A stretch of 64,000 bases of DNA, from positions 4,560,461 through 4,624,460 of the forward strand of contig NZ_OX365700.1 of NCBI RefSeq assembly GCF_947241125.1. The letters are read 5' to 3'. The notes under the pieces were generated by a model, which searched no databases, was not told the origin of the DNA, and saw only the letters and a program-made list of their open reading frames with translations. This document shows, piece after piece, positions 1 through 64,000 of this stretch (position 1 is its first letter; each line of letters starts with the position of its first letter). The DNA is from Nitrospira tepida (lineage in GTDB: Bacteria; Nitrospirota; Nitrospiria; Nitrospirales; Nitrospiraceae). Made by a program: the position numbers and the translations under genes.

Positions 1-16
1 GCTTGTCGAAGCACGG

Positions 17-748
17 TCATAAGGTTTTGAAATAACTTCTAGCCTGTTTCTTCTGTTCTTCTGTTAGTTTGTCGTAGTGCAAAAACTGAATAGAGGGTGC
101 GCTGGAGCCGGGGTGGTTGGTCACTTGTATCAGAAACGCCTTGAATGAGTACTTGCCGCTGGCCAGAGTCTCGGGGGAGACGGTCGAGCGATAACGCTGG
201 ATAAAATCGGCGATCGGTTTCGCTGCGGGATTGCGAGTGACCGCATCTATCAGCCCTTCGGCCGAAGGGAACATCTGCAGGGAGAATGAGAGGCTTTCGC
301 GCAGGCAATGTTTGCTGCCGAATTCCTTTTCCAGCATCTCGTCGAAATTTAGGAGCATCGCCTGACATTCGCCAAAGATGTTGGCGTCCAGTTCTGGCAT
401 CGAACGATGCTCGATCTTGTTCCGCAAGGGAATGAAAAACTCTAGATTCTTGCGCACCGCATTCATTGTGTCGCTGCCGTAGTACTGCCGCAGACACTCG
501 TCCAACTCCCAATATCGGTAATCTCCGCCTGTCTTGACGTACCGTCCGCTTGGTTTCTTGTAAAAGGGCTTCCGTTTCTTCTTGAAGAAGATGGCATGAA
601 ACAACGCCGTCCAGGCGATCACCATCAATGCGATGTAACCACCTGATTTGAACTTCACAGCTGGCTTGTTATAAACCTCAACGGCCAGCAACGCGGAGTC
701 GTGCGCTTTATCCAAGGCTGATCTAACTGCCCTCGGCAACCCCCTCAT
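17..748 (-). CDS. DUF3644-family protein
   Basis: A 243-aa protein. The N-terminal half has the arrangement I associate with DUF3644: a start like RGLPRAVRSALDKAHDSAL, a hydrophobic patch (YIALMVIAWTALFHAIFF, about residues 38-55) and the segment FFIPLRNKIEHRSMPELD near residue 105. The biochemical role of the family is unknown to me; members often sit near restriction or other defence genes. The ATG lies 2 nt past the stop of a truncated restriction-modification gene, so the two were probably co-transcribed. The protein ends 17 nt from the window edge and looks shorter at the C-terminus than relatives I remember (about 300 aa or more), so a late frameshift or early stop is possible. Family call is moderately sure, function unknown. 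Confidence 0.65.
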   Translation of the reverse strand: MRGLPRAVRSALDKAHDSALLAVEVYNKPAVKFKSGGYIALMVIAWTALFHAIFFKKKRKPFYKKPSGRYVKTGGDYRYWELDECLRQYYGSDTMNAVRKNLEFFIPLRNKIEHRSMPELDANIFGECQAMLLNFDEMLEKEFGSKHCLRESLSFSLQMFPSAEGLIDAVTRNPAAKPIADFIQRYRSTVSPETLASGKYSFKAFLIQVTNHPGSSAPSIQFLHYDKLTEEQKKQARSYFKTL

Positions 749-750
749 TT

Positions 751-861
751 CTATTTCTCGTCTTCGCTGTCCGTATACTGGCCCATACGGTGCTTGATAT
801 CGTAGTTGATGATGAAGTCGAGTTCCTCATCCGTGAAGCCGTAGTGCATCGCCAGCACGTA
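751..861 (-). pseudogene. C-terminal remnant of a type IIG restriction-modification enzyme
   Basis: The minus strand reads an open frame ending at TAG (751-753) whose last 36 codons include HYGFTDEELDFIINYDIKHR followed by MGQYTDSEDEK. This is the characteristic C-terminus of large Eco57I-like methylase/endonuclease fusion proteins (type IIG and related enzymes). Upstream of about 861 the family similarity stops, and the preceding 160 bases before zorD contain no methylase or nuclease sequence. Only the tail survives, so this is a deletion remnant. It is 2 nt from the DUF3644 start, consistent with a former operon. It is too short for standard ORF calling. Confidence 0.6.
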
Positions 862-1019
862 TGGTGCCCACTGTACACTCCAGTGAAGGAGCCTTCGAGA
901 TCATTATCGGGAGTCGTTTCTTAGCCGGTGATGATCCCAATTCATAGACTGTGCACGTGTGGTGGAGTGTGCAACGTTTGAAAAAGACTGTTGCTCTTTG
1001 TTTTCTCGACAACATTCGC

Positions 1020-4000
1020 TTACAAAAGTCTTTGAAGCCTGTGCAATGCCGCGCGAACGTCGTTCATGGAGCGCTGGCGTGCTAAGTGCTGTTCCTCAAC
1101 ATCGAGACAAGTTATCGTGAATTGTGCGAGCTTTGTGATGAGGTCGGCATTGGATACTACACGAATGTCGTGGGCACGAGCCGAGGCCATCAGGTGTCGG
1201 TCGAGGGAGGTGTTAGTGACCAGGAAACACTCACGTGGAAGGTTTAGAAGCCTTGCTGGGAGAATGTTATGAACGTAATATTCAATCCCGTTGACGAAGT
1301 GATCTACAACCTCGCTACCGAGAGAGGATCCGACGGCTGAATGCTTACACTCAATAAGGGTTACTGCCCGATGTGACACGGCAATAACGTCTACTCCTCG
1401 ATCTCCACTAACTGGTGTAAGGACGACCTTTAATCCCTCTTGTTCGAAAAGTCTTGCGACCAGTGCTTCGAACATCTCTGGTGTCATGAGCTGGAGTTCT
1501 TCCTTATCCCGGATAGGCCGCACCTGCCCAGTGGATTGCGGACGCTCCTGCCGAAGGTGTTCGAATAATTCCGCTTCCAAGTTTTCCTCAGATGGTAATG
1601 GGATCAGGAAATCGCGAGCATCCTGCTCCTTGGTTAGCAACAGTTGATGGAGGCATTGGTCAAACGTGTGAAACTCACCCCGCGGATCGCGCTCAATGGG
1701 TAAGTAAACATGAACATCTCGTTCTTGTCCGATGCGGTAAACTCGGTCAGTTGCCTGCGCTTCTCTTGCAGGATTCCACCATCGGCCATAGTGGATCACG
1801 TGGTTAGCTGCAGTGATCGTTAGGCCTACACCAGCAACATCGGGCGAGAGGATCAAGACATTGAAGCCGGGGAGTGCTTCAAAGTCTTTGATCCGATTCG
1901 TCCGATCTTTGACGATGTAGCGGCGGCTCGTGATTGGTGACCCATTGACCACACCGACGGCAAGCTTAAACTCGTGTTCGAAGACAAGTTTGAGGATGTC
2001 TTGCATGGGGCGAGACCGGGTGAAGACAATTGTCTTTTCACCTTGTTGACGGATCATGTGCAGCGTTTTGACAACTTTTTTTAGCTTTGGGGACGATTGA
2101 AGGTAAGAAAGCGGGTCCTGCAGTTCCAAGCGCCTGGTTGTGTCCAGTAGCGAAGGGTGCTGTGATAGTTTCGCTAGCCGATCAAGAAGTTTAAAGCGGT
2201 GCTCTTCGGCGCCAGGGTTCCGCATCCGAGCCAGGCACTCAAGGTGTAAGAGACGCTGCTCAGGTGTAAGGTCTGCTTCGAGTACATGGGGCGGATGCTT
2301 GACTGGCAAACCCGACAGGAGTTGCTTCTCACGTCGAAGCAAGAATGCGTCCGCCTTTCTGTAACGTAGCCGGTCGCGCAGCGTCTGTAGGTGCCGCAGG
2401 CGCTCATCCGACGTGCCGGTCATGGCCGGCTCCTCATAGGCCTTTACGAACTCGCGGTAACTCCCCAGCAGCACACCTGGTTGCACGAAATCCATGATGT
2501 TCCAAATATCCGAAAGTCTGTTCTCGACCGGTGTACCGGTGAGCGCGATGCGAAACTTGGGATATAAGGCTTTGACAGCATGAGAAATACCGGTCGAACG
2601 GTCCTTGAACTCTTGCGCTTCATCGGTGATCACCATGCGCCAACGGATACGGGCGAGGGAGTATTGATAGTTTCGCACCGTCTCGTAATTGGTGAGCACC
2701 ACACGATGGGCTTGGATCCGGTCGAGATCGAGAACTGAGGTCTGAGCCTGGGCCTCGCGAAGAGTATTGGTGACACAACGAAACTGATTCAGCGTGGCAC
2801 CATGTAGTACCAGCAGGGGCTCGAAAATTTCGCCACGGTTCATGAAGTGCCGTCGCATCTCCTCCTCCCATGTGGGAAGCAGCATGAGAGGCGCAATGAT
2901 GAGGACAGGACCTTGCCCGGAAGACAGGCCAGAGTCCGTGGGCCGAGCAGACTCTAGGTGTGCGGCAACAAAGGCAAGTATCTGGAGCGTCTTACCAAGC
3001 CCCATCTCGTCAGCTAGTAGCCCGCCGCGACGAATAGGACTGTGACGGTACAAATGTTGAAGCCAAGCGATGCCTTCAGCCTGATGGGGCATCAACCTGT
3101 CACAACGGGTAAGGCTCTTGGGTAACTCAGGCACGGGTGAGCCGGGGATGGACTGTGCTGCCTCATCGTACTCGAGAACCTCCTCATTGGCATAAATGAG
3201 GAGATTCGCTGCATCTGACGATGCTGACTTTTGGCGATTGTCCTGTCGGTCAAATCGTTTAACGAGACTGGTAAGCGCGCGGACAAGGGAATCAGTAACA
3301 GGCACACTTGCATTCTTAAACCCGACAAAGTTCTGGCCGGCAGCATGGGCTGCGCCAACTTGTTCCGCAAAATTGCGAAGTTCATCGCGTGATTCAAACT
3401 GCACTTGCTGGGACCCGCCATCGGCAAACTCATAGACGAGTCCTACCTCAGGCGTTTCCTCCTGATTGAAAAGACGACGCCCATCTTTTCGCACATACGG
3501 GGCAACTCGTGCTGGGTACTTGCCGATTCCACGGACACGTGGGCCGTAGAGTGAGACATCAATAAGGTCGAGGTCACATACGCCTTCGAAGAGCGAAGCA
3601 GGATTGCCAAGGATTTCGAGTTTTGCTGCACCTCCCACGTGTCGAACGGTTTGCATGACCTTAAGAGCTTTCTGGAGATCTTCGTGTAGCACCACTCGCA
3701 CCCGACCTCCATCATCAGACGGCAAGACGTAGACTGCATCCACATCGCTCAGTTGGTAGTAGACCTTCTTGAAAGCATCTCGTGGAATTCCGTCGAACGA
3801 CGGGAATAGACTTACGTGGCCATTCTCATCGAAGTCCACATCGAGGGAGACTTTAGAGGGAATCACAACATGAGTTGTAGCTAGCAGTGAATCAGCCTCA
3901 GCATCCGATTCTTCGATCAAAGCCTTGATTGAAGCAAATTCTTTGAGAGCACCAGCTGTGCTCTTGCGCTCTGGTGGTAAGGCATTAAAAGCCTCGATTG

Positions 4001-4475
4001 CGTTCAACAGATGGTACGTGGCTTGAGGAAGTCGATAAAGCGTTTCCCCGACCAATAGAAAGCATCCGAACCTCAAAGGCGTGAACACTCGTGTTCCGAC
4101 TTTTATTTGAGCGATATAGCCAAAATCTGGGGCGCCAAAGATGCTGTGTGCACGGATGTGGACGGAGAACGGTGACCATTTAGTCAGATCGCTGAATAGA
4201 GTGAGTCCCTGGTCTTCAATAGAGTCTAGATGTTCATAAGAAATTTTGAGGTGTTGTCCATCAGGAATGGCGAGTTCCTGGTCGACTAGTTGTTCCACCA
4301 CGGTCCGCCAGGTTCGGACACGGGCTGATTCATCCTGATATCCAGGCCAGCAGTCGCTCCGTGCGAGGCACACATGTGGATCAGATCCGCTATATCGCAG
4401 CCACAACCCATCGCGTTCTGCTTTCAGGTGAATGTCCGGGCCAAAATCTTGGAGGAGCAACGAGTCTACCGGCAT
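1020..4475 (-). CDS. zorD: ZorD: SNF2-family helicase with C-terminal Mrr-like nuclease (Zorya type I)
   Basis: 1151 aa. The central part is a SNF2/Swi2 ATPase: Walker A in GGLLADEMGLGKTLQ, motif II as DEAQ (ITDEAQEFKD), motif III as ALTGTPVENRLSDIW, and the C-lobe motifs GVGLTITAANHVIHYG and QATDRVYRIGQ. About residues 995-1120 form an Mrr-type restriction endonuclease domain with the catalytic pattern GDRGVDVIA then LIECKH. The first 450 residues have no motif I can name. In type I Zorya, ZorD is the effector that attacks invading DNA once the ZorAB motor is triggered; this is family knowledge. The start is 4 nt after the zorC stop, giving a zorABCD operon. Base composition is visibly more AT-rich than the core genes to the right, suggesting horizontal transfer. 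Confidence 0.9.
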   Translation of the reverse strand: MPVDSLLLQDFGPDIHLKAERDGLWLRYSGSDPHVCLARSDCWPGYQDESARVRTWRTVVEQLVDQELAIPDGQHLKISYEHLDSIEDQGLTLFSDLTKWSPFSVHIRAHSIFGAPDFGYIAQIKVGTRVFTPLRFGCFLLVGETLYRLPQATYHLLNAIEAFNALPPERKSTAGALKEFASIKALIEESDAEADSLLATTHVVIPSKVSLDVDFDENGHVSLFPSFDGIPRDAFKKVYYQLSDVDAVYVLPSDDGGRVRVVLHEDLQKALKVMQTVRHVGGAAKLEILGNPASLFEGVCDLDLIDVSLYGPRVRGIGKYPARVAPYVRKDGRRLFNQEETPEVGLVYEFADGGSQQVQFESRDELRNFAEQVGAAHAAGQNFVGFKNASVPVTDSLVRALTSLVKRFDRQDNRQKSASSDAANLLIYANEEVLEYDEAAQSIPGSPVPELPKSLTRCDRLMPHQAEGIAWLQHLYRHSPIRRGGLLADEMGLGKTLQILAFVAAHLESARPTDSGLSSGQGPVLIIAPLMLLPTWEEEMRRHFMNRGEIFEPLLVLHGATLNQFRCVTNTLREAQAQTSVLDLDRIQAHRVVLTNYETVRNYQYSLARIRWRMVITDEAQEFKDRSTGISHAVKALYPKFRIALTGTPVENRLSDIWNIMDFVQPGVLLGSYREFVKAYEEPAMTGTSDERLRHLQTLRDRLRYRKADAFLLRREKQLLSGLPVKHPPHVLEADLTPEQRLLHLECLARMRNPGAEEHRFKLLDRLAKLSQHPSLLDTTRRLELQDPLSYLQSSPKLKKVVKTLHMIRQQGEKTIVFTRSRPMQDILKLVFEHEFKLAVGVVNGSPITSRRYIVKDRTNRIKDFEALPGFNVLILSPDVAGVGLTITAANHVIHYGRWWNPAREAQATDRVYRIGQERDVHVYLPIERDPRGEFHTFDQCLHQLLLTKEQDARDFLIPLPSEENLEAELFEHLRQERPQSTGQVRPIRDKEELQLMTPEMFEALVARLFEQEGLKVVLTPVSGDRGVDVIAVSHRAVTLIECKHSAVGSSLGSEVVDHFVNGIEYYVHNILPARLLNLPRECFLVTNTSLDRHLMASARAHDIRVVSNADLITKLAQFTITCLDVEEQHLARQRSMNDVRAALHRLQRLL

Positions 4476-4479
4476 AGGT

Positions 4480-5862
4480 TCACTCTGGCCTGAGCAGGCG
4501 ATAGTGGCGAGTTAAAAGACCCGTCATTTCGTCCTGCCACTGGTTGTGGTGATAACGCCGATGTACTAGGCGTCGGGCAGCCTCTTGTTCTACAAGGTCT
4601 CGGCGCTTCAGTTCCTGAACGGTCCATCGGTGATTCTGTTGATAGAAGTCACGGAACAAATCGTTAGCAATGGCTCGTGGATAAAGGTACGAAGCGTTCG
4701 GGCTCTTGCTGAATTCCACGATTACGACACTGCCAAAATCGAGAAGGAATGCACTTGTATCAGGCGCATCGAGGAGTCCATAAGAGGGAATCTGTTCATT
4801 CCGGCTCCGTAGCCACAATCGAACACGATCCTGATCGTAACGGCTGAGCAATACCCTGGTCCGCTTCAATTGTGGTAACCACGTCAACCAGTATGGTTTT
4901 CGTCCTTGACGATCGCTTGAGCGGTCAATAACTAGATCGAAGAACAATTTGATGTCTTCACGCGAAAGCCACGAGATAAAACGTTCCCTAGCAGCTTCTA
5001 CCCCTACCCAGCCAGCTTGATGAACACGAGGGTCGCCAAATTCCGTGGAACCAAGGGCAAAGCTGATGATCTGGCTTCTTGCTGCCTCATCTGCATCGCA
5101 GCGCCCGCTGAGAATGGCCTTCGCCAATAGCTCTTTCACACGGGATTTCGGCATTCCCGAATCGCCAAACAACGTCTGGGTCAAATATTCGAGCTGAGAA
5201 ATGGGCACTCGTTCAATCCTATGAACGATGTGCTCTGCCGCTTGCGCTAGCGCCTCGGCCCAGAACTCCGTGTTGGTATGTAAAGCGTAGGCAGCAGCAA
5301 AGGGCTCAGGAGTCGAACGCTCGTCGGCTAAATTCCTGCCCAGACGAAGAGGCGCTTCGGACCCTATGATGTGATCGAGACATTCTTGCCACCTACGGAG
5401 TGCTTTGGAGAACCCACGATAAGTTCGAAGGAAAGCTTCAAGCGCTTCCTCAAGGGAACGACGATTCCCGGATGCGAGAGAACACCACCTCGCATGGTAG
5501 GTATAGACCAATCCCAGTAACGCATAAGTTGGTGGCGAATAGTGCCTCCTTGCGAGATAGCGATAGAAGACCGGGTCGGTTGCGCTTGTTGGGTGCTGGC
5601 ACAAGCGACTGATCTCATGAGAAGAGAGTTCAGGCGTGTCGTTGCTCTCCCTGCAACGCTGCCACTTTTGAAGGATCACTTCGTCGGCTGGGGCCAGAAG
5701 TCTCTTGAATGGAGGAATGTTGCCCCAAGACTGGACTAGCCGACTTAGTTTTGGCGGAAACCTCGGTACCCAGTCCGGCGGTTGGTGGGCAGATCGCTTT
5801 ACATGCTTTTCGAGTTGTTGCAAAGCGGCGAAGGCATCGGCAAGGTTTACTGTCTCAGACAT
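4480..5862 (-). CDS. zorC: ZorC: EH-signature protein (Zorya type I)
   Basis: I take ATG 5862 (MSETVNLADAFAAL), 25 nt past the zorB stop, giving 460 aa. The open frame continues upstream to 6051, but that extension would overlap zorB by more than 160 nt and is arginine/serine-rich nonsense. The protein lacks membrane segments. It is rich in basic and aromatic residues, with a C-terminal part (for example RAIANDLFRDFYQQNHRWTV) resembling the EH_Signature domain of ZorC. The name rests partly on position: between the ZorB motor subunit and the ZorD helicase, with the right length. ZorC is thought to be a soluble component recruited with ZorD to the activated motor. Short spacing on both sides indicates co-transcription. 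Confidence 0.82.
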   Translation of the reverse strand: MSETVNLADAFAALQQLEKHVKRSAHQPPDWVPRFPPKLSRLVQSWGNIPPFKRLLAPADEVILQKWQRCRESNDTPELSSHEISRLCQHPTSATDPVFYRYLARRHYSPPTYALLGLVYTYHARWCSLASGNRRSLEEALEAFLRTYRGFSKALRRWQECLDHIIGSEAPLRLGRNLADERSTPEPFAAAYALHTNTEFWAEALAQAAEHIVHRIERVPISQLEYLTQTLFGDSGMPKSRVKELLAKAILSGRCDADEAARSQIISFALGSTEFGDPRVHQAGWVGVEAARERFISWLSREDIKLFFDLVIDRSSDRQGRKPYWLTWLPQLKRTRVLLSRYDQDRVRLWLRSRNEQIPSYGLLDAPDTSAFLLDFGSVVIVEFSKSPNASYLYPRAIANDLFRDFYQQNHRWTVQELKRRDLVEQEAARRLVHRRYHHNQWQDEMTGLLTRHYRLLRPE

Positions 5863-5887
5863 GGTTAAGCCGTAAAGAACATGGATA

Positions 5888-6622
5888 TCACTCCACGCTT
5901 GTCTGCAACCGAGCCACACCCTGCCGCTGCTCGGTCGACTTGATACGAATCTTGAAGACGACTCGACGCATGGCTTCACGTTCCTGGGCAGTAAGCTCCC
6001 GCTCAGGTTTGTCGATGAGTTCCGGAGGAGGCTCGCGGAGCCCTCTTCCATTGACAGAGGTCATATTGAGGAAGCAGTCTCTCCCCTCCTCATGTGTTCC
6101 TTGCAACACAAACAACGCGTGTTCCATCACTGACCGCGCACGATTCTGGCTAAGGGGGATATTATGTTCGTCGGGGTCCTTTCCGAGTGGGGCTGTGCGA
6201 TCAGTGTGGCCCTCAATCACGATGGTCTGAATGTTTTCTAATTGGTCCTGGCAAATGACTGACGCAAGTAGTGGCACGAACCCACTGAGGAATTCTTTCG
6301 CCCCCTCGCTGAGGTTTGATTTGTCGGGCTCAAACCTTAGGAGGGGATCTCTTATCACGACTTCGATTCCAAGAGGATCATTGGGGTCCTTGGCCACCTT
6401 CACCTGACTTAGCGACTCATCCTGTGAACTCGTGAGCTTTGCAATAAGGGCATCAATGACGTCTTGTCTGATGTCCTGGCTGACCTGACGAGACGCAAAC
6501 TGCGCGCGGATGAATAGCGTCAGCAGCAAGATGAAAATCACAGCCAAAGACGTCATGAGGTCTGTGATCCCCATGACAATCGTTTGATCCTTAGCAGCTT
6601 TGTCCCGAGTCACTCCGATCAT
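5888..6622 (-). CDS. zorB: ZorB: MotB/OmpA-like peptidoglycan-binding stator subunit
   Basis: 244 aa. One N-terminal membrane helix (about residues 18-40, GITDLMTSLAVIFILLLTLF) carries an aspartate at its start, the position used for ion binding in MotB-like stators. A linker is followed by an OmpA-type peptidoglycan-binding domain with IEGHTDRTAPLG and NIPLSQNRARSVMEHALF (about residues 150-200). In Zorya, ZorB pairs with ZorA as an ion-driven rotary complex anchored in the cell wall. The ATG overlaps the zorA stop by 4 nt (ATGA), so translation is coupled and stoichiometry probably controlled. Confidence 0.92.
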   Translation of the reverse strand: MIGVTRDKAAKDQTIVMGITDLMTSLAVIFILLLTLFIRAQFASRQVSQDIRQDVIDALIAKLTSSQDESLSQVKVAKDPNDPLGIEVVIRDPLLRFEPDKSNLSEGAKEFLSGFVPLLASVICQDQLENIQTIVIEGHTDRTAPLGKDPDEHNIPLSQNRARSVMEHALFVLQGTHEEGRDCFLNMTSVNGRGLREPPPELIDKPERELTAQEREAMRRVVFKIRIKSTEQRQGVARLQTSVE

Positions 6623-8448
6623 CGCCCAATACGTTTGACTAGCTCTTCAAGAGGTCCAGTGACCTGTTGAAGTCCATCGCGTACCATATCGCTACTGGCC
6701 TTCAGCTCTTGCGCCGCCTGAGAAAATGAGTGATCAAATTGGGTGAGTTGTTTTTCTGTATACTCTCGAACCACTGACGAATACTGTTGCATGCTATGGG
6801 TGAGCTCCGTGAGGACTTTGCTGAGGCCTGTCTCGACGGTATGGAACACAGTTTGGAACTGTTTGAGAGTTTCTGTCTGAACAGAGTGGATTTCTGCTAA
6901 GCGGGTCAGCTGTTGGGCTAACGCCACGGCGTTCTGGCCTGCTTGCTCCTGAAGCTGCTGCATTCCCTGTGCAGTAACTGCGAACGAACGTTGGCTCTCC
7001 AGGAGCGTATAAGCTGCCTGTTCGACTTGCTTGAGAGCCTGTCGGCCTTCAGTTGTCATGGCGCGGAACGACTCCAAAGCTTCGTTGAGGACAGACTTAG
7101 CCTGCGCAAGCTGTTGGCTGGCTGATCGATGCTCATCGAGTGCAGCCATAAGGTTCATGGCACCCTGCTCAGTCCATTTAGCCGTCCGCTGAAGTACGTT
7201 CTCGACAGTCTCTGAGAGATTGGCTTGCGAGCGTTCCTGTGTATCGCGGATTGTCGATGTTACAGATGCCAAGAGTTCATGGACTCGACGTTCATGTTCA
7301 GATCCCACGTTCTCCAGTCGAGCAAGCACGGACCCCACGGTTTCACGCAATTGCCCTATCTGGTCACTCACGGCTCGATTTTGGGCAGCCATGGAATCGT
7401 CCAAGCGTTGGATGAACGTGGCTAAGCCAACTCGGCTCTGTTCACCCGCTCGGCTGATCTCCTCAAGGCGGTTTCCAGCAGAATTGAGAACCTGTTGTAA
7501 TTCACTGAACTGTGTATTGGTCGTTCCTTCTAGCCCCTTCAAGAACTGCGCGATCAGTCCTTTAATTGCTTCAGTAGTGTCTTGGCGCTGTTGAGTAGCC
7601 AACCGCTCCACGACCTCCACCATGCGGTTAAGAGTGGGGCCGAGGCTTTCAGAAAGCTCTTCTTTCAGGCGGGTTGAAAGGTCGACGCCAAAATGACGAA
7701 ATGCCGTGGTCTGCTCTGCGAGATTGCGATGCATGTCTTCGAGAATGTGTTCGATTGTCCTCCGAGTGAGCAACCTGTTGAGGGCATGGACGAATCGATA
7801 GTAACTGTTGCTTAGGCCATGGACCAGCGGTTTCTCAAGAAAGAGGTAAATGGTTGCACAAGATAACGCTACGATGGAGGTAAGGAACTTTCCCGCTAGT
7901 CCATTGATAAGACCAGAAATTCCCTGAATACGAGAGGCTTCCTCATCAATGTTGACCTGCAATAGCCCTACGAAAATGGCCAAAAAGGTCAGTAGCAAGC
8001 CGATCCCTGTCACGATTCCGGGGAAGCTGGAGTAGAAGGAAAGATTGATACGTTGATTGATCAGATTGTCTTCAGTGAAAAACTCCTCCGCTGCACGGGT
8101 ATTGTAGACACTGATTCTGCCTGGTGAGTCTTCGTTAACGAGGACTGTTTCTCGGAACTCTTCCCAGGCCTGGGTGAGCGAGTGAGCTTTGCCAAAAAGA
8201 CCATCGAGGCGGTTGAGACCTTCCGCGTCCAGCACAGAATGCTGATGCCGGAGCTTTTGGAGTTCTGTGGCGACCATCGTGAGAGGTCGCCTGACCCACC
8301 ATACTTTCACCGCCATCCAAGTAAGGACGGCAAGCGTGAAGAAAAGAATGAGTGCTGAACCTGCCCAACTTAGACCAGGAGCGGTAACAAGCCCTATGGG
8401 ATTGGCATCAGTGAAGGGATGGAGAAGCAGATCGATCATCGTACTCAT
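6619..8448 (-). CDS. zorA: ZorA: MotA/ExbB-like membrane motor subunit with long coiled-coil tail
   Basis: 609 aa from ATG 8448; a GTG at 8457 is an alternative start, but a GGAG lies 10 nt before the ATG and would abut the GTG. Three membrane helices are visible (about residues 28-50, 145-170 and 195-220, for example FPGIVTGIGLLLTFLAIFVG), as in MotA/TolQ/ExbB proteins. The remaining 370 residues are a glutamine-, alanine- and leucine-rich coiled coil (many QQL and LAQQL repeats), matching the long cytoplasmic tail that distinguishes ZorA. The tail is known to transmit the signal from motor rotation to the ZorC/ZorD effectors. The start codon overlaps the stop of a broken upstream gene. First gene of zorABCD. 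Confidence 0.92.
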   Translation of the reverse strand: MSTMIDLLLHPFTDANPIGLVTAPGLSWAGSALILFFTLAVLTWMAVKVWWVRRPLTMVATELQKLRHQHSVLDAEGLNRLDGLFGKAHSLTQAWEEFRETVLVNEDSPGRISVYNTRAAEEFFTEDNLINQRINLSFYSSFPGIVTGIGLLLTFLAIFVGLLQVNIDEEASRIQGISGLINGLAGKFLTSIVALSCATIYLFLEKPLVHGLSNSYYRFVHALNRLLTRRTIEHILEDMHRNLAEQTTAFRHFGVDLSTRLKEELSESLGPTLNRMVEVVERLATQQRQDTTEAIKGLIAQFLKGLEGTTNTQFSELQQVLNSAGNRLEEISRAGEQSRVGLATFIQRLDDSMAAQNRAVSDQIGQLRETVGSVLARLENVGSEHERRVHELLASVTSTIRDTQERSQANLSETVENVLQRTAKWTEQGAMNLMAALDEHRSASQQLAQAKSVLNEALESFRAMTTEGRQALKQVEQAAYTLLESQRSFAVTAQGMQQLQEQAGQNAVALAQQLTRLAEIHSVQTETLKQFQTVFHTVETGLSKVLTELTHSMQQYSSVVREYTEKQLTQFDHSFSQAAQELKASSDMVRDGLQQVTGPLEELVKRIGR

Positions 8449-8791
8449 GCCTGGCACGCTCCGTTCGGCAGAATGCCGACGCTCAACTGATCGCGAAATT
8501 CTTCGGCCAGCTTCTTTTTAAGGCGAATCGCGGTCTGGTTGTCTATCTCGCTATCGTGTTTGATTAGGTTAAGTGCGGCCGCCAGTTCTTCTTGCGGCAT
8601 CCTTTGCATTCAAACGAGAAGCCGGCAGCAATGCCCCTCTCCCCCGGACCACTTCTCAATATACGAGTCGAGTTGCTTCCATCCGCGAACATTGAATAGC
8701 CCATGCAGAAGTCGGCGCGGTTTGCTACTTGGATGGTCTCGCGAAGCGCGGGAAGGAGTGATTGTTCAATGTTGTCGAAAATACGAGGCAT
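8445..8791 (-). pseudogene. frameshifted N-terminal remnant of a PLD-like/helicase defence protein
   Basis: The frame starting at 8791 reads MPRIFDNIEQSLLPALRET and continues to RADFCMGY, a well-known N-terminus of phospholipase-D-like nuclease/helicase proteins found in restriction and defence islands. A single-base shift near 8696 moves the similarity to another frame (FNVRGWKQLDSYIEKWSGGE, then RLLV, an in-frame stop, and QRMPQEELAAALNLIKHD to KKLAEEFRDQLSVGI). Similarity ends there, and the frame reaches a TGA overlapping the zorA ATG. About 110 of a presumably much longer protein remain, with one frameshift and one stop. The gene was probably truncated when the Zorya block joined this locus. 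Confidence 0.7.
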
Positions 8792-9044
8792 GGTGGCACG
8801 AGGATACTGCTTTTTAGCTTATGTGACAATGGAACGGGTAAGTAACCTCCAATGTTGTCTTCTGTCGCTTGTACTCGGCAGACTTACTCAATTTGGGGTT
8901 CCCTGGAAATGCGAAACCAGGAGAGTTGAGGCACAGATTTGAGGACTCGGGAGATTCACTCACGAAACAAGCCGATGACTATCTCTCATGGCTGTCTGGT
9001 CAGGTCGATTACCTTATTCCAGCAGGTTAGGAGGAGGGAAGTCT
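8792..9044. other. island end, no assignable gene
   Basis: This interval lies between the broken PLD-like gene and tRNA-His. On the plus strand an open frame without a normal start runs from about 8845 to 9030 and ends in SWLSGQVDYLIPAG before a TAG. Its residue composition looks protein-like, so it may be the tail of a lost gene, but I recognise no family. No integrase, inverted repeat or promoter could be supported. Confidence 0.3.
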
Positions 9045-9121
9045 TGGGGTGAGTGACGGGTGTCGAACCCGCGACCTCCGGATCCACAATCCGGCGCTCT
9101 GACCAACTGAGCTACACTCAC
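9045..9121 (-). tRNA. tRNA-His (GTG anticodon), copy 1
   Basis: On the minus strand a full cloverleaf is visible: acceptor GTGAGTG/CACTCAC, D-loop AGCTCAGTTGGTCAGAGC, anticodon stem-loop CCGGA-TTGTGGA-TCCGG with anticodon GTG, T-arm GCGGGTTCGACACCCGT. The 3' CCA is encoded (9045-9047). A G at -1 (position 9122) faces C73, the identity element of tRNA-His. It differs from copy 2 (13053-13129) by one base in the D region. The defence island begins at its 3' side. Confidence 0.96.
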
Positions 9122-9292
9122 CACCCAGATGTTGCGGCGGAAGACACCTGTGCGGAAAAGACATGTTACACAGACGGAAGGACGGGCTGCAAACCACGTG
9201 GGAAGTGCTGAGTGCTCAGTGCTGGGTGCTGATGAATGGAGAAGAGGCGCGTTCGTGTTGGAGAACGATCCCCACCTTCACGCCTGCGCCGA

Positions 9293-9868
9293 CTACTTTC
9301 CGTCGCTGCCGAGCCGGCGCATTTTCTCAAGCCATCGTGCTCGCTTTGCGCCGTCCATCCCTTCGACCATCCCGATGAGGTTTTGTTTGATCGGCCCGAT
9401 GCCCGAGAACGACAGAATGCCGCCGGTCAGGCCTTTCAGTCCGTGGGCACCGAAATACCACCGATAGATGAACGCGGGCATCCCCATCGTCACGACGACG
9501 CGGGCCGTCCGGCCGGTGAGCAATTTCTTGGGCATCCTGCCGGACTCGTAGGCGAGGGCGAAGCCTGGGCGGAACACCTGCTCGAAGAAGGCCTTGAGCA
9601 GGGCGGGCATCGTCCCATGCCACAGGGGAAAGAGAATCACGAGATGGTCCGCCCACCGGATGGCCTCTTGCGCCTCACGAATCGACTCCGGCGGGGTTCC
9701 TTTCTCGAAATCTTCCTTGCGCCTGAGGAGTGGAAAGTCGAGCGCGGCCACGTCGATCCGCTTGCAGGCATGGCCGGCCTGTTCCGCGCCGCTGGCGTAG
9801 GCATCCGCCAGGGCATGCCCGAAATGGTCCGGGTGAGGATCGGGATGTCCTTGAATGATCGTGACCGT
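9293..9868 (-). pseudogene. NAD(P)H quinone reductase / flavodoxin-fold protein without a usable start
   Basis: The reading frame encodes a flavodoxin-like NAD(P)H dehydrogenase (quinone): TVTIIQGHPDPHPDHFGHAL at the N-terminus (the FMN-binding loop), then ADHLVILFPLWHGTMPALLK and TMGMPAFIYRWYFGAHGLKG, typical of the KefF/MdaB-type family. Such enzymes are FMN-dependent cytosolic two-electron reductases. The first 38 codons of the domain are in frame, but no ATG, GTG or TTG occurs between the upstream stop (9908-9910) and GTG 9749-9751, which is already inside the domain. The gene has either lost its start by a small indel, uses a rare ATT/ATC start, or contains a sequence error. Family call is good; functionality doubtful. 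Confidence 0.7.
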
Positions 9869-10263
9869 CTGGCCACCGTGCCCTCGACAGAGGCAAGCCG
9901 TGAAGCTCTATAGATGAGACGAGGCTACTGTCGCACCATCATGCTGTCAACCCGTCGCGGACACCCAATCCGGAAGTGCCGAGTGAGCGCTCAGCGGTGG
10001 GAGGTCTCAGAAGCAGCGAAATGCAGGAATCGGTTTGGAACAAGAAGGACAACCAATTCCTTGAGGGGACCAGATGTCCCGAATTGCTTTTCTTCGTTCC
10101 CTCCGGGCCGAGTCATAACCCTGCGGCATTCCAGGCCTGGCAGCCGAATATGGAGTCCCCGCCTGCTTGGCACATAGGTTGCGTTGCTCTTGTACTAGAC
10201 AAATGCAGGGCGTTGGCCCCTGGTGATTACCCTAGCTGTCACAAGATGAAAGGAGACATCACG
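9869..10263. other. intergenic, contains a sigma-54 promoter
   Basis: Apart from the sigma-54 promoter at 10168-10182, I see no gene in this 395-base stretch. A weak ribosome-binding site and in-frame ATG at 10246 precede the chosen start of the YtxH-like gene. Enhancer-binding-protein sites could lie upstream of the promoter, but none is obvious as a palindrome. Confidence 0.4.
10168..10182 (+). promoter_or_regulatory. sigma-54 (RpoN) promoter
   Basis: TGGCACATAGGTTGC matches the -24/-12 consensus TGGCAC-N5-TTGC exactly, with the required 10 bases between the GG and GC dinucleotides. It sits about 80 nt before the YtxH-like gene and points toward it. This implies activation by an NtrC-type enhancer-binding protein not encoded in the window. 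Confidence 0.8.
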
Positions 10264-10476
10264 ATGATGAACGGCAACGCACGGTCCCTTTTCCTGGGTG
10301 CAACAGCTTTTGTAACCGGACTGGGTATTGGTGTGGGCACCGGTGTTCTCTTTGCTCCACAATCTGGAGCGCGGACGCGGCGACGACTCAAAAGTTTTGC
10401 AGAAGACATGGTTGAAGACACGGCAGAAGCCGTGGATGAGGTCATTGAACGTGGGAAGCGCTTGATAACCGCATGA
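10264..10476 (+). CDS. YtxH-like small membrane-associated protein
   Basis: 70 aa. The start at 10264 has AAAGGAG 8-12 nt upstream; the in-frame ATG at 10246 would place that Shine-Dalgarno sequence inside the gene. A glycine-rich membrane helix (about residues 8-30, LFLGATAFVTGLGIGVGTGV) is followed by LFAPQSGARTRRRLKSFAED and an amphipathic tail, the YtxH signature (LFAPxSGxxTR). YtxH proteins are small envelope or stress-associated proteins of unknown mechanism. The sigma-54 promoter upstream suggests induction under nitrogen or envelope stress. It probably shares a transcript with mlaC downstream (173-nt gap). Confidence 0.75.
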   Translation: MMNGNARSLFLGATAFVTGLGIGVGTGVLFAPQSGARTRRRLKSFAEDMVEDTAEAVDEVIERGKRLITA

Positions 10477-10649
10477 ACGGAATCGAGGCGGCGCTATTAC
10501 AGAGGTGTTCCATGGACCAGTGGACCGCGACAGATCAAGAGCGTCCCGACCGGACATGGGCCTGTTGTCCGGATGAACTGAATATGGGCCATCGATTGTC
10601 TCCTGCAGGCTCATTCAAACTCAGTTGCCCAGACTCAACCTTGGCCCGC

Positions 10650-11267
10650 ATGAACAGTCGGGCTCTCCGCAGCGGGCTATTGGCTGTGGTGTTGTTGACC
10701 GGAGCGAATCTGCTCATGGCGGCCGAAACGCCGACGGATGCGGTTCGCACCACCTTCGAGAAGGCGGTCCATGTTCTACAGGATCAGGAACTCAAGAAGC
10801 CGGGTCGCCAACAGGAACGGCTGGACCGGCTTGAACAGACCATCGGGGACCGGGTCAGTTATAGGGAATTGGCGAAACGGTCCTTAGGCGCCAAATGGAA
10901 GGAGTTGAGCGAAAAGGACAGGCAGGAATTTGTTGTTCTTTTTGCTCACCTCCTGAGGGATACCTATGCGAACCGGATCCTGCGATACACCGATGAGCAA
11001 GTCGAATATCTGAATGAGCGGTTGGATGGATCCTATGCCGAAGTCAGAACGAATGTGAAGGGGAGTAAAGTGAATATCCCTGTGAATTACCGGCTGATCA
11101 ACCAATCGGGTCTGTGGCAGGTGTACGATGTGGTGGTCGACGGCATCAGCATGGTGAGCAATTACAGAGGGCAATTTTCCAAGATCCTGCAGACCTCCTC
11201 CTATGAAACGCTCCTGGAGAGATTACGAACGAGAACCATCCACGACGGTTTGGATAAGCCTGACTGA
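10650..11267 (+). CDS. mlaC: MlaC/Ttg2D-like phospholipid-binding periplasmic protein
   Basis: 205 aa from ATG 10650, chosen because it begins a signal peptide (MNSRALRSGLLAVVLLTGAN, cut after LLMAAE). The open frame extends upstream but is not conserved-looking. The mature part matches the Tol_Tol_Ttg2/MlaC family: DRVSYRELAKRSLGAKWKEL, QEFVVLFAHLLRDTYANRIL, VNYRLINQSGLWQVYDVVVD and SMVSNYRGQFSKIL. MlaC carries phospholipids between the outer-membrane MlaA complex and the inner-membrane MlaFEDB transporter. The other mla genes are not nearby, so this is a stand-alone copy. Confidence 0.85.
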   Translation: MNSRALRSGLLAVVLLTGANLLMAAETPTDAVRTTFEKAVHVLQDQELKKPGRQQERLDRLEQTIGDRVSYRELAKRSLGAKWKELSEKDRQEFVVLFAHLLRDTYANRILRYTDEQVEYLNERLDGSYAEVRTNVKGSKVNIPVNYRLINQSGLWQVYDVVVDGISMVSNYRGQFSKILQTSSYETLLERLRTRTIHDGLDKPD

Positions 11268-11367
11268 TCCATCCTGCCTCCGAGCGTCGCGTTCCTTCCT
11301 GCCCACTGCTGGCACACCACATACATGTGGTGATCGACGGTGCGACGCCAGCGTTCGATGAATGAAA

Positions 11368-11775
11368 TCAGCGTGAAGAGACGGCCGGCTTCCTGATCGG
11401 CCAAGAGGCGGCCGGGATGCTTTCTGTCGAGAGGTGAGCCTCGCCTCGTCCCCACCGGTACCAAAACCGGACCTGTCCGTGTGTCGATGGGGGGACCACC
11501 GCCACCTGCCGGCGCAGCGAAGTGAGAATCAGCGCATTGTCCATCACCTCTGCACGCACCTCCGTACAGTGATCGACACGCTCGAACGTCAGCAACCCCT
11601 CCATGTGGTACAGGTATCCTTGGACGGTGCAGGCCGTCAGATCATCCGCAAAGGCGGCCCACGTTGGCGCGGCAATTAAACAACAAAGCCCCATGGCAAG
11701 AATCACGAACAGGGCCCAACCGCCCCCATCGCCACAACGCCGTACGTACGATTCGCTGTTTGAGACTCGTTCCAT
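11368..11775 (-). CDS. hypothetical secreted protein
   Basis: 135 aa from ATG 11775, which has GGAGG 6 nt upstream. The open frame runs on upstream to 12096, but that part is antisense to a palindromic element and is not protein-like. The N-terminus has a basic stretch then a hydrophobic core (WALFVILAMGLCCLIAAPTW) ending AAFAD, so the product is exported. The mature part has two cysteines (LTACTVQG and DHCTEV), a possible disulfide, and no family I recognise. Confidence 0.5.
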   Translation of the reverse strand: MERVSNSESYVRRCGDGGGWALFVILAMGLCCLIAAPTWAAFADDLTACTVQGYLYHMEGLLTFERVDHCTEVRAEVMDNALILTSLRRQVAVVPPSTHGQVRFWYRWGRGEAHLSTESIPAASWPIRKPAVSSR

Positions 11776-11816
11776 CACGGGCCTCCCTCCGGTCCAGGGT
11801 TTTGGTTGCCGACTTC

Positions 11817-11961
11817 CTAGGAGCCTGTCCGACATTGACTTTTCTACTGCGACGAACGATCTGCAGCCATCTGCGTCGTTCTCGGCCCGCAAAATCCTGG
11901 GCACCCATTGCTCTTCGACTTGCAATGGGTCAGCGAACCGCAATGTCGGACAGGCTCCTAG
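11817..11961. repeat. 145-bp palindromic element with 21-bp perfect inverted repeats (MITE-like)
   Basis: The left end 11817-11837 starts CTAGGAGCCTGTCCG and is the exact reverse complement of 11941-11961. The interior shows no ORF. The structure suggests a non-autonomous transposable element or large hairpin. It lies 42 bp upstream of the start of the secreted-protein gene at 11775. Confidence 0.7.
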
Positions 11962-12208
11962 CGCCTTCTGAGTTGTCTGAGTCGATAACCCATCCTCCCC
12001 CTTGTTATTCTTGCCATAGAGGTCCTCTGAAGCGAGGCTAGGAGCGTCCCGAGTTCGACGGACTGTGTTCGCTAGGGGGCTGAGCCTCCCCGGCAAGTAT
12101 CCCGATATTCCGGACGACCCCGATCCGCATACCAGGCCTCCATCAGCTTAGATTCCCCATCTTGTTACCGCTAGCAAACTCTCAAAACGATGAATGTCGC
12201 CTATAGGG

Positions 12209-12361
12209 CTGGATGAGGCAGCCAAGAAGCGGGCAGAACCCTATACGAGGATTGTCGAGGTGCAACTGCAGATGCGACGGGAGACAGTTGATCTCGTCAA
12301 GAAAGCGGTCAGTGGAGCGGTCAAGAGCTACGTACTGGTGAACAATCGCGCGGAGGGGAAC
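12209..12361 (+). pseudogene. possible C-terminal fragment of a DUF72 (YecE-like) protein
   Basis: The frame reads LDEAAKKRAEPYTRIVEVQ and then LVKKAVSGAVKSYVLVNNRA with EGN. The YVLVNNRAEGN segment resembles the C-terminal part of DUF72/YecE-like proteins. Similarity ends after EGN, and there is no full gene upstream, so this would be a remnant. The call rests on a short stretch. Confidence 0.35.
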
Positions 12362-12395
12362 GGGTGTGCGGCTGCCCGCGGGCAGGCGCGCACCC

Positions 12396-12839
12396 TTACA
12401 AACAGGCCTTGACAATGTTCGAAAGCATATTCAGGGATACTTGCGGGGCGGGGGAATGAATCGTGGGATTGACCCAGATCCTTGAACGGGTTCCTCCCGT
12501 CTCGACACGGAGGTTTTCTATCAGGAACAGAAGTTCCGCCTCAGGCCGGGACTTGCCTGCCACCGGCCGGGAGGGCATGATCAGCGTCATCTCCTGATTG
12601 GGTCCGGCCTTGAGCAGTTCGACCCCTGCGTAGGGATGCGTGTTTTGCTCGGTCCTATACCCGTCCAGGGTTTGCATCATGCAGCGACTCACGACATCCA
12701 CCGATTTGGCGGAATTGTACTCGGCGCGATATTCAGATTTTTGAATCTCGCCGATCGTCCTTACAGCCCGCGAACTATCATCCGCCAGGCACCCGCCCAG
12801 CGAAGCCAGCATAACGGCCACTATGAGGGCTCTTATCAT
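12396..12839 (-). CDS. hypothetical lipoprotein
   Basis: 147 aa from ATG 12839, selected because it opens a lipoprotein signal peptide (MIRALIVAVMLASLGGC) with lipobox LGGC. The mature part has SRCMMQTLDGYRTEQNTHPY and ELLFLIENLRVETGG. It may be a small envelope lipoprotein with an alpha-beta fold. The last 20 residues end in VSLNMLSNIVKACL. I recognise no named family. Immediately upstream is a 26-bp tandem duplication. Confidence 0.6.
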   Translation of the reverse strand: MIRALIVAVMLASLGGCLADDSSRAVRTIGEIQKSEYRAEYNSAKSVDVVSRCMMQTLDGYRTEQNTHPYAGVELLKAGPNQEMTLIMPSRPVAGKSRPEAELLFLIENLRVETGGTRSRIWVNPTIHSPAPQVSLNMLSNIVKACL

Positions 12840-12849
12840 GACATGCCTG

Positions 12850-12901
12850 CCTGCGTTCGCATGCTGTCCGACCGGCCTGCATTCGCATGCTGTCCGACCG
12901 G
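12850..12901. repeat. 26-bp tandem duplication
   Basis: Two adjacent copies (12850-12875, 12876-12901) of a unit starting CCTGC and ending GTCCGACCGG, differing at one position (G/A, sixth base). They lie just before the lipoprotein start, in its presumed promoter or leader. Confidence 0.85.
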
Positions 12902-13052
12902 TCGGGCCGCTCAATTCATCCCGCTTCAATATCCGACTAACCTTCAACAGCCTATTCCATTGACGTGACAGCCGCTGCGCAACCGAGAAGGGGAATGCGG
13001 CCGTCACTGCAACCGAGCGACGGACTAAGTGACTGTATTGGCTTAGAAAAAT

Positions 13053-13129
13053 TGGGGTGAGTGACGGGTGTCGAACCCGCGACCTCCGGATCCACAATCC
13101 GGCGCTCTAACCAACTGAGCTACACTCAC
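13053..13129 (-). tRNA. tRNA-His (GTG anticodon), copy 2
   Basis: Same cloverleaf as copy 1, with encoded CCA (13053-13055) and a G at -1 (13130). It differs from copy 1 by a single T/C change in the D-loop region (GTTGGTTAGAGC here). The flanks share only a few bases (CCACCC and AGATGT), so the duplication covers essentially just the gene. Confidence 0.96.
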
Positions 13130-13213
13130 CACCCGAGATGTGTTTTGTGGCAGGCCGTCACGTGAACGCTTATCGTACACAAACCGCCATGAGACTCGCA
13201 AGCCACCGAGCGC

Positions 13214-13358
13214 GGAAGTGCTGAGTGATGCAGAACGCAGGGAGCAAGAAATTGAAGGTCTCCAGGCTGAAAACCTCCTGTTCGTGCTCAGCACTGAGCA
13301 CTCAGCACTCATCGCTCAGCACTGAAGGGACGGCACTCAGTCCTCAGCACTCAGCACC
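13214..13358. repeat. dispersed AGCACTCAGC repeat, copy B
   Basis: Contains several AGCACTCAGCACT units plus a core (TTGAAGGTCTCC, then GGCTGAAAA) that recurs inverted at 16378-16500. It fills the space between tRNA-His and pyrF and runs into the pyrF 3' end, contributing its stop codon. Confidence 0.8.
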
Positions 13359-14090
13359 TTTCCGCGCACTACGCGCGTCGAAGGCCCGCTGCATTTCGGC
13401 GAGGATGGCTTCGGCGGCGGCCCGCGGATCGGACGCATCCCTGATCGGACGGCCGACCACGAGATAATCCGACCCGGCCGCGATCGCCTGGGCCGGCGTC
13501 GTGGCCCTGGCATGGTCGCCGGTCTCGACTCCCGCCGGACGGATGCCGGGCGTGACGATCACTAACTTGTCTCCCACCCGCTGGCGGATCGCCTGCGGCT
13601 CCTCGCCCGACGCCACCACCCCTTCGCAGCCGACCTCGGCCGCCAAGGCCGCCCGGGCCGTGACGAGTTCCGCCACGCTGTGCTGGATGCCCATCTCACG
13701 CAGGTCCTGCGAGTCATAGTTGGTCAGCACGGTGACGGCCAGGATCTTCAGCGCGGAGTTCGGCACCTGGCTGCGCCCCCGCACGGCGGCGGTCAGGGCC
13801 TTGCGATTGGCGTGGACCGTCAGAAAATCCACCCCCATCATGGCGACTTGCGCGGTGGCCCGCCGGACGGTTTCTTCGATGTCCAGGAACTTCAAGTCGA
13901 GGAACACCCGCTTGCCCTGTTGGCGAAGCCGGTGGACGAACTCGGGTCCAGCGGCCGTGAACAGCTCAAGGCCGACCTTGACGAACGAGACCGATTCGCC
14001 GATTTTCTCCACCAGGCGGATCCCCGCCTCGGCGGACGGCACGTCGAGCGCCAGAATGAGCCGATCGCGAACCTGGAATTGAGCAGTCAT
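13344..14090 (-). CDS. pyrF: orotidine 5'-phosphate decarboxylase
   Basis: 248 aa from ATG 14090 (MTAQFQVRDRLILALDVPSA), with AAGGA about 11 nt upstream. It converts OMP to UMP, the last step of de novo pyrimidine synthesis, as a cytosolic TIM-barrel dimer. The hallmark active-site loop is visible as FLDLKFLDIEETVRRA (catalytic D-x-K-x-x-D), with ILALDVPS at the first strand and IVTPGIRP plus DYLVVGRPI at the phosphate-binding end. Length is usual for the bacterial type. The C-terminal residues KGAEC and the stop lie in a dispersed repeat, so the natural terminus may have been altered. Confidence 0.95.
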   Translation of the reverse strand: MTAQFQVRDRLILALDVPSAEAGIRLVEKIGESVSFVKVGLELFTAAGPEFVHRLRQQGKRVFLDLKFLDIEETVRRATAQVAMMGVDFLTVHANRKALTAAVRGRSQVPNSALKILAVTVLTNYDSQDLREMGIQHSVAELVTARAALAAEVGCEGVVASGEEPQAIRQRVGDKLVIVTPGIRPAGVETGDHARATTPAQAIAAGSDYLVVGRPIRDASDPRAAAEAILAEMQRAFDARSARKGAEC

Positions 14091-14244
14091 GAGTCCACGT
14101 TTCCTTCTTGGTGACAGATAGAGAATCAACCCACCGCAGGCCAACACAGACAGAATGGCGAGGCGGGCAGAGTACCCTTTCTTGACCCATCAATCAAGGC
14201 TGTGGTAAAAGGGTGATTCTTTTTCTCAGAAGGAGTCGCGAATC

Positions 14245-14520
14245 ATGCCACAGGTTCACAAATCGACGATCAGGCGCGCCCGTCAAGCGGAAACCCGCCG
14301 CGCTCGAAACCGCACCACCCTCAACACGGTCAAGGCCTTCATCAAGAAGACCCTCGCCGCGGTGGAGGAAAAAAAGGCGGATGAAGCGGCGACCGCGCTT
14401 CGCGAGGCCAGCTCGGCCATCGGCCGAGCCGCGGCCAAGGGAGTGATCAAGCGGAACACGGCGTCCCGCCGGATTTCGCGACTCACGCTTCGCGTCAACG
14501 GCCTGACCGCCGCCAAATAA
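14245..14520 (+). CDS. rpsT: 30S ribosomal protein S20
   Basis: 91 aa, very lysine/arginine/alanine-rich, with MPQVHKSTIRRARQAETRRA at the start and KGVIKRNTASRRISRLTLRV near the end, as in S20, which binds 16S rRNA during early 30S assembly. AGAAGGAG lies about 10 nt before the ATG. A short upstream region separates it from the divergent pyrF. Length matches the family (85-95 aa). Confidence 0.95.
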   Translation: MPQVHKSTIRRARQAETRRARNRTTLNTVKAFIKKTLAAVEEKKADEAATALREASSAIGRAAAKGVIKRNTASRRISRLTLRVNGLTAAK

Positions 14521-14523
14521 GCC

Positions 14524-14561
14524 AGCAGGGCATTGAACAAACCCGCCAGCTTTGTTCTCGG
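14524..14561. repeat. partial copy of a dispersed palindromic repeat
   Basis: GCAGGGCATTGAACAAAC followed by CCGCCAGCTTTGTTCTCG resembles the left arm of the element at 36333-36457. Only this arm is present. It lies just behind rpsT, and the rest of the 14521-14700 gap has no gene. Confidence 0.55.
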
Positions 14562-14700
14562 ATCTTGGTTTGGTCGTCATGCGTCAAGCGTCAGTCGTCA
14601 ATCGACTAACGATGAAGAAGACAGGATGCGAAGACGTACCGTCAATACGTTTGACGAGTGACGGATTTCCGTCCTTTTGCTCGCTACAGCCTCGAAGGCG

Positions 14701-15696
14701 TCATCCGCGGCAGAGGGAGAGCAGCAGCGTTTCCATGACGCGCCTGCCCGACCCGGCGCTTCCGCCCTTCAGTTTCGAATCCGTATCCACAAACAGCTCG
14801 AACGCCCGGCGCAGGTGCGGGTCGGAAAAGCGGCCGAAAAAGCTCTTCACCCGGTAGGGCTCGATCCCGAGCGGTCTGGAGACTTCGCCCGCGCTTTTGC
14901 CCTGGGCGAACAGATCCTTCGTCTTCCAGAGACGCCGGTATTGCCAGACCAACGCGCCGAGAATCCGCAACGGGGCTTCCCCCGCCTCCAGGTTCCGCGC
15001 CAAAATCTCCAACGCCCGGCGGCAATCCCGTGCTTCGATGGCTTTGGTGAGGTCGAACACCGAGGCGCCCGGCTCGATCCCGCGCGCCGCCTCCACCTCC
15101 GCCGCCCCCGCCGCCGCTCCAGCCGACGTGGTCAAGGCCAGCTTTTCCAAGTCCCGTTTGATCAATGCCAGCGAGTGACCGGCTGATTCGCGGAGCACCG
15201 CGATCCCCTCATCGGTGATCTTCAAGTTCAACCGCGCGGCTTCACTTCGAATCCATTCCGTGAGCGCCGCGCCGTTCAACGGACCACAGTCCACGACCAA
15301 GGCGCGCTTCACCAATGCCTGCGTCCACTTCAATCGCTTGTCGAGCTTCTCCGCCACCAGGATCAGCGCGGTGGTCTCGCAGGGGTCGGCCAGGTAGGCA
15401 AGCCAGGCTTCATTGTCCCGTGCCGTGATCTTGTCCGCCTGTTTGACGATGACCAGGCGGCGGGGGGCGAACACCGGGATTTCCCGCGCGGCGGTCAAGA
15501 TTGAGGAGGCGCCGTCTTCGTCGGCATAGAGCTGCGCACAATTGAACACGTCGTCCGTGCCGGCGCCCAAGAGCTGGTCCTTGAGCGTCACGACCGCTGT
15601 TCGCCTGAGCTCCTCTTCTTCGCCTTCGACCAGACAGAGCGGGGGGATGGCTTCGCGTTGGAGATAGTGAGCGAGGGTCAGGGCCTTCACGATCAT
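14701..15696 (-). CDS. holA: DNA polymerase III delta subunit
   Basis: 331 aa. Delta opens the beta sliding clamp as part of the clamp loader. Visible are the N-terminal PPLCLVEGEEEELRRTAVVT, VPVFAPRRLVIVK-like strand (IPVFAPRRLVIVKQADKI), TTALILVAEKLDKRLKW, and the C-terminal helical part LGALVWQYRRLWKTKDLFAQ ending in TDSKLKGGSAGS. The last is the typical DNA_pol3_delta C-terminus. It is 59 nt from lptE; the order leuS-lptE-holA on one strand suggests a shared transcript and is a common arrangement in bacteria. Confidence 0.93.
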   Translation of the reverse strand: MIVKALTLAHYLQREAIPPLCLVEGEEEELRRTAVVTLKDQLLGAGTDDVFNCAQLYADEDGASSILTAAREIPVFAPRRLVIVKQADKITARDNEAWLAYLADPCETTALILVAEKLDKRLKWTQALVKRALVVDCGPLNGAALTEWIRSEAARLNLKITDEGIAVLRESAGHSLALIKRDLEKLALTTSAGAAAGAAEVEAARGIEPGASVFDLTKAIEARDCRRALEILARNLEAGEAPLRILGALVWQYRRLWKTKDLFAQGKSAGEVSRPLGIEPYRVKSFFGRFSDPHLRRAFELFVDTDSKLKGGSAGSGRRVMETLLLSLCRG

Positions 15697-15755
15697 GGCG
15701 GCAACGATCTCTTTCCGGAGAAGGTCAGGCGGGACATGGATGGAACCCCATCATG

Positions 15756-16442
15756 TCATCGCGCGCCCGGCAGCATCGGGACAAACTCGGGCGGGGCCTC
15801 GGTGGGCTTGATCCTGCCCTCCCGCACATCGTCGATGAAGAGCTGAAAGCGTGCCGAGAGGTCGGCCGCCACCATCCTGCCCGCCTGTTCGACCGCGCGG
15901 TTTTGCAGCACGCGATTGAACTGGAGATCGCCCGTGACGAAGAATTCCGACATTCCCTTTGCGGTTTGCACCCAGACGACCTTGTGGCTGCGCACATCCT
16001 CGGCCTGCACCATGACCAGGGCCTCCACGCGGCTTTCCAAGGTGGTGGATTGTGTAAAGCTTAACGTCGGGATCAGGATGGAAAGAATGGTCCCTTTGAG
16101 GACATAATCCGCCGTTTCCGTTCCTCCGACCACTTGGGCCCCGCTGCTGGTCGCAAACTCCTGACGGAGATAGTTGGAGTACTTGATTTCGAGATTGGGC
16201 TCGAAGCTCCCGTTGCGGAGATTCACGATGCTGAGCCGCGGCACATGCTCGCCCGGTTTGACCTGCGCGGCAGGCTGGGCCGTGCCGCCGATCGTCGGCC
16301 CCGGTCCCTCCACGCCGAACTGGTAGCCGCAGCCGGCGAGCAGCGCCAACGCGACGGCCAGCGCGGTGCCAGCCAAGAGTGCTGAGTGCTCAGTGCTCAG
16401 TGCTGAGTACGAACAAAAGGGTTTCAGCCCGGAGACCTTCAA
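15756..16442 (-). CDS. lptE: LPS-assembly lipoprotein LptE
   Basis: 228 aa from a TTG start at 16442, preceded by AAGGAG with 7-nt spacing; no ATG or GTG is available before the lipobox. The signal segment ALAVALALLAGC precedes CGYQFG. The mature part has VPRLSIVNLRNGSFEPNLEI and LRQEFATSSGAQVVGGTETA followed by DYVLKGTI, the LptE pattern. LptE is the outer-membrane lipoprotein that plugs LptD and delivers LPS to the cell surface. Unusually, the first 20 residues (LKVSGLKPFCSYSALSTEHS) are encoded by the dispersed AGCACTCAGC repeat, which also supplies the start codon and ribosome-binding site. Confidence 0.85.
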   Translation of the reverse strand: MKVSGLKPFCSYSALSTEHSALLAGTALAVALALLAGCGYQFGVEGPGPTIGGTAQPAAQVKPGEHVPRLSIVNLRNGSFEPNLEIKYSNYLRQEFATSSGAQVVGGTETADYVLKGTILSILIPTLSFTQSTTLESRVEALVMVQAEDVRSHKVVWVQTAKGMSEFFVTGDLQFNRVLQNRAVEQAGRMVAADLSARFQLFIDDVREGRIKPTEAPPEFVPMLPGAR

Positions 16443-16500
16443 TTATTTTCTCCTTATGTGCTGCATCACTCAGCACTCAGAACCCAGCACTTAGCACTTT
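16378..16500. repeat. dispersed AGCACTCAGC repeat, copy C
   Basis: AGTGCTGAGTGCTCAGTGCT units at the left, the shared core (reverse complement of TTGAAGGTCTCC and neighbours) in the middle, and CAGCACTCAG units at the right, ending against the leuS stop. Orientation is opposite to copy B. It covers the lptE start. Confidence 0.8.
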
Positions 16501-16501
16501 T

Positions 16502-18943
16502 TTAGATGACGAAATTGATGAGCTTCTTCTCGACGTAAACGATTTTCTTCGGGTTCTTTCCCTGGAGCGCCTCCTGGATCTTGGGCTCTTGCTGTGCCAG
16601 ACGCAGGACCTCCTCGCGTCCGGCCTCGGCGGCCACGCTGATCCTCCCGCGGAGTTTCCCATTGACTTGAATGGGCAGCTCCATCCGGTCGCTGACGGTG
16701 AGGGCGGGATCGTAAGTCGGCCAAGGCTGTTGCCCGACGCTGGCTTTGTGGCCGAGGCGCTCCCAGAGTTCTTCGGACAGATGGGGCGCAAAGGGCGACA
16801 AGAGCAGCACAAGCGATTCCACAACCGATCGCGGCCGCCGGTCGAGCTTCGTCAGCTCGTTCGTCAAGACCATCATCTGCGAGATGGCCGTGTTGAACCG
16901 GAGCGATTCGAGATCCTCCGTAACCTTCTTGATCGTCTGATGGAGCAGGCGCGCGGTTTCCAGGGAGGGCTCGGCCTCGACGACCGATTGGCTCAGTCGG
17001 CCGTCCTCCTCGACCATCAGCCGCCACACCCGATCGAGAAACCGGGTGACGCCCTCGACCCCGCGGGTGCTCCAGGGCTTCATCGCTTCGAGCGGCCCCA
17101 TGAACATCTCGTAAAGCCGCACGGCGTCGGCGCCGAACCGCTCGATCATGTCGTCGGGATTCACGACGTTGCCGCGCGATTTGGACATCTTCTGATTGTC
17201 CTCGCCGAGCACGATGCCCTGGTGCACGAGTTTCATGAACGGCTCGGGCGTGTGCACGACGCCGATGTCGTAGAGCACCTTGTGCCAAAAGCGGGCGTAG
17301 AGGAGATGCAACACGGCATGCTCGGAGCCGCCGATGTAGAGGTCCACCGGCATCCAGTACCGTTCCTTGTCCGGATCGACGAGGTGCCGCTCGTTGCGCG
17401 GGTCGATGAACCGAAGAAAATACCAACAGGACCCGGCCCACTGCGGCATGGTGTTCGTTTCGCGGCGCGCGGGCCGGCCGGTTGCCGGATCGACGGTCAC
17501 AAGCCAGTCTTCCAGATTGGCGAGCGGGCTCTCGCCGGTTCCCGAAGGCGTGAAGTTGGTCGTTTCGGGCAGCGTCAGCGGCAACTGTTCTTCGGGCAAG
17601 GCCTGATGCTCGCCTTCCACCCAAATGATGGGGAAGGGCTCTCCCCAATAGCGCTGCCGCGCGAAGAGCCAATCGCGAAGCTTGTAGTTGATCGTCTTCC
17701 GGCCCTTGCCCTGAGCCTCCAGCCAGGCGGTGATGTTCGGGATCGCGTCAGCCGGCTTGAAGCCGTCGATTGAGAAGGAGCCGTCGGGCGTGGTCGAGTT
17801 GACGACGGTGCCCTGGTCGATCTCGACGAACGCGCCCTTTTCGATGTCGCCGCCGGACACGACCTCGCGGATCGGAAGGGCATACTTGCGCGCGAAGGCC
17901 CAGTCCCGCTCATCGTGCGCCGGCACCGCCATGATGGCCCCGGTGCCGTAGCCCATCATCACATAATCGGCGATCCAGATCGGCAACCGCTCGCCGTTCA
18001 CCGGGTTGATCGCATAGCCGCCGGTGAAGACCCCGCTTTTTTCTTTCTCCAGCTCCTGGCGCTGGAGATCGCTCTTGCGCGCCGCCGCCTCTTGGTAGGA
18101 ACGCACCTCGGCCCGTCGGTCCGGCGTCGTCACCGCCTCCACGAGCGGATGTTCCGGGGCCAGCACCATATAGGTAGCGCCGAACAGGGTATCGGGCCTG
18201 GTCGTGAAGATCCTCAGATTGCCGTGAACCTGTGCCAGCGCGAATTCGACCTCCGCCCCGATGGACCGCCCGATCCAATTCTTTTGCATCTCCAACGTGG
18301 AGGTCGGCCATTCGACCAGCTTCAGATCGTCCAACAGCCGGTCCGCGTAAGCGGTGATCTTCAAGATCCACTGCCGCATGGGTTTGCGGACCACCTCGAA
18401 CCCGCCGACCTCGCTCTTCCCGTCGATCACTTCCTCGTTCGCGAGCACCGTGCCCAGCCCCGGGCACCAGTTGACCGGCACTTCGGCCACATAGGCCAAC
18501 CCGCGCTTGTAGAGCTGGAGAAAGATCCACTGCGTCCAGCGATAGTAATCCGGATCGGTCGTGCTCAGCTCGCGCTCCCAGTCGTACGAGAGTCCGACCC
18601 GCTTCATCTGGCGCTTGAACGTGGCGATGTTTTGCGCCGTGGTGATGGCGGGATGGATGCCGGTCTTCACCGCATATTGCTCGGCCGGAAGGCCGAAGGC
18701 GTCCCACCCCATCGGGTGCAGGACGTTGAACCCACGCATGCGCTTGTAGCGCGAGACGATGTCGGTCGCGGTATAGCCTTCCAGATGGCCGACGTGGAGC
18801 CCTGATCCGGAAGGATAGGGAAACATGTCCAGGCAGTAGAACTTGGGCTTCCCGCGATCCTCGCTCGCCCGGAACGAGCGGTGCTCTTCCCAATAGGCCT
18901 GCCACTTGGCTTCGATGGAGTGAAAATTGTACGGACGGCTCAT
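16502..18943 (-). CDS. leuS: leucyl-tRNA synthetase
   Basis: 813 aa, class Ia aminoacyl-tRNA synthetase charging tRNA-Leu. The ATP-binding HIGH motif is HVGH (residues 50-53, [15 protein letters not shown]), followed by [20 protein letters not shown]. The editing domain (about residues 225-415) contains the [19 protein letters not shown] segment. The KMSKS loop is intact ([20 protein letters not shown]), and the C-terminal part has [15 protein letters not shown]. Length is usual. It is followed on the same strand by lptE and holA across a repeat-filled gap. Confidence 0.97.
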
Positions 18944-19123
18944 GGTGGAGGTTAAGAAGGTTAATCGGTTGGAGGAACCCTACCGTTGATTCAAACGTCG
19001 GACAATAACATACGGCAGGAGGCCCCTCAAGCAGAGCGAGACCACGCTCGATCGCTCGCTGGGCTTCACGCAAGGGCCTCGGCAAGGACCGGCGGGCGTT
19101 CGTCTGTTATACTCCCGCGGCGG

Positions 19124-19738
19124 ATGGGCTTCTACGCGCGACAGATCTTTCCTCGCCTCATGGACTGGGGGATGAGGCGCGGGCTCTTTCAACAGGAACG
19201 GGAAGCGGCGCTTGCGCCTGCTCATGGAGACGTGCTGGAAATCGGCTTCGGCACGGGCCTGAACCTGCCACATTATCCGCCGTCGATCGCGCGCCTCACG
19301 GGGGTCGATCCGATGCAGGCCCTCCCGGCCCGCGTGACCGAACGGTGCCGCGCCGTCTCCTTTCCCGTGCAGGTTGTGCCGATGACGGCGGAGACCCTGC
19401 CCTTCGACCACGCGCGGTTCGATTGCGCCGTGAGCACCTGGACCCTCTGTACGATCCCCGATCCTGTCGCCGCGTTGCGCGAGGTGAAGCGCGTCCTGAA
19501 ACCGGGCGGGCTGTTTCTCTTTGCGGAACATGGCCGCAGCGACCATCCGCGGGTGGCGGCCTGGCAGGATCGGCTCAACCCGATCCAGAATGTCGTCGGC
19601 TGCGGCTGCAATCTGAACCGGCGCATCGACCGCCTGATCCTCGACGCAGGCTTGACCCTCGACCGGCTCGATCGGTTCGAGCTGCCGGGCGTGCCACGGA
19701 TCGCCGGCACGATGTATCGGGGGCAGGCGCGCGCGTGA
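19124..19738 (+). CDS. class I SAM-dependent methyltransferase (UbiE-like)
   Basis: 204 aa from ATG 19124 (MGFYARQIFPRLMDWGMRRG); the open frame upstream is not conserved-looking. Motif I is VLEIGFGTGLNLPHYP, followed by GVDPMQALPARV, a post-I acidic strand (FDCAVSTWTLCTIPDPVAAL) and VKRVLKPGGLFLFAEHGRSD. This is the Methyltransf_11 fold that binds S-adenosylmethionine. The C-terminal CGCNLNRRIDRLILDAG resembles methyltransferase-like proteins of the METTL7 type. The substrate cannot be read from sequence. Divergent from leuS. Confidence 0.85.
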   Translation: MGFYARQIFPRLMDWGMRRGLFQQEREAALAPAHGDVLEIGFGTGLNLPHYPPSIARLTGVDPMQALPARVTERCRAVSFPVQVVPMTAETLPFDHARFDCAVSTWTLCTIPDPVAALREVKRVLKPGGLFLFAEHGRSDHPRVAAWQDRLNPIQNVVGCGCNLNRRIDRLILDAGLTLDRLDRFELPGVPRIAGTMYRGQARA

Positions 19739-19758
19739 CGGGCGAACGGCCGAGCCGC

Positions 19759-20445
19759 TCAGATGTCCGTGAGCGTCGAGAAATGCTCGATCGAATGGAA
19801 GGTGGCGGATGGCTCAGGGGCGAGCTGGGAGCTGGATTTGGACCGATGGTACAGGTAGGCCACGCCAAAGCCGTGCGCGGCCCTGAGGCACCCCTCGTCA
19901 TCGTCTATATATAAGGAGCGGGCTGGATCGAAGCCGACGAGCTGTTGGCAGGCCGGCCAGTATTCCGGCCGCATCTTCAAGCAGCCGACCTCGAACGCAT
20001 TGACGATCCGATCGACATGCCGATCCAACCCCGTCTTCGCGACCTTGACGGCCACCCCGGCCTCATGCGCGTTGGTCACGATCGTCACGCGCTTGCCGCG
20101 TCGCCGCAGCGCCCTGAGAAACGGCAGGGCATCCGGAAGAAAGTCGATCAAGTGATCCAGCTCCCGGTGCAGGGCGACAACATCCAGCCCCACCCGGCCG
20201 GTCCAGTAGTGGAGATCGGTCCAGGCCAATTCACCCTCCACCGACCGATACATCGCCATGAGCCTGTTCCGGGCCTCCTCGAAGGAGAGCCGGTGCAGGG
20301 CGGCATAGCGGCGCGGCAGCTCCTCCTCGAAGAAATAATTGTCGAAATGCCGATCGAGCAGGGTGCCGTCCATGTCGAGCAGGACATCGTCGATTTCGTC
20401 CCACACGAGAGAGTGCTGAGTGCTGGGTGCTGAGGGCTGAGGCAT
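19759..20445 (-). CDS. yrfG: HAD-family phosphatase, YrfG-like (GMP/IMP nucleotidase)
   Basis: 228 aa from ATG 20445. HAD motif I is LLDMDGTLLDRHFDNYFFEE (the FDNYF extension is typical of YrfG), motif II is VTIVTNAHEAG, motif III lysine in EVGCLKMRPEYW, and motif IV SLYIDDDEGCL. Family knowledge points to a 5'-nucleotidase acting on GMP/IMP. The N-terminal residues PQPSAPSTQHS are translated from a dispersed repeat and are nearly identical to those of the divergently transcribed Der. The catalytic domain begins right after. Family sure, substrate less so. Confidence 0.85.
   Translation of the reverse strand: MPQPSAPSTQHSLVWDEIDDVLLDMDGTLLDRHFDNYFFEEELPRRYAALHRLSFEEARNRLMAMYRSVEGELAWTDLHYWTGRVGLDVVALHRELDHLIDFLPDALPFLRALRRRGKRVTIVTNAHEAGVAVKVAKTGLDRHVDRIVNAFEVGCLKMRPEYWPACQQLVGFDPARSLYIDDDEGCLRAAHGFGVAYLYHRSKSSSQLAPEPSATFHSIEHFSTLTDI
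20411..20442. repeat. dispersed AGCACTCAGC repeat, copy D
   Basis: GAGTGCTGAGTGCTGGGTGC followed by TGAGGGCTGAGG. It lies inside the first codons of the yrfG-like gene, immediately after its ATG. Confidence 0.75.
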
Positions 20446-20537
20446 AAAGAAAGTATAGCGAAGGTCCCGCCGGAAGACGAGGCGCATTGTGTTTGCCAAA
20501 ATTCCTGTGTTACGGTCCGGCCATCCCGTTCTCATTC

Positions 20538-21899
20538 ATGTCCATGACTGCCCGCTCAGCACCCAGTACCCAGCACTCAGCACTTCTTCCGACCGTCGCC
20601 ATTATCGGCCGGCCGAACGTGGGGAAGTCCACGCTGTTCAACCGGATTCTCGGCCATCGCTCCGCCATCGTGGACGACGTGCCCGGGGTCACGCGCGATC
20701 GCAACTACGCCGAGGCCTCCTTTCGGGGACGTCCGTTCAGATTGGTGGATACGGGCGGGCTCGACCCGAGCGCCAACGAAGGGATGTTGGCCCTGATCCG
20801 GCACCAGACGCAAGTGGCGATCGCGGAGGCCGACGTGCTGATCTTCGTGATGGACGGGCGGGACGGGGTCACGCCGACCGACGAAGCGGTGGTCTCGTTG
20901 CTGCGCGGGATCAAGAAACCCGTCTACTACGCGGTCAATAAGATCGACACGGCCAAGGCCGAGCCGCTGGTCGCCGATTTCTACCGCTTGGGACTGGACC
21001 ACCTCTATCCGGTCTCCGCCGAGCACGGGATCGGGGTGGATGATGTGCTGGAGGCAGTCTACCCCCACCTCCCCCAAGAACCTCCCGAAGGATCGTTGGC
21101 CGATGTGCCGCGCGTCGCGATCGTCGGGCGACCCAACGTCGGAAAATCGACGTTGGTCAACGCCGTCCTCGGACAAGACCGTTGCGTGGTCAGCGACATT
21201 CCCGGCACGACGCGCGATCCCATCGACAGCCTCGCGACCTTGGACGGCCGGCAGTACATCTTCACGGACACGGCCGGCATCAGACGGCGCGGCCGCATCG
21301 AACGGGGAGTCGAAGGGTACAGCGTAGCCCGGTCCTTGCGCGCGCTGGGGCGTTCGGATGTCGCCGTGCTGCTGCTGGATGCGGAGGAAGGGCTGACGGA
21401 ACAGGACACGAAAATTGCCGGATTGGTCCTCCGGCAGGGCCGCGCCTGCATTCTGCTGGTCAACAAATGGGATCTGCGGGCGCACGAGGCCGGGGCCAAG
21501 CAAGCCTACGAGGCCGACCTGCACCGCCGGTTTTCCTTCCTGACCTGGGCGCCTGTGCTCTATGCCTCCGCCCTGAAGCCGGATTCGTTGCGTCCGCTGT
21601 TTCCGTTGATCGAGCAGGTCGTGGCCTCGTTCACCAACCGGATTCCGACCGGCCCGCTGAATCAGTTTTTCCAATCGGTGCTGGAAAGCCATCCACTGCC
21701 GATGCGCAAGGGCCGCATCACGAAGACGGCCCGCTCGGCCTTTATCACCCAGGTCGCCACCAAGCCGCCCGTGTTTGCCCTATTCGTCGGCCATCCGGAA
21801 GGGATCACCGCCGCTTATCTCCGTTTTCTGGAGAACCGGCTGCGCGAGCAATTCCCGTTGATCGGCACTCCCGTTCGCATCTTGGTCAGAAAGAAGTGA
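20538..21899 (+). CDS. der: ribosome assembly GTPase Der (EngA)
   Basis: 453 aa from ATG 20538 (20544 is an alternative ATG). Two tandem G domains define Der: G1 GRPNVGKSTLFNRI with DTGG and NKID (first domain), then GRPNVGKSTLVNAVLG with DTAGIRRRGRI and NKWD (second domain), and a C-terminal KH-like domain (ITKTARSAFITQVATKPPVF, then FLENRLREQFPLIGTPVRI). Der is an essential GTPase in 50S subunit maturation. The residues before the first G1 motif (RSAPSTQHSALL) come from a dispersed repeat; Der proteins normally start a few residues before this motif. No clear Shine-Dalgarno is visible. Confidence 0.95.
   Translation: MSMTARSAPSTQHSALLPTVAIIGRPNVGKSTLFNRILGHRSAIVDDVPGVTRDRNYAEASFRGRPFRLVDTGGLDPSANEGMLALIRHQTQVAIAEADVLIFVMDGRDGVTPTDEAVVSLLRGIKKPVYYAVNKIDTAKAEPLVADFYRLGLDHLYPVSAEHGIGVDDVLEAVYPHLPQEPPEGSLADVPRVAIVGRPNVGKSTLVNAVLGQDRCVVSDIPGTTRDPIDSLATLDGRQYIFTDTAGIRRRGRIERGVEGYSVARSLRALGRSDVAVLLLDAEEGLTEQDTKIAGLVLRQGRACILLVNKWDLRAHEAGAKQAYEADLHRRFSFLTWAPVLYASALKPDSLRPLFPLIEQVVASFTNRIPTGPLNQFFQSVLESHPLPMRKGRITKTARSAFITQVATKPPVFALFVGHPEGITAAYLRFLENRLREQFPLIGTPVRILVRKK
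20553..20586. repeat. dispersed AGCACTCAGC repeat, copy E
   Basis: CTCAGCACCCAGTACCCAGC then ACTCAGCACTTC. It lies inside the first codons of der, opposite in orientation to copy D, from which it is separated by the 110-bp divergent intergenic region. Confidence 0.75.
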
Positions 21900-22347
21900 C
21901 CGCGTAGATCGAAGCCGGCGCCGCACTCACTGTAGGCCAGTTCCTCCAGAACCAGAAGGATACAGTTGTAGACATTTGGATACGCCCGATGGTCGAACAG
22001 GCAGGCCATGACCTTGTCGCATTTTGACGAACCTGCGAAACCGCCGGCCAGTCCATTGCCTCCCCAACCATTCGCGAATCATTCAAAGGATGGCGTGAAA
22101 TTTGCTTGTTCTTGTGGCCGTGAATTTCTGTTCGAGTCGTTTTCAGTGGAATGTAACCGGACCTTCACATCCAAGTAACCGCATCGGGACGTAGGAAGGC
22201 TAGCCTGCGGGCACTCATCCTTTCGTTTGACGCTTCACCAGAGATGATACCGATGCATTGTGCGACAACCGGAATTCGACAGATCCGATCCGTCCCTGCG
22301 CCTGTAGGCAGCCACCTACTGATTCACAACTTTTCACAACTTCTCAC
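21900..22347. other. intergenic, no gene assigned
   Basis: 448 bases after der. A minus-strand frame around 21903-22009 (YNCILLVLEELAYSECGAGF) looks protein-like but matches nothing I know and runs into the der 3' end. A weak promoter-like TTTGACG lies at about 22227, before the next gene. No repeat or structured RNA was recognised. Confidence 0.3.
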
Positions 22348-22734
22348 ATGGCGGGGCTCATGGAAGAACAGTTGATGGCATCAAACATGTCCCAGGGCTA
22401 TGTGCCGTTCCCCGCATCGAAAGTCGGACTCCTGGTCCTCTCCTCGTCGAGCCGCGTCCTGCATCTCGACGAACAGGCCTCCCAGCTCCTGGGAGACCTC
22501 CATCGCCAGGAACAGCGGGCGGGCGCAACCGGACTCCCCCCCTCGGTCGAAACATTTTGTTCCGAGATCCAGGACGTTTTGTCCGATCGGGAAGAGGCGG
22601 ACGACTGGCGGCCGTTCGAGGTGACGCGATCTGTCGGACAGTCTCCCCAAGCGATGATGCTCCGAGCCTTTGTCTTTCCGTCCCGATCCTCTGCCGCACA
22701 GACGAGAATTCTCGTCACGCTCCAGAAAGCTTAG
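22348..22734 (+). CDS. hypothetical protein, possible PAS-like fold
   Basis: 128 aa from ATG 22348; ATG 22360 and 22376 are equally possible starts. The central stretch KVGLLVLSSSSRVLHLDEQA followed by SQLLGD resembles the opening strands of a PAS domain in regulators (a variable-residue sensor strand followed by an Asp/Glu-Gln-Ala helix). The end (QTRILVTLQKA) would be the final PAS strand. There is no output domain, so it could be a small stand-alone sensor. Low certainty; no operon partner on the same strand within 170 nt. Confidence 0.45.
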   Translation: MAGLMEEQLMASNMSQGYVPFPASKVGLLVLSSSSRVLHLDEQASQLLGDLHRQEQRAGATGLPPSVETFCSEIQDVLSDREEADDWRPFEVTRSVGQSPQAMMLRAFVFPSRSSAAQTRILVTLQKA

Positions 22735-22906
22735 CCGCGTCCCGCGCCGGCATCCTCCCGACCGCCGTATCCGGCAATCCGCTTGACAGCCTCCCACCTG
22801 CGTGTTATTCGCGAACAGACAACGGACGTGTGCTCGCATGCAGGTCGCGTCGCCCCAGGCTCTTCTAGCCCACTGAACCTATTCATTCACCATCCATAGG
22901 TCTGTT

Positions 22907-23950
22907 ATGAACCATCGATTCTTGCTCTGTTGTGGCTCTGCTCTGCTCATGCTCGCATTCGGAATCGGATTGATCCTGTCGGCTGCTTCCGCACAGGCGT
23001 TACCGGCAGCGGAGGAGCCGGCTTCCATTCAGGAGCCGGCGCCCGACGCGCTGCCTGGCCAGCCGGAAGAGGCCACCGACCAGACTTCATCGGAGACCTC
23101 GGCCACGACCGCGGTGGCGGAGGACGTTGATCCCTGGATCCAGGTCAGCGGGACCGTCTGGCGCATGAAACCGGGATTCGTCTTTCTGAGAACGCCGGTG
23201 GGGCTGCTGACCTTGACCTGCCAGACCTGTTTGCGGGACCTGCGCGGCGCCCATCACGTCACCCTCTGGATTCACGGTTCGCACGGAGCCGTCGATATCG
23301 CGGCGAAGGGACAGGACAAGTCTGTGCGCCGCTATCTGTGGGGACCGCCGGTCTTTCCCTCGCCCGATAAGAAGGAAGTGCTGCTGTGGACGCCCGAGGG
23401 CGAACGTGCCTTCGCCACCGGAGCCTTGGCTGCGAAGCTCGCCTCCCAGCCGGCCGGCAAACCGGTCACGGTCGAAGTCAACGCCGCCGGCACGGTGGTG
23501 GGCCTGCACAATCTGCAATACGATCTGCAGATCAGCCAAGTGCCGAACCAATCCAATCGAACGGAGATGAAGATCAGCGGCTCGGTCGCCAAGCTGAAGG
23601 CCGGCTACACCTTTCTGCGCACGCCGGTCGGGATACTCCCCATCAGTTCGAAGACCGGTTTGAAACAGGCCAAGGTGGGACAGGACCTCACGCTGTGGAT
23701 CCATGACACGAACATGGCCGTGGAGCTTCGGCCTAATGGAGAGGAGCAGCCCACTGTCCGGCTCCTCACAGGCAAACTCGCCTATGCCACGCCGGAGAAG
23801 CGCGAGTTGACGCTCTGGACTCCGGAAGGCGAGCAGCAATTCCCGGCTGATCAGGCCAGGGGGACGCTCGCCGGACTCAAGGAAGGATCGCCGGTGATCG
23901 TTGAACTGAACGGCAAGGGGTCCGTCGTCGAGATCCGCAAAGGCCACTGA
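22907..23950 (+). CDS. secreted protein with two tandem homologous domains
   Basis: 347 aa. A signal peptide (MNHRFLLCCGSALLMLAFGI, cut near ASAQA) is followed by an acidic Pro/Glu-rich linker and two repeats of about 110 residues. Repeat 1 has ISGTVWRMKPG-like VSGTVWRMKPGFVFLRTPVG, then HVTLWIHGSHGAVDI and KKEVLLWTPEGERAF. Repeat 2 has ISGSVAKLKAGYTFLRTPVG, then LTLWIHDTNMAVEL and KRELTLWTPEGEQQF. Each repeat looks like a beta-rich unit, possibly OB-like. I do not recognise the family. Exported, probably periplasmic. It ends 51 bases before a composite transposon. Confidence 0.6.
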   Translation: MNHRFLLCCGSALLMLAFGIGLILSAASAQALPAAEEPASIQEPAPDALPGQPEEATDQTSSETSATTAVAEDVDPWIQVSGTVWRMKPGFVFLRTPVGLLTLTCQTCLRDLRGAHHVTLWIHGSHGAVDIAAKGQDKSVRRYLWGPPVFPSPDKKEVLLWTPEGERAFATGALAAKLASQPAGKPVTVEVNAAGTVVGLHNLQYDLQISQVPNQSNRTEMKISGSVAKLKAGYTFLRTPVGILPISSKTGLKQAKVGQDLTLWIHDTNMAVELRPNGEEQPTVRLLTGKLAYATPEKRELTLWTPEGEQQFPADQARGTLAGLKEGSPVIVELNGKGSVVEIRKGH

Positions 23951-24001
23951 TGCGTTTCCCTCCGTGCAGCCCGCCGTCTGTGCGGCCTATCAAGCCATTT
24001 A

Positions 24002-24048
24002 AAAATCTTACCCAGCGGGGGATCGTTGAGTCATTTGTGAATCTTACC
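24002..24048. repeat. left inverted repeat of outer IS
   Basis: Pairs with 27757-27803. The shared parts include ATCTTACC, GATCGTTG and GTCATTTGT, with scattered mismatches. An internal direct repeat of AATCTTACC marks both borders of the repeat, possibly two transposase-binding sites. Confidence 0.8.
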
Positions 24049-25238
24049 GAGCGACGCATCCCCTGAGCCTGGAGTTGGGATTCTTCGGGCGCTCGGTCGG
24101 AAAACCGGCTTCCGTATTTGGCCTAGGATCAACGATCGCCGCTCGGTCCATACTGGAGATCCCCCCTTATGAGCGTCCTGTCCGGGGCAGCGCCGGTGTC
24201 TGGCGCTGGACCCTCGGGCTGAAGGTCCACCCACGCCAGGGCGTGCTCGCCCGCAGCTGCGGCGGCCGAGGCGCCGCTTCGCGCGGGGTGCGCGTGGCTC
24301 GGGTGGCCAGCGCCCAGAGTCGCTCCAGGTGCCGGTCAATCCGCTGCGAGAGCGCAAACGGATCGGTCGTCTTCAGGACTTGCTCCAGGGCGGCCACCTT
24401 CTGCGGATCGGCGTCGGCGCAGGCCCGCACCCGCTCGAACGGCGTCTGCGGCGCCTCATAGCGCCGGATCAACCGCGAGCCCACCCGGACCTTGCGGACG
24501 AGTTTCATCGCGGGCTGAAAGAGGTTCTGGAAGAGCCGCAGGTCCGCATACAGCGCGTTGAGCGCGGTGCGCGCCGCCTCGGTGTCGTACCGCTCCCAAC
24601 CCACTAGCTTGCGGACATGCGTCCAGTTCTTCTGCTCCACATGCGCGTTGTCATCCTTCTTATACGGGCGCGAGCGCGTGAACTGGACCTGTCGACCAAC
24701 AGGCCGCTGCTGACACCACGCCAGCAGGTGGTCATGGATGAACTCGCTCCCGTTGTCGGAATCCACGCCCCGCAGGGGGAACGGGAGCTGCGACTCGATG
24801 GTCGTCATCGCCTGCACGACCCCGTGACGGCTCTTGCCCATCACGGCCTGGCGCTCCACCCAGGTCGTGTGGATGTCCACACCGTCCACGGTGTGCAGGA
24901 ACTCGCCGGCGGCCGAGGCGCCCGCGTGCGACACCAGATCGATCTCCAGATAGCCGGGCGTGCGGACGTCCCAGTGCTCCGTCTTGATCGGGATCTGCTG
25001 CTTCAACAAGGACCCCGGGCGCGTCGTGCCATACAGCCGCCGCTTGAGCCGTCGCTTCCGGTCCCGCAGCCGGCGGTCGATCTGCCGGGCACTGATCCGC
25101 CGGAGTTGGGCTTCCACCGCCGGCGTGACCGCGGTGCGCCGCGTCAGCCAGGGCAGCCAGTGCGGCAGCGCCGCCTTCAGTCGCTGACCACACAGATAGC
25201 CCGAGGCCGCCCAGATTTCTGCCAGCAGGCGAATCACG

Positions 25239-25245
25239 GGCTCCC
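25239..25245. repeat. target-site duplication, left copy (GGCTCCC)
   Basis: Identical to 27494-27500, directly outside the two IS21 ends. The length falls in the 4-8 bp range of the family. Confidence 0.85.
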
Positions 25246-25320
25246 TGTCAGCGGTCATCCAATAATCCCCAGGTGTGGTCATTGAATTTTCCCCACCCTC
25301 CTAACTGAAGGAGGAGGGAG

Positions 25321-26658
25321 ATGGGACTTGACGAGACGGGAGCGTCGGCGATCATGCGTGCCCAGGGGGACCAATCTGGGGAGGCATGCATGGTGGATCA
25401 GGAGCGATGGGCGGAGATTCGACGGTTGTTTCACGAGGAGCGGGTGTCCATTTCAGCGATTGGGCGGCGGTTGGATCTGGATCGCAAGACGGTCCGGCGC
25501 AGTCTGCGGCAGACGACGTGGCACCCCTATCGCCGGGCAGCGGTGGCGGAGACGCTGCTCACCGCCCATGCCGACTTTGTGCGGACCCGCGCCCCGCAGG
25601 TGGGGTACTCGGCGCGGATTCTCTACCAGGAACTGCGGGCGAGCCGGAGCTACACCGGCAGTTATGAGACGGTGAAGCGGTGTGTGGCGCCGCTGCGCGA
25701 GGTCCAGCTGCAAGCGGAGCGGGCCCTCCTCCGCTTTGAGACCCCGCCGGGGCAGCAAAGTCAGATTGATTGGGGCCAGGCCACCGTGCCCTTCCGCACC
25801 GGTCCCGTCGTGGTGCACGTGTTCGTGCTCACCTTAGGGTTCAGTCGCCGCGGCTTCTATCACGCGTGTGCCGATGAGCGCCTGGCGCAATTTCTGGAGG
25901 CCCATGAACGGGCCTTTGCCCATTTCGGCGGGCACACCCGCGAGCATCTCTATGATCGTCCGCGCACCGTGTGCTATGCGGATGAGACCGGCCGACGCCT
26001 CTGGAATCCCACGTTCAAAGCCTTTGCCGACTATTGGGGCTTTGAGCCCCGCGTGTGTCGGCCCTACCGGGCGCAGACCAAAGGCAAAGTGGAATCGGGC
26101 GTGAAGTATGTGAAGCGGAACTTTCTGCCCGGGCGGACGTTTGTCGACGTGGTGGACTTCCAGGCCCAGCTCGACGAATGGAACGTGACGATCGCCGACC
26201 AGCGCCTGCACGGCACGACTCATGAGCGACCGATCGCGCGGTTTGAGCGAGAACGCGAGCACCTCGTGCCACTGGCGGGCCAGCGCGGCTTCCAGCAGGA
26301 GGCGCGGGTCTCGCGGATCGTGGCTGAAGACTATCTGGTCAGCTTCGACACGAATCGGTATTCCGTGCCCTTCCGCCTGATTGGGCAACGGGTTGAGGCG
26401 CAACGGCGGGGCGACACCATCCATATCTTCCATCGCGACCGCGAGGTGGCCACCCATCCCGTGTTACCCGGCCGCCACCAATTCCGCATTCTGCCGGAGC
26501 ACGGCCCCGGCGCCAGTGCCCGCATTGCGCGCCAGCGCCGGTCAACCCTGAGCGAACTGGCCACTCACCCCGGTGCGGTCCCGGAGGTCGAAGTGCGGGA
26601 TCTGGCGTGCTACGAGGCGGTGTGCGGGAGCGCGGCGGCGCACGAGGTGCAGCCATGA
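25321..26658 (+). CDS. istA: IS21-family transposase IstA
   Basis: 445 aa. The ATG at 25321 follows a GGAGGAGGGAG ribosome-binding site; a later ATG (MVDQERWAEIRRLFHEERV) is also possible. An N-terminal helix-turn-helix (SISAIGRRLDLDRKTVRRSL) is followed by the DDE integrase core, with QSQIDWGQATVPF giving the first aspartate, RTVCYADETGRRLWNPTF and then CRPYRAQTKGKVESGVKYVK giving the glutamate. IstA cuts and joins the IS ends. The stop overlaps the istB ATG by 4 nt (ATGA), as is usual for the family. Confidence 0.93.
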   Translation: MGLDETGASAIMRAQGDQSGEACMVDQERWAEIRRLFHEERVSISAIGRRLDLDRKTVRRSLRQTTWHPYRRAAVAETLLTAHADFVRTRAPQVGYSARILYQELRASRSYTGSYETVKRCVAPLREVQLQAERALLRFETPPGQQSQIDWGQATVPFRTGPVVVHVFVLTLGFSRRGFYHACADERLAQFLEAHERAFAHFGGHTREHLYDRPRTVCYADETGRRLWNPTFKAFADYWGFEPRVCRPYRAQTKGKVESGVKYVKRNFLPGRTFVDVVDFQAQLDEWNVTIADQRLHGTTHERPIARFEREREHLVPLAGQRGFQQEARVSRIVAEDYLVSFDTNRYSVPFRLIGQRVEAQRRGDTIHIFHRDREVATHPVLPGRHQFRILPEHGPGASARIARQRRSTLSELATHPGAVPEVEVRDLACYEAVCGSAAAHEVQP

Positions 26659-27437
26659 ACCCGGCGCAACTGGAACGGCTCCGTGAACAGCTGACGCGGC
26701 TGCGGCTCCTGAAGAGCCGCGAGCGGCTCGACGCCCTCTTACAGGAGGCGGCGGCCAAGGACCTGTCGTATGCGGACTTCCTCGATCAGGTCCTCAGTGA
26801 AGAAGTGACCGCCAAAGCGGAGAAGAACATTACGATGCGCACCAGTCTCGCGCGGTTTCCGTTTGTGAAGAGTCTGGAGGTCTTCGACTTCGCCTACCAG
26901 CCGTCGCTGGATAAGAAGCAGATCCAGCAAGTGGCCACCTGCCACTTCATCGAGCACGGCGAGAATCTCGTGATCTTGGGGCCGCCCGGGGTCGGCAAAA
27001 GCCACCTGGCCATCGGGCTGGGGCTCAAAGCGATCGAGCGAGGCTATCGGGTGTTGTTCACGACGGCCGCCGCCATGATCGCCACACTGACTCGAGCCCT
27101 GACGGAGAATCGGCTGGAGGACAAGCTGAAGCTCTACACGATCCCGCGGTTACTGATCATCGATGAGATCGGCTATCTGCCCATTGACCGCACCGGGGCC
27201 AACTTGTTTTTCCAACTCATCTCGCGTCGCTACGAGAAGGGGCCGATGATTCTCACCAGTAACCAGAGTTTCGGGGCCTGGGGGGAGGTCTTCGGGGACC
27301 GGGTGCTGGCGACCGCGATCCTGGATCGGGTCCTGCACCACGCCATCACCATCAATATCCGTGGTCATTCGTACCGGCTCAAGGAGAAACTTAAAGCCGG
27401 TTTGGTGCGCGTCGAAGAAGCCGCCACGACCACGTAA
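26655..27437 (+). CDS. istB: IS21-family helper ATPase IstB
   Basis: 260 aa. An AAA+ ATPase of the DnaC/IstB type that selects target DNA for IstA. Walker A is ILGPPGVGKSHLAIGLGLKA, Walker B LLIIDEIGYLPIDRTGANLF, sensor 1 GPMILTSNQSFGAWGEVFGD, and an arginine-rich C-terminus RGHSYRLKEKL. Length and motif order are complete. It starts inside the istA stop. Confidence 0.94.
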   Translation: MNPAQLERLREQLTRLRLLKSRERLDALLQEAAAKDLSYADFLDQVLSEEVTAKAEKNITMRTSLARFPFVKSLEVFDFAYQPSLDKKQIQQVATCHFIEHGENLVILGPPGVGKSHLAIGLGLKAIERGYRVLFTTAAAMIATLTRALTENRLEDKLKLYTIPRLLIIDEIGYLPIDRTGANLFFQLISRRYEKGPMILTSNQSFGAWGEVFGDRVLATAILDRVLHHAITINIRGHSYRLKEKLKAGLVRVEEAATTT

Positions 27438-27493
27438 CCAGGGTGGGGAGTTTTCGATGACCATAACTGGGGAAATTTGGGTGACCCTTGACA

Positions 27494-27500
27494 GGCTCCC
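27494..27500. repeat. target-site duplication, right copy (GGCTCCC)
   Basis: Second copy of the 7-bp duplication made on IS21 insertion. Deleting one copy plus the IS restores the outer transposase frame. Confidence 0.85.
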
Positions 27501-27756
27501 CATACGTCGGCCGTCGCCGGATCACCCGGCGCACGGGCGGCCGAGGTGGGGCCGCTCGGCTCAGCAACCCAATCGCATACTTGCGATGATATCGACAGAC
27601 TCGTGTCACTTCGTCCAGGAGGGCCGATCGCTCGCGGCGCCCCGCCCGCTGATACCGCTGCCACATCACCCGCAGATACTCGTGCTTCGACCGTCGCGCC
27701 ATCCCCGCTGCCTCCATCCTCCCCCTCCTTCTGGCCCGCCCCATGCGGACTCGGAG

Positions 27757-27803
27757 GGTAAGATTGACAAATGACGCAACGATCGGTCGCTCGGTAAGAT
27801 TTT
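27757..27803. repeat. right inverted repeat of outer IS
   Basis: Reverse-complement partner of 24002-24048. It lies 61 bp before the start of the ECF sigma gene, so it may influence that promoter. Confidence 0.8.
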
Positions 27804-27863
27804 AGATGACTCAATACGGCGGCTTGACACTCGCGAAATCGGCTCTTTAGACTCGACCCCCTC

Positions 27864-28523
27864 ATGGCCCGCCAAGCCGCGACTCAGCCTCAGACCGGCT
27901 CGCCCGAGACCCAACGGGACGGCCATGCACGCCTGTCCTTCGACGACCTCTACCGAGACCATGTCGATCGCATCTTCCGCTATGCCCAGCGCCTGTGCGG
28001 CGAGCCGGAGGCGGCCAAGGATCTCGTCCAGGACACGTTTCTGAACGCCTATCGCGGCTACAAGGATTTTCGCGGAGAATCCCAGGTCTCCACCTGGCTC
28101 TACACGATTGCGTCCCGCGCCTGCCAGCGGCTGCGCCGCAAGCGCAAAGGCCAGCCCGATCACGAGTTGTCCCTGGAGGAATTCATTCCAAGCACCGATG
28201 GGGAACTCCGTCTTCAGATCCCGGTGGAGGGCCTCACCCCCGAAGAGGCGCTGGCCAACAAGCAGCTTCGCCGCGCGTTGGACCAGGCGATCGGCCGGCT
28301 GCCTCCGAAATATCGCATGGTCCTGGTCCTGCGGGACATGGAAGGGCTCAGCGCCAAGGAAGTGGGGGCCGTGATGGGCCTCAACGAGCGGGCCGTGAAA
28401 TCCCGCCTCCATCGCGCGCGCCTGTTCGTCCGGCGCGAGCTGAGCGCGCGGGGCGTCGGGGCGCCCCTGACACCGGAACATCATCACGACCACACAGAGG
28501 AGCCGGACTCGGGTATAATGTAG
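27864..28523 (+). CDS. ECF-family RNA polymerase sigma factor
   Basis: 219 aa. Region 2 is RLSFDDLYRDHVDRIFRYAQ then CGEPEAAKDLVQDTFLNAYR and FRGESQVSTWLYTIASRAC (residues 24-95). Region 4 is LDQAIGRLPPKYRMVLVLRD then GLSAKEVGAVMGLNERAVKS and RLHRARLFVRREL (about residues 137-190). It begins a five-gene operon with an anti-sigma zinc-finger protein 9 nt downstream. It likely responds to redox or envelope stress and drives its own operon, which encodes electron-transfer proteins. The 35-residue histidine-rich tail is unusual. An IS end lies 61 bp upstream. Confidence 0.92.
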   Translation: MARQAATQPQTGSPETQRDGHARLSFDDLYRDHVDRIFRYAQRLCGEPEAAKDLVQDTFLNAYRGYKDFRGESQVSTWLYTIASRACQRLRRKRKGQPDHELSLEEFIPSTDGELRLQIPVEGLTPEEALANKQLRRALDQAIGRLPPKYRMVLVLRDMEGLSAKEVGAVMGLNERAVKSRLHRARLFVRRELSARGVGAPLTPEHHHDHTEEPDSGIM

Positions 28524-28532
28524 AGGTTTTCC

Positions 28533-28844
28533 ATGGCACAGGCACGAGCACGCAACCATTCTTCTGCTTCGCGGCGGTCCGGGCGGGCGAGCCGGTCCCG
28601 AAAAAACAAGGCCCATTGTCTCCACATCCTGCGGCAGTTATCCGATTATCTCGACGACGAGCTGGCGCAGGACGTGTGCACTGAAATCCGCCGGCATCTC
28701 GGCGCCTGTCCCAACTGCGAAATCTTCGTCACCTCGTTGCGCCAGACCATTTCCCTCTGCCGCCAGGTCGCCCCAAAACCCCTGTCCGTCTCCGCCAAGG
28801 CCCACCTCCGCCACCAGATCATGCAGGCGGCCGGCATTCGGTAG
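28533..28844 (+). CDS. zinc-finger anti-sigma factor
   Basis: 103 aa. A basic 28-residue N-terminus is followed by a zf-HC2 domain: HILRQLSDYLDDELAQD, then the H-x3-C-x2-C motif RRHLGACPNCEIF and a helix RQTISLCRQ. Zinc-binding anti-sigma domains of this type hold the sigma factor inactive until a thiol or metal signal releases it. It has no membrane helix, so it is a soluble regulator. It lies directly downstream of the ECF sigma gene, its presumed partner. Confidence 0.85.
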   Translation: MAQARARNHSSASRRSGRASRSRKNKAHCLHILRQLSDYLDDELAQDVCTEIRRHLGACPNCEIFVTSLRQTISLCRQVAPKPLSVSAKAHLRHQIMQAAGIR

Positions 28845-28943
28845 AGTCCCGTCCATCCGCTCGTTCCTGCCCCCGCTTCCCGGCCTCGATGCGGTGAACC
28901 GCTCTCCACCGCTCTCCTCGGAACATGTTAAGATGAGGGACGG

Positions 28944-29402
28944 ATGTTTTCCTTCCATCGTCCAACCGCCCGGGCACACATGGTCTTTCTCGCTGCGGGA
29001 TGGAGTGTCGCCGTTTTGGCAGGGGCCGTGCTCACACGAACGCCCCTGAACGTGTCCGCCTCCGTCGACCAGACCCCCGTGGTGATTACGATCAAGGCCC
29101 GTCAATTTCATCCTCCCCTCGTCACGCTCCGAGTCGGGCAGCCGGCTACGCTCGTGTTCGAAAATCTCGACACGGAACTCCATTCGTTCGTCCCGAAAGA
29201 TCTCCTGCGCGGCGTGAACCTGAATGTGGGCGGCAACGGCGCCCCTGAATTCGGGGAGGAAGGCTTTAAACGGGTGATCATTCCGCCGGAAGGCCGGGCG
29301 GAGATTCGCTTCACGCCCCTGCGTCCAGGCGAGTTCGGCTATATCTGCGACATGCCGGGGCATCAGATGCGTGCGCAAATTGTTGTGGAGCAGGAACCAT
29401 GA
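28944..29402 (+). CDS. membrane-anchored cupredoxin-domain protein
   Basis: 152 aa. An N-terminal membrane or signal segment (about residues 13-31) precedes a cupredoxin domain: VVITIKARQFHPPLVTLRVG, LVFENLDTELHSFVP with the histidine ligand, and GEFGYICDMPGHQMRAQIVV with Cys, His and Met ligands of a type 1 copper site. It probably carries electrons or copper outside the inner membrane. The stop overlaps the next gene by 4 nt. In the ECF operon, together with a cytochrome c. Confidence 0.87.
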   Translation: MFSFHRPTARAHMVFLAAGWSVAVLAGAVLTRTPLNVSASVDQTPVVITIKARQFHPPLVTLRVGQPATLVFENLDTELHSFVPKDLLRGVNLNVGGNGAPEFGEEGFKRVIIPPEGRAEIRFTPLRPGEFGYICDMPGHQMRAQIVVEQEP

Positions 29403-29920
29403 ACGGTGACGTCCCCTCTCAACCGGAACGGATATTGTGGGAAGGCCATACCTCCTGGATGGACCAGGCGATCCTGTTCATCTTCATGGCCGCCGCGGCC
29501 GTCCGGGCCGCCGTCGCCCTCCAAGCTCAGCAGTGGGGCACGGCCGCGCTGTATTGCTCGGCCGTCGGGTTGTTTCTCGGCATTGCCGCCTGGTTTCACT
29601 ACGCACATTACTATCGCATCACCTCGTCCCGCATCCTCGTTCTGTTCGGCCCCTTCGCCCACTTCGGATTGAACCGACGGGTGGTGAAGGAATTCCATTT
29701 GAAGGACGTGACCGACATTTACGTCCGGTACGAGCTGCTCAACCGCTGGTTCGATCTCGGCAAGCTCGAAATCACCAATAGCCTCACCGAGGACTATCTG
29801 GTGATCCGCGGCGTCCCGAACCCGGAGGACCTCAAAGCGCAGCTCGACCGGTGGGTGCGCGCGCAACGCAACCCATGGGGTCCGGTGCCAGCCCAGGGTA
29901 CACCCGACCATGCTCGGTAA
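29399..29920 (+). CDS. PH-domain (bacterial PH_2) membrane protein
   Basis: 173 aa. Two membrane helices (about residues 24-42 and 47-68) are followed by a YdbT/YdbS-like PH domain: YYRITSSRILVLFGPFAHFG, then VVKEFHLKDVTDIYVRYELL and GKLEITNSLTEDYLVIRGVP. Such proteins are membrane-bound with poorly known function. The sequence WEGHTSWMDQAI near the start is typical of bacterial PH-domain membrane proteins. It overlaps the cupredoxin gene (ATGA) and the cytochrome gene by 11 nt, so the operon is tightly packed. Confidence 0.8.
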   Translation: MNGDVPSQPERILWEGHTSWMDQAILFIFMAAAAVRAAVALQAQQWGTAALYCSAVGLFLGIAAWFHYAHYYRITSSRILVLFGPFAHFGLNRRVVKEFHLKDVTDIYVRYELLNRWFDLGKLEITNSLTEDYLVIRGVPNPEDLKAQLDRWVRAQRNPWGPVPAQGTPDHAR

Positions 29921-30341
29921 CGGCAGGGTCCCGGGCGGACCGACCTTCATCATCGTCTTCCTCGTGGGCCTGGCTGGATTGGCGCTGCCGAGCATCGCGT
30001 CCCATTCCGTTTCGGCTCCGCTCGGCTCTCCGGATCGAGGCCGCGCCATTTATCTCACGCACTGCCTGTCCTGCCACGGACTCACCGGAAACGGCGACGG
30101 AGTCGAGGCGCCCTACCTCTCGCCCCGCCCCGCGAGCCTGATTTCCGCCGGCACCTCGGCCAAGTCCGACAAGGAACTGCTCCAGATCATCGACCAGGGC
30201 AAGCCGCATACGGCCATGCGCGCCTGGAATGGCCTGCTGACCGACGAAGAACAGCGCGATGTCTTGGCCTATATCCGATCCCTGATCCAGTTCCGTCCCC
30301 CTTCCCCCGACCGACCGCCTCCGGCCGAGCCCGGCCGCTGA
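29910..30341 (+). CDS. class I c-type cytochrome
   Basis: 143 aa. A signal or anchor segment (residues about 9-25) precedes a single heme-binding CXXCH (ITHCLSCHGLTGNGDGVEAP, residues about 48-52), with a distal methionine candidate in KPHTAMRAWNGLLTDEEQRD followed by VLAYIRSL, the standard mono-heme cytochrome c pattern. The protein acts in the periplasm, probably passing electrons to or from the cupredoxin of the same operon. The C-terminus is proline-rich. Confidence 0.92.
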   Translation: MLGNGRVPGGPTFIIVFLVGLAGLALPSIASHSVSAPLGSPDRGRAIYLTHCLSCHGLTGNGDGVEAPYLSPRPASLISAGTSAKSDKELLQIIDQGKPHTAMRAWNGLLTDEEQRDVLAYIRSLIQFRPPSPDRPPPAEPGR

Positions 30342-30441
30342 TCGCGGCATCCGCCCCTTCCACATGCAAGGGACCGCATGCTAGAGTGTGGTCTTTGGTG
30401 TCAACATCTTTGTCATCTCCTCGACATTCCATAGGTGCATC

Positions 30442-32199
30442 ATGACTTACAGACCCGACGTTGTTCATGATGGTGTATTTCGTGGCTGCCGGCTTCTGAC
30501 CGCGATTCTGCTGGGCTTGATGATGGTGGGCGCGGCCGCGAGCCCGGCCTGGTCCGCCCCTGCAAGCCAGAAGAAAACCCGCAAACCTCCGGCCCCCTCG
30601 GCAGCCGGCAAGGCCGCGATGGACTACGCCCTCGCCATTTCATCCGGGGATCAGACGAAATTTGGCCAACTCGACTTTGCCTGCCAATACCGCATGGTCG
30701 AGCAGCAGGGGACATTGAAGAAGTTCCCTCCGGCAACAGATGGGATCTATGCCGACTGTTGGAAGCGCCTCAAGGAGGCCGTCGAGCCGGCGATCTGGAA
30801 GACCGATGAGGGCATGGATACGATCTGGCCCGGTCCCGGACGGCTGGTCTTCTTTACCGAACCGCTCGAATCCTATCAGGCCGCCGCGGCCGTGATGGAT
30901 CTGCTCGGCCAATCGCCGCCCGGCACCGGCCTCACGTTGTCGATCGAGCGGCAGCAGACGATCCCGAACGCGTCGTTTCCAGCCGGGAAGAACCGCAAGC
31001 TGGCCGGCGTCCCGACCTCCCTCGTTCAACTGCGCGTGGCCTATAAGGACATGCTCACCTCGCCGGTGACCTTCGCCAAAGGGGCCTATCGGTTCCGATC
31101 GACGATCCACCGCCCCCGCGTCCCCGTCAAATCCGTGGCCGTGCAGTTCGTGGTGATGACGGGCCTCAAGCGCCTGGGCTATCCAAGCGACGCCGCGGTC
31201 CTCAGCGTGCCCGTGTCCGTGCTCTCGGACGCGGGCGACCTCCCGCAGACCGGCGAGCTTCCGAGCGAGGCCATCCCCTTCTCGACCGAGACCAGCCATG
31301 TGTTGGCGGACTCCGCCACCATCTGGCAGCCGTCCGACGGCTCCGGCCTGTTGATCGCCGCCGTGGCCAGATCGCGGCATTTCCCGGACTTGCGGGATCG
31401 GATTGCGCTCCTGAATCGCGTCCTCCTGATCGACGAAGCACAACCGGAAGCGCTCACCGCAATGACGAACGATCTTTACGGCCGGGTCTTGACCACGGGC
31501 GATGCCGTGCCTTCCGTGCCGTTCAAGGATGCCATGCTCGCGAAACGGGTGAGCGAGCTGTCCTGGAACTGGTATGCGCAAAACTTCCGTCTGGACCTGT
31601 CCAACAACATGGAAATGGGCGGCCTCGCGGAGCCGACCGCCGGGGATTTTCTCTACCGCATGATTCCCGCGATGGAGACCCTTTCCAAAGTCCGGCCCAA
31701 GGACTTGGATAACCGCCTTCACCTCGGGATCGCCTACCGGTGGAACAACGACCAACTGCGCGCCATCCAGACGCATGAAGCGCTGGTGAACGACCTGGCT
31801 CAAGCCCGCCCCGGCCAGCGCGCGCGCGCGCTGATCGAGTTGGCCTGGTCGCGCATCCACAAAGTGTCGTGGAATCGGTTTCTCAACGACCCCGACATCA
31901 ATCAGGCCTACCGCGAAGCCGAGGAGGCGTTCCGGCTCACCGACGACCCGCTGGACAAGTTCACGGCCGCCTATACGATGGCTTACAGCCAACTCTACAT
32001 GGCGGAGCGCGATCCCAAGCTGATGCTGGCGAACCTCACCCAGGCCAAGCAGTTCTTTGAGCTCACGCCCGGCGCCACGCCGCAAGTCTGGAGCTATCTG
32101 CTGAACCGTGACAGCCTGAGGGCCCTGCTTGACGCAGACCCGACCTTCCTGCCCCTGCTGACGGCCATGGAGGCGAAACCGGAGCCCAAAAAAGACTGA
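30442..32199 (+). CDS. large secreted protein, TPR-like C-terminal half
   Basis: 585 aa from ATG 30442; the frame is open from 30388, but this ATG opens the signal peptide (hydrophobic core LLTAILLGLMMVGAAASPAW, cut near SA). No known family. The N-terminal half contains SSLVQLRVAYKDMLTSP-like strands (TSLVQLRVAYKDMLTSPVTF). The C-terminal half (about residues 400-570) is helical, with repeats such as RLHLGIAYRWNNDQLRAIQT and RALIELAWSRIHKVSWNRFL, resembling tetratricopeptide repeats. It could be a periplasmic scaffold. It follows the ECF operon by 100 nt and may be controlled separately. Confidence 0.55.
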   Translation: MTYRPDVVHDGVFRGCRLLTAILLGLMMVGAAASPAWSAPASQKKTRKPPAPSAAGKAAMDYALAISSGDQTKFGQLDFACQYRMVEQQGTLKKFPPATDGIYADCWKRLKEAVEPAIWKTDEGMDTIWPGPGRLVFFTEPLESYQAAAAVMDLLGQSPPGTGLTLSIERQQTIPNASFPAGKNRKLAGVPTSLVQLRVAYKDMLTSPVTFAKGAYRFRSTIHRPRVPVKSVAVQFVVMTGLKRLGYPSDAAVLSVPVSVLSDAGDLPQTGELPSEAIPFSTETSHVLADSATIWQPSDGSGLLIAAVARSRHFPDLRDRIALLNRVLLIDEAQPEALTAMTNDLYGRVLTTGDAVPSVPFKDAMLAKRVSELSWNWYAQNFRLDLSNNMEMGGLAEPTAGDFLYRMIPAMETLSKVRPKDLDNRLHLGIAYRWNNDQLRAIQTHEALVNDLAQARPGQRARALIELAWSRIHKVSWNRFLNDPDINQAYREAEEAFRLTDDPLDKFTAAYTMAYSQLYMAERDPKLMLANLTQAKQFFELTPGATPQVWSYLLNRDSLRALLDADPTFLPLLTAMEAKPEPKKD

Positions 32200-32657
32200 C
32201 GGCCGCGCAAGCCAACGACGAGGATCGAGAATGTTGCCAACCAGCGACTACGCGGCCACAAGTCCGACTTCTCCGCTGAAACCCTTCTCATTCGCCGGAC
32301 GATCGGTTGAGTCTCGCGATGTGCCGATCCGCATCCGCTGCGGCGGACCTGTCAGTTCGTCATCGATTTTTGAACCTCGGAGATAAGACAACAGGCTTCA
32401 GACGCGACGCTCCTTCTCCGTCTCTCTCGTGCCCCACGATTGACGGTCCGACAGCCGTTCACCCTTGTCGCTGTCCCAAACCTTAAGCCCTTCCACCCCC
32501 GATTACGGTTTCATCAAAACGCATCCGGCCTGGCTTCCGCTTCCGCCCGAAGTGTTGACGGGCGCGCCGCTCGCCGCTAGACTGAGGGCACATTCGCTCG
32601 TACAGGTGATGGAGTTCACCGGAACCGTCCTTGGTCCGTCGGGATCGGGGACTGATA

Positions 32658-32731
32658 ACTCCTACCGCTCGGTAGGAGGTGTGTCTCGGCAATCAACTCC
32701 TACCGGCGCAGGCCGGTAGGAGTTTTTTTTT
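32658..32731 (+). terminator. tandem hairpins ending in a rho-independent terminator; attenuator-like leader
   Basis: Hairpin 1 pairs CTCCTACC with GGTAGGAG across a 4-nt loop (32659-32678). Hairpin 2 pairs AACTCCTACCGGC with GCCGGTAGGAGTT (32695-32724) and is followed by an unbroken T run to 32731. The right arm of hairpin 1 is also complementary to the left arm of hairpin 2, so a third, mutually exclusive pairing is possible. The terminator ends 16 bp before an ABC transporter gene, which would make it a transcription attenuator. The rest of 32200-32657 shows no gene. Confidence 0.75.
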
Positions 32732-32746
32732 GAGGCGGGCCGGTCG

Positions 32747-34447
32747 ATGTCGATGATGGAACCGCAGTATGCCCTGACCCACGTCATCCGGGACATGTGG
32801 CAGCACCTGAGCCGGCTGGTGTCGCTCGAGCGCCGCATTCTCTGGATCATCGGCAGCTACGCCGTGGCCATCGGCCTCCTGTTTCTCTGCGTCCCGATCG
32901 CGGTGCAGGAATTGGTCAGCACCTTTTCGTTCGCCATGGAACCGCGGATGGTCTTGACCTTGGCGGCGATGGTCCTGGTCGCGCTGCTCGGCGTGGCCTA
33001 TTTCCGGGAGCGCCAGGCCCGCGCGGTCGAGACCTTGCAACAGCGGGTCTATGCCAGGATCACGTTGGCCTTCGCCGAGCAGCTCCCGCTGATCAACGAC
33101 GACACCTTCGTCCCCCAACATGCGAACCGATTCTTTGAAGCGGAGCTGCTCACGCGCGCCCTGGTGGCCATGGTCGCGGACCTCTTCAACGTGGCGGTCG
33201 CAGGCACGATCGCGGTCGGCATGCTGACGTTCTTCAGCCCGTTCTTCTTGGTCTACCTCGGCGTGCTGCTGGTCGGTTTCGTCGCGCTGCTCGTGCTGTT
33301 CGGACGGGGCGGTTTCCAAGTCACGCTCAAGATGTCGCAGCTCAACTACCAGCTCTTCAACTGGATGCAGAACCTCGCGTTGAACCTGCCGCACCTGCGG
33401 GCCGTCGCCAGCCAGGACTTTGTCATGGCCCGCACGGACGACCTGCTCCTGCCCTACGTCCGCACGAGACAGGCGCGATCGGATGCCTTGACCGGGCGGC
33501 AGTACAAGGCCACGGCCGTCTGGCAGGCGTTCGGCCACAGCGGCATGATCGTGACGGCCGGGCTCCTGGTCGTGGACGGCCAGATTACCGTCGGCCAGTT
33601 CGCGGGGGCCGAGGTCCTCGTCGGCAATCTCCTGCTGCATATGGATACCTTCGCCCGCCGCATGGTGGCGATCTTCTTCATGTTCACCTCGATGCGGGAG
33701 CTCGCCGGCTTCTTTGCGCTGCCGAAAGCGACCGGCGAGGCGCACCTCCTGTCCCCCTCTCTGCTCACGGGCGCGAGAGGAGTGCGGCTCACCTGCCGCC
33801 AGGTATCCTTCGCCTACCCGGGATCGGCCCCGTTGTTCGAGGAGTTGGATTTCGACGTCGCGCCCGGAGAAAAGATGGCGATCCTCTGCCAGACGAGCAC
33901 GGCCAAGACGGCCCTCGCCAAGGTCCTGGCCGGCCTTTATCAACCGACGGCCGGGACCGTTCGCTACAATGACGTCAATCTGGTCGAGACCGACCAGGAC
34001 TCGATCAATCGCTGCCGCGCATTGATGTTGGACTCCCTTCCCACGCTCCTCGACGGCACCCTCGAAGACAACATCACGGTCGGCCGGCCTGGCATCACCT
34101 ATCAGGACCTGACCTGGGCCATTGCGTTTGCGGAGCTTGAGGAGGAGGTCGATGCTCTGCCGCAGGGGATCAAGACCGTCGTGTCCGGCCACGGCAAGAC
34201 CTTTACCCTCAGCCAGACCCTGCGGATTCTGCTGGCTCGGGCCATCGTGACCAGGCCGCAACTCCTGATCTTCGACGGAACGTTGCACAGCATGCCGCTT
34301 CCGACCAGAGAGGTCCTGCTGCGCCGCCTCTGCGCCAAGGACGAGCCCTGGTCCGTGGTCTTCGCCTCGAACGACCCGTCCTTCATCGCCCATGTCGATC
34401 GGCACATCCGCCTGCCCGATCGGTCTGCGCGAACGCCGCTGCTGTGA
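32747..34447 (+). CDS. ABC transporter with degenerate ATPase domain
   Basis: 566 aa; ATG 32747, with 32753 and 32756 as alternatives. The N-terminal half has about six membrane helices (for example WIIGSYAVAIGLLFLCVPIA). The C-terminal half follows an ABC ATPase fold, but the motifs are altered. The Walker A position reads MAILCQTSTAKTALAKVLAG, lacking the G-x-x-G-x-G frame but keeping the lysine. The signature is TLSQTLRILLARAI without the LSGGQ core. Walker B is QLLIFDGTLHSM, with the catalytic glutamate replaced by glycine, and the switch histidine is replaced (FASNDPSF). It resembles exporters of the peptidase/toxin type but probably cannot hydrolyse ATP normally. No partner ATPase or HlyD gene is adjacent. 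Confidence 0.75.
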   Translation: MSMMEPQYALTHVIRDMWQHLSRLVSLERRILWIIGSYAVAIGLLFLCVPIAVQELVSTFSFAMEPRMVLTLAAMVLVALLGVAYFRERQARAVETLQQRVYARITLAFAEQLPLINDDTFVPQHANRFFEAELLTRALVAMVADLFNVAVAGTIAVGMLTFFSPFFLVYLGVLLVGFVALLVLFGRGGFQVTLKMSQLNYQLFNWMQNLALNLPHLRAVASQDFVMARTDDLLLPYVRTRQARSDALTGRQYKATAVWQAFGHSGMIVTAGLLVVDGQITVGQFAGAEVLVGNLLLHMDTFARRMVAIFFMFTSMRELAGFFALPKATGEAHLLSPSLLTGARGVRLTCRQVSFAYPGSAPLFEELDFDVAPGEKMAILCQTSTAKTALAKVLAGLYQPTAGTVRYNDVNLVETDQDSINRCRALMLDSLPTLLDGTLEDNITVGRPGITYQDLTWAIAFAELEEEVDALPQGIKTVVSGHGKTFTLSQTLRILLARAIVTRPQLLIFDGTLHSMPLPTREVLLRRLCAKDEPWSVVFASNDPSFIAHVDRHIRLPDRSARTPLL

Positions 34448-34523
34448 CGAGCGCATGCAGCCGGTCCGGCAATGTGTGAACCGGCGGCGGCTTTCGACTT
34501 GGAAAAGGAATGTGGGTTAGGAC

Positions 34524-35078
34524 TTACTCTCCGGAGAACCGGAGATAGAGGGTTTGCGACGATCCGGGCTGTACGGTCACGCGGCGAAGCCGGGGCCTCT
34601 CCTCCCCTCTCGTCCCGGTGAGGTCGTAAGTTCCAGCCGGCAGATCGAGAAAGAGCCACGGCCCCGTCACATGGTCAGGTGGAATCGACAGGTGGATCGT
34701 CCCATCGTGACTCGTGACTTCCAGTCCCACGCGAGCCAGAAAAGGTTTCCCCCCGGCGGTCAAGACGAGCTTGAGCGGAAACGCGGGATACTCGGCCGCA
34801 CGCTCGGCCATGCCGACCCCGGCGCTGAAATAGCGAGCCGGTCCCGCTCGATGGATCGGAATGAGGTCCGTCCAGGTCTCTCCAGCGGCGTGATAGGTCA
34901 GTTCGAGCGCATCGCCGGTTGGCAGGATTCTCGACATGGCTGTCACCTCCGCCATCCCCGGGACCGGCTTCGATCCGCCCCACCAGCCGATCGCGACCAG
35001 GGGGACGAGCAGGACAAGGGCGGTGCCATGGAGACGGAGAGAGGCGAGGCGCGGACCCCATGTCTGTTTCCCATCCAT
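34524..35078 (-). CDS. hypothetical exported protein
   Basis: 184 aa, convergent with the ABC transporter gene. A hydrophobic N-terminal segment (GTALVLLVPLVAIGWWGG, residues 17-34) works as a membrane anchor or signal. The rest is beta-rich: ALELTYHAAGETWTDLIPIH, FPLKLVLTAGGKPFLARVGL and AGTYDLTGTRGEERPRLRRV with a C-terminal VTVQPGSSQTLYLRFSGE. This suggests an Ig-like or carbohydrate-binding-like domain, but I recognise no family. Confidence 0.5.
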   Translation of the reverse strand: MDGKQTWGPRLASLRLHGTALVLLVPLVAIGWWGGSKPVPGMAEVTAMSRILPTGDALELTYHAAGETWTDLIPIHRAGPARYFSAGVGMAERAAEYPAFPLKLVLTAGGKPFLARVGLEVTSHDGTIHLSIPPDHVTGPWLFLDLPAGTYDLTGTRGEERPRLRRVTVQPGSSQTLYLRFSGE

Positions 35079-35301
35079 GCGGGCTTCGTTCCGATCAGGA
35101 ATTCCTCGACCGGCTCCACGCTAGCGATTGCCGGCCGGCTTGTCAATGCACAGGGGCCGGGGTTGAGCGTTGGCCTCGATCGGTTGCGACCAGAGCGGCT
35201 TTGGAAGGCTGATTCCTCCCTCGTCCCCATCGAGCCATTGTGCTAGGATGCCCTACCTTGCTCCTACCGAATCGGCTCAGCACCACACCGGTCTGGACAA
35301 C

Positions 35302-36333
35302 ATGACGACGCCTCCGGCCGCCTCACCGGCTTCCGAGTATCGCTTTTTGCTCCTGATCATCCCTTCAGTCTTCATCCTGCTGCTCGCGACCGGCCTGTTT
35401 GAATTCAGCGCCAACATCACGGTGGACAATTTTCATGATCTCACGAGTCGGCTGATGCACCCCTCGTCAGAACCCGCCGATCCCCACTTTCACGCCACCC
35501 ACTTTCTCGTCGAGGTCAAGGCCCGCTACATCTGGCTCACGACCGTGGTGGTGGCGTTGGTGGCCGGGCTCTATGCCTTGATCCTCTGCGCCGCGCTCAT
35601 CTACCAATCTCATCCCCGACCGAGGCTCCTCGTGGTGACCGCGGTCGGAATCGTCCTGGCTTCGATCGGGCTGGCCTTCATCTGGGCGCTCGATGAGACG
35701 CATGCGCTTTATCGGGCGGTCTTCAGCTTCAGCTACGAGAACCTGCGCCAGGCCGGGCCGCAGCGGATCAGCGAAGGCCTCCTGCGCTATACCATGACGG
35801 TGGTCTCCATCGTCAACGTACAGGCCATCGTGGTTCCGGTGGTGGCCTTGCTCGCGGCCTGCAGCACGCTGGCGCCGCCGGTCACCGGCCGTGCGATCGA
35901 TTCGGAGTACTGCGCTTTGCAGATGCGGCGGTTGAAGGAGGTCTTGAGCGCGGCCTCGGCGATCCTCGTGGCCGGCATCCTGCACATGGGCGCCTGGCTG
36001 CGGTGGCCGGCGGCATTGGTCGGCGACAACCATGCGCATGAAGCGATATTGGGGGCGGCCCTGGCCATTACCCTGTTCTGGGGCGTCACCTTCACCTTGA
36101 TGCTCGTGGCCACCTACCTGCCCGCCGCGGTCTTGCTCGCAAGGCGGGCCCAAGCCCTGTTGCAGGAGAGCCCCCACAAACAGACGGCGCCGGAACAAGA
36201 CCAATGGCTGAAGGACCATGGGTTGTTTTTGTCGCTGCAAGATCATTTCCCTCAGTTTGGCCTGATGCTCGCTCCGCTGCTCGCCAGCCCGCTGAGTTCG
36301 CTGTTGCTCGCACCGCTGACTCCGACGGGGTAG
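35302..36333 (+). CDS. hypothetical polytopic membrane protein
   Basis: 343 aa from ATG 35302; ATG 35248 is also in frame. About six membrane helices are visible: residues about 13-33 (FLLLIIPSVFILLLATGLF), 75-100, 110-135, 175-200, 245-265 and 275-300. A periplasmic histidine-rich stretch (SSEPADPHFHATHFLVEVKA) lies between the first two helices. A cytoplasmic loop with EYCALQMRRLKEVLSAAS follows helix four. The family is unknown to me. A palindromic repeat begins at its stop codon. Confidence 0.55.
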   Translation: MTTPPAASPASEYRFLLLIIPSVFILLLATGLFEFSANITVDNFHDLTSRLMHPSSEPADPHFHATHFLVEVKARYIWLTTVVVALVAGLYALILCAALIYQSHPRPRLLVVTAVGIVLASIGLAFIWALDETHALYRAVFSFSYENLRQAGPQRISEGLLRYTMTVVSIVNVQAIVVPVVALLAACSTLAPPVTGRAIDSEYCALQMRRLKEVLSAASAILVAGILHMGAWLRWPAALVGDNHAHEAILGAALAITLFWGVTFTLMLVATYLPAAVLLARRAQALLQESPHKQTAPEQDQWLKDHGLFLSLQDHFPQFGLMLAPLLASPLSSLLLAPLTPTG

Positions 36334-36457
36334 CAGGATGTTGAAAAAGTCCGCCAGCTTTGTTCTCGCATCGCTCAGAGGCTCAACGTACGGAAAAAAG
36401 TACGCTTCGCCTCTTCGCTCGCTGCGCCCGCGCTGGACGGTCTTTTTGACCATCCTG
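36333..36457. repeat. 125-bp palindromic dispersed repeat
   Basis: The left arm GCAGGATGTTGAAAAAGTCC and the right arm (reverse complement GCAGGATGGTCAAAAAGACC) are imperfect inverted repeats. The interior has a GTACGGAAAAAAGTACGC hairpin. A partial copy lies behind rpsT at 14524. It could act as a bidirectional terminator for the gene ending at 36333, and the repeated copies suggest a mobile element. Confidence 0.75.
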
Positions 36458-36562
36458 CATGGGGATCTGAGATCGTCCGTGATCGCTCGCTGTGGCGGCT
36501 TTCACGGGTACTGAATATGCCGCGGCTGTCCTCAGCGGCATGGACCGTTTGAAGGGGATTCC

Positions 36563-36811
36563 ATGGAAACGGCCTATGTGACAACCAAAGGACGGCTCGT
36601 CATCCCGGCACGCATTCGCCGCAAGTTCGGCATCAAGCCCGGCACCAAGGTGTGCTTCATCGAACGAGGCAACGAGATCGTCTTCCAACCGATCACAAAG
36701 GCATACATCAGAAGCGTGTGTGGGATACTGAAGAGCAGGACATCCGTCACCGAGGAATTACTGAGAGAACGAAGAAAGGATGGATCTATGGGTTTTCGTG
36801 TGGGTTCGTAG
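36563..36811 (+). CDS. AbrB/SpoVT-type antitoxin, orphan
   Basis: 82 aa. The N-terminal 50 residues are a SpoVT-AbrB swapped-hairpin DNA-binding domain: AYVTTKGRLVIPARIRRKFG then IKPGTKVCFIERGNEIVFQP. The helical tail (TSVTEELLRERRKD) would normally bind and neutralise a PIN toxin. After RKDG the sequence GSMGFRVGS is atypical, and no PIN gene follows; the next gene is on the other strand. The toxin was probably lost and the antitoxin tail frameshifted. A strong GGGGA-type ribosome-binding site precedes the ATG. Confidence 0.8.
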   Translation: METAYVTTKGRLVIPARIRRKFGIKPGTKVCFIERGNEIVFQPITKAYIRSVCGILKSRTSVTEELLRERRKDGSMGFRVGS

Positions 36812-36842
36812 AGAGAGGCGACAAATTGTCCGCACCTTATCG

Positions 36843-37574
36843 CTAGTTGTTTCGATTGTGAATCAATCCATTCAGCAGGCGACGAACATCTGTTCCGGCA
36901 TCCTCAAAGTACATATTTGAAACGCCCTTGGCCGCAGGGTGCTTGACCACGTAGTAAAGAGTTCCATTCTTGACTCCCATGGAACCCTCGCTCATGAAAC
37001 ATTTAGAATCGATCCCTGCAATCAACTTCCAGTCTTCCATTTTTTTGAGCCCATAGAAAATAACAGCAGCAGGGCGATATTCCGTTATTAATTGGTGAAA
37101 GCGTGGTAATCGTATCTTACGGCAGCGTTCCTCATAGAATCGACGTTCGATATCGTAGCAGGATTTCCAGTGTTCAGCCTTGGTAGATGGGCAAGGGAGC
37201 GGGAACAGCTCTAAAAGACATGTCTTGCTCTTCGTCCGTCCCCACTTATCACTTTGAAATTCCCTAATAGAGTCCACATCGACCGGCTTTCCATCGAGTA
37301 CGAACAGCATTCTGATAAGCTTTGCCCATGTTTTCTGCAACTTGGCCTTTGGGCGAAACCACCAGTCGACGCCAATTCTATAGTGATACTCGTACAGATC
37401 CTGAATTTCCTTCTCTTCCCATGCGGAGATACGCAGGTCTATTCGATCTTTGAGTTCGTTGTGTTCTTTCCGACCTAATCCTGGCTCCAAGCCAATGAAC
37501 CAATACGGAGCTTCCAGGTCTCCAAACCCAAACCCCGAACGAGCGACAAGTTCAACCTGTATGCGCTTACCCAT
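36843..37574 (-). CDS. hypothetical protein, possible uracil-DNA-glycosylase-like fold
   Basis: 243 aa, distinctly more AT-rich than the genes around it, so probably horizontally acquired. Features are APYWFIGLEPGLGRKEHNEL near residue 22, CLLELFPLPCPSTKAEHWKS in the middle, PAAVIFYGLKKMEDW, and the C-terminal VVKHPAAKGVSNMYFEDAG. The pattern strand-IGLEPG plus a late HPAA/S loop is seen in UDG-like and related proteins, but I cannot place it in a family. The position beside broken and intact toxin-antitoxin genes hints at a mobile or defence cargo role. Confidence 0.45.
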   Translation of the reverse strand: MGKRIQVELVARSGFGFGDLEAPYWFIGLEPGLGRKEHNELKDRIDLRISAWEEKEIQDLYEYHYRIGVDWWFRPKAKLQKTWAKLIRMLFVLDGKPVDVDSIREFQSDKWGRTKSKTCLLELFPLPCPSTKAEHWKSCYDIERRFYEERCRKIRLPRFHQLITEYRPAAVIFYGLKKMEDWKLIAGIDSKCFMSEGSMGVKNGTLYYVVKHPAAKGVSNMYFEDAGTDVRRLLNGLIHNRNN

Positions 37575-37650
37575 CTTGAATTGATGAAGAATCTTGCAGA
37601 ATAGCTAAGCGACTCAATCTGGCCCAACCCACCTCTTATTCCCTATCACA

Positions 37651-37806
37651 GCCAGTTGCTGAAAATACGTCGCGAAGGCCCCCGCCGGATGCCTGTCGCC
37701 AATCGAACCGCTCGTTCGGCGCGTTGTAGCCATGTTCCGGGAGACTGAGCCCCAGAAAGAGAATCGGCGCCTTCCAGGCCTTCTCCATGCCGACCACCGC
37801 GCTGAG
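37651..37806 (-). pseudogene. duplicated 3' fragment of the M20 dipeptidase gene
   Basis: About 156 bases closely match 38910-39068 inside the full-length dipeptidase gene (same orientation, roughly 85-90% identical by eye). They encode the same C-terminal peptide ([20 protein letters not shown] then [13 protein letters not shown]). No start or upstream part is present. The fragment and the full gene bracket the vapBC pair. Confidence 0.85.
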
Positions 37807-37872
37807 ACCTTGCTAAAGTTGTTTGTCCGGCCGAGAACAGCGCTGCGGAAGAGGGTCATCCGATGACAAAGG

Positions 37873-38304
37873 TCATGATGGCTGTGCAAGATCTTCTACC
37901 CACAGCATTCGTCGGCCGTACTGCCCGTCCGCCAGGGCAACAAAGAACTTCCGATCCGCCGTCACGAGTGTGCCTTCGATGGCTTCGGCTAATGCGAGAT
38001 AGAGACAATCGTACAGGCTTCGCCGGGTGCAGAGCGCGAGGTCATAGGCCGCACCAAACAGTCGTTCATCGGGATGCAGTCGCAACGGGATATGACGGAG
38101 CTCACCGAGAATAAACTCTGCTTCTTCGGGCCTGAGTTCAGCGCGCCGAATTTTCTTGCAGAGAACATTGCCTATTTCCAGCCAGAAGAACGTAGGGGCA
38201 TGGAGTTGGTGGCTTGGGGGTCTGAGTCGTTCAGCCGCCTCCGCATACGGCTCAGGAAGGAACCACTTGATCGCGACGCTCGCGTCGATCACATAGCGAC
38301 TCAC
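37873..38304 (-). CDS. vapC: VapC-type PIN-domain ribonuclease toxin
   Basis: 143 aa from a GTG start at 38304 that overlaps the antitoxin stop (GTGA). PIN-domain acidic residues are present: YVIDASVAIKWF (D6), FFWLEIGNVLCKK (E43 region), RRSLYDCLYLALAEAIEG (D around 98) and LVTADRKFFVAL (D around 115). VapC toxins cut tRNA or rRNA when freed from their antitoxin. Length is usual for the type. The operon is vapB then vapC, with coupled translation. Confidence 0.9.
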   Translation of the reverse strand: MSRYVIDASVAIKWFLPEPYAEAAERLRPPSHQLHAPTFFWLEIGNVLCKKIRRAELRPEEAEFILGELRHIPLRLHPDERLFGAAYDLALCTRRSLYDCLYLALAEAIEGTLVTADRKFFVALADGQYGRRMLWVEDLAQPS

Positions 38305-38534
38305 CGGTCGCGATCCTTACGAATGAGGCCGGCGCTGTCACCAAATTTGCGACCTGAACGCTTCAGGCGCTTACGAAATCGCTCGATCCGCTTCCAAGCC
38401 GCTTCATAGTCGGGGGCGGCTTCTTCAAGAATTGTCTTCACTTCAGCTTGCAGCGATCGACCGTGCTCTTTCGCCCGTTTTTTCAATCGTTCCACAACCT
38501 GCTCGTCCAGTTGCCGCACAAGGACTTGTGCCAT
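38301..38534 (-). CDS. vapB: VapB/FitA-like ribbon-helix-helix antitoxin
   Basis: 77 aa from ATG 38534. The opening AQVLVRQLDEQVVERLKKRA is the ribbon-helix-helix strand and first helix, followed by KEHGRSLQAEVKTILEEAA as in FitA-type antitoxins. The rest is a basic tail (RIERFRKRLKRSGRKFGD) that binds the PIN toxin. It would repress its own promoter together with VapC. Upstream sequence extends the frame but is not conserved-looking. Confidence 0.88.
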   Translation of the reverse strand: MAQVLVRQLDEQVVERLKKRAKEHGRSLQAEVKTILEEAAPDYEAAWKRIERFRKRLKRSGRKFGDSAGLIRKDRDR

Positions 38535-38887
38535 GGGCTCCTCCGTAATCCTTCTCGTCTGCCTGGTTGATAGCGGAATGATAGCAGATCCGAGGGGAAG
38601 GGCCAATGGACAATGTGTTCATGCCTCGGCCACACGCACCCAGCTAGCGCATGTGTCCAGTCTCTGCTTGTCAGCCTCTTCCTTTTCCCAGTCTCGGATG
38701 GAACGGCTGCGCGGCGAAGCACGCGCCATGGCGGGCATGGCCCTTTTGCCTGCCGGGGAGGTGCCGCGCTGCGATGGCATGGCGACGTCTCGCCGCAGTT
38801 TCAGAGGAGCACGCGGCCAACGGTAAGACAGCGATGGCTGGTCACAGCACAGCGCATCGTGGCACGAGCGAGCCCGCGCACCGTTTG
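38535..38887. other. intergenic, no gene assigned
   Basis: 353 bases between the vapB start and the dipeptidase stop; it should hold the vapBC promoter. The left half is ordinary sequence. The right half (about 38700-38870) is GC-rich with several short self-complementary stretches (for example GCGCCATGGCGGGCATGGC), possibly a degraded mobile-element remnant. No ORF with recognisable content. Confidence 0.35.
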
Positions 38888-40261
38888 TCAGCCGAGACGC
38901 CCCATCCTCGCCAGCTCTGCAAAATACGTTGCAAAAGCCTTCATGCCGCCGGATGCCTGCCGCCAATCGAACCGCTCGTTCGGCGCATGGTAGCCATGTT
39001 CCGGCAGGCTGAGCCCCAGAAAGAGAATCGGCACCTTCCAGGCCTTCTCCATGCTGACTACTGCGCCGATCGAGCCGCCCTCCCGCGTGAAGGCCGGGTC
39101 CTTGCCGAATCCGGCGCGGATGGCCTGTTGAATCGCCTCGACATAGGGTCCCGTTGACCAGCCCTTGAAGGGGTGCAACATGCCGTCGCACTCGACCTTG
39201 ACCGAGGGATTGACCTTGGCCACGTGGCGCGTGAACAGCTCGAACACCTTCTCGGGCCTCTGGTTCGGCACCAGCCTCATGCTGGCCTTAAGCTCGCCCT
39301 TCCAGGGCACCACGGTCTTCACGCCAGGTCCCTGGTAGCCGCCCGTGAGCCCGTGCACTTCAAACGTCGGTTTCGCCCAGATCCGTTCCATGACTTCCGC
39401 CGCGTTCTTCGTGCGGAGCGACTGAAAGCCATAGGCCTTCATGAAGCGAGGCACGTCGAAGCCCGACCGCAAAAAACTCTTTCGCTCGGTCGCCGAGAAC
39501 GGCAGGACGTCCCGATAGAATCCGGGGATCTTCACCCGTCCCGATTTGGCATCCACGCAGGCGGCCACGACCTCCGCCAGCTCGACGAGCGGGTTTCGCG
39601 CCGCTCCGCCTGTGACGCCCGAGTGGGCGTCCTTTGACCCGGTGACCAGGGAGCACCGCACCGCGAGCAGGCCCCGCAAGCCGACGGCGATGGCCGGTTG
39701 ATCGTTGGAGATCCAGATCGTATCCGAGATCACCACCGAATCGGGTTTGGGAATGGCGTCGCGGTTGCGCAAGGTCTTGGCGAAATGCGGGCTCCCGATT
39801 TCCTCTTCCAGCTCCCAGAGGAACCGAATGTTGAGGGGCAGGCCTTGATCGATCGCGAATTTGGCGGCAAGCAGGGCGGTGAGCGCCGGCCCCTTGTCGT
39901 CGGTCGTCCCCCGGCCGTGATAGATGCCGTCGTCCTTCAGAAAGGCAAAGGGGTCCTGCTTCCACTCCGGCTCCTGGGCCGGCTGCACGTCCAGGTGGTT
40001 ATAGATCGTGACCGTCGGATGTTTGGCTCCGGTCGTCCATCCACCGGAGACCAGCGGATGGCCGCCGGTCTCGATCACCTGCGCCTCCGCGCCGAAGTCC
40101 TTCAAGATCTGCGCTCCCAGCTCGGCCATCCGGCGGACATCCTTGACCCGTTCAGGGTCCATGCTGACGGATGGCACTTCCACCATGCTCCCAAGCAGGT
40201 CTTCAAAACGGGATCGGTTGTCGGCCAGGTACTGGAGCAGGCGTCGGTTGAACTCGCTCAT
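38888..40261 (-). CDS. M20-family metallopeptidase (dipeptidase)
   Basis: 457 aa. Zinc-ligand motifs of the M20 family are visible: TVTIYNHLDVQPAQEPEWKQ (His/Asp), YHGRGTTDDKGPALTALLAA (bridging Asp), LWELEEEIGSPHF (catalytic Glu pair), and VISDTIWISNDQPAIAVGLR. The dimerisation lid contains DAHSGVTGGAARNPL. The C-terminus has FTREGGSIGAVVSMEKAWKV and [15 protein letters not shown] with the last histidine ligand. Such enzymes hydrolyse dipeptides or N-acylated amino acids in the cytosol. A copy of its 3' end lies beyond vapBC at 37651. Confidence 0.92.
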   Translation of the reverse strand: MSEFNRRLLQYLADNRSRFEDLLGSMVEVPSVSMDPERVKDVRRMAELGAQILKDFGAEAQVIETGGHPLVSGGWTTGAKHPTVTIYNHLDVQPAQEPEWKQDPFAFLKDDGIYHGRGTTDDKGPALTALLAAKFAIDQGLPLNIRFLWELEEEIGSPHFAKTLRNRDAIPKPDSVVISDTIWISNDQPAIAVGLRGLLAVRCSLVTGSKDAHSGVTGGAARNPLVELAEVVAACVDAKSGRVKIPGFYRDVLPFSATERKSFLRSGFDVPRFMKAYGFQSLRTKNAAEVMERIWAKPTFEVHGLTGGYQGPGVKTVVPWKGELKASMRLVPNQRPEKVFELFTRHVAKVNPSVKVECDGMLHPFKGWSTGPYVEAIQQAIRAGFGKDPAFTREGGSIGAVVSMEKAWKVPILFLGLSLPEHGYHAPNERFDWRQASGGMKAFATYFAELARMGRLG

Positions 40262-40414
40262 CGGGAAGGGCTCCTGGGTAGTGATGGTCGAGCATTATAG
40301 CCGGATGCAGAAGAGGACGGAATGCATGACGGATCAGTGAACATTGGTACACAATGCGAGAATGACGCCGGTTCGAAAGGCGGATGTCTCTTGGCTCGTT
40401 GCTTCTCTCTCACA

Positions 40415-40912
40415 ATGATCGATCCTCGATGGCTGATCCTGCTGATGTACCTCTGGCCCTGGTCTGCGTGGGCCCAGAACGGCGAGCCGGTCCCGATCGA
40501 AGAGTTGCTGGCGGCGCCCGACCGATACCATCTCCATCAAGTCCTGGTCCGCGGCACCGTCGAGAACGTGCGCCCCTTCGATCCCTATCAACTGAACAAC
40601 GGCACGATTTGCTATGCAGCCTATTCCTTCCGCGTGGTGGATCAGACGGGGGCCTTGCCGGTGCTCGTCATGGGACGGTGTCAGATTCCGCTGGTCAAAG
40701 ACCCGGATGTGGCCGACGGCGAAACCGTCCTCGTCGAGGTGACGATCCAGCAACCGGGGCGCGATCTCTTTTTCATGGCGCTGGACGGCCGGCGGATTCC
40801 GGTGATGAACGCGAACGAGGTACAGGCGATGGCGGTGCGCATCTGGCCGCTCCCGCCCGAGCCATCGCCGGAGGAGACGCCTGACCTGCCACCCCGTCCT
40901 CCGCTGCCGTAA
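40415..40912 (+). CDS. hypothetical exported protein
   Basis: 165 aa from ATG 40415, which opens a signal peptide (MIDPRWLILLMYLWPWSAWA, cleaved near AQN). The mature part PVPIEELLAAPDRYHLHQVL then VRGTVENVRPFDPYQLNNGT and YSFRVVDQTGALPVLVMGRC looks like an OB-fold (BOF or tRNA_anti-like) domain, with two cysteines that could form a disulfide. The C-terminus is proline-rich. Function unknown. Confidence 0.6.
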   Translation: MIDPRWLILLMYLWPWSAWAQNGEPVPIEELLAAPDRYHLHQVLVRGTVENVRPFDPYQLNNGTICYAAYSFRVVDQTGALPVLVMGRCQIPLVKDPDVADGETVLVEVTIQQPGRDLFFMALDGRRIPVMNANEVQAMAVRIWPLPPEPSPEETPDLPPRPPLP

Positions 40913-41233
40913 GCCTGTTTTGAAAGTGTCCTTACAAGACGATCTGGGTTTTGAAAGAATGGCGCCCTCTCCTTTCAAGCTGGCCTGGCCTTGAACGCCC
41001 GCCCCCGTTCAACCGTGTGCCGCTGCAACGACATTGATGACGAATGCGAACTGGATGAGGATCAGAGGCTCTGAGCCATCCTGGGGAGGCGGTGCGGAAT
41101 AGCGGAACGAGATTTGCCATGACTTGAAAGAATCTTCGTCTGGAAGTAGGGTAATGGGACCACAGGGGCGGATGGTCGTGATCACCCGCCTGCGTTTTGC
41201 TTCTTTTTTTGCTCCTGTTGATGGAAACTCCCC
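40913..41233. other. intergenic, one doubtful minus-strand ORF
   Basis: On the minus strand a short frame ends at 41009 with CGPITLLPDEDSFKSWQISF then RYSAPPPQDGSEPLILIQFA. The composition is protein-like, and it could start at a GTG near 41180. However, it is the 3' end of a longer frame antisense to the transglycosylase, and no ribosome-binding site fits. I leave it unassigned. Confidence 0.3.
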
Positions 41234-41845
41234 ATGCCGTTCGATCTCACGCCATACGGCATCGAATTGCGAGAGCCCCGAGCCCGCCGGAGGGCTCCTC
41301 GCCGTCGGCGGAACCCTTGGCTGAGGGGGCTGGCTGTCATGCTCCTCTGCTCCACGGCCCTCCTCGTCGTGCTGCCGATCACCGACCAGGCCCGTCTGAG
41401 CTTCTGGGGAGCCCCCTCGGGACTCAGGCCGTCCGACCTCCGCGCGCGGTTTGAATCGATCATCGAACATTATGCCCGGTGGTACGGCCTCGACCCGGCT
41501 CTGCTGGCCGCTGTCATCCAAGTCGAATCGAGCTTCAATCCTTTTGCCGTTTCGCCAAAGGGGGCGCTCGGTCTCATGCAACTGATGCCGGAAACCGCGC
41601 TCTCCTGGCAGGTCGCCGATCCGATGAATCCCAGCCAGAATATTCGCGGCGGCGCGTTGCAGTTGCGCTATCTGCTCGTTCGCTTCAATGACGATCTTGA
41701 GCTCGCCCTGGCCGCCTACCATGCGGGCGAAACAAGAGTCAGCCGTCACGAGGGCATTCCCCCCTTGGCCTCCACACAGCAATACGTGGACAGAGTCCTT
41801 GACATCTATCGAGGGCTTCAGGTTTCCGCCGAGCGCGATCTCTAG
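41234..41845 (+). CDS. SLT-type lytic transglycosylase
   Basis: 203 aa. A basic N-terminus (RARRRAPRRRRNP) and one membrane helix (WLRGLAVMLLCSTALLVVLP) anchor the protein in the inner membrane. The periplasmic domain has the lysozyme-like SLT fold: catalytic glutamate in LAAVIQVESSFNPFAVSPKG, then ALGLMQLMPETALSWQVADP, NIRGGALQLRYLLVRFNDD and ELALAAYHAGETRV. It cleaves peptidoglycan to 1,6-anhydro-muropeptides. It stands alone, and a MITE-like repeat follows 70 bp downstream. Confidence 0.92.
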   Translation: MPFDLTPYGIELREPRARRRAPRRRRNPWLRGLAVMLLCSTALLVVLPITDQARLSFWGAPSGLRPSDLRARFESIIEHYARWYGLDPALLAAVIQVESSFNPFAVSPKGALGLMQLMPETALSWQVADPMNPSQNIRGGALQLRYLLVRFNDDLELALAAYHAGETRVSRHEGIPPLASTQQYVDRVLDIYRGLQVSAERDL

Positions 41846-41914
41846 CAGGCGGCATTCCGGGCGGATGCCGGACATAGCTTGCCCTGCCGGGGCGATTGCC
41901 GCCGATCTCCAACT

Positions 41915-42132
41915 CTAGCCTGCATTATTCATGAACGCTTCTGCTGCAATCGCGGATTCGCCGCTGCGACAAGCTGGCATGCAGTTTCACGGTCTGCCAG
42001 CGGGCGGGCTCGCCACTCGGTCGGTTCGACGTACTGTTTCAAGTACGCCTCATTCCCTCGCGGCTCCACGCGCCCGTCTCGCTTGGCGACTGCGCGATTT
42101 CGCGACGAACCGTCATGAATAATGCAGGCTAG
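41915..42132. repeat. 218-bp MITE-like element with perfect 20-bp terminal inverted repeats
   Basis: The left terminus 41915-41934 is CTAGCCTGCATTATTCATGA, and 42113-42132 is its exact reverse complement. The interior has no plausible gene. No clear target duplication. It fills the gap between the transglycosylase and nuclease genes. Its termini differ from the 21-bp termini of the element at 11817. Confidence 0.8.
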
Positions 42133-42174
42133 GAGCCTATCCCCGTTCTGTGCTAGGGTGCTCGCCATCCGACC

Positions 42175-43683
42175 ATGAGCAGTTCCGGCACCATCACCGC
42201 CAACGATCTCTATAACCTCACCAAGTGCGCGCACCGGGTGTACCTCGACGCGAACGGCGATCCGAAGGAGAAGAGCGAGGTCAGCCCGTTCGTGAAGCTG
42301 CTCTGGGAACTGGGCTTGCAGACCGAGCGCCAGTACATCGACATGCTGGGCGAAGGTCAGATCGCCGATTTACAGGCCCTTCCGTTGGAGGTCGCCGCCG
42401 AGGAAACCCTGCGCCTGATGCGCGACGGAGTTCCGCTCATCTATCAGGGCTGCTTGAAGGATGAAGACTTGGTCGGCCGGCCCGATCTCTTGGTCAAACG
42501 CGACGGCGCGTCGCGCCTCGGCCCATACCTCTATGAACCCATCGACATCAAGGCCGGCAAGGGCTGGGAGGAGCGCGACGAGAAGAAGACGAAGTTTAAA
42601 GTGCACTACGCCTATCAGATGCTCTTCTATCGCCTGCTGCTCCAAAAGATTCAGGGCACCCTGACTCCCCTTGCCCACATCATCAACGTGGACAAGGAAA
42701 CCGAAGAGTTCGACCCGGAGGACTTTCAGCAGGACTTCGATGCGGCGCTCCAGCAGGCCCGCCGGCTGGTCTTGGGACAGGACACCTCCGAGCCGGTCCT
42801 GGGCAGCCACTGCCAGTTGTGTCCCTGGTTCAAACGTTGCGAACGATGGGTGACCCAGACGTCGGATCCTACCGGATTGTTTTTCATCGGCAAGCAGAAG
42901 TTCGCGCTCAAAGCGGCCGGGCTCCGCACGATCGAAGACATTGCCGTCATGGATGTGGCCGCCTATACGAAGCCGCCCAAGAAGATCCCGCGCATGGGCG
43001 CCGCCACCTTGCAACGGATGAAGGTCCGGGCGCAGGTTCGCCTTTCAGGCCTGCCGTTGATCAGGCCAGGCTATACGTTCCCACAGCGCAGGCGCGAAGT
43101 GTACTTCGACATCGAGGACGATCCCACGCAGGGGCTCACGTATCTGTTCGGGCTCCTGGTCAAGGAAGGCACGGGGCGCCCGAAGTTTCAGTACTTCGTG
43201 GCGAGGAGACCGGAAGAGGAAGAGGCGACCGTGCGGGCGTTTTGGAATTTTCTCGCCGCCGCCGAGGACGACGTGTATTACGTCTATTCGCCGAAAGAGC
43301 GGACCACGCTCAAGCATTTAATGGAGAAGTATCAACTCGACCCTGGCCCGTTCGCCGCCTATGAAGCCAGAGAATTCGATCTCTATCACGACCTGATCGT
43401 GGAATATTCGGACTGGCCGACCTATTCCTACGGCATCAAGCAGATCGCCAAGCTGATCGGCTTCAAATGGCGCGACCCGGACCCCTCCGGGGCCAACTCG
43501 ATCGCCTGGTACAACGAATACCTGGCCAACCAGTCCAACGAGGCGGCGCTGACGAGAATCCTCCAGTACAACGAAGACGACTGCTGGGCGATGGTGGCGG
43601 TGAAGGACTATTTCCAACAGGCCGAGCCGGAAGCGGACGACATGATCACCGAGGAGCCGCCCGCGGCGGTGCGAGGAGCTTGA
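42175..43683 (+). CDS. TM0106-family RecB-like putative nuclease
   Basis: 502 aa. The N-terminus (ITANDLYNLTKCAHRVYLDA) and the RecB-type nuclease core follow the TM0106 family: GRPDLLVKRDG, YLYEPIDIKAGKGWEERDEK and HYAYQMLFYRLLLQ. A cysteine cluster (CQLCPWFKRCERW, about residue 215) probably binds iron-sulfur or zinc. The C-terminal third is an RNase H-like YprB domain with EVYFDIEDDPTQGLTYLFGL, FDLYHDLIVEYSDW and a terminal YNEDDCWAMVAVKDYF. It may act in DNA repair or defence; the role is not proven. No helicase partner is adjacent. Confidence 0.82.
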   Translation: MSSSGTITANDLYNLTKCAHRVYLDANGDPKEKSEVSPFVKLLWELGLQTERQYIDMLGEGQIADLQALPLEVAAEETLRLMRDGVPLIYQGCLKDEDLVGRPDLLVKRDGASRLGPYLYEPIDIKAGKGWEERDEKKTKFKVHYAYQMLFYRLLLQKIQGTLTPLAHIINVDKETEEFDPEDFQQDFDAALQQARRLVLGQDTSEPVLGSHCQLCPWFKRCERWVTQTSDPTGLFFIGKQKFALKAAGLRTIEDIAVMDVAAYTKPPKKIPRMGAATLQRMKVRAQVRLSGLPLIRPGYTFPQRRREVYFDIEDDPTQGLTYLFGLLVKEGTGRPKFQYFVARRPEEEEATVRAFWNFLAAAEDDVYYVYSPKERTTLKHLMEKYQLDPGPFAAYEAREFDLYHDLIVEYSDWPTYSYGIKQIAKLIGFKWRDPDPSGANSIAWYNEYLANQSNEAALTRILQYNEDDCWAMVAVKDYFQQAEPEADDMITEEPPAAVRGA

Positions 43684-43715
43684 AGGTGAGAGCAGCCCGA
43701 TTCCCGGCCAACAAC

Positions 43716-44774
43716 TTATCGCAGGCCTTCCAGCTCCTCAAGCCGCGATCGGTTGCGATCGACCTCCACCCCAGCCTTGACCAGCGCCTCCAGCACCTGT
43801 CGTAACTCGGCACGGAGCGGGACTAAGTAACTGGTCCGGTCGAGCGCGTGAAAAATCCGCCAGGCCTCCTCGTAGGCCACACGCGCCGATTCCCAATGGA
43901 CCGGAGCATCCTGACCCCGCTCCGCGAGCATACGATAGGTCGTGCCGAGGTTTGCTTGCGCCCTCCCGTAGCCCAGCCATAGCCCTTGTGCCTCACGGAG
44001 TCGCGCCGCTTCACGCAGGGTTTCGACCGCCTGTTGCAGGTGTCGCTCCGGCTCCATCCCCCGCTGCGCCATGACCTGATAGGTGAGCGCCAGGTTATTC
44101 ATGGCCGCCGCGCGGCCTCCTTCCTGTCCCAGCCGGTGCCATTGTTCCGCCGCGATCCGAAGCGCCTCCTCGGACTTGCGCAGGTGGCCGGCCGGGTCCT
44201 CCTCCTGTTCGGCCAGGAGCCGGTAGGTCAGGCCCAAGCTGTTTAATGACGTCGCAACGCCCGCTCCGTTCCCCATCCGCTGGTGAATCCCGGCGGCTTC
44301 TTGCAATGCGCTGCCGGCCTTCAGCAGGTTGAGCTGCCTGTCGATGTCCTGCTCGGCCAGCAACCGCGCCGTCGTTCCCAGGTTGACCAGCACGCCCGCA
44401 TAGACCGTCGATTCCCGCCGGTCGCCCAGCAATTCGAGCGCCTCCTGGAACAGCGTCAATGCCCGCTCCAAATTGCGAACAGGATCGAGCCCCTGCTCAG
44501 CCTGTTGCTGAAGTCCGACGCCGAGATCATTCTTCGCCTTGGCTTCGACTTCCCGGCTGCCGTTCGGCCGGCTCTCCGCGTTAATCGGGATCCCCCGGTC
44601 CAAGGAAAGAAGCCCCGCTGCCTGGACAGCGCACGGCAAGATCAAGGCAACCGCCAGGATGAGCGGCGCCCAATACAGGCTGCGCGATATGGGAACGACT
44701 ATGATGGGCGGGACAGAGATACGGGCGGCAGGACAATCAGATCGATACTTCTGGGAGGGACAGGGGCTGGACAT
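43716..44774 (-). CDS. exported TPR-repeat protein
   Basis: 352 aa. The ATG at 44774 lies inside the 3' end of the SET-domain gene (38-nt overlap), so translation may be coupled; later starts cannot be excluded. A hydrophobic segment (LYWAPLILAVALILPCAVQA, residues about 33-52) is a signal peptide or anchor. The rest consists of five to six tetratricopeptide-like repeats of about 45-50 residues, recognisable by the recurring patterns NSLGLTYRLLAEQEEDPAGH, NNLALTYQVMAQRGMEPERH and ANLGTTYRMLAERGQDAPVH. It probably mediates protein contacts in the periplasm. Confidence 0.75.
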   Translation of the reverse strand: MSSPCPSQKYRSDCPAARISVPPIIVVPISRSLYWAPLILAVALILPCAVQAAGLLSLDRGIPINAESRPNGSREVEAKAKNDLGVGLQQQAEQGLDPVRNLERALTLFQEALELLGDRRESTVYAGVLVNLGTTARLLAEQDIDRQLNLLKAGSALQEAAGIHQRMGNGAGVATSLNSLGLTYRLLAEQEEDPAGHLRKSEEALRIAAEQWHRLGQEGGRAAAMNNLALTYQVMAQRGMEPERHLQQAVETLREAARLREAQGLWLGYGRAQANLGTTYRMLAERGQDAPVHWESARVAYEEAWRIFHALDRTSYLVPLRAELRQVLEALVKAGVEVDRNRSRLEELEGLR

Positions 44775-45249
44775 GGGGCACGGTCGCTGGCTGCGGCGTC
44801 AAGAATCGCTGGACAATCCCCTGCCCAAGATACCATTGCTGAAGGTCCGGCGACAGGGTCGTGAAGTCGCGGATCTCCCGCCGGCAGGCAGGGCTGCCGC
44901 ACAGACAGGCCATGGTCCAATGGTCTTCCTTCATCGTGGTGGAATAGTCGTAGCAGATTTCGTCGTCGGGGAAAATCGGCGACAGGGCCACGAGGATGCG
45001 GTCCTCGACGATCCCCGCGTTGGGGCGGCAGGAGTGATTCACATAGCGGCCCGGTTGGTCGAGATAGATGTATAGATCCAGACCGATCTGGAGCGCATCA
45101 CCCTCGCGCTCCCCCAGCGCCAAAGTCCCGACGAAGTCGATCAGCGGGCCGGTGAAGGTGAGAATCCGCTCGCCCGGCAGGATCGTCCGACCAGCATAGA
45201 CTCCAAGTCCCTTCGGTCCGTTTCCGATATACAAGTCCCGCGCCTCCAT
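44737..45249 (-). CDS. SET-domain protein (putative lysine methyltransferase)
   Basis: 170 aa from ATG 45249, with AAGGGAG just upstream. The SET core is complete: GVYAGRTILPGERILTFTGP (first SAM-binding part), RYVNHSCRPNAGIVEDRI (the NHSC pseudoknot motif), FPDDEICYDYSTTMK (the catalytic tyrosine strand) and a post-SET-like Cys cluster MACLCGSPACRREIRDF. Bacterial SET proteins are uncommon and were probably acquired from eukaryotes or spread horizontally; substrates are largely unknown. It is co-oriented with and overlapping the TPR gene. Confidence 0.88.
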   Translation of the reverse strand: MEARDLYIGNGPKGLGVYAGRTILPGERILTFTGPLIDFVGTLALGEREGDALQIGLDLYIYLDQPGRYVNHSCRPNAGIVEDRILVALSPIFPDDEICYDYSTTMKEDHWTMACLCGSPACRREIRDFTTLSPDLQQWYLGQGIVQRFLTPQPATVPHVQPLSLPEVSI

Positions 45250-45449
45250 AGGCTCCCTTCTGCCTGACCGACGAGTTAGGACGGCAAGATCGTCGCGCGG
45301 AATTGAAGAGTTTTTGCCATAGCACCGCGCCACCGGAAGGCTGTATTGTACGACGCTGGCCGACCGGCTCGGAGAAAAATCTCACTTTCGTCCTCGTGGT
45401 GGCCGGCCGGCTGCGTAGGTCCTTCTAGTTCCGTACGAAAGGATCGGTC

Positions 45450-46403
45450 ATGAAGAGGCACAACTGCCCCACCAACATCGGTTGGATCGGCACGGGTGTC
45501 ATGGGAACCTCGATGTGCAGCCATCTCTTGGCGAACGGCCACAAGGTCGTACTGTTCACCAGGACCAAAGCCAAGGCCCAGGGATTGATCGAGCGGGGAG
45601 CCCGTTGGGCCGATTCTCCGAGGGCCGTGGCCGAGCAGGCGGAGGTGCTCGTTACCATGGTCGGGTTCCCGCAGGACGTGCGTGATGTGTACTGTGGCCC
45701 AGACGGAATCCTCGCCGGCACGCGATCCGGCATGATCCTGGTGGACATGACGACGACCGACCCCAGCCTCTCGCAAGAGATCGCCGCGGCCGCGCAGGCC
45801 AGAGGCGCAATGTCGTTGGACGCCCCCGTGTCCGGCGGGGATGTGGGAGCCCGCCAAGCAACCCTCTCGATCATGGTCGGCGGCGATCAGGCAGCCCTGG
45901 ACCGGGTGATGCCGCTCTTCATGCTGATGGGCAACAAGATCCGACATCAGGGAGGACCCGGTGCCGGGCAGCACACGAAACTCAGCAACCAGATCGTGAT
46001 CGCTTCAACCATGATTGGCGTCTGCGAAAGCCTCCTGTACGGCTATCAGGCGGGGCTGGACCTCCCGCGCATGCTCGAATCTGTTCGCGGCGGAGCCGCC
46101 GCCTGCTGGACGCTCGACCACCTGGCGCCTCGCATGCTCGCGCGCGACTTCGACCCGGGCTTCTTCGTCGAGCACTTTGTGAAAGACATGGGGATCGCCT
46201 TGGAGGAAAGCCGAAGAATGGGTCTCGACCTGCCGGGCCTTGCGCTGTCGCATCGGCTCTATCAATCAGTCCAAGCGCAAGGCCACGGCCGTTGCGGGAC
46301 ACAGGCGCTGCTGCTGGCGCTTGAGAACTTGTCCAACACGACGCTCCACGCCCCACTGCCTGAACCGGACAAGTCGCCCCTGTCCTTTGATACGTCGGCT
46401 TAG
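45450..46403 (+). CDS. 3-hydroxyisobutyrate dehydrogenase-like NAD(P)-dependent oxidoreductase
   Basis: 317 aa. Rossmann motif IGWIGTGVMGTSMCSHLLAN at the N-terminus, then ILVDMTTTDPSLSQEI, substrate-binding LDAPVSGGDVGARQATLSIM and the catalytic-lysine segment GAGQHTKLSNQIVIASTMIG. These define the beta-hydroxyacid dehydrogenase (MmsB/GarR) family, which oxidises 3-hydroxyacids such as 3-hydroxyisobutyrate, tartronate semialdehyde or glyoxylate relatives. Cytosolic. The exact substrate is not readable. The catalytic lysine is in place. Divergent from the SET gene. Confidence 0.9.
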   Translation: MKRHNCPTNIGWIGTGVMGTSMCSHLLANGHKVVLFTRTKAKAQGLIERGARWADSPRAVAEQAEVLVTMVGFPQDVRDVYCGPDGILAGTRSGMILVDMTTTDPSLSQEIAAAAQARGAMSLDAPVSGGDVGARQATLSIMVGGDQAALDRVMPLFMLMGNKIRHQGGPGAGQHTKLSNQIVIASTMIGVCESLLYGYQAGLDLPRMLESVRGGAAACWTLDHLAPRMLARDFDPGFFVEHFVKDMGIALEESRRMGLDLPGLALSHRLYQSVQAQGHGRCGTQALLLALENLSNTTLHAPLPEPDKSPLSFDTSA

Positions 46404-46425
46404 ATGGCGAGATCAGCCAATTTCA

Positions 46426-47643
46426 TTAGCGGGGTGAATCGAACGACCAAAGCAGGGCGGCGATCAGCAGGTGCTGCCCGGACGTGAGCCCCACCACGCC
46501 GGGACGAATCTCTCCATCTTTGAAGAATCCGCCGCCTGACCCCGTGGACTCGTCGTAGCGATACTCCAGCCGGACAATCGTCTTCGTGCACCGACGATAG
46601 GGTAGCTTGTATTCCAGGGTCGACGTCACCGCCTTGATAAGTTGCTCCGTACCGGTCAATTGGCCGGTACGGTCCCAATAGAATTCCGGACGCAGGGCCA
46701 CGGCCCATTGGGGCGAGAACTGCCAGCGCGCGACGGCCATGCCGCCCGTCCAAAATGTCCGGGGCGCTCCGACAGCCTGCGCGATCTGCTCCGTGCCGAT
46801 ATCGTAGGCCAGGGCCAAGGTCACCGTCTCAAATTTGTATTCAATGATACTGTCGGAAAAAACCCGCCAGAACTCGGTACTGGTCTTGAATTGGTCCGGT
46901 CCCGCATAGAGATTCTGGGTTACGGTCATGCGCGCGGACGCTGACCAGACGACTTGTGCGCCGTAACTCGGCTGGTCATTGGGTTTCGAGAGATAGTTGT
47001 AGCCGTTCACGACATAGATCGCCGCCTTGATCCGGTCGCTGATCCGATACTGCGCGCTGATCCCCAGCATGAAATAGGGAGAGTAGTCGGCGATGTAGGT
47101 CCTCGTAGAGGTATGGTTGTTCATGGCATAGAAGGACTCGTAACCGATGAAACTGTTGAACAGGCCGGCCGTAATGGTGAGTCCCGTTCCGACAGGCGCC
47201 AGGTAGGAGACATTGGCCCTGGAGAGGTGACGAAGCGTGTCGGCTCCGCCGATCGGGCGATCGATCTCCGGTCTGGTGGGAGGCACCAGGCCCTGTGTGT
47301 CATAGCCGCCCTGGAGGCCGAACTCCATGCCCCAAGGGGAACTCGTCGTCATATCCTTCCTGACATAGATCAGCCCCAGATTTGGGGCGAACTCATTCAC
47401 CCTGGGAGTCGTGCCTTTGCTGCGCCAGAGATGGTTTTGCGGAAAATTGAAGTCGAGGGCGTAACTGAGATCGACGCAGGCGCCGTAACGCCAGAGCCGG
47501 GACTTGTCGTCGGTTTCGTGCCGGACGGACGCGGGACTCGCGCAGTTGAGATCGGGGGTGTCGCCGGCCCGAGCCATCGTCCCGAAGAGGCCAAGCAAGA
47601 GCAGGGTGACGATCACGGAACAGGAACCACTCGGCCCGATCAT
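46426..47643 (-). CDS. outer-membrane beta-barrel porin (BBP2/OmpL-like), copy 1
   Basis: 405 aa. Signal peptide (CSVIVTLLLLGLFGTMARA). The mature protein alternates beta strands ending in aromatic residues, with FNFPQNHLWRSKGTTPRVNE, GLIYVRKDMTTSSPWGMEFG, NVSYLAPVGTGLTITAGLFN and SFIGYESFYAMNN, the pattern of beta-barrel porin-2 family proteins. The C-terminus ends in ALLWSFDSPR. About 45% identical by eye to the second copy at 56151. It probably lets small solutes across the outer membrane. It lies downstream of kdpE on the same strand, 145 nt away. Confidence 0.85.
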   Translation of the reverse strand: MIGPSGSCSVIVTLLLLGLFGTMARAGDTPDLNCASPASVRHETDDKSRLWRYGACVDLSYALDFNFPQNHLWRSKGTTPRVNEFAPNLGLIYVRKDMTTSSPWGMEFGLQGGYDTQGLVPPTRPEIDRPIGGADTLRHLSRANVSYLAPVGTGLTITAGLFNSFIGYESFYAMNNHTSTRTYIADYSPYFMLGISAQYRISDRIKAAIYVVNGYNYLSKPNDQPSYGAQVVWSASARMTVTQNLYAGPDQFKTSTEFWRVFSDSIIEYKFETVTLALAYDIGTEQIAQAVGAPRTFWTGGMAVARWQFSPQWAVALRPEFYWDRTGQLTGTEQLIKAVTSTLEYKLPYRRCTKTIVRLEYRYDESTGSGGGFFKDGEIRPGVVGLTSGQHLLIAALLWSFDSPR

Positions 47644-47788
47644 GCCCGCCTTTCGCTACAAGACCAGCCGCGTCTCCTCTGCTGCCTCATGATCTCGGCC
47701 GCCGTCGGTTCGGACCGCGGGTGAGGAGGGTACCAAGGTCAGGGGGCTGGATCAAGAAAAGACCGGCGCTCGGCAGCGGAGGAACAGG

Positions 47789-48487
47789 TCAATCGACGCG
47801 GAGCCGATAGCCGACGCCCACCTCCGTCACAAGATGCCGCGGGTGCGCGGGATTGGCCTCCAACTTGTTGCGTAGTTGCCGCATGTACACGCGCAGATAA
47901 TGCGCTTCCTCGACGTGCAACGGCCCCCAGACTTCTTTCAGCAACTGACGATGCGTCAGCACTTTTCCGGCATGCTTGATCAGCGCCGCGAGGAGTTTGT
48001 ATTCGGTCGCCGTCAACCGAATCGCCTGGTCCTTCCTCCGCACCAGGCGTCGTTCCAGATCGACCGTCACATCACCGGCCGTGAACAACGCGGCTGTGCT
48101 CCCATCGTCGGGGCGGCGCGCATGTCGCAGCGCCGTTCGGAGACGGGCCAGCAATTCATTGAGGCCGAACGGCTTGGTGACATAGTCGTCCGCGCCGAGA
48201 TCGAGCGCGGCGACCTTGACGCGTTCTTGGTCGCGGGCCGAGAGGACGATGATCGGGGTCGCGGTCCACTCGCGGACCTGCCGGATCACCTCCGCCCCGT
48301 CCATGTCAGGCAGGCCCAGGTCGAGCAGGATCAGATCGGGGTTTCGCGCCTTCGCCTCCGCCAGACCGTCCCGTCCGGTGGTCGCTTCGAACAGCCGATA
48401 ACCGTGCGCCGGCAGCGAGGCGCGCAGGAACCGGCGAATCTCCGGCTCGTCCTCGATCACGAGCAGCGTCGCCTCATGCCCGGACAT
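47789..48487 (-). CDS. kdpE: KdpE response regulator
   Basis: 232 aa from ATG 48487, which has AGAGGA at good spacing; a GTG at 48535 overlapping the kdpD stop is an alternative start. Receiver domain: LLVIEDEPEIRRFLRASLPA, phospho-acceptor aspartate in LILLDLGLPDMDGAEVI, then VLSARDQERVKVAALDLGAD and DYVTKPFGLNELLAR. The OmpR-type winged helix has RLTATEYKLLAALIKHAGKV and HYLRVYMRQLRNKLEANP. Phosphorylated by KdpD under potassium limitation or salt stress, it activates the kdp operon. Candidate binding sites are listed upstream of the operon. Confidence 0.93.
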   Translation of the reverse strand: MSGHEATLLVIEDEPEIRRFLRASLPAHGYRLFEATTGRDGLAEAKARNPDLILLDLGLPDMDGAEVIRQVREWTATPIIVLSARDQERVKVAALDLGADDYVTKPFGLNELLARLRTALRHARRPDDGSTAALFTAGDVTVDLERRLVRRKDQAIRLTATEYKLLAALIKHAGKVLTHRQLLKEVWGPLHVEEAHYLRVYMRQLRNKLEANPAHPRHLVTEVGVGYRLRVD

Positions 48488-48531
48488 GGGGTCCTCTGCC
48501 TTCCCCTCACCATCGGCCTGCCCTGTCTGAG

Positions 48532-51234
48532 TCACGCCGATTGAGGTTCCATCTGTTCCGCAGGCACGGCAGGCTGCTGTTTGGGCAGCGGGATCGCAAA
48601 ACGGAACCGCGCGCCGCCTCCCTCGCGATGCTCCGCCCAGATCCGCCCGCCGTGGGCTTCAACAATGCCTCGGCAAATGGTCAAGCCCAGTCCGACCCCT
48701 CCTTCCCCCGTCGGTTTGGCGCGGTAAAACTTGTCGAAGATCCGGTCCTCTTCGCCGGGCGGCAGGCCCGCCCCACGGTCCGCGACCTCAACGATGACTT
48801 CCCCCTCCTTGGCCGACGCAGACAGCTCGATCGTGCTCCCGGCAGGGGCATACTTGGCGGCGTTCTCCAGCAGATTGATCACCACTTGCTGAAGGAGGAC
48901 CCCGTCCACGAACAGGAGCGGCAAGTCTTCAGGAAACAAGACGACGACGCGATGACCCGATAAGCGTCGCTCCATGCGGGCCAGCGCGGAACCGGCCACT
49001 TCCTCCATGGGGTGCCAATCCTTGTTGAGGTGGAGGGCCCCGGCTTCCAGACGCATCATGTCGAGCAGGTTTTTCAGCAACTGATCGAGCCGATCGGCTT
49101 CGTGATGAATCGACCGGATCAACTCCTGCCGGCCGGCGGGATCAAGCCGGTTTGATTCATCGAGCAGGCTGCCGGCCGCGCCGGTGATCGAGGCCAGCGG
49201 CGTGCGCAGGTCGTGCGACACGGAGCTGAGGATGGCATTCCGCATCCGTTCGGTTTCGGCCTGAACATGAGCCCGCTGCGCCTCCTCGGAGAGCCGGGTC
49301 CGCTCGATCGCCAGCGCAACCTGACCGGCCAGCGATTCCAGCAGGTGCAATTGATCGGGATCGAGGACGCGGCTCGCCTGCTCGGGCCGAACGGCCACGA
49401 CCCCAATCGGACCGTCGGAGCCGACCAGGGGGAGATAGAGCGCGCTGGAGCCGGGCAGCGTATCGCTGCCCAGACCGGCCCGTTCATTGTGGTCGAACAC
49501 CCACTGCGCCACGCCGGCCTCCTTGGGATCGAATTCGAAGAAGAGCTGCTCGCCCCGTTGGAGCTGGAGTCGCTTGTCGGAGTCCGCCAGGAAGACGGCC
49601 ACCTGGCTGTCGAACACTTCGCGCAGATGCTTCGCGGCCAGATTGGCCAGGGTCGCCGCGCCCCGGTGGGTGGCGAGATCACGGCTCATCGCATAGAGCA
49701 CCGAGGTTCGCTTTTCGCGATAGCGCGCCATTTCCGCCTGCCGCCGGATCCGCACGGCCAGCCCGCTGATCGTCAGGGCAACGGCCAACATGACCCCAAA
49801 GGTCAAGAGGTATTGGAGGTCGGATACCGCAAAGGTGAAGTAGGGCGGCACGAAGAAGAAATCGAAGGCCGCCACGCTCAGCAGCGAGGCCAGCACGGAG
49901 GGGCCTCGACCATAGCGAATCGCGGTCACCATGACGCCGATCAGATAGACCATGATCAGATTGGCCGATCCGAAGTAGGGGTTCATCAGCCAAGCGACTG
50001 CCGTGGAGAGACAGACCACGAAGGCAGCCAGCCTGTACCCCGAGGTCGGACTGGATCGCTGGAGGGCCTGCGCGGCCAGCGGGCGTCCTTCACCCGCCTC
50101 CCCGGTGATGACGTAAATGTCGATGTCGCCGCTGCGATGGACCAGATCGGACACGACGGACCCGAAGAGCCATTCCTTCCACCAAGCCCGCACGGGTTTG
50201 CCGACGATGATCTTGGTGACGTTGCGGCTGCGCGCATAGGCCAGGACTTCCTGCGCGACATCCTCCCCGGTCAGCGTCACCGTCTCGGCGCCCAGTTGCT
50301 CGGCCAGCCGAAGCGTGTGGACGACGCGGTCGCGCTCGGCTTGCGGCAGGGTCAGGTGGCGCGGGATCTGCACGTAGGCCGCGATCCACTTGGCATGGAA
50401 TCCCGCCGCCATCTGCCGGGCGGCGCGAACCAGACGGGGCCCGCGCGGTTTCATGTTCACGCAGACCAGAATGGTCTCCGCGGCGGGCCAGGTCTGCACC
50501 ACCGCATGATCCCGGCGGTAAACCTCCATCTGTTGGTCCACCCGTTCGGCGGTGCGACGAAGGGCAAGTTCCCGCAGGGCCAGCAGATTGCCCTTCCGGA
50601 AGAAGTGTTGGGCCGCCTGCCGGATCTGGTCTGACAGGTAGACCTTGCCGTCTTTGAGCCGTTGGAGCAGATCGTCCGGCGGGAGATCGATCAGCTCGAC
50701 ATCCTCGGCCTGTTCCAGGATGGAATCCGGCACCGTCTCCCGCACGCGGACGTTCGTGATCTTGGCGACCACGTCGTTGAGGCTCTCCAGATGCTGCACG
50801 TTGAGCGTGGTGTAGACATGAATGCCGGCGCGGAGCAGTTCCTGCACGTCCTGCCACCGTTTGGCATGGCGAGACCCCGGCACGTTCGTATGAGCCAGCT
50901 CGTCGACCAGCATGATCGTCGGGCGCCGGGCGAGGGCGGCGTCGAGATCGAACTCCGACAGCGTCGTGCCCAGGTATTCGACGCGCCGGCGCGGGATGAT
51001 CTCCAGATCCTTGACCAGCGATTCGGTCTCGGCCCGGCCGTGGGTCTCGACCACGCCGATCACGACATCGACGCCGTCGCGCCGTTGCTCGTGCGCCGCT
51101 TCCAACATCGCATAGGTCTTTCCGACGCCGGGATTGGCGCCAAAGAAGACCTTCAGCCGGCCTCGATGCCGCTGCCGCTCTTCCTCCTGCGCCTTTTTCA
51201 GCAGGGCATCGGGATCTGGTCGTGTGTCGGTCAT
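48532..51234 (-). CDS. kdpD: KdpD sensor histidine kinase
   Basis: 900 aa from ATG 51234. The N-terminal KdpD domain has a P-loop ([20 protein letters not shown]) and [21 protein letters not shown] universal-stress-like region includes [20 protein letters not shown]. Four close membrane helices follow at about residues 400-500. After a GAF-like linker the kinase part has [20 protein letters not shown] (phosphorylated histidine) and the N, G1 and G2 boxes ([46 protein letters not shown]). It senses K+ and turgor. The usual partner of KdpE, whose gene follows. Confidence 0.95.
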
Positions 51235-51337
51235 GAGTATGAGACGGTCAGGGCCGCTGGGTCGGATCAGATTCAACGGATGATTGTAGGAAAGGCCGCC
51301 GGAACCTTCAACCAGGGTCTGGCCATCCGGCGCAGCC

Positions 51338-51916
51338 CTATCGGTGGCGATCCAACGCGAGATTCACCAGCAGGACATTGACCCGCGGTTCGCCGAGCAC
51401 CCCCCATTGCCGGCCTTCGGTATGCTCAGCCACGAGACGGCGGACAACGTCCTCGTCCATACCGCGGGCACGGGCCACGCGCCGGACTTGATAGTCGGCC
51501 GCCGCCGGGCTGAGGTGAGGATCGAGGCCGCTTCCGGAGGCAGTGATGAGGTCGACGGGAATGGGCAAGGGATTGTCCGGATCGGCGGCCGTCAGGGTTG
51601 CGACACGGTCCTGCACCGCCTTGATGAGCGCCGGGTTGGTTGGCCCGAGATTCGATCCGCCGGACGCAGCGGCATTGTATGGAAAGGGCGATGTCGCGGA
51701 GGGACGGCTCCAGAAATATTTCAGGTCGTCAAACGGCTGACCGATCAGCGACGACCCGAGGACTTGGCCGTTCTGGACGATGAGGCTGCCGTTGGCCTGA
51801 CGTGGGAAGAGCGCCTGGGCGACTCCCGTGACGGCCAATGGATAGAGCAGGCCCGTGATGATCGTCAACAGCAAAAGCGTCATCAGCGCGGGTCGGAGTT
51901 GGGCCGTGACAGACAT
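51338..51916 (-). CDS. kdpC: KdpC, potassium-transporting ATPase subunit C
   Basis: 192 aa from ATG 51916; an upstream GTG (51925) overlapping the kdpB stop is possible. A single N-terminal membrane helix ([20 protein letters not shown]) is followed by a soluble domain with [40 protein letters not shown] and SNLGPTNP, and a terminal [20 protein letters not shown]. KdpC stabilises ATP binding in the KdpFABC complex. It lies 5 nt from kdpB. Confidence 0.95.
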
Positions 51917-51921
51917 GGTGA

Positions 51922-54036
51922 TCACGCCAAATGGAGAGCGACCAGGAGCATGTCAATCAGCTTGATGCCGGCAAACGGCGCCACGACGCCGCCCAATCCG
52001 TAGATCAGCAGGTGGCGCCGCAACAACGGCCCGGCGCCGATCGGACGATAGCGAATGCCCCTCAAGGCCAGCGGGATGAGGGCGATGATGATGAGGGCGT
52101 TGAAGATGACCGCGGACAGGACGGCGCTGTGCGGGGTCGCGAGGTTCATCAGGTTGAGCGCGTTCAACGCCGGATAGGTCGTCGCGAAGGCCGCCGGGAT
52201 AATGGCAAAGTACTTCGCGATATCGTTCGCGATGCTGAAGGTGGTCAGAGCCCCGCGGGTCATGAGCAACTGTTTGCCGATTTCCACGATCTCAATCAGC
52301 TTGGTCGGATTGGAATCCAGATCCACCAGATTCCCGGCCTCCTTCGCGGCCTGCGTCCCGCTGTTCATGGCGACCGCCACATCGGCCTGCGCCAACGCCG
52401 GCGCGTCGTTGGTCCCATCCCCGGTCATGGCGACGAGGCGGCCTCCCGCCTGCAAGTCCCGAATCAATTTCAACTTGGCTTCGGGCGTGGCCTGCGCCAG
52501 AAAATCGTCCACGCCGGCCTCGGCCGCAACCGCGGCGGCGGTTTGAGGATTGTCGCCGGTGATCATCACGGTCTTGATGCCCATTCGCCGCAGTTCCCCG
52601 AATCGATCTTTGATCCCGCCCTTCACGATATCTTTCAGCGCGATCACGCCGAGCACGGTCCCGCCCTCCGCCACGACCAGCGGCGTGCCGCCCTGCGTGG
52701 CGATGGCCTCCACCTGCGACCGGATGGCCGTGGAAAACCGCCCCCCTCTGGCCGTGACATAGGCTTCGATGGCGTCGGCCGAGCCTTTGCGGATTTCCCG
52801 TCCGTTCAAGTTCACGCCGCTCATGCGCGTCTGGGCCGTGAACGGGACGAAGGTGGCGCCCAACTCGTGAATGTCGCGGGCGCGAAGCCCGTACTGCTCC
52901 TTGGCCAGGATGACGATGCTCCGCCCCTCGGGGGTTTCGTCCGCCAACGACGCCAGTTGGCAGGCATCGGCCAAGGTCCGTTGGCTGACATCGTCGGCCG
53001 GAATGAAGCCCGTCGCCTGGCGATTGCCCAGCGTGATGGTGCCGGTCTTGTCCAACAACAGCACATCGACGTCGCCGGCCGCTTCCACCGCCTTGCCCGA
53101 CATGGCAATGACGTTCGCTTGCACCATCCGGTCCATCCCGGCAATGCCGATGGCGGACAACAGGGCGCCGATGGTGGTGGGGATGAGGCAGACGAGCAGC
53201 GCGATCAGCACCGTGACGGAGACGGGGCTCCCCTGCCGCGCCGCGGCGACGCTGTAGAGCGAGAACGGCAGCAGGGTGACGGTGGCGAGGAGAAACACGA
53301 TGGTCAACGCCGCCAGCAGAATGTTGAGCGCGATCTCGTTCGGCGTCTTCTGACGCCTGGCGCCCTCCACCATGGCGATCATCCGGTCGAGAAAGCTCTC
53401 GCCCGTGCCGGCCGTCACGCGAATGACGAGCCAGTCGGACAGTACTTTCGTGCCGCCCGTCACCGCGCTGCGATCACCCCCGCTTTCCCGAATGACCGGC
53501 GCGCTCTCGCCGGTGATCGCGCTTTCGTTCACCGAGGCGACCCCCTCGATCACCTCGCCGTCGGCCGGGATGAGTTCCCCGGCCTCGACGAGCACCACGT
53601 CGCCCCTGACGAGCCGATCGGCGGAGATTGCGCTGAACGCGCCGTTCTGTTGGAATAACCGGCGCAGGCCCGCAGGACCATCGGAGCCGGACTCGTTTCT
53701 GACCAGTTTCCTGGCCGTTAATTCCTGCCGGGCCTTCCGCAACGAATTCGCTTGCGCCTTGCCTCGCCCTTCGGCCATCGCTTCGGCGAAGTTGGCAAAG
53801 AGGACGGTGAACCAGAGCCACAGGGCAATGGACAGGATAAAGCCGGCCGGCGCTTCTCCGGTCCCAACCATGGCCTGGACGAACAAGCCGGTCGTTACGA
53901 GGCCGCCCACCCAAACCACGAACATGACGGGGTTCTTGAGCTGATGGCGTGGATCCAGCTTCCGAAATGCGTCGCACAACGCCGGTCGAACGATGGCGGC
54001 TTCAAAGAGCGAGCGTCCTTTGGTCTGGGCGGTCAT
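51922..54036 (-). CDS. kdpB: KdpB, P-type ATPase catalytic subunit
   Basis: 704 aa. The phosphorylated aspartate is in [20 protein letters not shown]; the A-domain TGES loop is in [20 protein letters not shown]; the hinge motif is [20 protein letters not shown], followed by [20 protein letters not shown]. About seven membrane helices. It couples ATP hydrolysis to K+ uptake in the KdpFABC complex. Length and motif order are normal. Gene order kdpF-A-B-C is standard. Confidence 0.97.
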
Positions 54037-54055
54037 CGGTCGATGCTCCGCAGCG

Positions 54056-55864
54056 TCACGGCCGCGCGGCCATGGCCAGATGCTCGACGATCGGTCCGAG
54101 CGCCAGAGCCGGGAGGAAGGTCAAGGCGCCGACCATGATCACGACTCCGATCAGGAGCACCACAAACAGCGGGGTATGAGTCGGTAATGTGCCGGGGCCC
54201 GGGGGCACGAGCTTCTTTCGCGCCAGGGAGCCGGCCAAAGCCAGCGTCGGCAGGGCCAGCCAGAACCGGGAGATCAACATCGCCACGCCGCCGGTCAGGT
54301 TGTAGAAGGGCGTATTCACGTTGAGTCCGGCAAAGGCGCTGCCGTTGTTATTGCCCTGGGACGTATACGCGTAGAGGATCTCGCTGAACCCGTGCGCGCC
54401 GGGGTTCAAGATCGAGGAGCGGCCTGTCGTGGTGGCGGTCGCGATGGCGGTGAATCCGAGCACCACGATGGGCATGATCAGCACGAGCAGAGCGGCCATC
54501 TTCATCTCGTAGGGTTCGATCTTCTTCCCCAGATATTCGGGCGTCCGGCCGACCATCAAGCCCGCGATGAAGACGGCGATCAGGGCAAACACGATCATCC
54601 CGTAGAGCCCGGACCCCACCCCGCCGAAAACCACCTCTCCGAATTGCATGAGCAGCAACGGCACGAGCCCGCCCACCGGCGTGTAGGAATCGTGCATCGA
54701 GTTCACCGACCCGTTGGACGCAGCCGTGGTGGCGGCCGACCACAGAACGGAATTGACGATCCCGAATCGGGTTTCCTTCCCTTCCATGTTGCCGCCGGCC
54801 TGTTCGGTCCCGGGCTGCTGGTCAATTCCCAGCGCCGTGAAGACCGGGTTCCCGCTTTGCTCGGCCCACAACCCAAGCGGAATGAAACAGAGCAAGAGAA
54901 TGGTCATCGCGGAAAGCAAGGCCCACCCCTGTCGCGTCTCCCCGACCATCATCCCGAAGGTGTAACAGAGGGCGGCAGGGATCAGCAGAATGCCGAGCAG
55001 TTCCAACACATTCGACAACGGGGTCGGGTTCTCGAACGGATGGGCCGAGTTGACGTTGAAGAACCCGCCGCCGTTGGTGCCGAGTTGCTTGATCGCGATC
55101 TGCGAGGCCGACGGGCCGACGGCAAGGATCTGTTCGGCTGTCACCGCCGGCTCTGTCTGGGGTTGGCCCCGGTCATCGAGGACCGGCCGGCCCAAGGCAT
55201 CCATCACAGGCTTGGCAGAGTTGACGGGTTGCAGCAACGTGACGGTCTGGTACGAATTCATAGTCTGCACGACACCTTGGGACACCAAGAGGAGCGCGAA
55301 CAGCGTGGCGAGCGGCAGAAGAATGTAGAGTAGGCTCCGCACCAGGTCCGTCCAAAAATTGCCGATGGTCTGCGCGCTGCGTCGCGCCAAGCCGCGGATC
55401 AAGGCGATGAGCACCGCCATGCCGGTCGCGGCCGACACAAAATTCTGCACGGTGAGACCCAGCATCTGTGTCAGATAGCTGAGCGTCGTCTCTCCCCCGT
55501 AGGCCTGCCAGTTCGTGTTCGTGACAAAGCTGACCGCGGTGTTGAACGCAAGATCAGGGGCCACGCCTCCCACGCCCTCGGGATTCACCGGCAAGACCCC
55601 TTGCAGCCGTTGCAATCCATATAGGACCAACAGCCCTGCTGCATTGAAGAGCAGCATCGCGAGGGCATAGGTTCTCCAATCCATTTCTTCGTCGGCACGC
55701 ACGCCACACAGCCGATAGAACCCACGTTCAACCGGGCCGAGTATCCGGTCCACCGCGCAGGGTCGGCCCTCATAGACCAACGCCATGTACCAGCCGAGCG
55801 GCTTGACCAACGCCAGCAGTACGAGGAAGAACAATCCGATCTGACCCAGCCCGTTCGCGGTCAT
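54056..55864 (-). CDS. kdpA: KdpA, potassium-binding channel-like subunit
   Basis: 602 aa from ATG 55864 ([20 protein letters not shown]); the frame is open upstream to 56080, but that part overlaps kdpF and is not membrane-like. About ten membrane helices, with K+-selectivity-filter loops such as [20 protein letters not shown] and [20 protein letters not shown], and the conserved [17 protein letters not shown]-type segment ([20 protein letters not shown]). It forms the K+ entry tunnel. One nucleotide overlap with the kdpF stop. Confidence 0.96.
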
Positions 55865-55953
55865 CAGAACCACTCCGCCTTGAGCAGGTCGACCATCAGA
55901 TAGACGAGCAAGCCCAATGAGAGGAGGAGGCCGAGCAGGTACGTCATGTCCAT
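55864..55953 (-). CDS. kdpF: KdpF small membrane subunit
   Basis: 29 aa, too short for routine gene calling. It reads [20 protein letters not shown] followed by VDLLKAEWF, a single membrane helix with the typical LLKAE(K/R/W)F end. KdpF is a lipid-like stabiliser of the KdpFABC complex. The stop TGA shares a base with the kdpA ATG (TGATG). This is a confident call from position, length and the terminal motif. Confidence 0.92.
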
Positions 55954-55962
55954 CGAGGCGTC

Positions 55963-56043
55963 CTACAGCCGATCCAGCGCCGAGATCAGACAACCGGACA
56001 GAACGAAGAAGCCGACGGCCAGTGCGATCAGAAGAAGGTCCAT
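55963..56043 (-). CDS. small membrane protein upstream of kdpF
   Basis: 26 aa from ATG 56043: [20 protein letters not shown] followed by SALDRL. A GGAG lies 9 nt before the ATG; an upstream ATG at 56052 would start right at the GGAG. A single hydrophobic helix, so perhaps a leader or an additional small Kdp-associated subunit. Similar short ORFs are known directly before kdpF in many genomes. 9 nt gap to kdpF, so it is in the operon. Confidence 0.65.
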
Positions 56044-56052
56044 GTGCCGCAT

Positions 56053-56130
56053 CTCCAAAGGCAATCGCCGATGGTGTCACCCTATCAAATCGGGCGTAAA
56101 AACGGCGTCAATTTATTGACACCACATCCC
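56053..56130 (-). promoter_or_regulatory. kdp operon promoter region with a candidate KdpE site
   Basis: On the minus strand TTGACG (56104-56109, -35-like) is followed 17 bases later by TTGATA (-10-like). The 15-bp motif at 56094-56108, GCRTAAAAACGGCRT, overlaps the -35 region and recurs upstream of the distal porin unit at 57714-57728. KdpE is known to bind T-rich sites upstream of kdp operons. This is the only non-coding gap before the operon. Confidence 0.55.
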
Positions 56131-56150
56131 CCCCGCCCAGCCGCATCGGT

Positions 56151-57395
56151 TCACGGCGAATCAAAGGTCCAGATCGCCCCGACGATCAGCATATGTTGAG
56201 CCGGAGTCAGGCCGATGACACCCGGCGCAATTTCGTTCCCCTTGAAGAACCCCCCACCCGCGCCGGTGGACTCGTCATAGCGATATTCGACCCGCAGGAT
56301 CGTGTTCATCCATCGATACGGGAGCTTGTATTCCGCGGTCGTCGTGACCGCCCGAATGAACTGCTCGAAACCCGTCATAACGCCGTTCCGATCCCAGTAG
56401 ACTTCCGGACGGACGGCGACCGCCCACGGCCCGGCAATGTGCCATCGGGCGGACAGCGAAGCGCCCGTATAAAATTGCCGGGGATTCCCCGGCGCGGTCG
56501 CACTCTTCTGCGTCCCTATCTGATAATCCAAGGCAACCGTGGCATCCTCGCCCTTCCATTCGACAATACTGTCCGCGAACAGGCGCCAAAACTCCACGGA
56601 TGTGTCGGCTTGGTCAGGCCCGTAATACACCGTTTCCTTCCATGTCCATTGCGTCGTGGGCTTATACGCCACCTGCGCGCCGTAGCTGGGAAGGCTGTTC
56701 GCATTCTGCAGGTGAAAATAGTCATTGATCACGAAGACGGCGCCGGCCCATTGATCATTAAAGGAATATTGGGCATTGGCGCCCATCATCAGGTAGGGAG
56801 AATAGTCGGCGATCCAGGCGCGCGTGTAGTTGAAATTATTCTTCGCGTAGAGTGATTCGTAGCCGATAAGACTGTTAAAGATCCCCCCTTGCAGGACCAA
56901 GCCGTTTCCGACCGGAGCCAGATAGGACACATTGGCTAGCCCCAAGTGCCGCAACGCATCGGAATGGTCCAACTTGGGCAGGTTGACCCCAAATCCGAAG
57001 TCCTTCGCATCCTGTCCTCCCTGGGCCAAGAGCTCCATCCCCCAGCGGGATTGGACCGTCGCATCCTTGCGGATGTAAACGGCTCCCATATTGAGATCCA
57101 GCTCATTGACCCGCGTCGTCGTGCTGCGATTGCGAAACAAATGATTCTCCGGATAATTGAAGTTCAGGAGATACCCCAGATCCACAAACCCGCCGTAGTG
57201 CCACAACGGCGAAACCGCAAGATCCTGCTGCGGCAACCCGCCCTGCTTAGACGGCTCTTCCATGGCGCCGTTTTGCTGCCGTCGCTGATCGTTTGAGAGT
57301 GGGCCCAGGATTTCCTCACCCAAGACCGGCGTCACCACGATCCACATCGTCAGCACCATGATCCACCTAATAAGCTGCAAAACCCTCCGTTCCAT
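56151..57395 (-). CDS. outer-membrane beta-barrel porin (BBP2/OmpL-like), copy 2
   Basis: 414 aa from ATG 57395; GTG 57425 is an alternative start. Signal peptide LIRWIMVLTMWIVVTPVLGE. Strands such as FNYPENHLFRNRSTTTRVNE, NVSYLAPVGNGLVLQGGIFN and ADYSPYLMMGANAQYSFNDQ match porin copy 1 almost position for position. Both end in a WTFDSP/WSFDSP segment. This copy lies directly upstream of the kdp operon, 98 bp from its first small ORF, with a possible regulatory link to K+ uptake. Paralogues of the BBP2 family are outer-membrane channels. Confidence 0.85.
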   Translation of the reverse strand: MERRVLQLIRWIMVLTMWIVVTPVLGEEILGPLSNDQRRQQNGAMEEPSKQGGLPQQDLAVSPLWHYGGFVDLGYLLNFNYPENHLFRNRSTTTRVNELDLNMGAVYIRKDATVQSRWGMELLAQGGQDAKDFGFGVNLPKLDHSDALRHLGLANVSYLAPVGNGLVLQGGIFNSLIGYESLYAKNNFNYTRAWIADYSPYLMMGANAQYSFNDQWAGAVFVINDYFHLQNANSLPSYGAQVAYKPTTQWTWKETVYYGPDQADTSVEFWRLFADSIVEWKGEDATVALDYQIGTQKSATAPGNPRQFYTGASLSARWHIAGPWAVAVRPEVYWDRNGVMTGFEQFIRAVTTTAEYKLPYRWMNTILRVEYRYDESTGAGGGFFKGNEIAPGVIGLTPAQHMLIVGAIWTFDSP

Positions 57396-57437
57396 GTAAG
57401 TAAGTCGCCGCTCCCTTCCTGACACCCTATCGCCGGA

Positions 57438-57665
57438 TCAAGCCGCTCGTGATCCCTGAAGTCTCTTGGCTGATATCGTCTTCCCGGGGCTTGGCCGGCT
57501 CCGTTCGCCCTGCCGATCGTCCGCTCCCAAGATCGTGACGTGCAGAATCCACAGCAGTCCGGCCATACCCAGCAGTGGACCCAATGCTATCCACGTCATC
57601 ATGCTCCCCCGTGGGACCGCCCATTGGCCGAGTGAGCTGTTGGTCCCACGTGTCATTTCGCTCAT
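57438..57665 (-). CDS. small hypothetical membrane protein
   Basis: 75 aa. One membrane helix (MMTWIALGPLLGMAGLLWIL followed by HVTILGA) and a basic C-terminal tail (RQGERSRPSPGKTISAKRLQ). It lies 42 nt upstream of the porin start on the same strand, so the two are probably one transcript. The motif at 57714-57728 is 48 bp before its start. I recognise no family. Confidence 0.5.
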   Translation of the reverse strand: MSEMTRGTNSSLGQWAVPRGSMMTWIALGPLLGMAGLLWILHVTILGADDRQGERSRPSPGKTISAKRLQGSRAA

Positions 57666-57713
57666 GACTCTACCAAGCGAGATGTCAGAACAGTGTTAAT
57701 ACGGATGCTACCC

Positions 57714-57728
57714 GCATAAAAACGGCAT
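57714..57728 (-). promoter_or_regulatory. second copy of the kdp-linked motif GCRTAAAAACGGCRT
   Basis: GCATAAAAACGGCAT differs from the kdp copy (GCGTAAAAACGGCGT, 56094) only at the two R positions. Both lie upstream of minus-strand genes, the small-membrane-protein/porin unit here and the kdp unit there, 40-60 bases before the first ORF. It may be bound by KdpE. Confidence 0.5.
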
Positions 57729-57823
57729 AAGAATATGTCGTCCCCGCGCAGTCCCCTCGCCGTATATGAATGAAAGAATGGCCGGTGGAACGGGTGAGGC
57801 GTCGTCAGAGGAAGGTATCGCGA

Positions 57824-58393
57824 TCAGGAAACGGATGTGTCGTCGCTTCTGCTTCGGGACCACCAGTGCCATCCGAGCCAGCCCCAAGACGCGACCATCC
57901 CGACCCAGCCCACCAGAGCCACTCGCTGTGCAATCAGTTGGTCGGACATAAGCAGGCCCCAGCGCGCAAGAATCTCGGCCCAGTCATGTGCTCCACCGCC
58001 GGCCAGAGGCAGGACCTGCTCGCGTGCATCGGCCACGTACCTCGCGATGTTCACGAAGTTTTCAAAAAACCAGACGCCTGCGATTGCACAGGCCACCGTA
58101 TCCCGCTGCCGCCAAACAGCCATCCACACGATCGCCGGCATGGCAAGCTGCCCCATGGTGCCTCCGTACAGTTCCAGCGTCGAACCCAACAGACCGAAGA
58201 TCACGTGTCCCGCTTCATGGAAGACAAGATTGACATGGTCGAGAAAGAGAAATCCGTCCTCATCGGCCTTGAGAAAGAAGAAGAACCAGGCCAGGACGAT
58301 GGAGCCTGTCACCATCTGCCAGTTAGGGACAGGTTTCCATGGAGTGCGGCTGATTCGAAGGGCGCAGGCGAGGATATCGCGGATGGTCGCCAC
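57824..58393 (-). CDS. membrane protein with HEAGH zinc-binding motif
   Basis: 189 aa from GTG 58393. Several hydrophobic segments, with VFHEAGHVIFGLLGSTLELY (residues about 58-77) matching the HExxH zinc-binding pattern of site-2-protease-like and other membrane metallopeptidases, followed by a membrane helix (AMPAIVWMAVW). It is the last gene of an operon that also encodes a site-2 protease and a DUF1566 protein. No second metal-ligand motif is obvious, so the catalytic role is unclear. Confidence 0.6.
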   Translation of the reverse strand: MATIRDILACALRISRTPWKPVPNWQMVTGSIVLAWFFFFLKADEDGFLFLDHVNLVFHEAGHVIFGLLGSTLELYGGTMGQLAMPAIVWMAVWRQRDTVACAIAGVWFFENFVNIARYVADAREQVLPLAGGGAHDWAEILARWGLLMSDQLIAQRVALVGWVGMVASWGWLGWHWWSRSRSDDTSVS

Positions 58394-58405
58394 AAACTTA
58401 CGAGA

Positions 58406-58879
58406 TCATTTGCCCAGCACGCACCAGAGCCGGCGCATGCCGGATTTCTGATCGGTCACGGCCTGGCCGGTAAGAAAACTCTGCTGCCAGGCCACGATGT
58501 CGTCCGTCGGGTGGGGCGTGGAGGTCCAGTAGATCTCCGAACGAATGCCGATGAATGGATGATCCGGGGGGAGCGACGGATCGTTCTGATCGGGGTCGAC
58601 CAAGGTCTTGATTTCCTCGATCGTCGGAGGCCGCCAACCCTTCTGGCCGCCGACTTCTTTCGTGGCGCAGCGTTCGAGAGAGCGGCTCCAGATGTCATGT
58701 TCCCGGTCCGGTTCCCGTTCCCAGATCAGGCCGGTTTTCGTATCGCGGACCGCTTCGCCGTTGAACTCCAGCACGAACCGCTCGGCGCCCCGGGCTGGGT
58801 CGGTCCCGCTCAACAGAACGGCGGCGAGCAGGACGACCGACATTACTCTGCCACGCTTTAATTCCAATCTCGCCATCAT
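58406..58879 (-). CDS. exported DUF1566-family protein
   Basis: 157 aa from ATG 58879, with GAGAGG upstream. Signal peptide (SVVLLAAVLLSG). The domain pattern VRDTKTGLIWER, ERCATKEVGGQKGWRPPTIE and EIKTLVDPDQNDPSLPP, then IYWTSTPHP, is the DUF1566 signature. DUF1566 (Lcl-type) proteins are often extracellular with unknown function. Two cysteines (RCATK, LWCVL) may form a disulfide. 12 nt from the HEAGH gene and 17 nt from the protease gene. Confidence 0.78.
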   Translation of the reverse strand: MMARLELKRGRVMSVVLLAAVLLSGTDPARGAERFVLEFNGEAVRDTKTGLIWEREPDREHDIWSRSLERCATKEVGGQKGWRPPTIEEIKTLVDPDQNDPSLPPDHPFIGIRSEIYWTSTPHPTDDIVAWQQSFLTGQAVTDQKSGMRRLWCVLGK

Positions 58880-58896
58880 ACGACCTCTCGTGACAA

Positions 58897-59889
58897 TCAA
58901 TGCACCGAAAACGGAACCGGCGCGAAGGTGAGGATGAAAATCGCCAGCGCGAGCCAGCCAATGACGGTTCTGGTCACGCCCAGCTCATCCGACGGATCAA
59001 GCACAGGAGGATGGGATAACCCCAACAGCCCCGCCATGCCGACCCACAGGAACCAACCGGGCCAGCCCTGAAATCCCAGCACGATCAAGATCGGCACCGC
59101 CACCATCGCAATCGTGCGCTGTTTCTTTCCCCACAGGGCATAGGCGACGTGCCCGCCGTCGAGTTGCCCGATCGGGATCAAATTGAGCGAGGTCACGAAG
59201 AGGCCGAACCAGGCGGCGAATCCCACCGGATGCAAGATCACATCGGCCCGGGGCGGAATGTCGCCGATAATGAGGGACGACATGAATTGCAGGAGCAGCG
59301 GCTCGCCGAGATGCAGGCCAAATGTCTCATCGACCGTCACCACCTTCGACCATTTGAGTCCGATCGCCAACATGACCAGCGCCACGAGGAACCCGGCGAT
59401 CGGGCCGGCCACGCCGATGTCGAAGAGCGCCTTGCGGTTCAAGATCGGCTTCATGCGGATGATCGCGCCGAAGGTGCCGATGAAATGCGGCGGCCCTGGA
59501 ATAAACAGCGGCAGGGTCGCGGGAACCCTATGAATGCGAGAAAACAGGTAGTGGCCGAACTCGTGGGTTACTAAAATACCGAGCAGGGTCGCGGCAAAAG
59601 GAATCCCTTTCCACAGGGCGCTCGGGTCCTGTTTGAGAAACTGCCAAGGTCCTTGAAACGGATTGCTGTTGGTTTGGTAGGCGCCGGCCCACAGGGTCGT
59701 GAAGACCGTCAGAGCGAACAGGCCGAGGGGCAGGAGCAATCTCGTTCGCGAAGGCTCCTCTTCCTCTTCGTCATCCTCCACCGCCGTACCGGCAGCGGCC
59801 GGTTCGATGGTCCGCCAGCCATTGGGATCGCGGAACAGTGACCCGTTCGAGAGGGGATCCTGAGGCTCCGGTCTCGATTCCGGCTCCAT
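58897..59889 (-). CDS. site-2 protease family (M50) membrane metallopeptidase
   Basis: 330 aa. An acidic cytosolic N-terminus (AVEDDEEEEEPS) is followed by six or more membrane helices. The zinc motif is LVTHEFGHYLFSRIHRVPA (HExxH), and the third ligand lies in LIPIGQLDGGHVAYALWG (the DGGH motif). A PGPPHFIGTFGAIIRMKPIL segment is typical of the chloroplast/cyanobacterial EGY-like subgroup. It cleaves substrates within the membrane. 9 nt from the MBL gene. Confidence 0.9.
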   Translation of the reverse strand: MEPESRPEPQDPLSNGSLFRDPNGWRTIEPAAAGTAVEDDEEEEEPSRTRLLLPLGLFALTVFTTLWAGAYQTNSNPFQGPWQFLKQDPSALWKGIPFAATLLGILVTHEFGHYLFSRIHRVPATLPLFIPGPPHFIGTFGAIIRMKPILNRKALFDIGVAGPIAGFLVALVMLAIGLKWSKVVTVDETFGLHLGEPLLLQFMSSLIIGDIPPRADVILHPVGFAAWFGLFVTSLNLIPIGQLDGGHVAYALWGKKQRTIAMVAVPILIVLGFQGWPGWFLWVGMAGLLGLSHPPVLDPSDELGVTRTVIGWLALAIFILTFAPVPFSVH

Positions 59890-59898
59890 GGCAACGCA

Positions 59899-60741
59899 TC
59901 ACGTCCCTCCGGCGAAGGGATTCTGCGCACGCTCCTCCCGAACCGTCGTCGCCGGCCCGTGTCCGGGAAACAGCACCGTCTCCGTCGCTAACGTTAACAC
60001 GCGCCGTCGCACCGATTCCAGGTGGGTATCGTAGAGGGTGGCGGGGTTGGACCGGCCGATCGAGCCGGCAAACAACGTGTCTCCCACGAAACAGATCGGC
60101 TGGCCTCGATGGGTCAGTTTGTAGCAGAGACCGCCCGGTGTATGGCCCGGCGTGGTCAGACATTCGATCGTCAGGTCGCCGACGCGGATCGTCTTGCCGT
60201 CGAACGGCGTCACCAGCAGGTTTCGGGGCGGAGACCATTCCAACAACGGCTCGTCGCCGGTCCCCAGATAGACCGGCACCGGCCACTTCGCCAGAATCTG
60301 ATCAATCCCTCCCGCATGGTCCACATGACCGTGGGTGAGACAGATGCCGACCAGTTTCAACCGACGCCGCTCCAGAAACGCCAACATCGCCGGCGCATTG
60401 TACCCGGTATCGATCAGCACCGCCTCGCCGCCGTTGTGAACGATGTATCCCTTCACCTCGTATCCGCCGATGTCGCCGCGAATGGTTTCCACCTGCATCA
60501 GCGGCGGAGTGGGCAACGGGCGCCATTGCTGGAGAGCGATTTGCCTGAGCTGGTCCGGGCGCAGCTTCAAGGCCCGCGCAATCGCGCCGACTTCTTCCAC
60601 ATGTTGCTCGGGCTTGCCGGTTTTCAGGGCATGCAATTCGGCTAGGGAGATGTCGCTCTTGTGCGCGAGCTGCACCTCGCTCAAGCCCTGGCCGACCCGG
60701 GCCTTGCTGACAATATCCCACCACTCGTCTTCAAGCGTCAT
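59899..60741 (-). CDS. metallo-beta-lactamase fold hydrolase with N-terminal HTH domain
   Basis: 280 aa. The first 75 residues are an XRE-type helix-turn-helix (KARVGQGLSEVQLAHKSDIS then LAELHALKTGKPEQHVEEVG). After a linker comes a metallo-beta-lactamase domain: LIDTGYNAPAMLAFLE, LTHGHVDHAGGIDQILAKWP (the HxHxDH motif), LTTPGHTPGGLCYKLTH, VGDTLFAGSIGRSN and LFPGHGPATTVREE. The MBL half resembles glyoxalase II / hydroxyacylglutathione hydrolase. A DNA-binding domain on such an enzyme is unusual. The ATG overlaps the macro-domain gene by 11 nt. Confidence 0.88.
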   Translation of the reverse strand: MTLEDEWWDIVSKARVGQGLSEVQLAHKSDISLAELHALKTGKPEQHVEEVGAIARALKLRPDQLRQIALQQWRPLPTPPLMQVETIRGDIGGYEVKGYIVHNGGEAVLIDTGYNAPAMLAFLERRRLKLVGICLTHGHVDHAGGIDQILAKWPVPVYLGTGDEPLLEWSPPRNLLVTPFDGKTIRVGDLTIECLTTPGHTPGGLCYKLTHRGQPICFVGDTLFAGSIGRSNPATLYDTHLESVRRRVLTLATETVLFPGHGPATTVREERAQNPFAGGT

Positions 60742-61258
60742 ATGCCGGCCTCTTGCCTGGCTGCATAAGTTCGTTGCGCCAGGCCGCAACCATCGCCGCA
60801 TCGATATCGACCAGGATCACGTTTTGAAGCGATCGCGGGGACACCAACCGGATCGCCCGGATCATGTGCCGGGCCGCGTCCTCCGGCTCGACTCCTCCCA
60901 CGCCGGTGCCCATGCCGGGAATCGCGATCGAGACGAACCCCTTTTCGTCCGCCAGATCCAGCGCCGCCTTGGTCGCACGCGAGACGTTCTCGGCCGGGAT
61001 GCGCATGCCCGGCTCCGGCATGGTCGGCGCATGGATGATGCCCTTGAAGAGGGTCTTGCCGCCGGACGTGAGCACGGCCCGTCCGACCGCGATCGGCGCC
61101 TGCTTCACGGCCTCCTGTTCGACCTCGATGCCCGCGGCCCGTTTGATCACTCCCGCGACCCCGCCGCCCATGAAGCCATGGCTGTTGGCCGCGTTGACGA
61201 TGACCTCGGCATTCGCGTCCAAGATGCTGCCTTGGATCACGGTGATGTGCAGGCTCAT
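60731..61258 (-). CDS. macro-domain (ADP-ribose-binding) protein
   Basis: 175 aa from ATG 61258. The Appr-1''-p-processing fold is clear: ITVIQGSILDANAEVIVNAA (ADP-ribose-binding strand), NSHGFMGGGVAGVIKRAAGI and SIAIPGMGTGVGGVEPEDAA. Macro domains hydrolyse or bind ADP-ribose and O-acetyl-ADP-ribose and are often involved in ADP-ribosylation reversal. Cytosolic. It overlaps the MBL gene downstream and is 35 nt from the GYD gene. Confidence 0.92.
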   Translation of the reverse strand: MSLHITVIQGSILDANAEVIVNAANSHGFMGGGVAGVIKRAAGIEVEQEAVKQAPIAVGRAVLTSGGKTLFKGIIHAPTMPEPGMRIPAENVSRATKAALDLADEKGFVSIAIPGMGTGVGGVEPEDAARHMIRAIRLVSPRSLQNVILVDIDAAMVAAWRNELMQPGKRPAYDA

Positions 61259-61293
61259 GGTACGACGATCCTTGTACGGGCGAAGCGGTGGCG

Positions 61294-61587
61294 TCAGCTC
61301 AGGCTCCCGATGATCCGCCGGTACTCCTCTTCGGAGTAGGCCTTCAGCGTCGTCGAACGGACATTGCCGAGCGAGCCCAACTTCAACGCAAAACTCGCCA
61401 GCTTGTCGTTGTTCGACATCTCGACGATGAGGACCAGGTCGTAGGCCCCCAGCGTCATGAAGAAGGATTTGACCTCTCCGCCCATGTCCTTCGCGAGTTT
61501 TTTTACCGCGTCCAGCCGCTTCGGCGAATCCTTGACGTTCTTGATGCCTTGATCCGTCCAGTTGAGGAGCATGACATAGGTCACCAT
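61294..61587 (-). CDS. GYD-domain protein
   Basis: 97 aa from ATG 61587 with GGAGGGA in place. The family pattern is complete: MVTYVMLLNWTDQGIKNVKD, KDMGGEVKSFFMTLGAYDLV (the GxYD motif) and FALKLGSLGNVRSTTLKAYS. GYD proteins are small ferredoxin-like-fold proteins of unknown function. First gene of the operon with macro, MBL and protease genes. Confidence 0.88.
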   Translation of the reverse strand: MVTYVMLLNWTDQGIKNVKDSPKRLDAVKKLAKDMGGEVKSFFMTLGAYDLVLIVEMSNNDKLASFALKLGSLGNVRSTTLKAYSEEEYRRIIGSLS

Positions 61588-61599
61588 GACATCCCTCCA

Positions 61600-61785
61600 T
61601 ACCAAGCTTCGCTTGAACCCGTGGCTCTTTTGAGTTTTATCGTTACTTTGCCACGGGAGAGACACCTCAAGGGATTCTTCTCCCTATTATTCATACCAAG
61701 CTATGCTTGAGCCGCCGGCTATTCAGGCGCAGCCTCTCTTGATTGTCGCCGGCGGAGAAGCACCTCAAGGGATTCGTGTCGATTG
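61600..61785. repeat. two tandem imperfect repeats of about 93 bp
   Basis: Each unit begins ATACCAAGCT(T/A)(C/T)GCTTGA and later contains CACCTCAAGGGATTC. Unit 1 spans about 61600-61692, unit 2 about 61693-61785. The middle parts differ in sequence but both form a hairpin (GTGGC...GCCAC; GCCGGC...GCCGGC), so the structure is kept while bases change. The rest of the gap to 61919 shows nothing I can name. Confidence 0.65.
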
Positions 61786-61919
61786 TCTTCTTGCCAAAGG
61801 ACGCAGACCGGAACTCAGGGGAATCTAGTCTCACACAAGAGAGGCGGGAGAGTCCACGGGGCTCTTAAGGATGAGATTCTTCACCAAGATATGGTTGCAA
61901 TTGCGGAGGGGGGCAAGCC

Positions 61920-62109
61920 ATGAAAATCAAACGGCTGAAAGTGGGAGTTCGCCCATTAGAAGAGGGATTGCAGGAGTTCCGTGCGACGCTCAAGGCCCTT
62001 CAGGCTGGCAAGACCGTGCCCAAGCGAACGGGGGTCTATTTTGTCAGCGTGGAAGCCATGCGACAGGTGCTTACCCCGTCACGCTTGACCTTGCTTCACC
62101 TGATCAGGT
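61920..62109 (+). pseudogene. truncated DNA-binding regulator (HVO_A0114-like antitoxin family)
   Basis: The frame opens MKIKRLKVGVRPLEEGLQEF and runs to VYFVSVEAMRQVLTPSRLTL then LHLIR, the N-terminal half of winged-helix regulator/antitoxin proteins of the HVO_A0114 type. After LHLIR the frame continues into antisense sequence of the HicB-like remnant (to 62246) and is no longer related. The helix-turn-helix is therefore cut in half. The gene has an intact start and ribosome-binding site (GGAGGGG) and could still yield a short peptide. Confidence 0.6.
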
Positions 62110-62257
62110 CTCGCCGTCCTTCCTTGAGGGTCAGGCGCAAACTTTCGATCAGCGCTTCTCGCGTCTGCTCCTGGCAGTTCACACCGGGGACTTCCTCAAT
62201 CCAGCCGATCCACCATCCTGCATCTTGCTTGATCACTGCGGTGTAATTCTGTCCCAT
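62096..62257 (-). pseudogene. truncated HicB-like antitoxin
   Basis: 53 codons, too short for routine calling: MGQNYTAVIKQDAGWWIGWI, EEVPGVNCQEQTREALIES, then LRLTLKEGRRDLIR and a stop. This is the N-terminal domain of HicB-family antitoxins (VPG-N-(C/A)-x-E core). The expected continuation is missing, and the last few codons overlap the end of the convergent regulator remnant, so the two were joined by a deletion. No HicA toxin gene nearby. Confidence 0.65.
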
Positions 62258-62549
62258 TGCATATCCTCTTGTCTGCTGTTAGCCCAACTCCTCGCTTTCC
62301 TCTTCCGGGACACGCGGGCTGGTCTTCCCCCTGCGCGCATCGAGCAACCATCAAATTAATCCCTCAAAGCTTGCTCGTTGCTTCTTTTCCCGGAAGGGCA
62401 CTCGTGCTGGTCCCACTGCGGCCATCGAGCGAGCGTGCTTCATAGCGCGCGGGCTCTGGGAGCAAGGGATCGGCACGAGTCGCCCTTCCATCACTTCCGA
62501 TCGTGCGGGCTCTGCGAGCACCGGAAGAACTGCCCGCGGGCCCGCCCAT
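62258..62549. other. intergenic, no gene assigned
   Basis: 292 bases between the HicB-like start and the M16 stop. Short related segments such as GCGCGGGCTCTGGGAGCA and GTGCGGGCTCTGCGAGCA recur, and TTCCCGGAAGGGCACTCGTG / CACGAGTCGCCCTTCC form an inverted pair, so it may be a degraded repeat element. No coding sequence recognised. Confidence 0.35.
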
Positions 62550-63986
62550 TTACCCCTCCGGAGGCAGCTTGATCTCCCTCACGTCCCCGAATCCCGCCAG
62601 CGCCTTGGAAAGGGCTGCCGGCGATCCCACGGCCAAGACTTTCAACCGCTCGGGATGCAGGTGCGTCTGCGCGGCGCGGAGCAGATCCTCTTTGGTCAGC
62701 TTGACGACCTTGTCGCGAAGTTGCTGGAGCCAGTCCTTGGGAAGGCCGTCATATTCCAGATCCACCTGCCGGGCGACGATGCTGGCGCTGCTGGCGAACG
62801 AGAACACGAACGAGTTGACGAAGGACTCCTTGGCCTCTTCCAACTCCTCGGCCGTCACGGGCTCCCGGCGCATCCGTTCCACGTGATCCACGAACCGGCC
62901 GATCACCTCCTGCGCGGAGGCCAATTTGGTTTCCGCGCGCATGTACCAGAGCCCCTGTTCGTAGACGTTGGCCTGCAACCGGCTGCCGACGGAATAGGCC
63001 AATCCACGATTGGTCCGCACGTCTTTAAACAACCGGCTGCGGAACCCTGACCCGCCCAGGATATCGTTCACGATGGCGAGCGCCGGATAGTCCGGATGGG
63101 TTTCCTTGATCGTCAACGAGCCGGCCCGCAGGTGGGCCTGCGAGGTTTCCTTTCCCACATAGTGCACCAGCATCTTCGATTGGTTTGTCGATGCCGGCTG
63201 AACCGGCGGCAAGGTCAAGGTCGGCACATCCCCCTTCGCCCAATCGCCGAAGGTCTCCCGCAGCAGCGCGAGCAGCTCCTGCTTGTCGAAATCCCCGCTG
63301 ACGCCGACGATCAACCCGTTGGGATGGATCGTCCGCCGATGAAACTCCGCCAGGTCGTCACGCGTGATTTTAGTCACCGATTCGACCGTGCTCTCGCGCG
63401 CATAGGGATGCGTCGGGCCGTACATGAGCTTGGCGAACTCGCGCGCGGCGATCGAGCCGGGCTGATCCTGCCGGCGTCGGATTCCCTCGATCGCTTGCAG
63501 CTTCGCCAACTCGACCCGTTCGGACTCAAACGCCGGCGTCCGCAGCAGGTCCGCAAAGATCCGCAGGCCGGTGCGGAGGTCCTTCTTCAACACATCGAGG
63601 GTGGCCGAGCCCGATTCCTCCCCGATGCTAAAGGAAATGCCGGCGGCGATCCGTTCCAGCTCCTCATCCACCTGCTTGGCCGACATCTTGGCGGATCCGC
63701 CGGTCCGCATCAGGTTGCCGGTCAACCCGGCCAGGCCGGTCTTCTCGGCGGGATCGAGCCATGAGCCGGTCCGCATCATGGCCGAGACGGTCACGAGTGG
63801 CAGCTCGTGGTCCTCCAGCAGAAACACGACCAGGCCGTTGTCCAGCACCAACCGTTCGACATCGGGCGGCGTGAAGGTCACCGGCTCGAACTTCATCTGG
63901 CGTGGATCGGGCAACGAGGCGGTCTCCCCCGCCGCGTGACTCAACGGCAGCATGGCCATCAGGCCGAAGAGGAGGACGATCCGCAC
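62550..63986 (-). CDS. M16-family peptidase-like protein lacking the zinc motif
   Basis: 478 aa from a GTG at 63986; the frame stays open to the window edge, so the true start may be beyond it. Signal peptide (LLFGLMAMLPLSHAAG). The pitrilysin fold is visible: LVLDNGLVVFLLEDHELPLV, VTVSAMMRTGSWLDPAEKTG, FAKLMYGPTHPYAR and YVGKETSQAHLRAG, with ILGGSGFRSRLFKDVRTNRG in the second half. The zinc motif HxxEH is absent; the equivalent stretch reads LAGLTGNLMRTGGS. Such subunits normally pair with an active M16 peptidase, which would be expected just upstream, outside the window. Exported. Confidence 0.88.
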   Translation of the reverse strand: MRIVLLFGLMAMLPLSHAAGETASLPDPRQMKFEPVTFTPPDVERLVLDNGLVVFLLEDHELPLVTVSAMMRTGSWLDPAEKTGLAGLTGNLMRTGGSAKMSAKQVDEELERIAAGISFSIGEESGSATLDVLKKDLRTGLRIFADLLRTPAFESERVELAKLQAIEGIRRRQDQPGSIAAREFAKLMYGPTHPYARESTVESVTKITRDDLAEFHRRTIHPNGLIVGVSGDFDKQELLALLRETFGDWAKGDVPTLTLPPVQPASTNQSKMLVHYVGKETSQAHLRAGSLTIKETHPDYPALAIVNDILGGSGFRSRLFKDVRTNRGLAYSVGSRLQANVYEQGLWYMRAETKLASAQEVIGRFVDHVERMRREPVTAEELEEAKESFVNSFVFSFASSASIVARQVDLEYDGLPKDWLQQLRDKVVKLTKEDLLRAAQTHLHPERLKVLAVGSPAALSKALAGFGDVREIKLPPEG

Positions 63987-64000
63987 GAGCAGCCGGGGTC

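What the first reader, a model, noticed from the sequence alone, without database searches (positions are those of the whole stretch)
13251..16442. Larger repeat unit with a shared 60-bp core in opposite orientations
Copies B and C share not only the AGCACT units but a core with TTGAAGGTCTCC and GGCTGAAA, and both have a purine-rich GGAG upstream of TTG. The full repeat therefore resembles a tiny translatable cassette (LKVS(G/R)LK...SALST(E/Q)HS), one used as the lptE start.
Basis: seen in the sequence. Interest (0 to 1): 0.6.

Follow-up and report, generated by a model that had tools for sequence, protein, structure and literature searches.

The report
Inverted heptamer-array pairs between bacterial genes
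The two look-alike stretches are members of a genome-wide class of gap-filling repeats, each made of two mirror-image blocks of a 7-letter word between neighbouring genes; one of them has been drafted as the start of the lptE gene, but the shared middle part is a one-off local copy, not a general 'mini-gene'.

Summary
In detail: 13217-13317 and 16377-16477 are a 101-nt inverted repeat, 85% identical, containing TTGAAGGTCTCCNGGCTGAAA and a GGAG-like site before TTG. The core occurs only twice in the 4.73-Mb genome and in none of 174 same-family genomes. What is shared widely is its frame: two arrays of the heptamer CAGCACT, phase-locked, modally about 31 nt, always in the order AGTGCTG-spacer-CAGCACT. 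This genome also carries a second family, CGTCANN, with its own fixed order. Pairs fill gaps between co-oriented or convergent genes. Of 34 distinct spacers, only B and C share sequence. Orthologous junctions in relatives carry inverted pairs built from other 7- or 9-nt words, so repeat families replace one another at one site.
At copy C the spacer supplies lptE's Shine-Dalgarno and TTG start. In one related genus the array-encoded lptE N-terminus shows third-position excess, so arrays can become coding. B is not coding, and B versus C shows no codon bias (4/2/2). A general translatable cassette is not supported; exaptation at lptE is. Arms show no mirrored variants and no G-U tolerance, which favours a DNA-level MITE/REPIN-like element. 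Closest published case: Xanthomonas GGGAATC heptamers. New variant of a known kind.

The parts
13217..13230 (-). Copy B: short array AGTGCTGAGTGATG (CAGCACT unit on the - strand), one arm of the pair
13231..13286 (+). Copy B spacer with GGGAG (13240-13244) and TTG (13252-13254); no gene downstream, the frame runs antisense into pyrF
13287..13323 (+). Copy B second arm, CTCAGCACTGAGCACTCAGCACTCATCGCTCAGCACT
13333..13357 (+). Further CAGCACT array next to the pyrF 3' end
16377..16408 (-). Copy C arm encoded inside lptE codons (reads ACTCAGCACTGAGCACTGAGCACTCAGCACTC on the - strand)
16409..16463 (-). Copy C spacer: AAGGAG (16455-16450) and TTG start of lptE (16442-16440)
16464..16498 (+). Copy C other arm, 3 nt from the leuS stop codon (16502)
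15756..16442 (-). lptE (LPS-assembly lipoprotein), N-terminus encoded by copy C
   Evidence: Pfam PF04390, 30.3 bits; gene call starts at 16442
20411..20584 (.). Third CAGCACT pair in the window, between the HAD-like gene (-) and der/engA (+); der appears to be translated through the array (no ATG/GTG/TTG between array and PTVAIIGRPNVGKS)
9204..9232 (-). Unpaired CAGCACT array
14575..14666 (+). Inverted pair of the second heptamer family CGTCANN between rpsT and holA

Best explanation
B and C are two members of an intergenic repeat class built from a pair of inverted, phase-locked heptamer arrays (about 4 units, modally 30-32 nt) around an otherwise unique spacer of about 10-110 nt. The class behaves like a small DNA element with terminal inverted repeats: fixed arm polarity per family, sharp outer ends, unit-wise replacement at a site by other heptamer families, unpaired arms as relics. 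It sits in gaps between genes and avoids divergent promoters. Copy C lies in the leuS-lptE gap, where its spacer now supplies lptE's ribosome-binding site and TTG start. B carries the same spacer in opposite orientation in the pyrF-tRNA gap, most likely through recombination or gene conversion between array pairs 3 kb apart. Shown: architecture, polarity, copy numbers, the two-copy core, family turnover at orthologous junctions, codon selection on an array-encoded lptE start in relatives. Inferred: a MITE/REPIN-like mode of spread, and the conversion event and its direction.
For: Polarity: 15/15 CAGCACT pair calls (14 distinct) and 20/20 CGTCANN pairs in this genome, and 15/15 CAGCACT pairs in one-per-genome loci of relatives. 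Arms phase-locked with modal length 30-32 nt in both sets. Intergenic lag-7 autocorrelation z=9.8 in an unbiased 400-kb sample, with 16 inverted pairs against 0.7 in shuffles; lag-7 z is 1.2 and -0.5 in two relatives' samples. CAGCACT arrays in 118/175 family genomes, reversed control almost nil. Gene context: 20 co-oriented, 7 convergent, 1 divergent among pairs with both neighbours within 300 nt. Spacers unshared except B/C. The leuS-lptE junction carries CAGCACT, TCTCGCnnn, CTTGCCC, TTTTGCA, TAACTGT-like and other inverted pairs in different relatives; the tree needs 24 type changes over 69 genomes. pyrF-tRNA and ilvB-ilvH show the same swapping. At one shared site (L070/L245) arms are kept while the spacer is unalignable. 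Arms pair no better with their own partner than with arms of other loci (p=0.56) and show no excess of G-U-preserving changes, 27 versus 26, which argues against selection on RNA pairing.
Against: No transposase is linked: 8 Y1-transposase matches in this genome, none with CAGCACT or CGTCAAT arrays in the 1.5-kb flanks. No clean empty site with target duplication was seen: at leuS-lptE the closest relative lacks the array but also differs in the native N-terminus. Unlike MITEs or REPINs, spacers are not shared. Recurrence at the same junction in unrelated lineages is higher than the roughly 10% of gaps occupied in this genome, which a purely random element would not predict.
Confidence: 0.6

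Rival explanations
1. The pairs are functional intercistronic RNA hairpins (RNase III-type processing, mRNA protection or translational coupling by bringing stop and start together); the heptamers are only a convenient way to build a stem.
For: leuS-lptE junction folds far better than shuffles (27/68 z<-2) and than matched control stretches (median z -2.08 vs 0.03, Wilcoxon p=1.6e-4). The same junctions carry stems made of different repeats in different lineages. Arms abut stop and start codons and are kept while the spacer turns over.
Against: No mirrored variants between partner arms, no G-U-tolerant substitution bias, covariation term only -0.31 kcal/mol with 2 of 14 pairs showing two-sided changes. 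Many arrays are unpaired. Pairing follows automatically from both arms being the same repeat.
Confidence: 0.25
2. One reading: a dispersed, translatable mini-cassette (SD + TTG + LKVS...STQHS) under selection for translation.
For: Both copies keep a GGAG-like site and TTG. C is used by lptE. Relatives show codon-position bias in an array-encoded lptE start.
Against: Core is a two-copy sequence. B has no downstream gene. B/C differences are 4/2/2 by codon position. Other spacers lack the core.
Confidence: 0.04
3. Plain microsatellite expansion by polymerase slippage, with inverted pairing arising by chance or by template switching.
For: Heptamers are the commonest long simple repeat class in many bacteria (survey cited in PMC4679880). 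Unit number varies.
Against: Fixed pair polarity in 50/50 pair calls over two families and many genomes, fixed inner and outer phase, and modal 4-unit length are not expected of slippage alone.
Confidence: 0.1

Closest known systems
GGGNATC heptamer repeats of Xanthomonas (and Nostoc) (Rehm et al. 2015, PMC4692102)
   Same: Heptamers, preference for four units, intergenic, within 50 bp of stop or start codons, under-represented between divergent genes, 70 and 75 inverted pairs in two Xanthomonas genomes always in convergent orientation, pair type usually conserved between species.
   Different: There explained by G-quadruplex formation. The CAGCACT and CGTCANN units here have no G-tract, yet show the same length preference, polarity and placement. 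Here several word families coexist and replace each other at orthologous junctions.
TAACTGA repeats of marine Beggiatoaceae (MacGregor 2015, PMC4679880)
   Same: Intergenic heptamer arrays, many just upstream of start codons; frame and stop content discussed.
   Different: Almost all direct arrays (169 direct, one 'indirect'); no inverted pairs with a spacer, no junction-by-junction family replacement.
REPINs / REP-RAYT (Bertels & Rainey 2011, PMC3116915)
   Same: Inverted doublets with fixed polarity, singlets as relics, extragenic, hairpin-forming, lineage-specific families.
   Different: Arms here are tandem heptamers rather than a REP palindrome, spacers are unique, and no RAYT gene is flanked by the arrays.
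Short tandemly repeated repetitive (STRR) heptamers of heterocystous cyanobacteria (own knowledge)
   Same: Intergenic heptamer arrays.
   Different: Not tested here; known to me as direct arrays.

Membership tests
Xanthomonas-type inverted heptamer pairs (Rehm 2015) | 7-nt unit with preference for about four units | tested here: met
   Modal arm length 30-32 nt
Xanthomonas-type inverted heptamer pairs (Rehm 2015) | Pairs always in one relative orientation | tested here: met
   15/15, 20/20 and 15/15
Xanthomonas-type inverted heptamer pairs (Rehm 2015) | Close to stop/start codons, rare between divergent genes | tested here: met
   20 co-oriented, 7 convergent, 1 divergent
Xanthomonas-type inverted heptamer pairs (Rehm 2015) | G-tract unit able to form G-quadruplex | tested here: not met
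   CAGCACT/AGTGCTG and CGTCANN have no GGG (sequence)
REPIN | Inverted doublet of a lineage-specific short sequence with spacer | tested here: met
REPIN | Conserved spacer/whole-unit homology among copies | tested here: not met
   1 of 34 spacers shared
REPIN | Associated RAYT (Y1) transposase flanked by the repeat | tested here: not met
   8 Y1 matches, no CAGCACT or CGTCAAT arrays in flanks
MITE | Terminal inverted repeats with sharp outer ends | tested here: met
   Outer end at AGCACT in most arms
MITE | Target-site duplication / clean empty site | tested here: inconclusive
   No clean empty site among the junctions compared
Translatable mini-gene | Third-position excess among copies | tested here: not met
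   B vs C 4/2/2; met only for the orthologous lptE start in one related genus

The most novel reading that the evidence does not exclude
Certain gene junctions are under selection (or are hotspots) for an intercistronic palindrome whatever its sequence: lineages keep rebuilding the stem from whichever 7- or 9-nt repeat family is active in their genome, and the same arrays are then recruited as translation starts and signal-peptide codons of the next gene (lptE, possibly der).
Probability: 0.25. Interest if true: 0.8.

Novelty: new variant of a known kind. Interest (0 to 1): 0.55.

Why it matters
The four-unit preference and fixed convergent pairing of bacterial heptamer repeats were attributed to G-quadruplex formation. 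Here the same architecture occurs with two units that cannot form quadruplexes, so another rule must set it. The swapping of whole inverted pairs at orthologous operon junctions, and the recruitment of an array as the start of an essential envelope gene, give concrete sites to test how such repeats spread and what they do to the genes they separate.

Tried and rejected
Core as a dispersed family: scans of the own genome, 174 family genomes and 84,980 species' genomes gave only B, C and scattered chance-like matches without arrays. Known RNA family: nothing from Rfam at the repeat. RAYT mobilisation: no arrays beside any Y1 transposase match. Hairpin covariation by own-versus-swapped arms, alignment and G-U tolerance: negative or weak. 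One pair count with a hand-written structure failed for length and was replaced by RNAalifold. Direction of copying between B and C: the closest relative keeps a decayed AGTGCTG-like array after pyrF but no match to the core at either site, so direction stays open. A plasmid search with leuS was uninformative.

Full report
Observation. Copies B (13217-13317) and C (16377-16477) are a 101-nt inverted repeat with 85% identity. C finds B at E=1.5e-26 in the whole genome. The core TGAAGGTCTCCNGGCTGAAA occurs twice in the window and never in shuffles. Both copies have a GGAG-like site 7 nt before TTG.

What is copied and what is not. The core exists only in these two places in the 4.73-Mb genome. 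In 174 other genomes of the same family there is one isolated 2-mismatch match. Exact matches to an 18-base version in 84,980 species are scattered over unrelated phyla, and none lies by a CAGCACT array. What is dispersed is the frame around the core: arrays of CAGCACT. I found about 40 sites in this genome, and arrays in 118 of 175 family genomes with an almost empty reversed control.

Anatomy of the class. Arrays occur singly or as inverted pairs. Arms have fixed phase, ACT(CAGCACT)n, with a modal length of 30-32 nt both here and in relatives. Pairs always have the order AGTGCTG-spacer-CAGCACT: 15/15 calls here (14 distinct pairs) and 15/15 in one-per-genome loci of relatives. A 400-kb unbiased sample of this genome shows a lag-7 autocorrelation in intergenic DNA (z=9.8, also at lags 14 and 21) and 16 strong inverted pairs against 0.7 in shuffles; the lag-7 signal is absent from the samples of two relatives. 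About half of these strong pairs belong to a second family, CGTCANN; a dedicated scan gives 20/20 CGTCANN pairs in that family's own fixed order, with similar arm length. Of 28 pairs with both neighbours within 300 nt, 20 lie between co-oriented genes, 7 between convergent and 1 between divergent genes, usually within a few tens of bases of the stop or start codon. Among 34 spacers only B and C share sequence.

Evolution at fixed junctions. The order leuS-lptE-holA-rpsT-pyrF-tRNA seems kept in relatives: pyrF lies about 2 kb from lptE in each genome compared, with the tRNA beyond it. At leuS-lptE the relatives carry inverted pairs, but of different words: CAGCACT, a TCTCGC nonamer, CTTGCCC, TTTTGCA, TAACTGT-like, TTACCTT and others; some have none. 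I assigned these types by eye. On a LeuS C-terminal tree the types change at least 24 times over 69 genomes, and close sisters (G160/G158, G081/G082) differ in type. The junction folds better than shuffles (27 of 68 with z<-2) and better than matched control stretches (median z -2.08 against 0.03, p=1.6e-4). The pyrF-tRNA, ilvB-ilvH and a third junction show similar replacement. At one site shared with the closest relative the arms are kept while the spacer has become unalignable.

Translation. In copy C the spacer supplies AAGGAG and TTG, and the arm is read as codons of a lipoprotein signal; Pfam confirms LptE. In six genomes of one related genus with an ungapped CAGCACT junction, the reading starts at a GTG in the left array by inspection. 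Variable columns there are 16/13/27 by codon position (Fisher p=0.0014), and the right arm has no second-position change. So an array can be a genuine coding start. Between B and C themselves, however, the first 66 nt differ 4/2/2 by codon position, and B's frame runs antisense into pyrF. The der gene at 20538 is a probable second case: no start codon lies between the array and its G-domain.

Mechanism. Fixed polarity per family, phase-locked ends, relic single arms and whole-unit replacement look like a small element with inverted ends. Support for RNA-level selection is weak: arms pair equally well with partners from other loci (p=0.56), pair-keeping and pair-breaking transitions are equal (27 and 26), and alignment covariation is small. 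Against a standard REPIN or MITE: spacers are unique, no Y1 transposase is flanked by CAGCACT or CGTCAAT arrays, and I saw no clean empty site. B/C spacer sharing is best read as conversion or duplication between two array pairs 3 kb apart. A decayed array after pyrF in the closest relative suggests the B site is old, but direction is not resolved.

Known relatives. Rehm et al. (PMC4692102) describe GGGAATC heptamers in Xanthomonas with four-unit preference, 70-75 convergent inverted pairs per genome and the same placement, and attribute this to G-quadruplexes. MacGregor (PMC4679880) describes TAACTGA direct arrays. No paper in the library prints this array as a bacterial repeat or its STQHSAL peptide; the single hit was a fungal paper. 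The present class shares the Xanthomonas architecture without G-tracts, hence 'new variant of a known kind'.

Limits. Gene starts come from a simple codon-usage caller I wrote. The recurrence of pairs at the same junctions was noticed at junctions chosen because this genome has a pair there, so a genome-wide survey is needed.

Noticed in passing
41915-42132: Long inverted repeat (48-nt ends CTAGCCTGCATTATTCATGAACGCTTCTGCTGC...; 122-nt interior), with similar copies elsewhere in the genome (L263, L257, L086): looks like a separate MITE family.
   Followed up: no
L271:2742, L281:15710, L282:8665: Another hairpin family, (C)AGGATGTTCAAAA...TTTTCAACATCCT(G), loop of about 84 nt, shared between this genome and relative G017.
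   Followed up: no
20411-20584: The essential GTPase Der seems to be translated through an array (MSMTARSAPSTQHSALLPTVAIIGRP), and the divergent HAD-like gene may be too.
   Followed up: partly
12849-12901: Two tandem copies of a 26-mer containing GCATGCTGTCCGACCGG just upstream of a gene start.
   Followed up: no
11817-11961: Perfect 21-nt inverted repeat CTAGGAGCCTGTCCGACATTG with 103 nt between the arms.
   Followed up: no
32596-32671: Fluoride riboswitch, Rfam RF01734, 46.9 bits.
   Followed up: no
leuS-lptE junctions of relatives (L134, L139, L160, L178, L187): Inverted arrays with a 9-nt period (TCTCGCnnn) instead of 7 at the same junction.
   Followed up: partly
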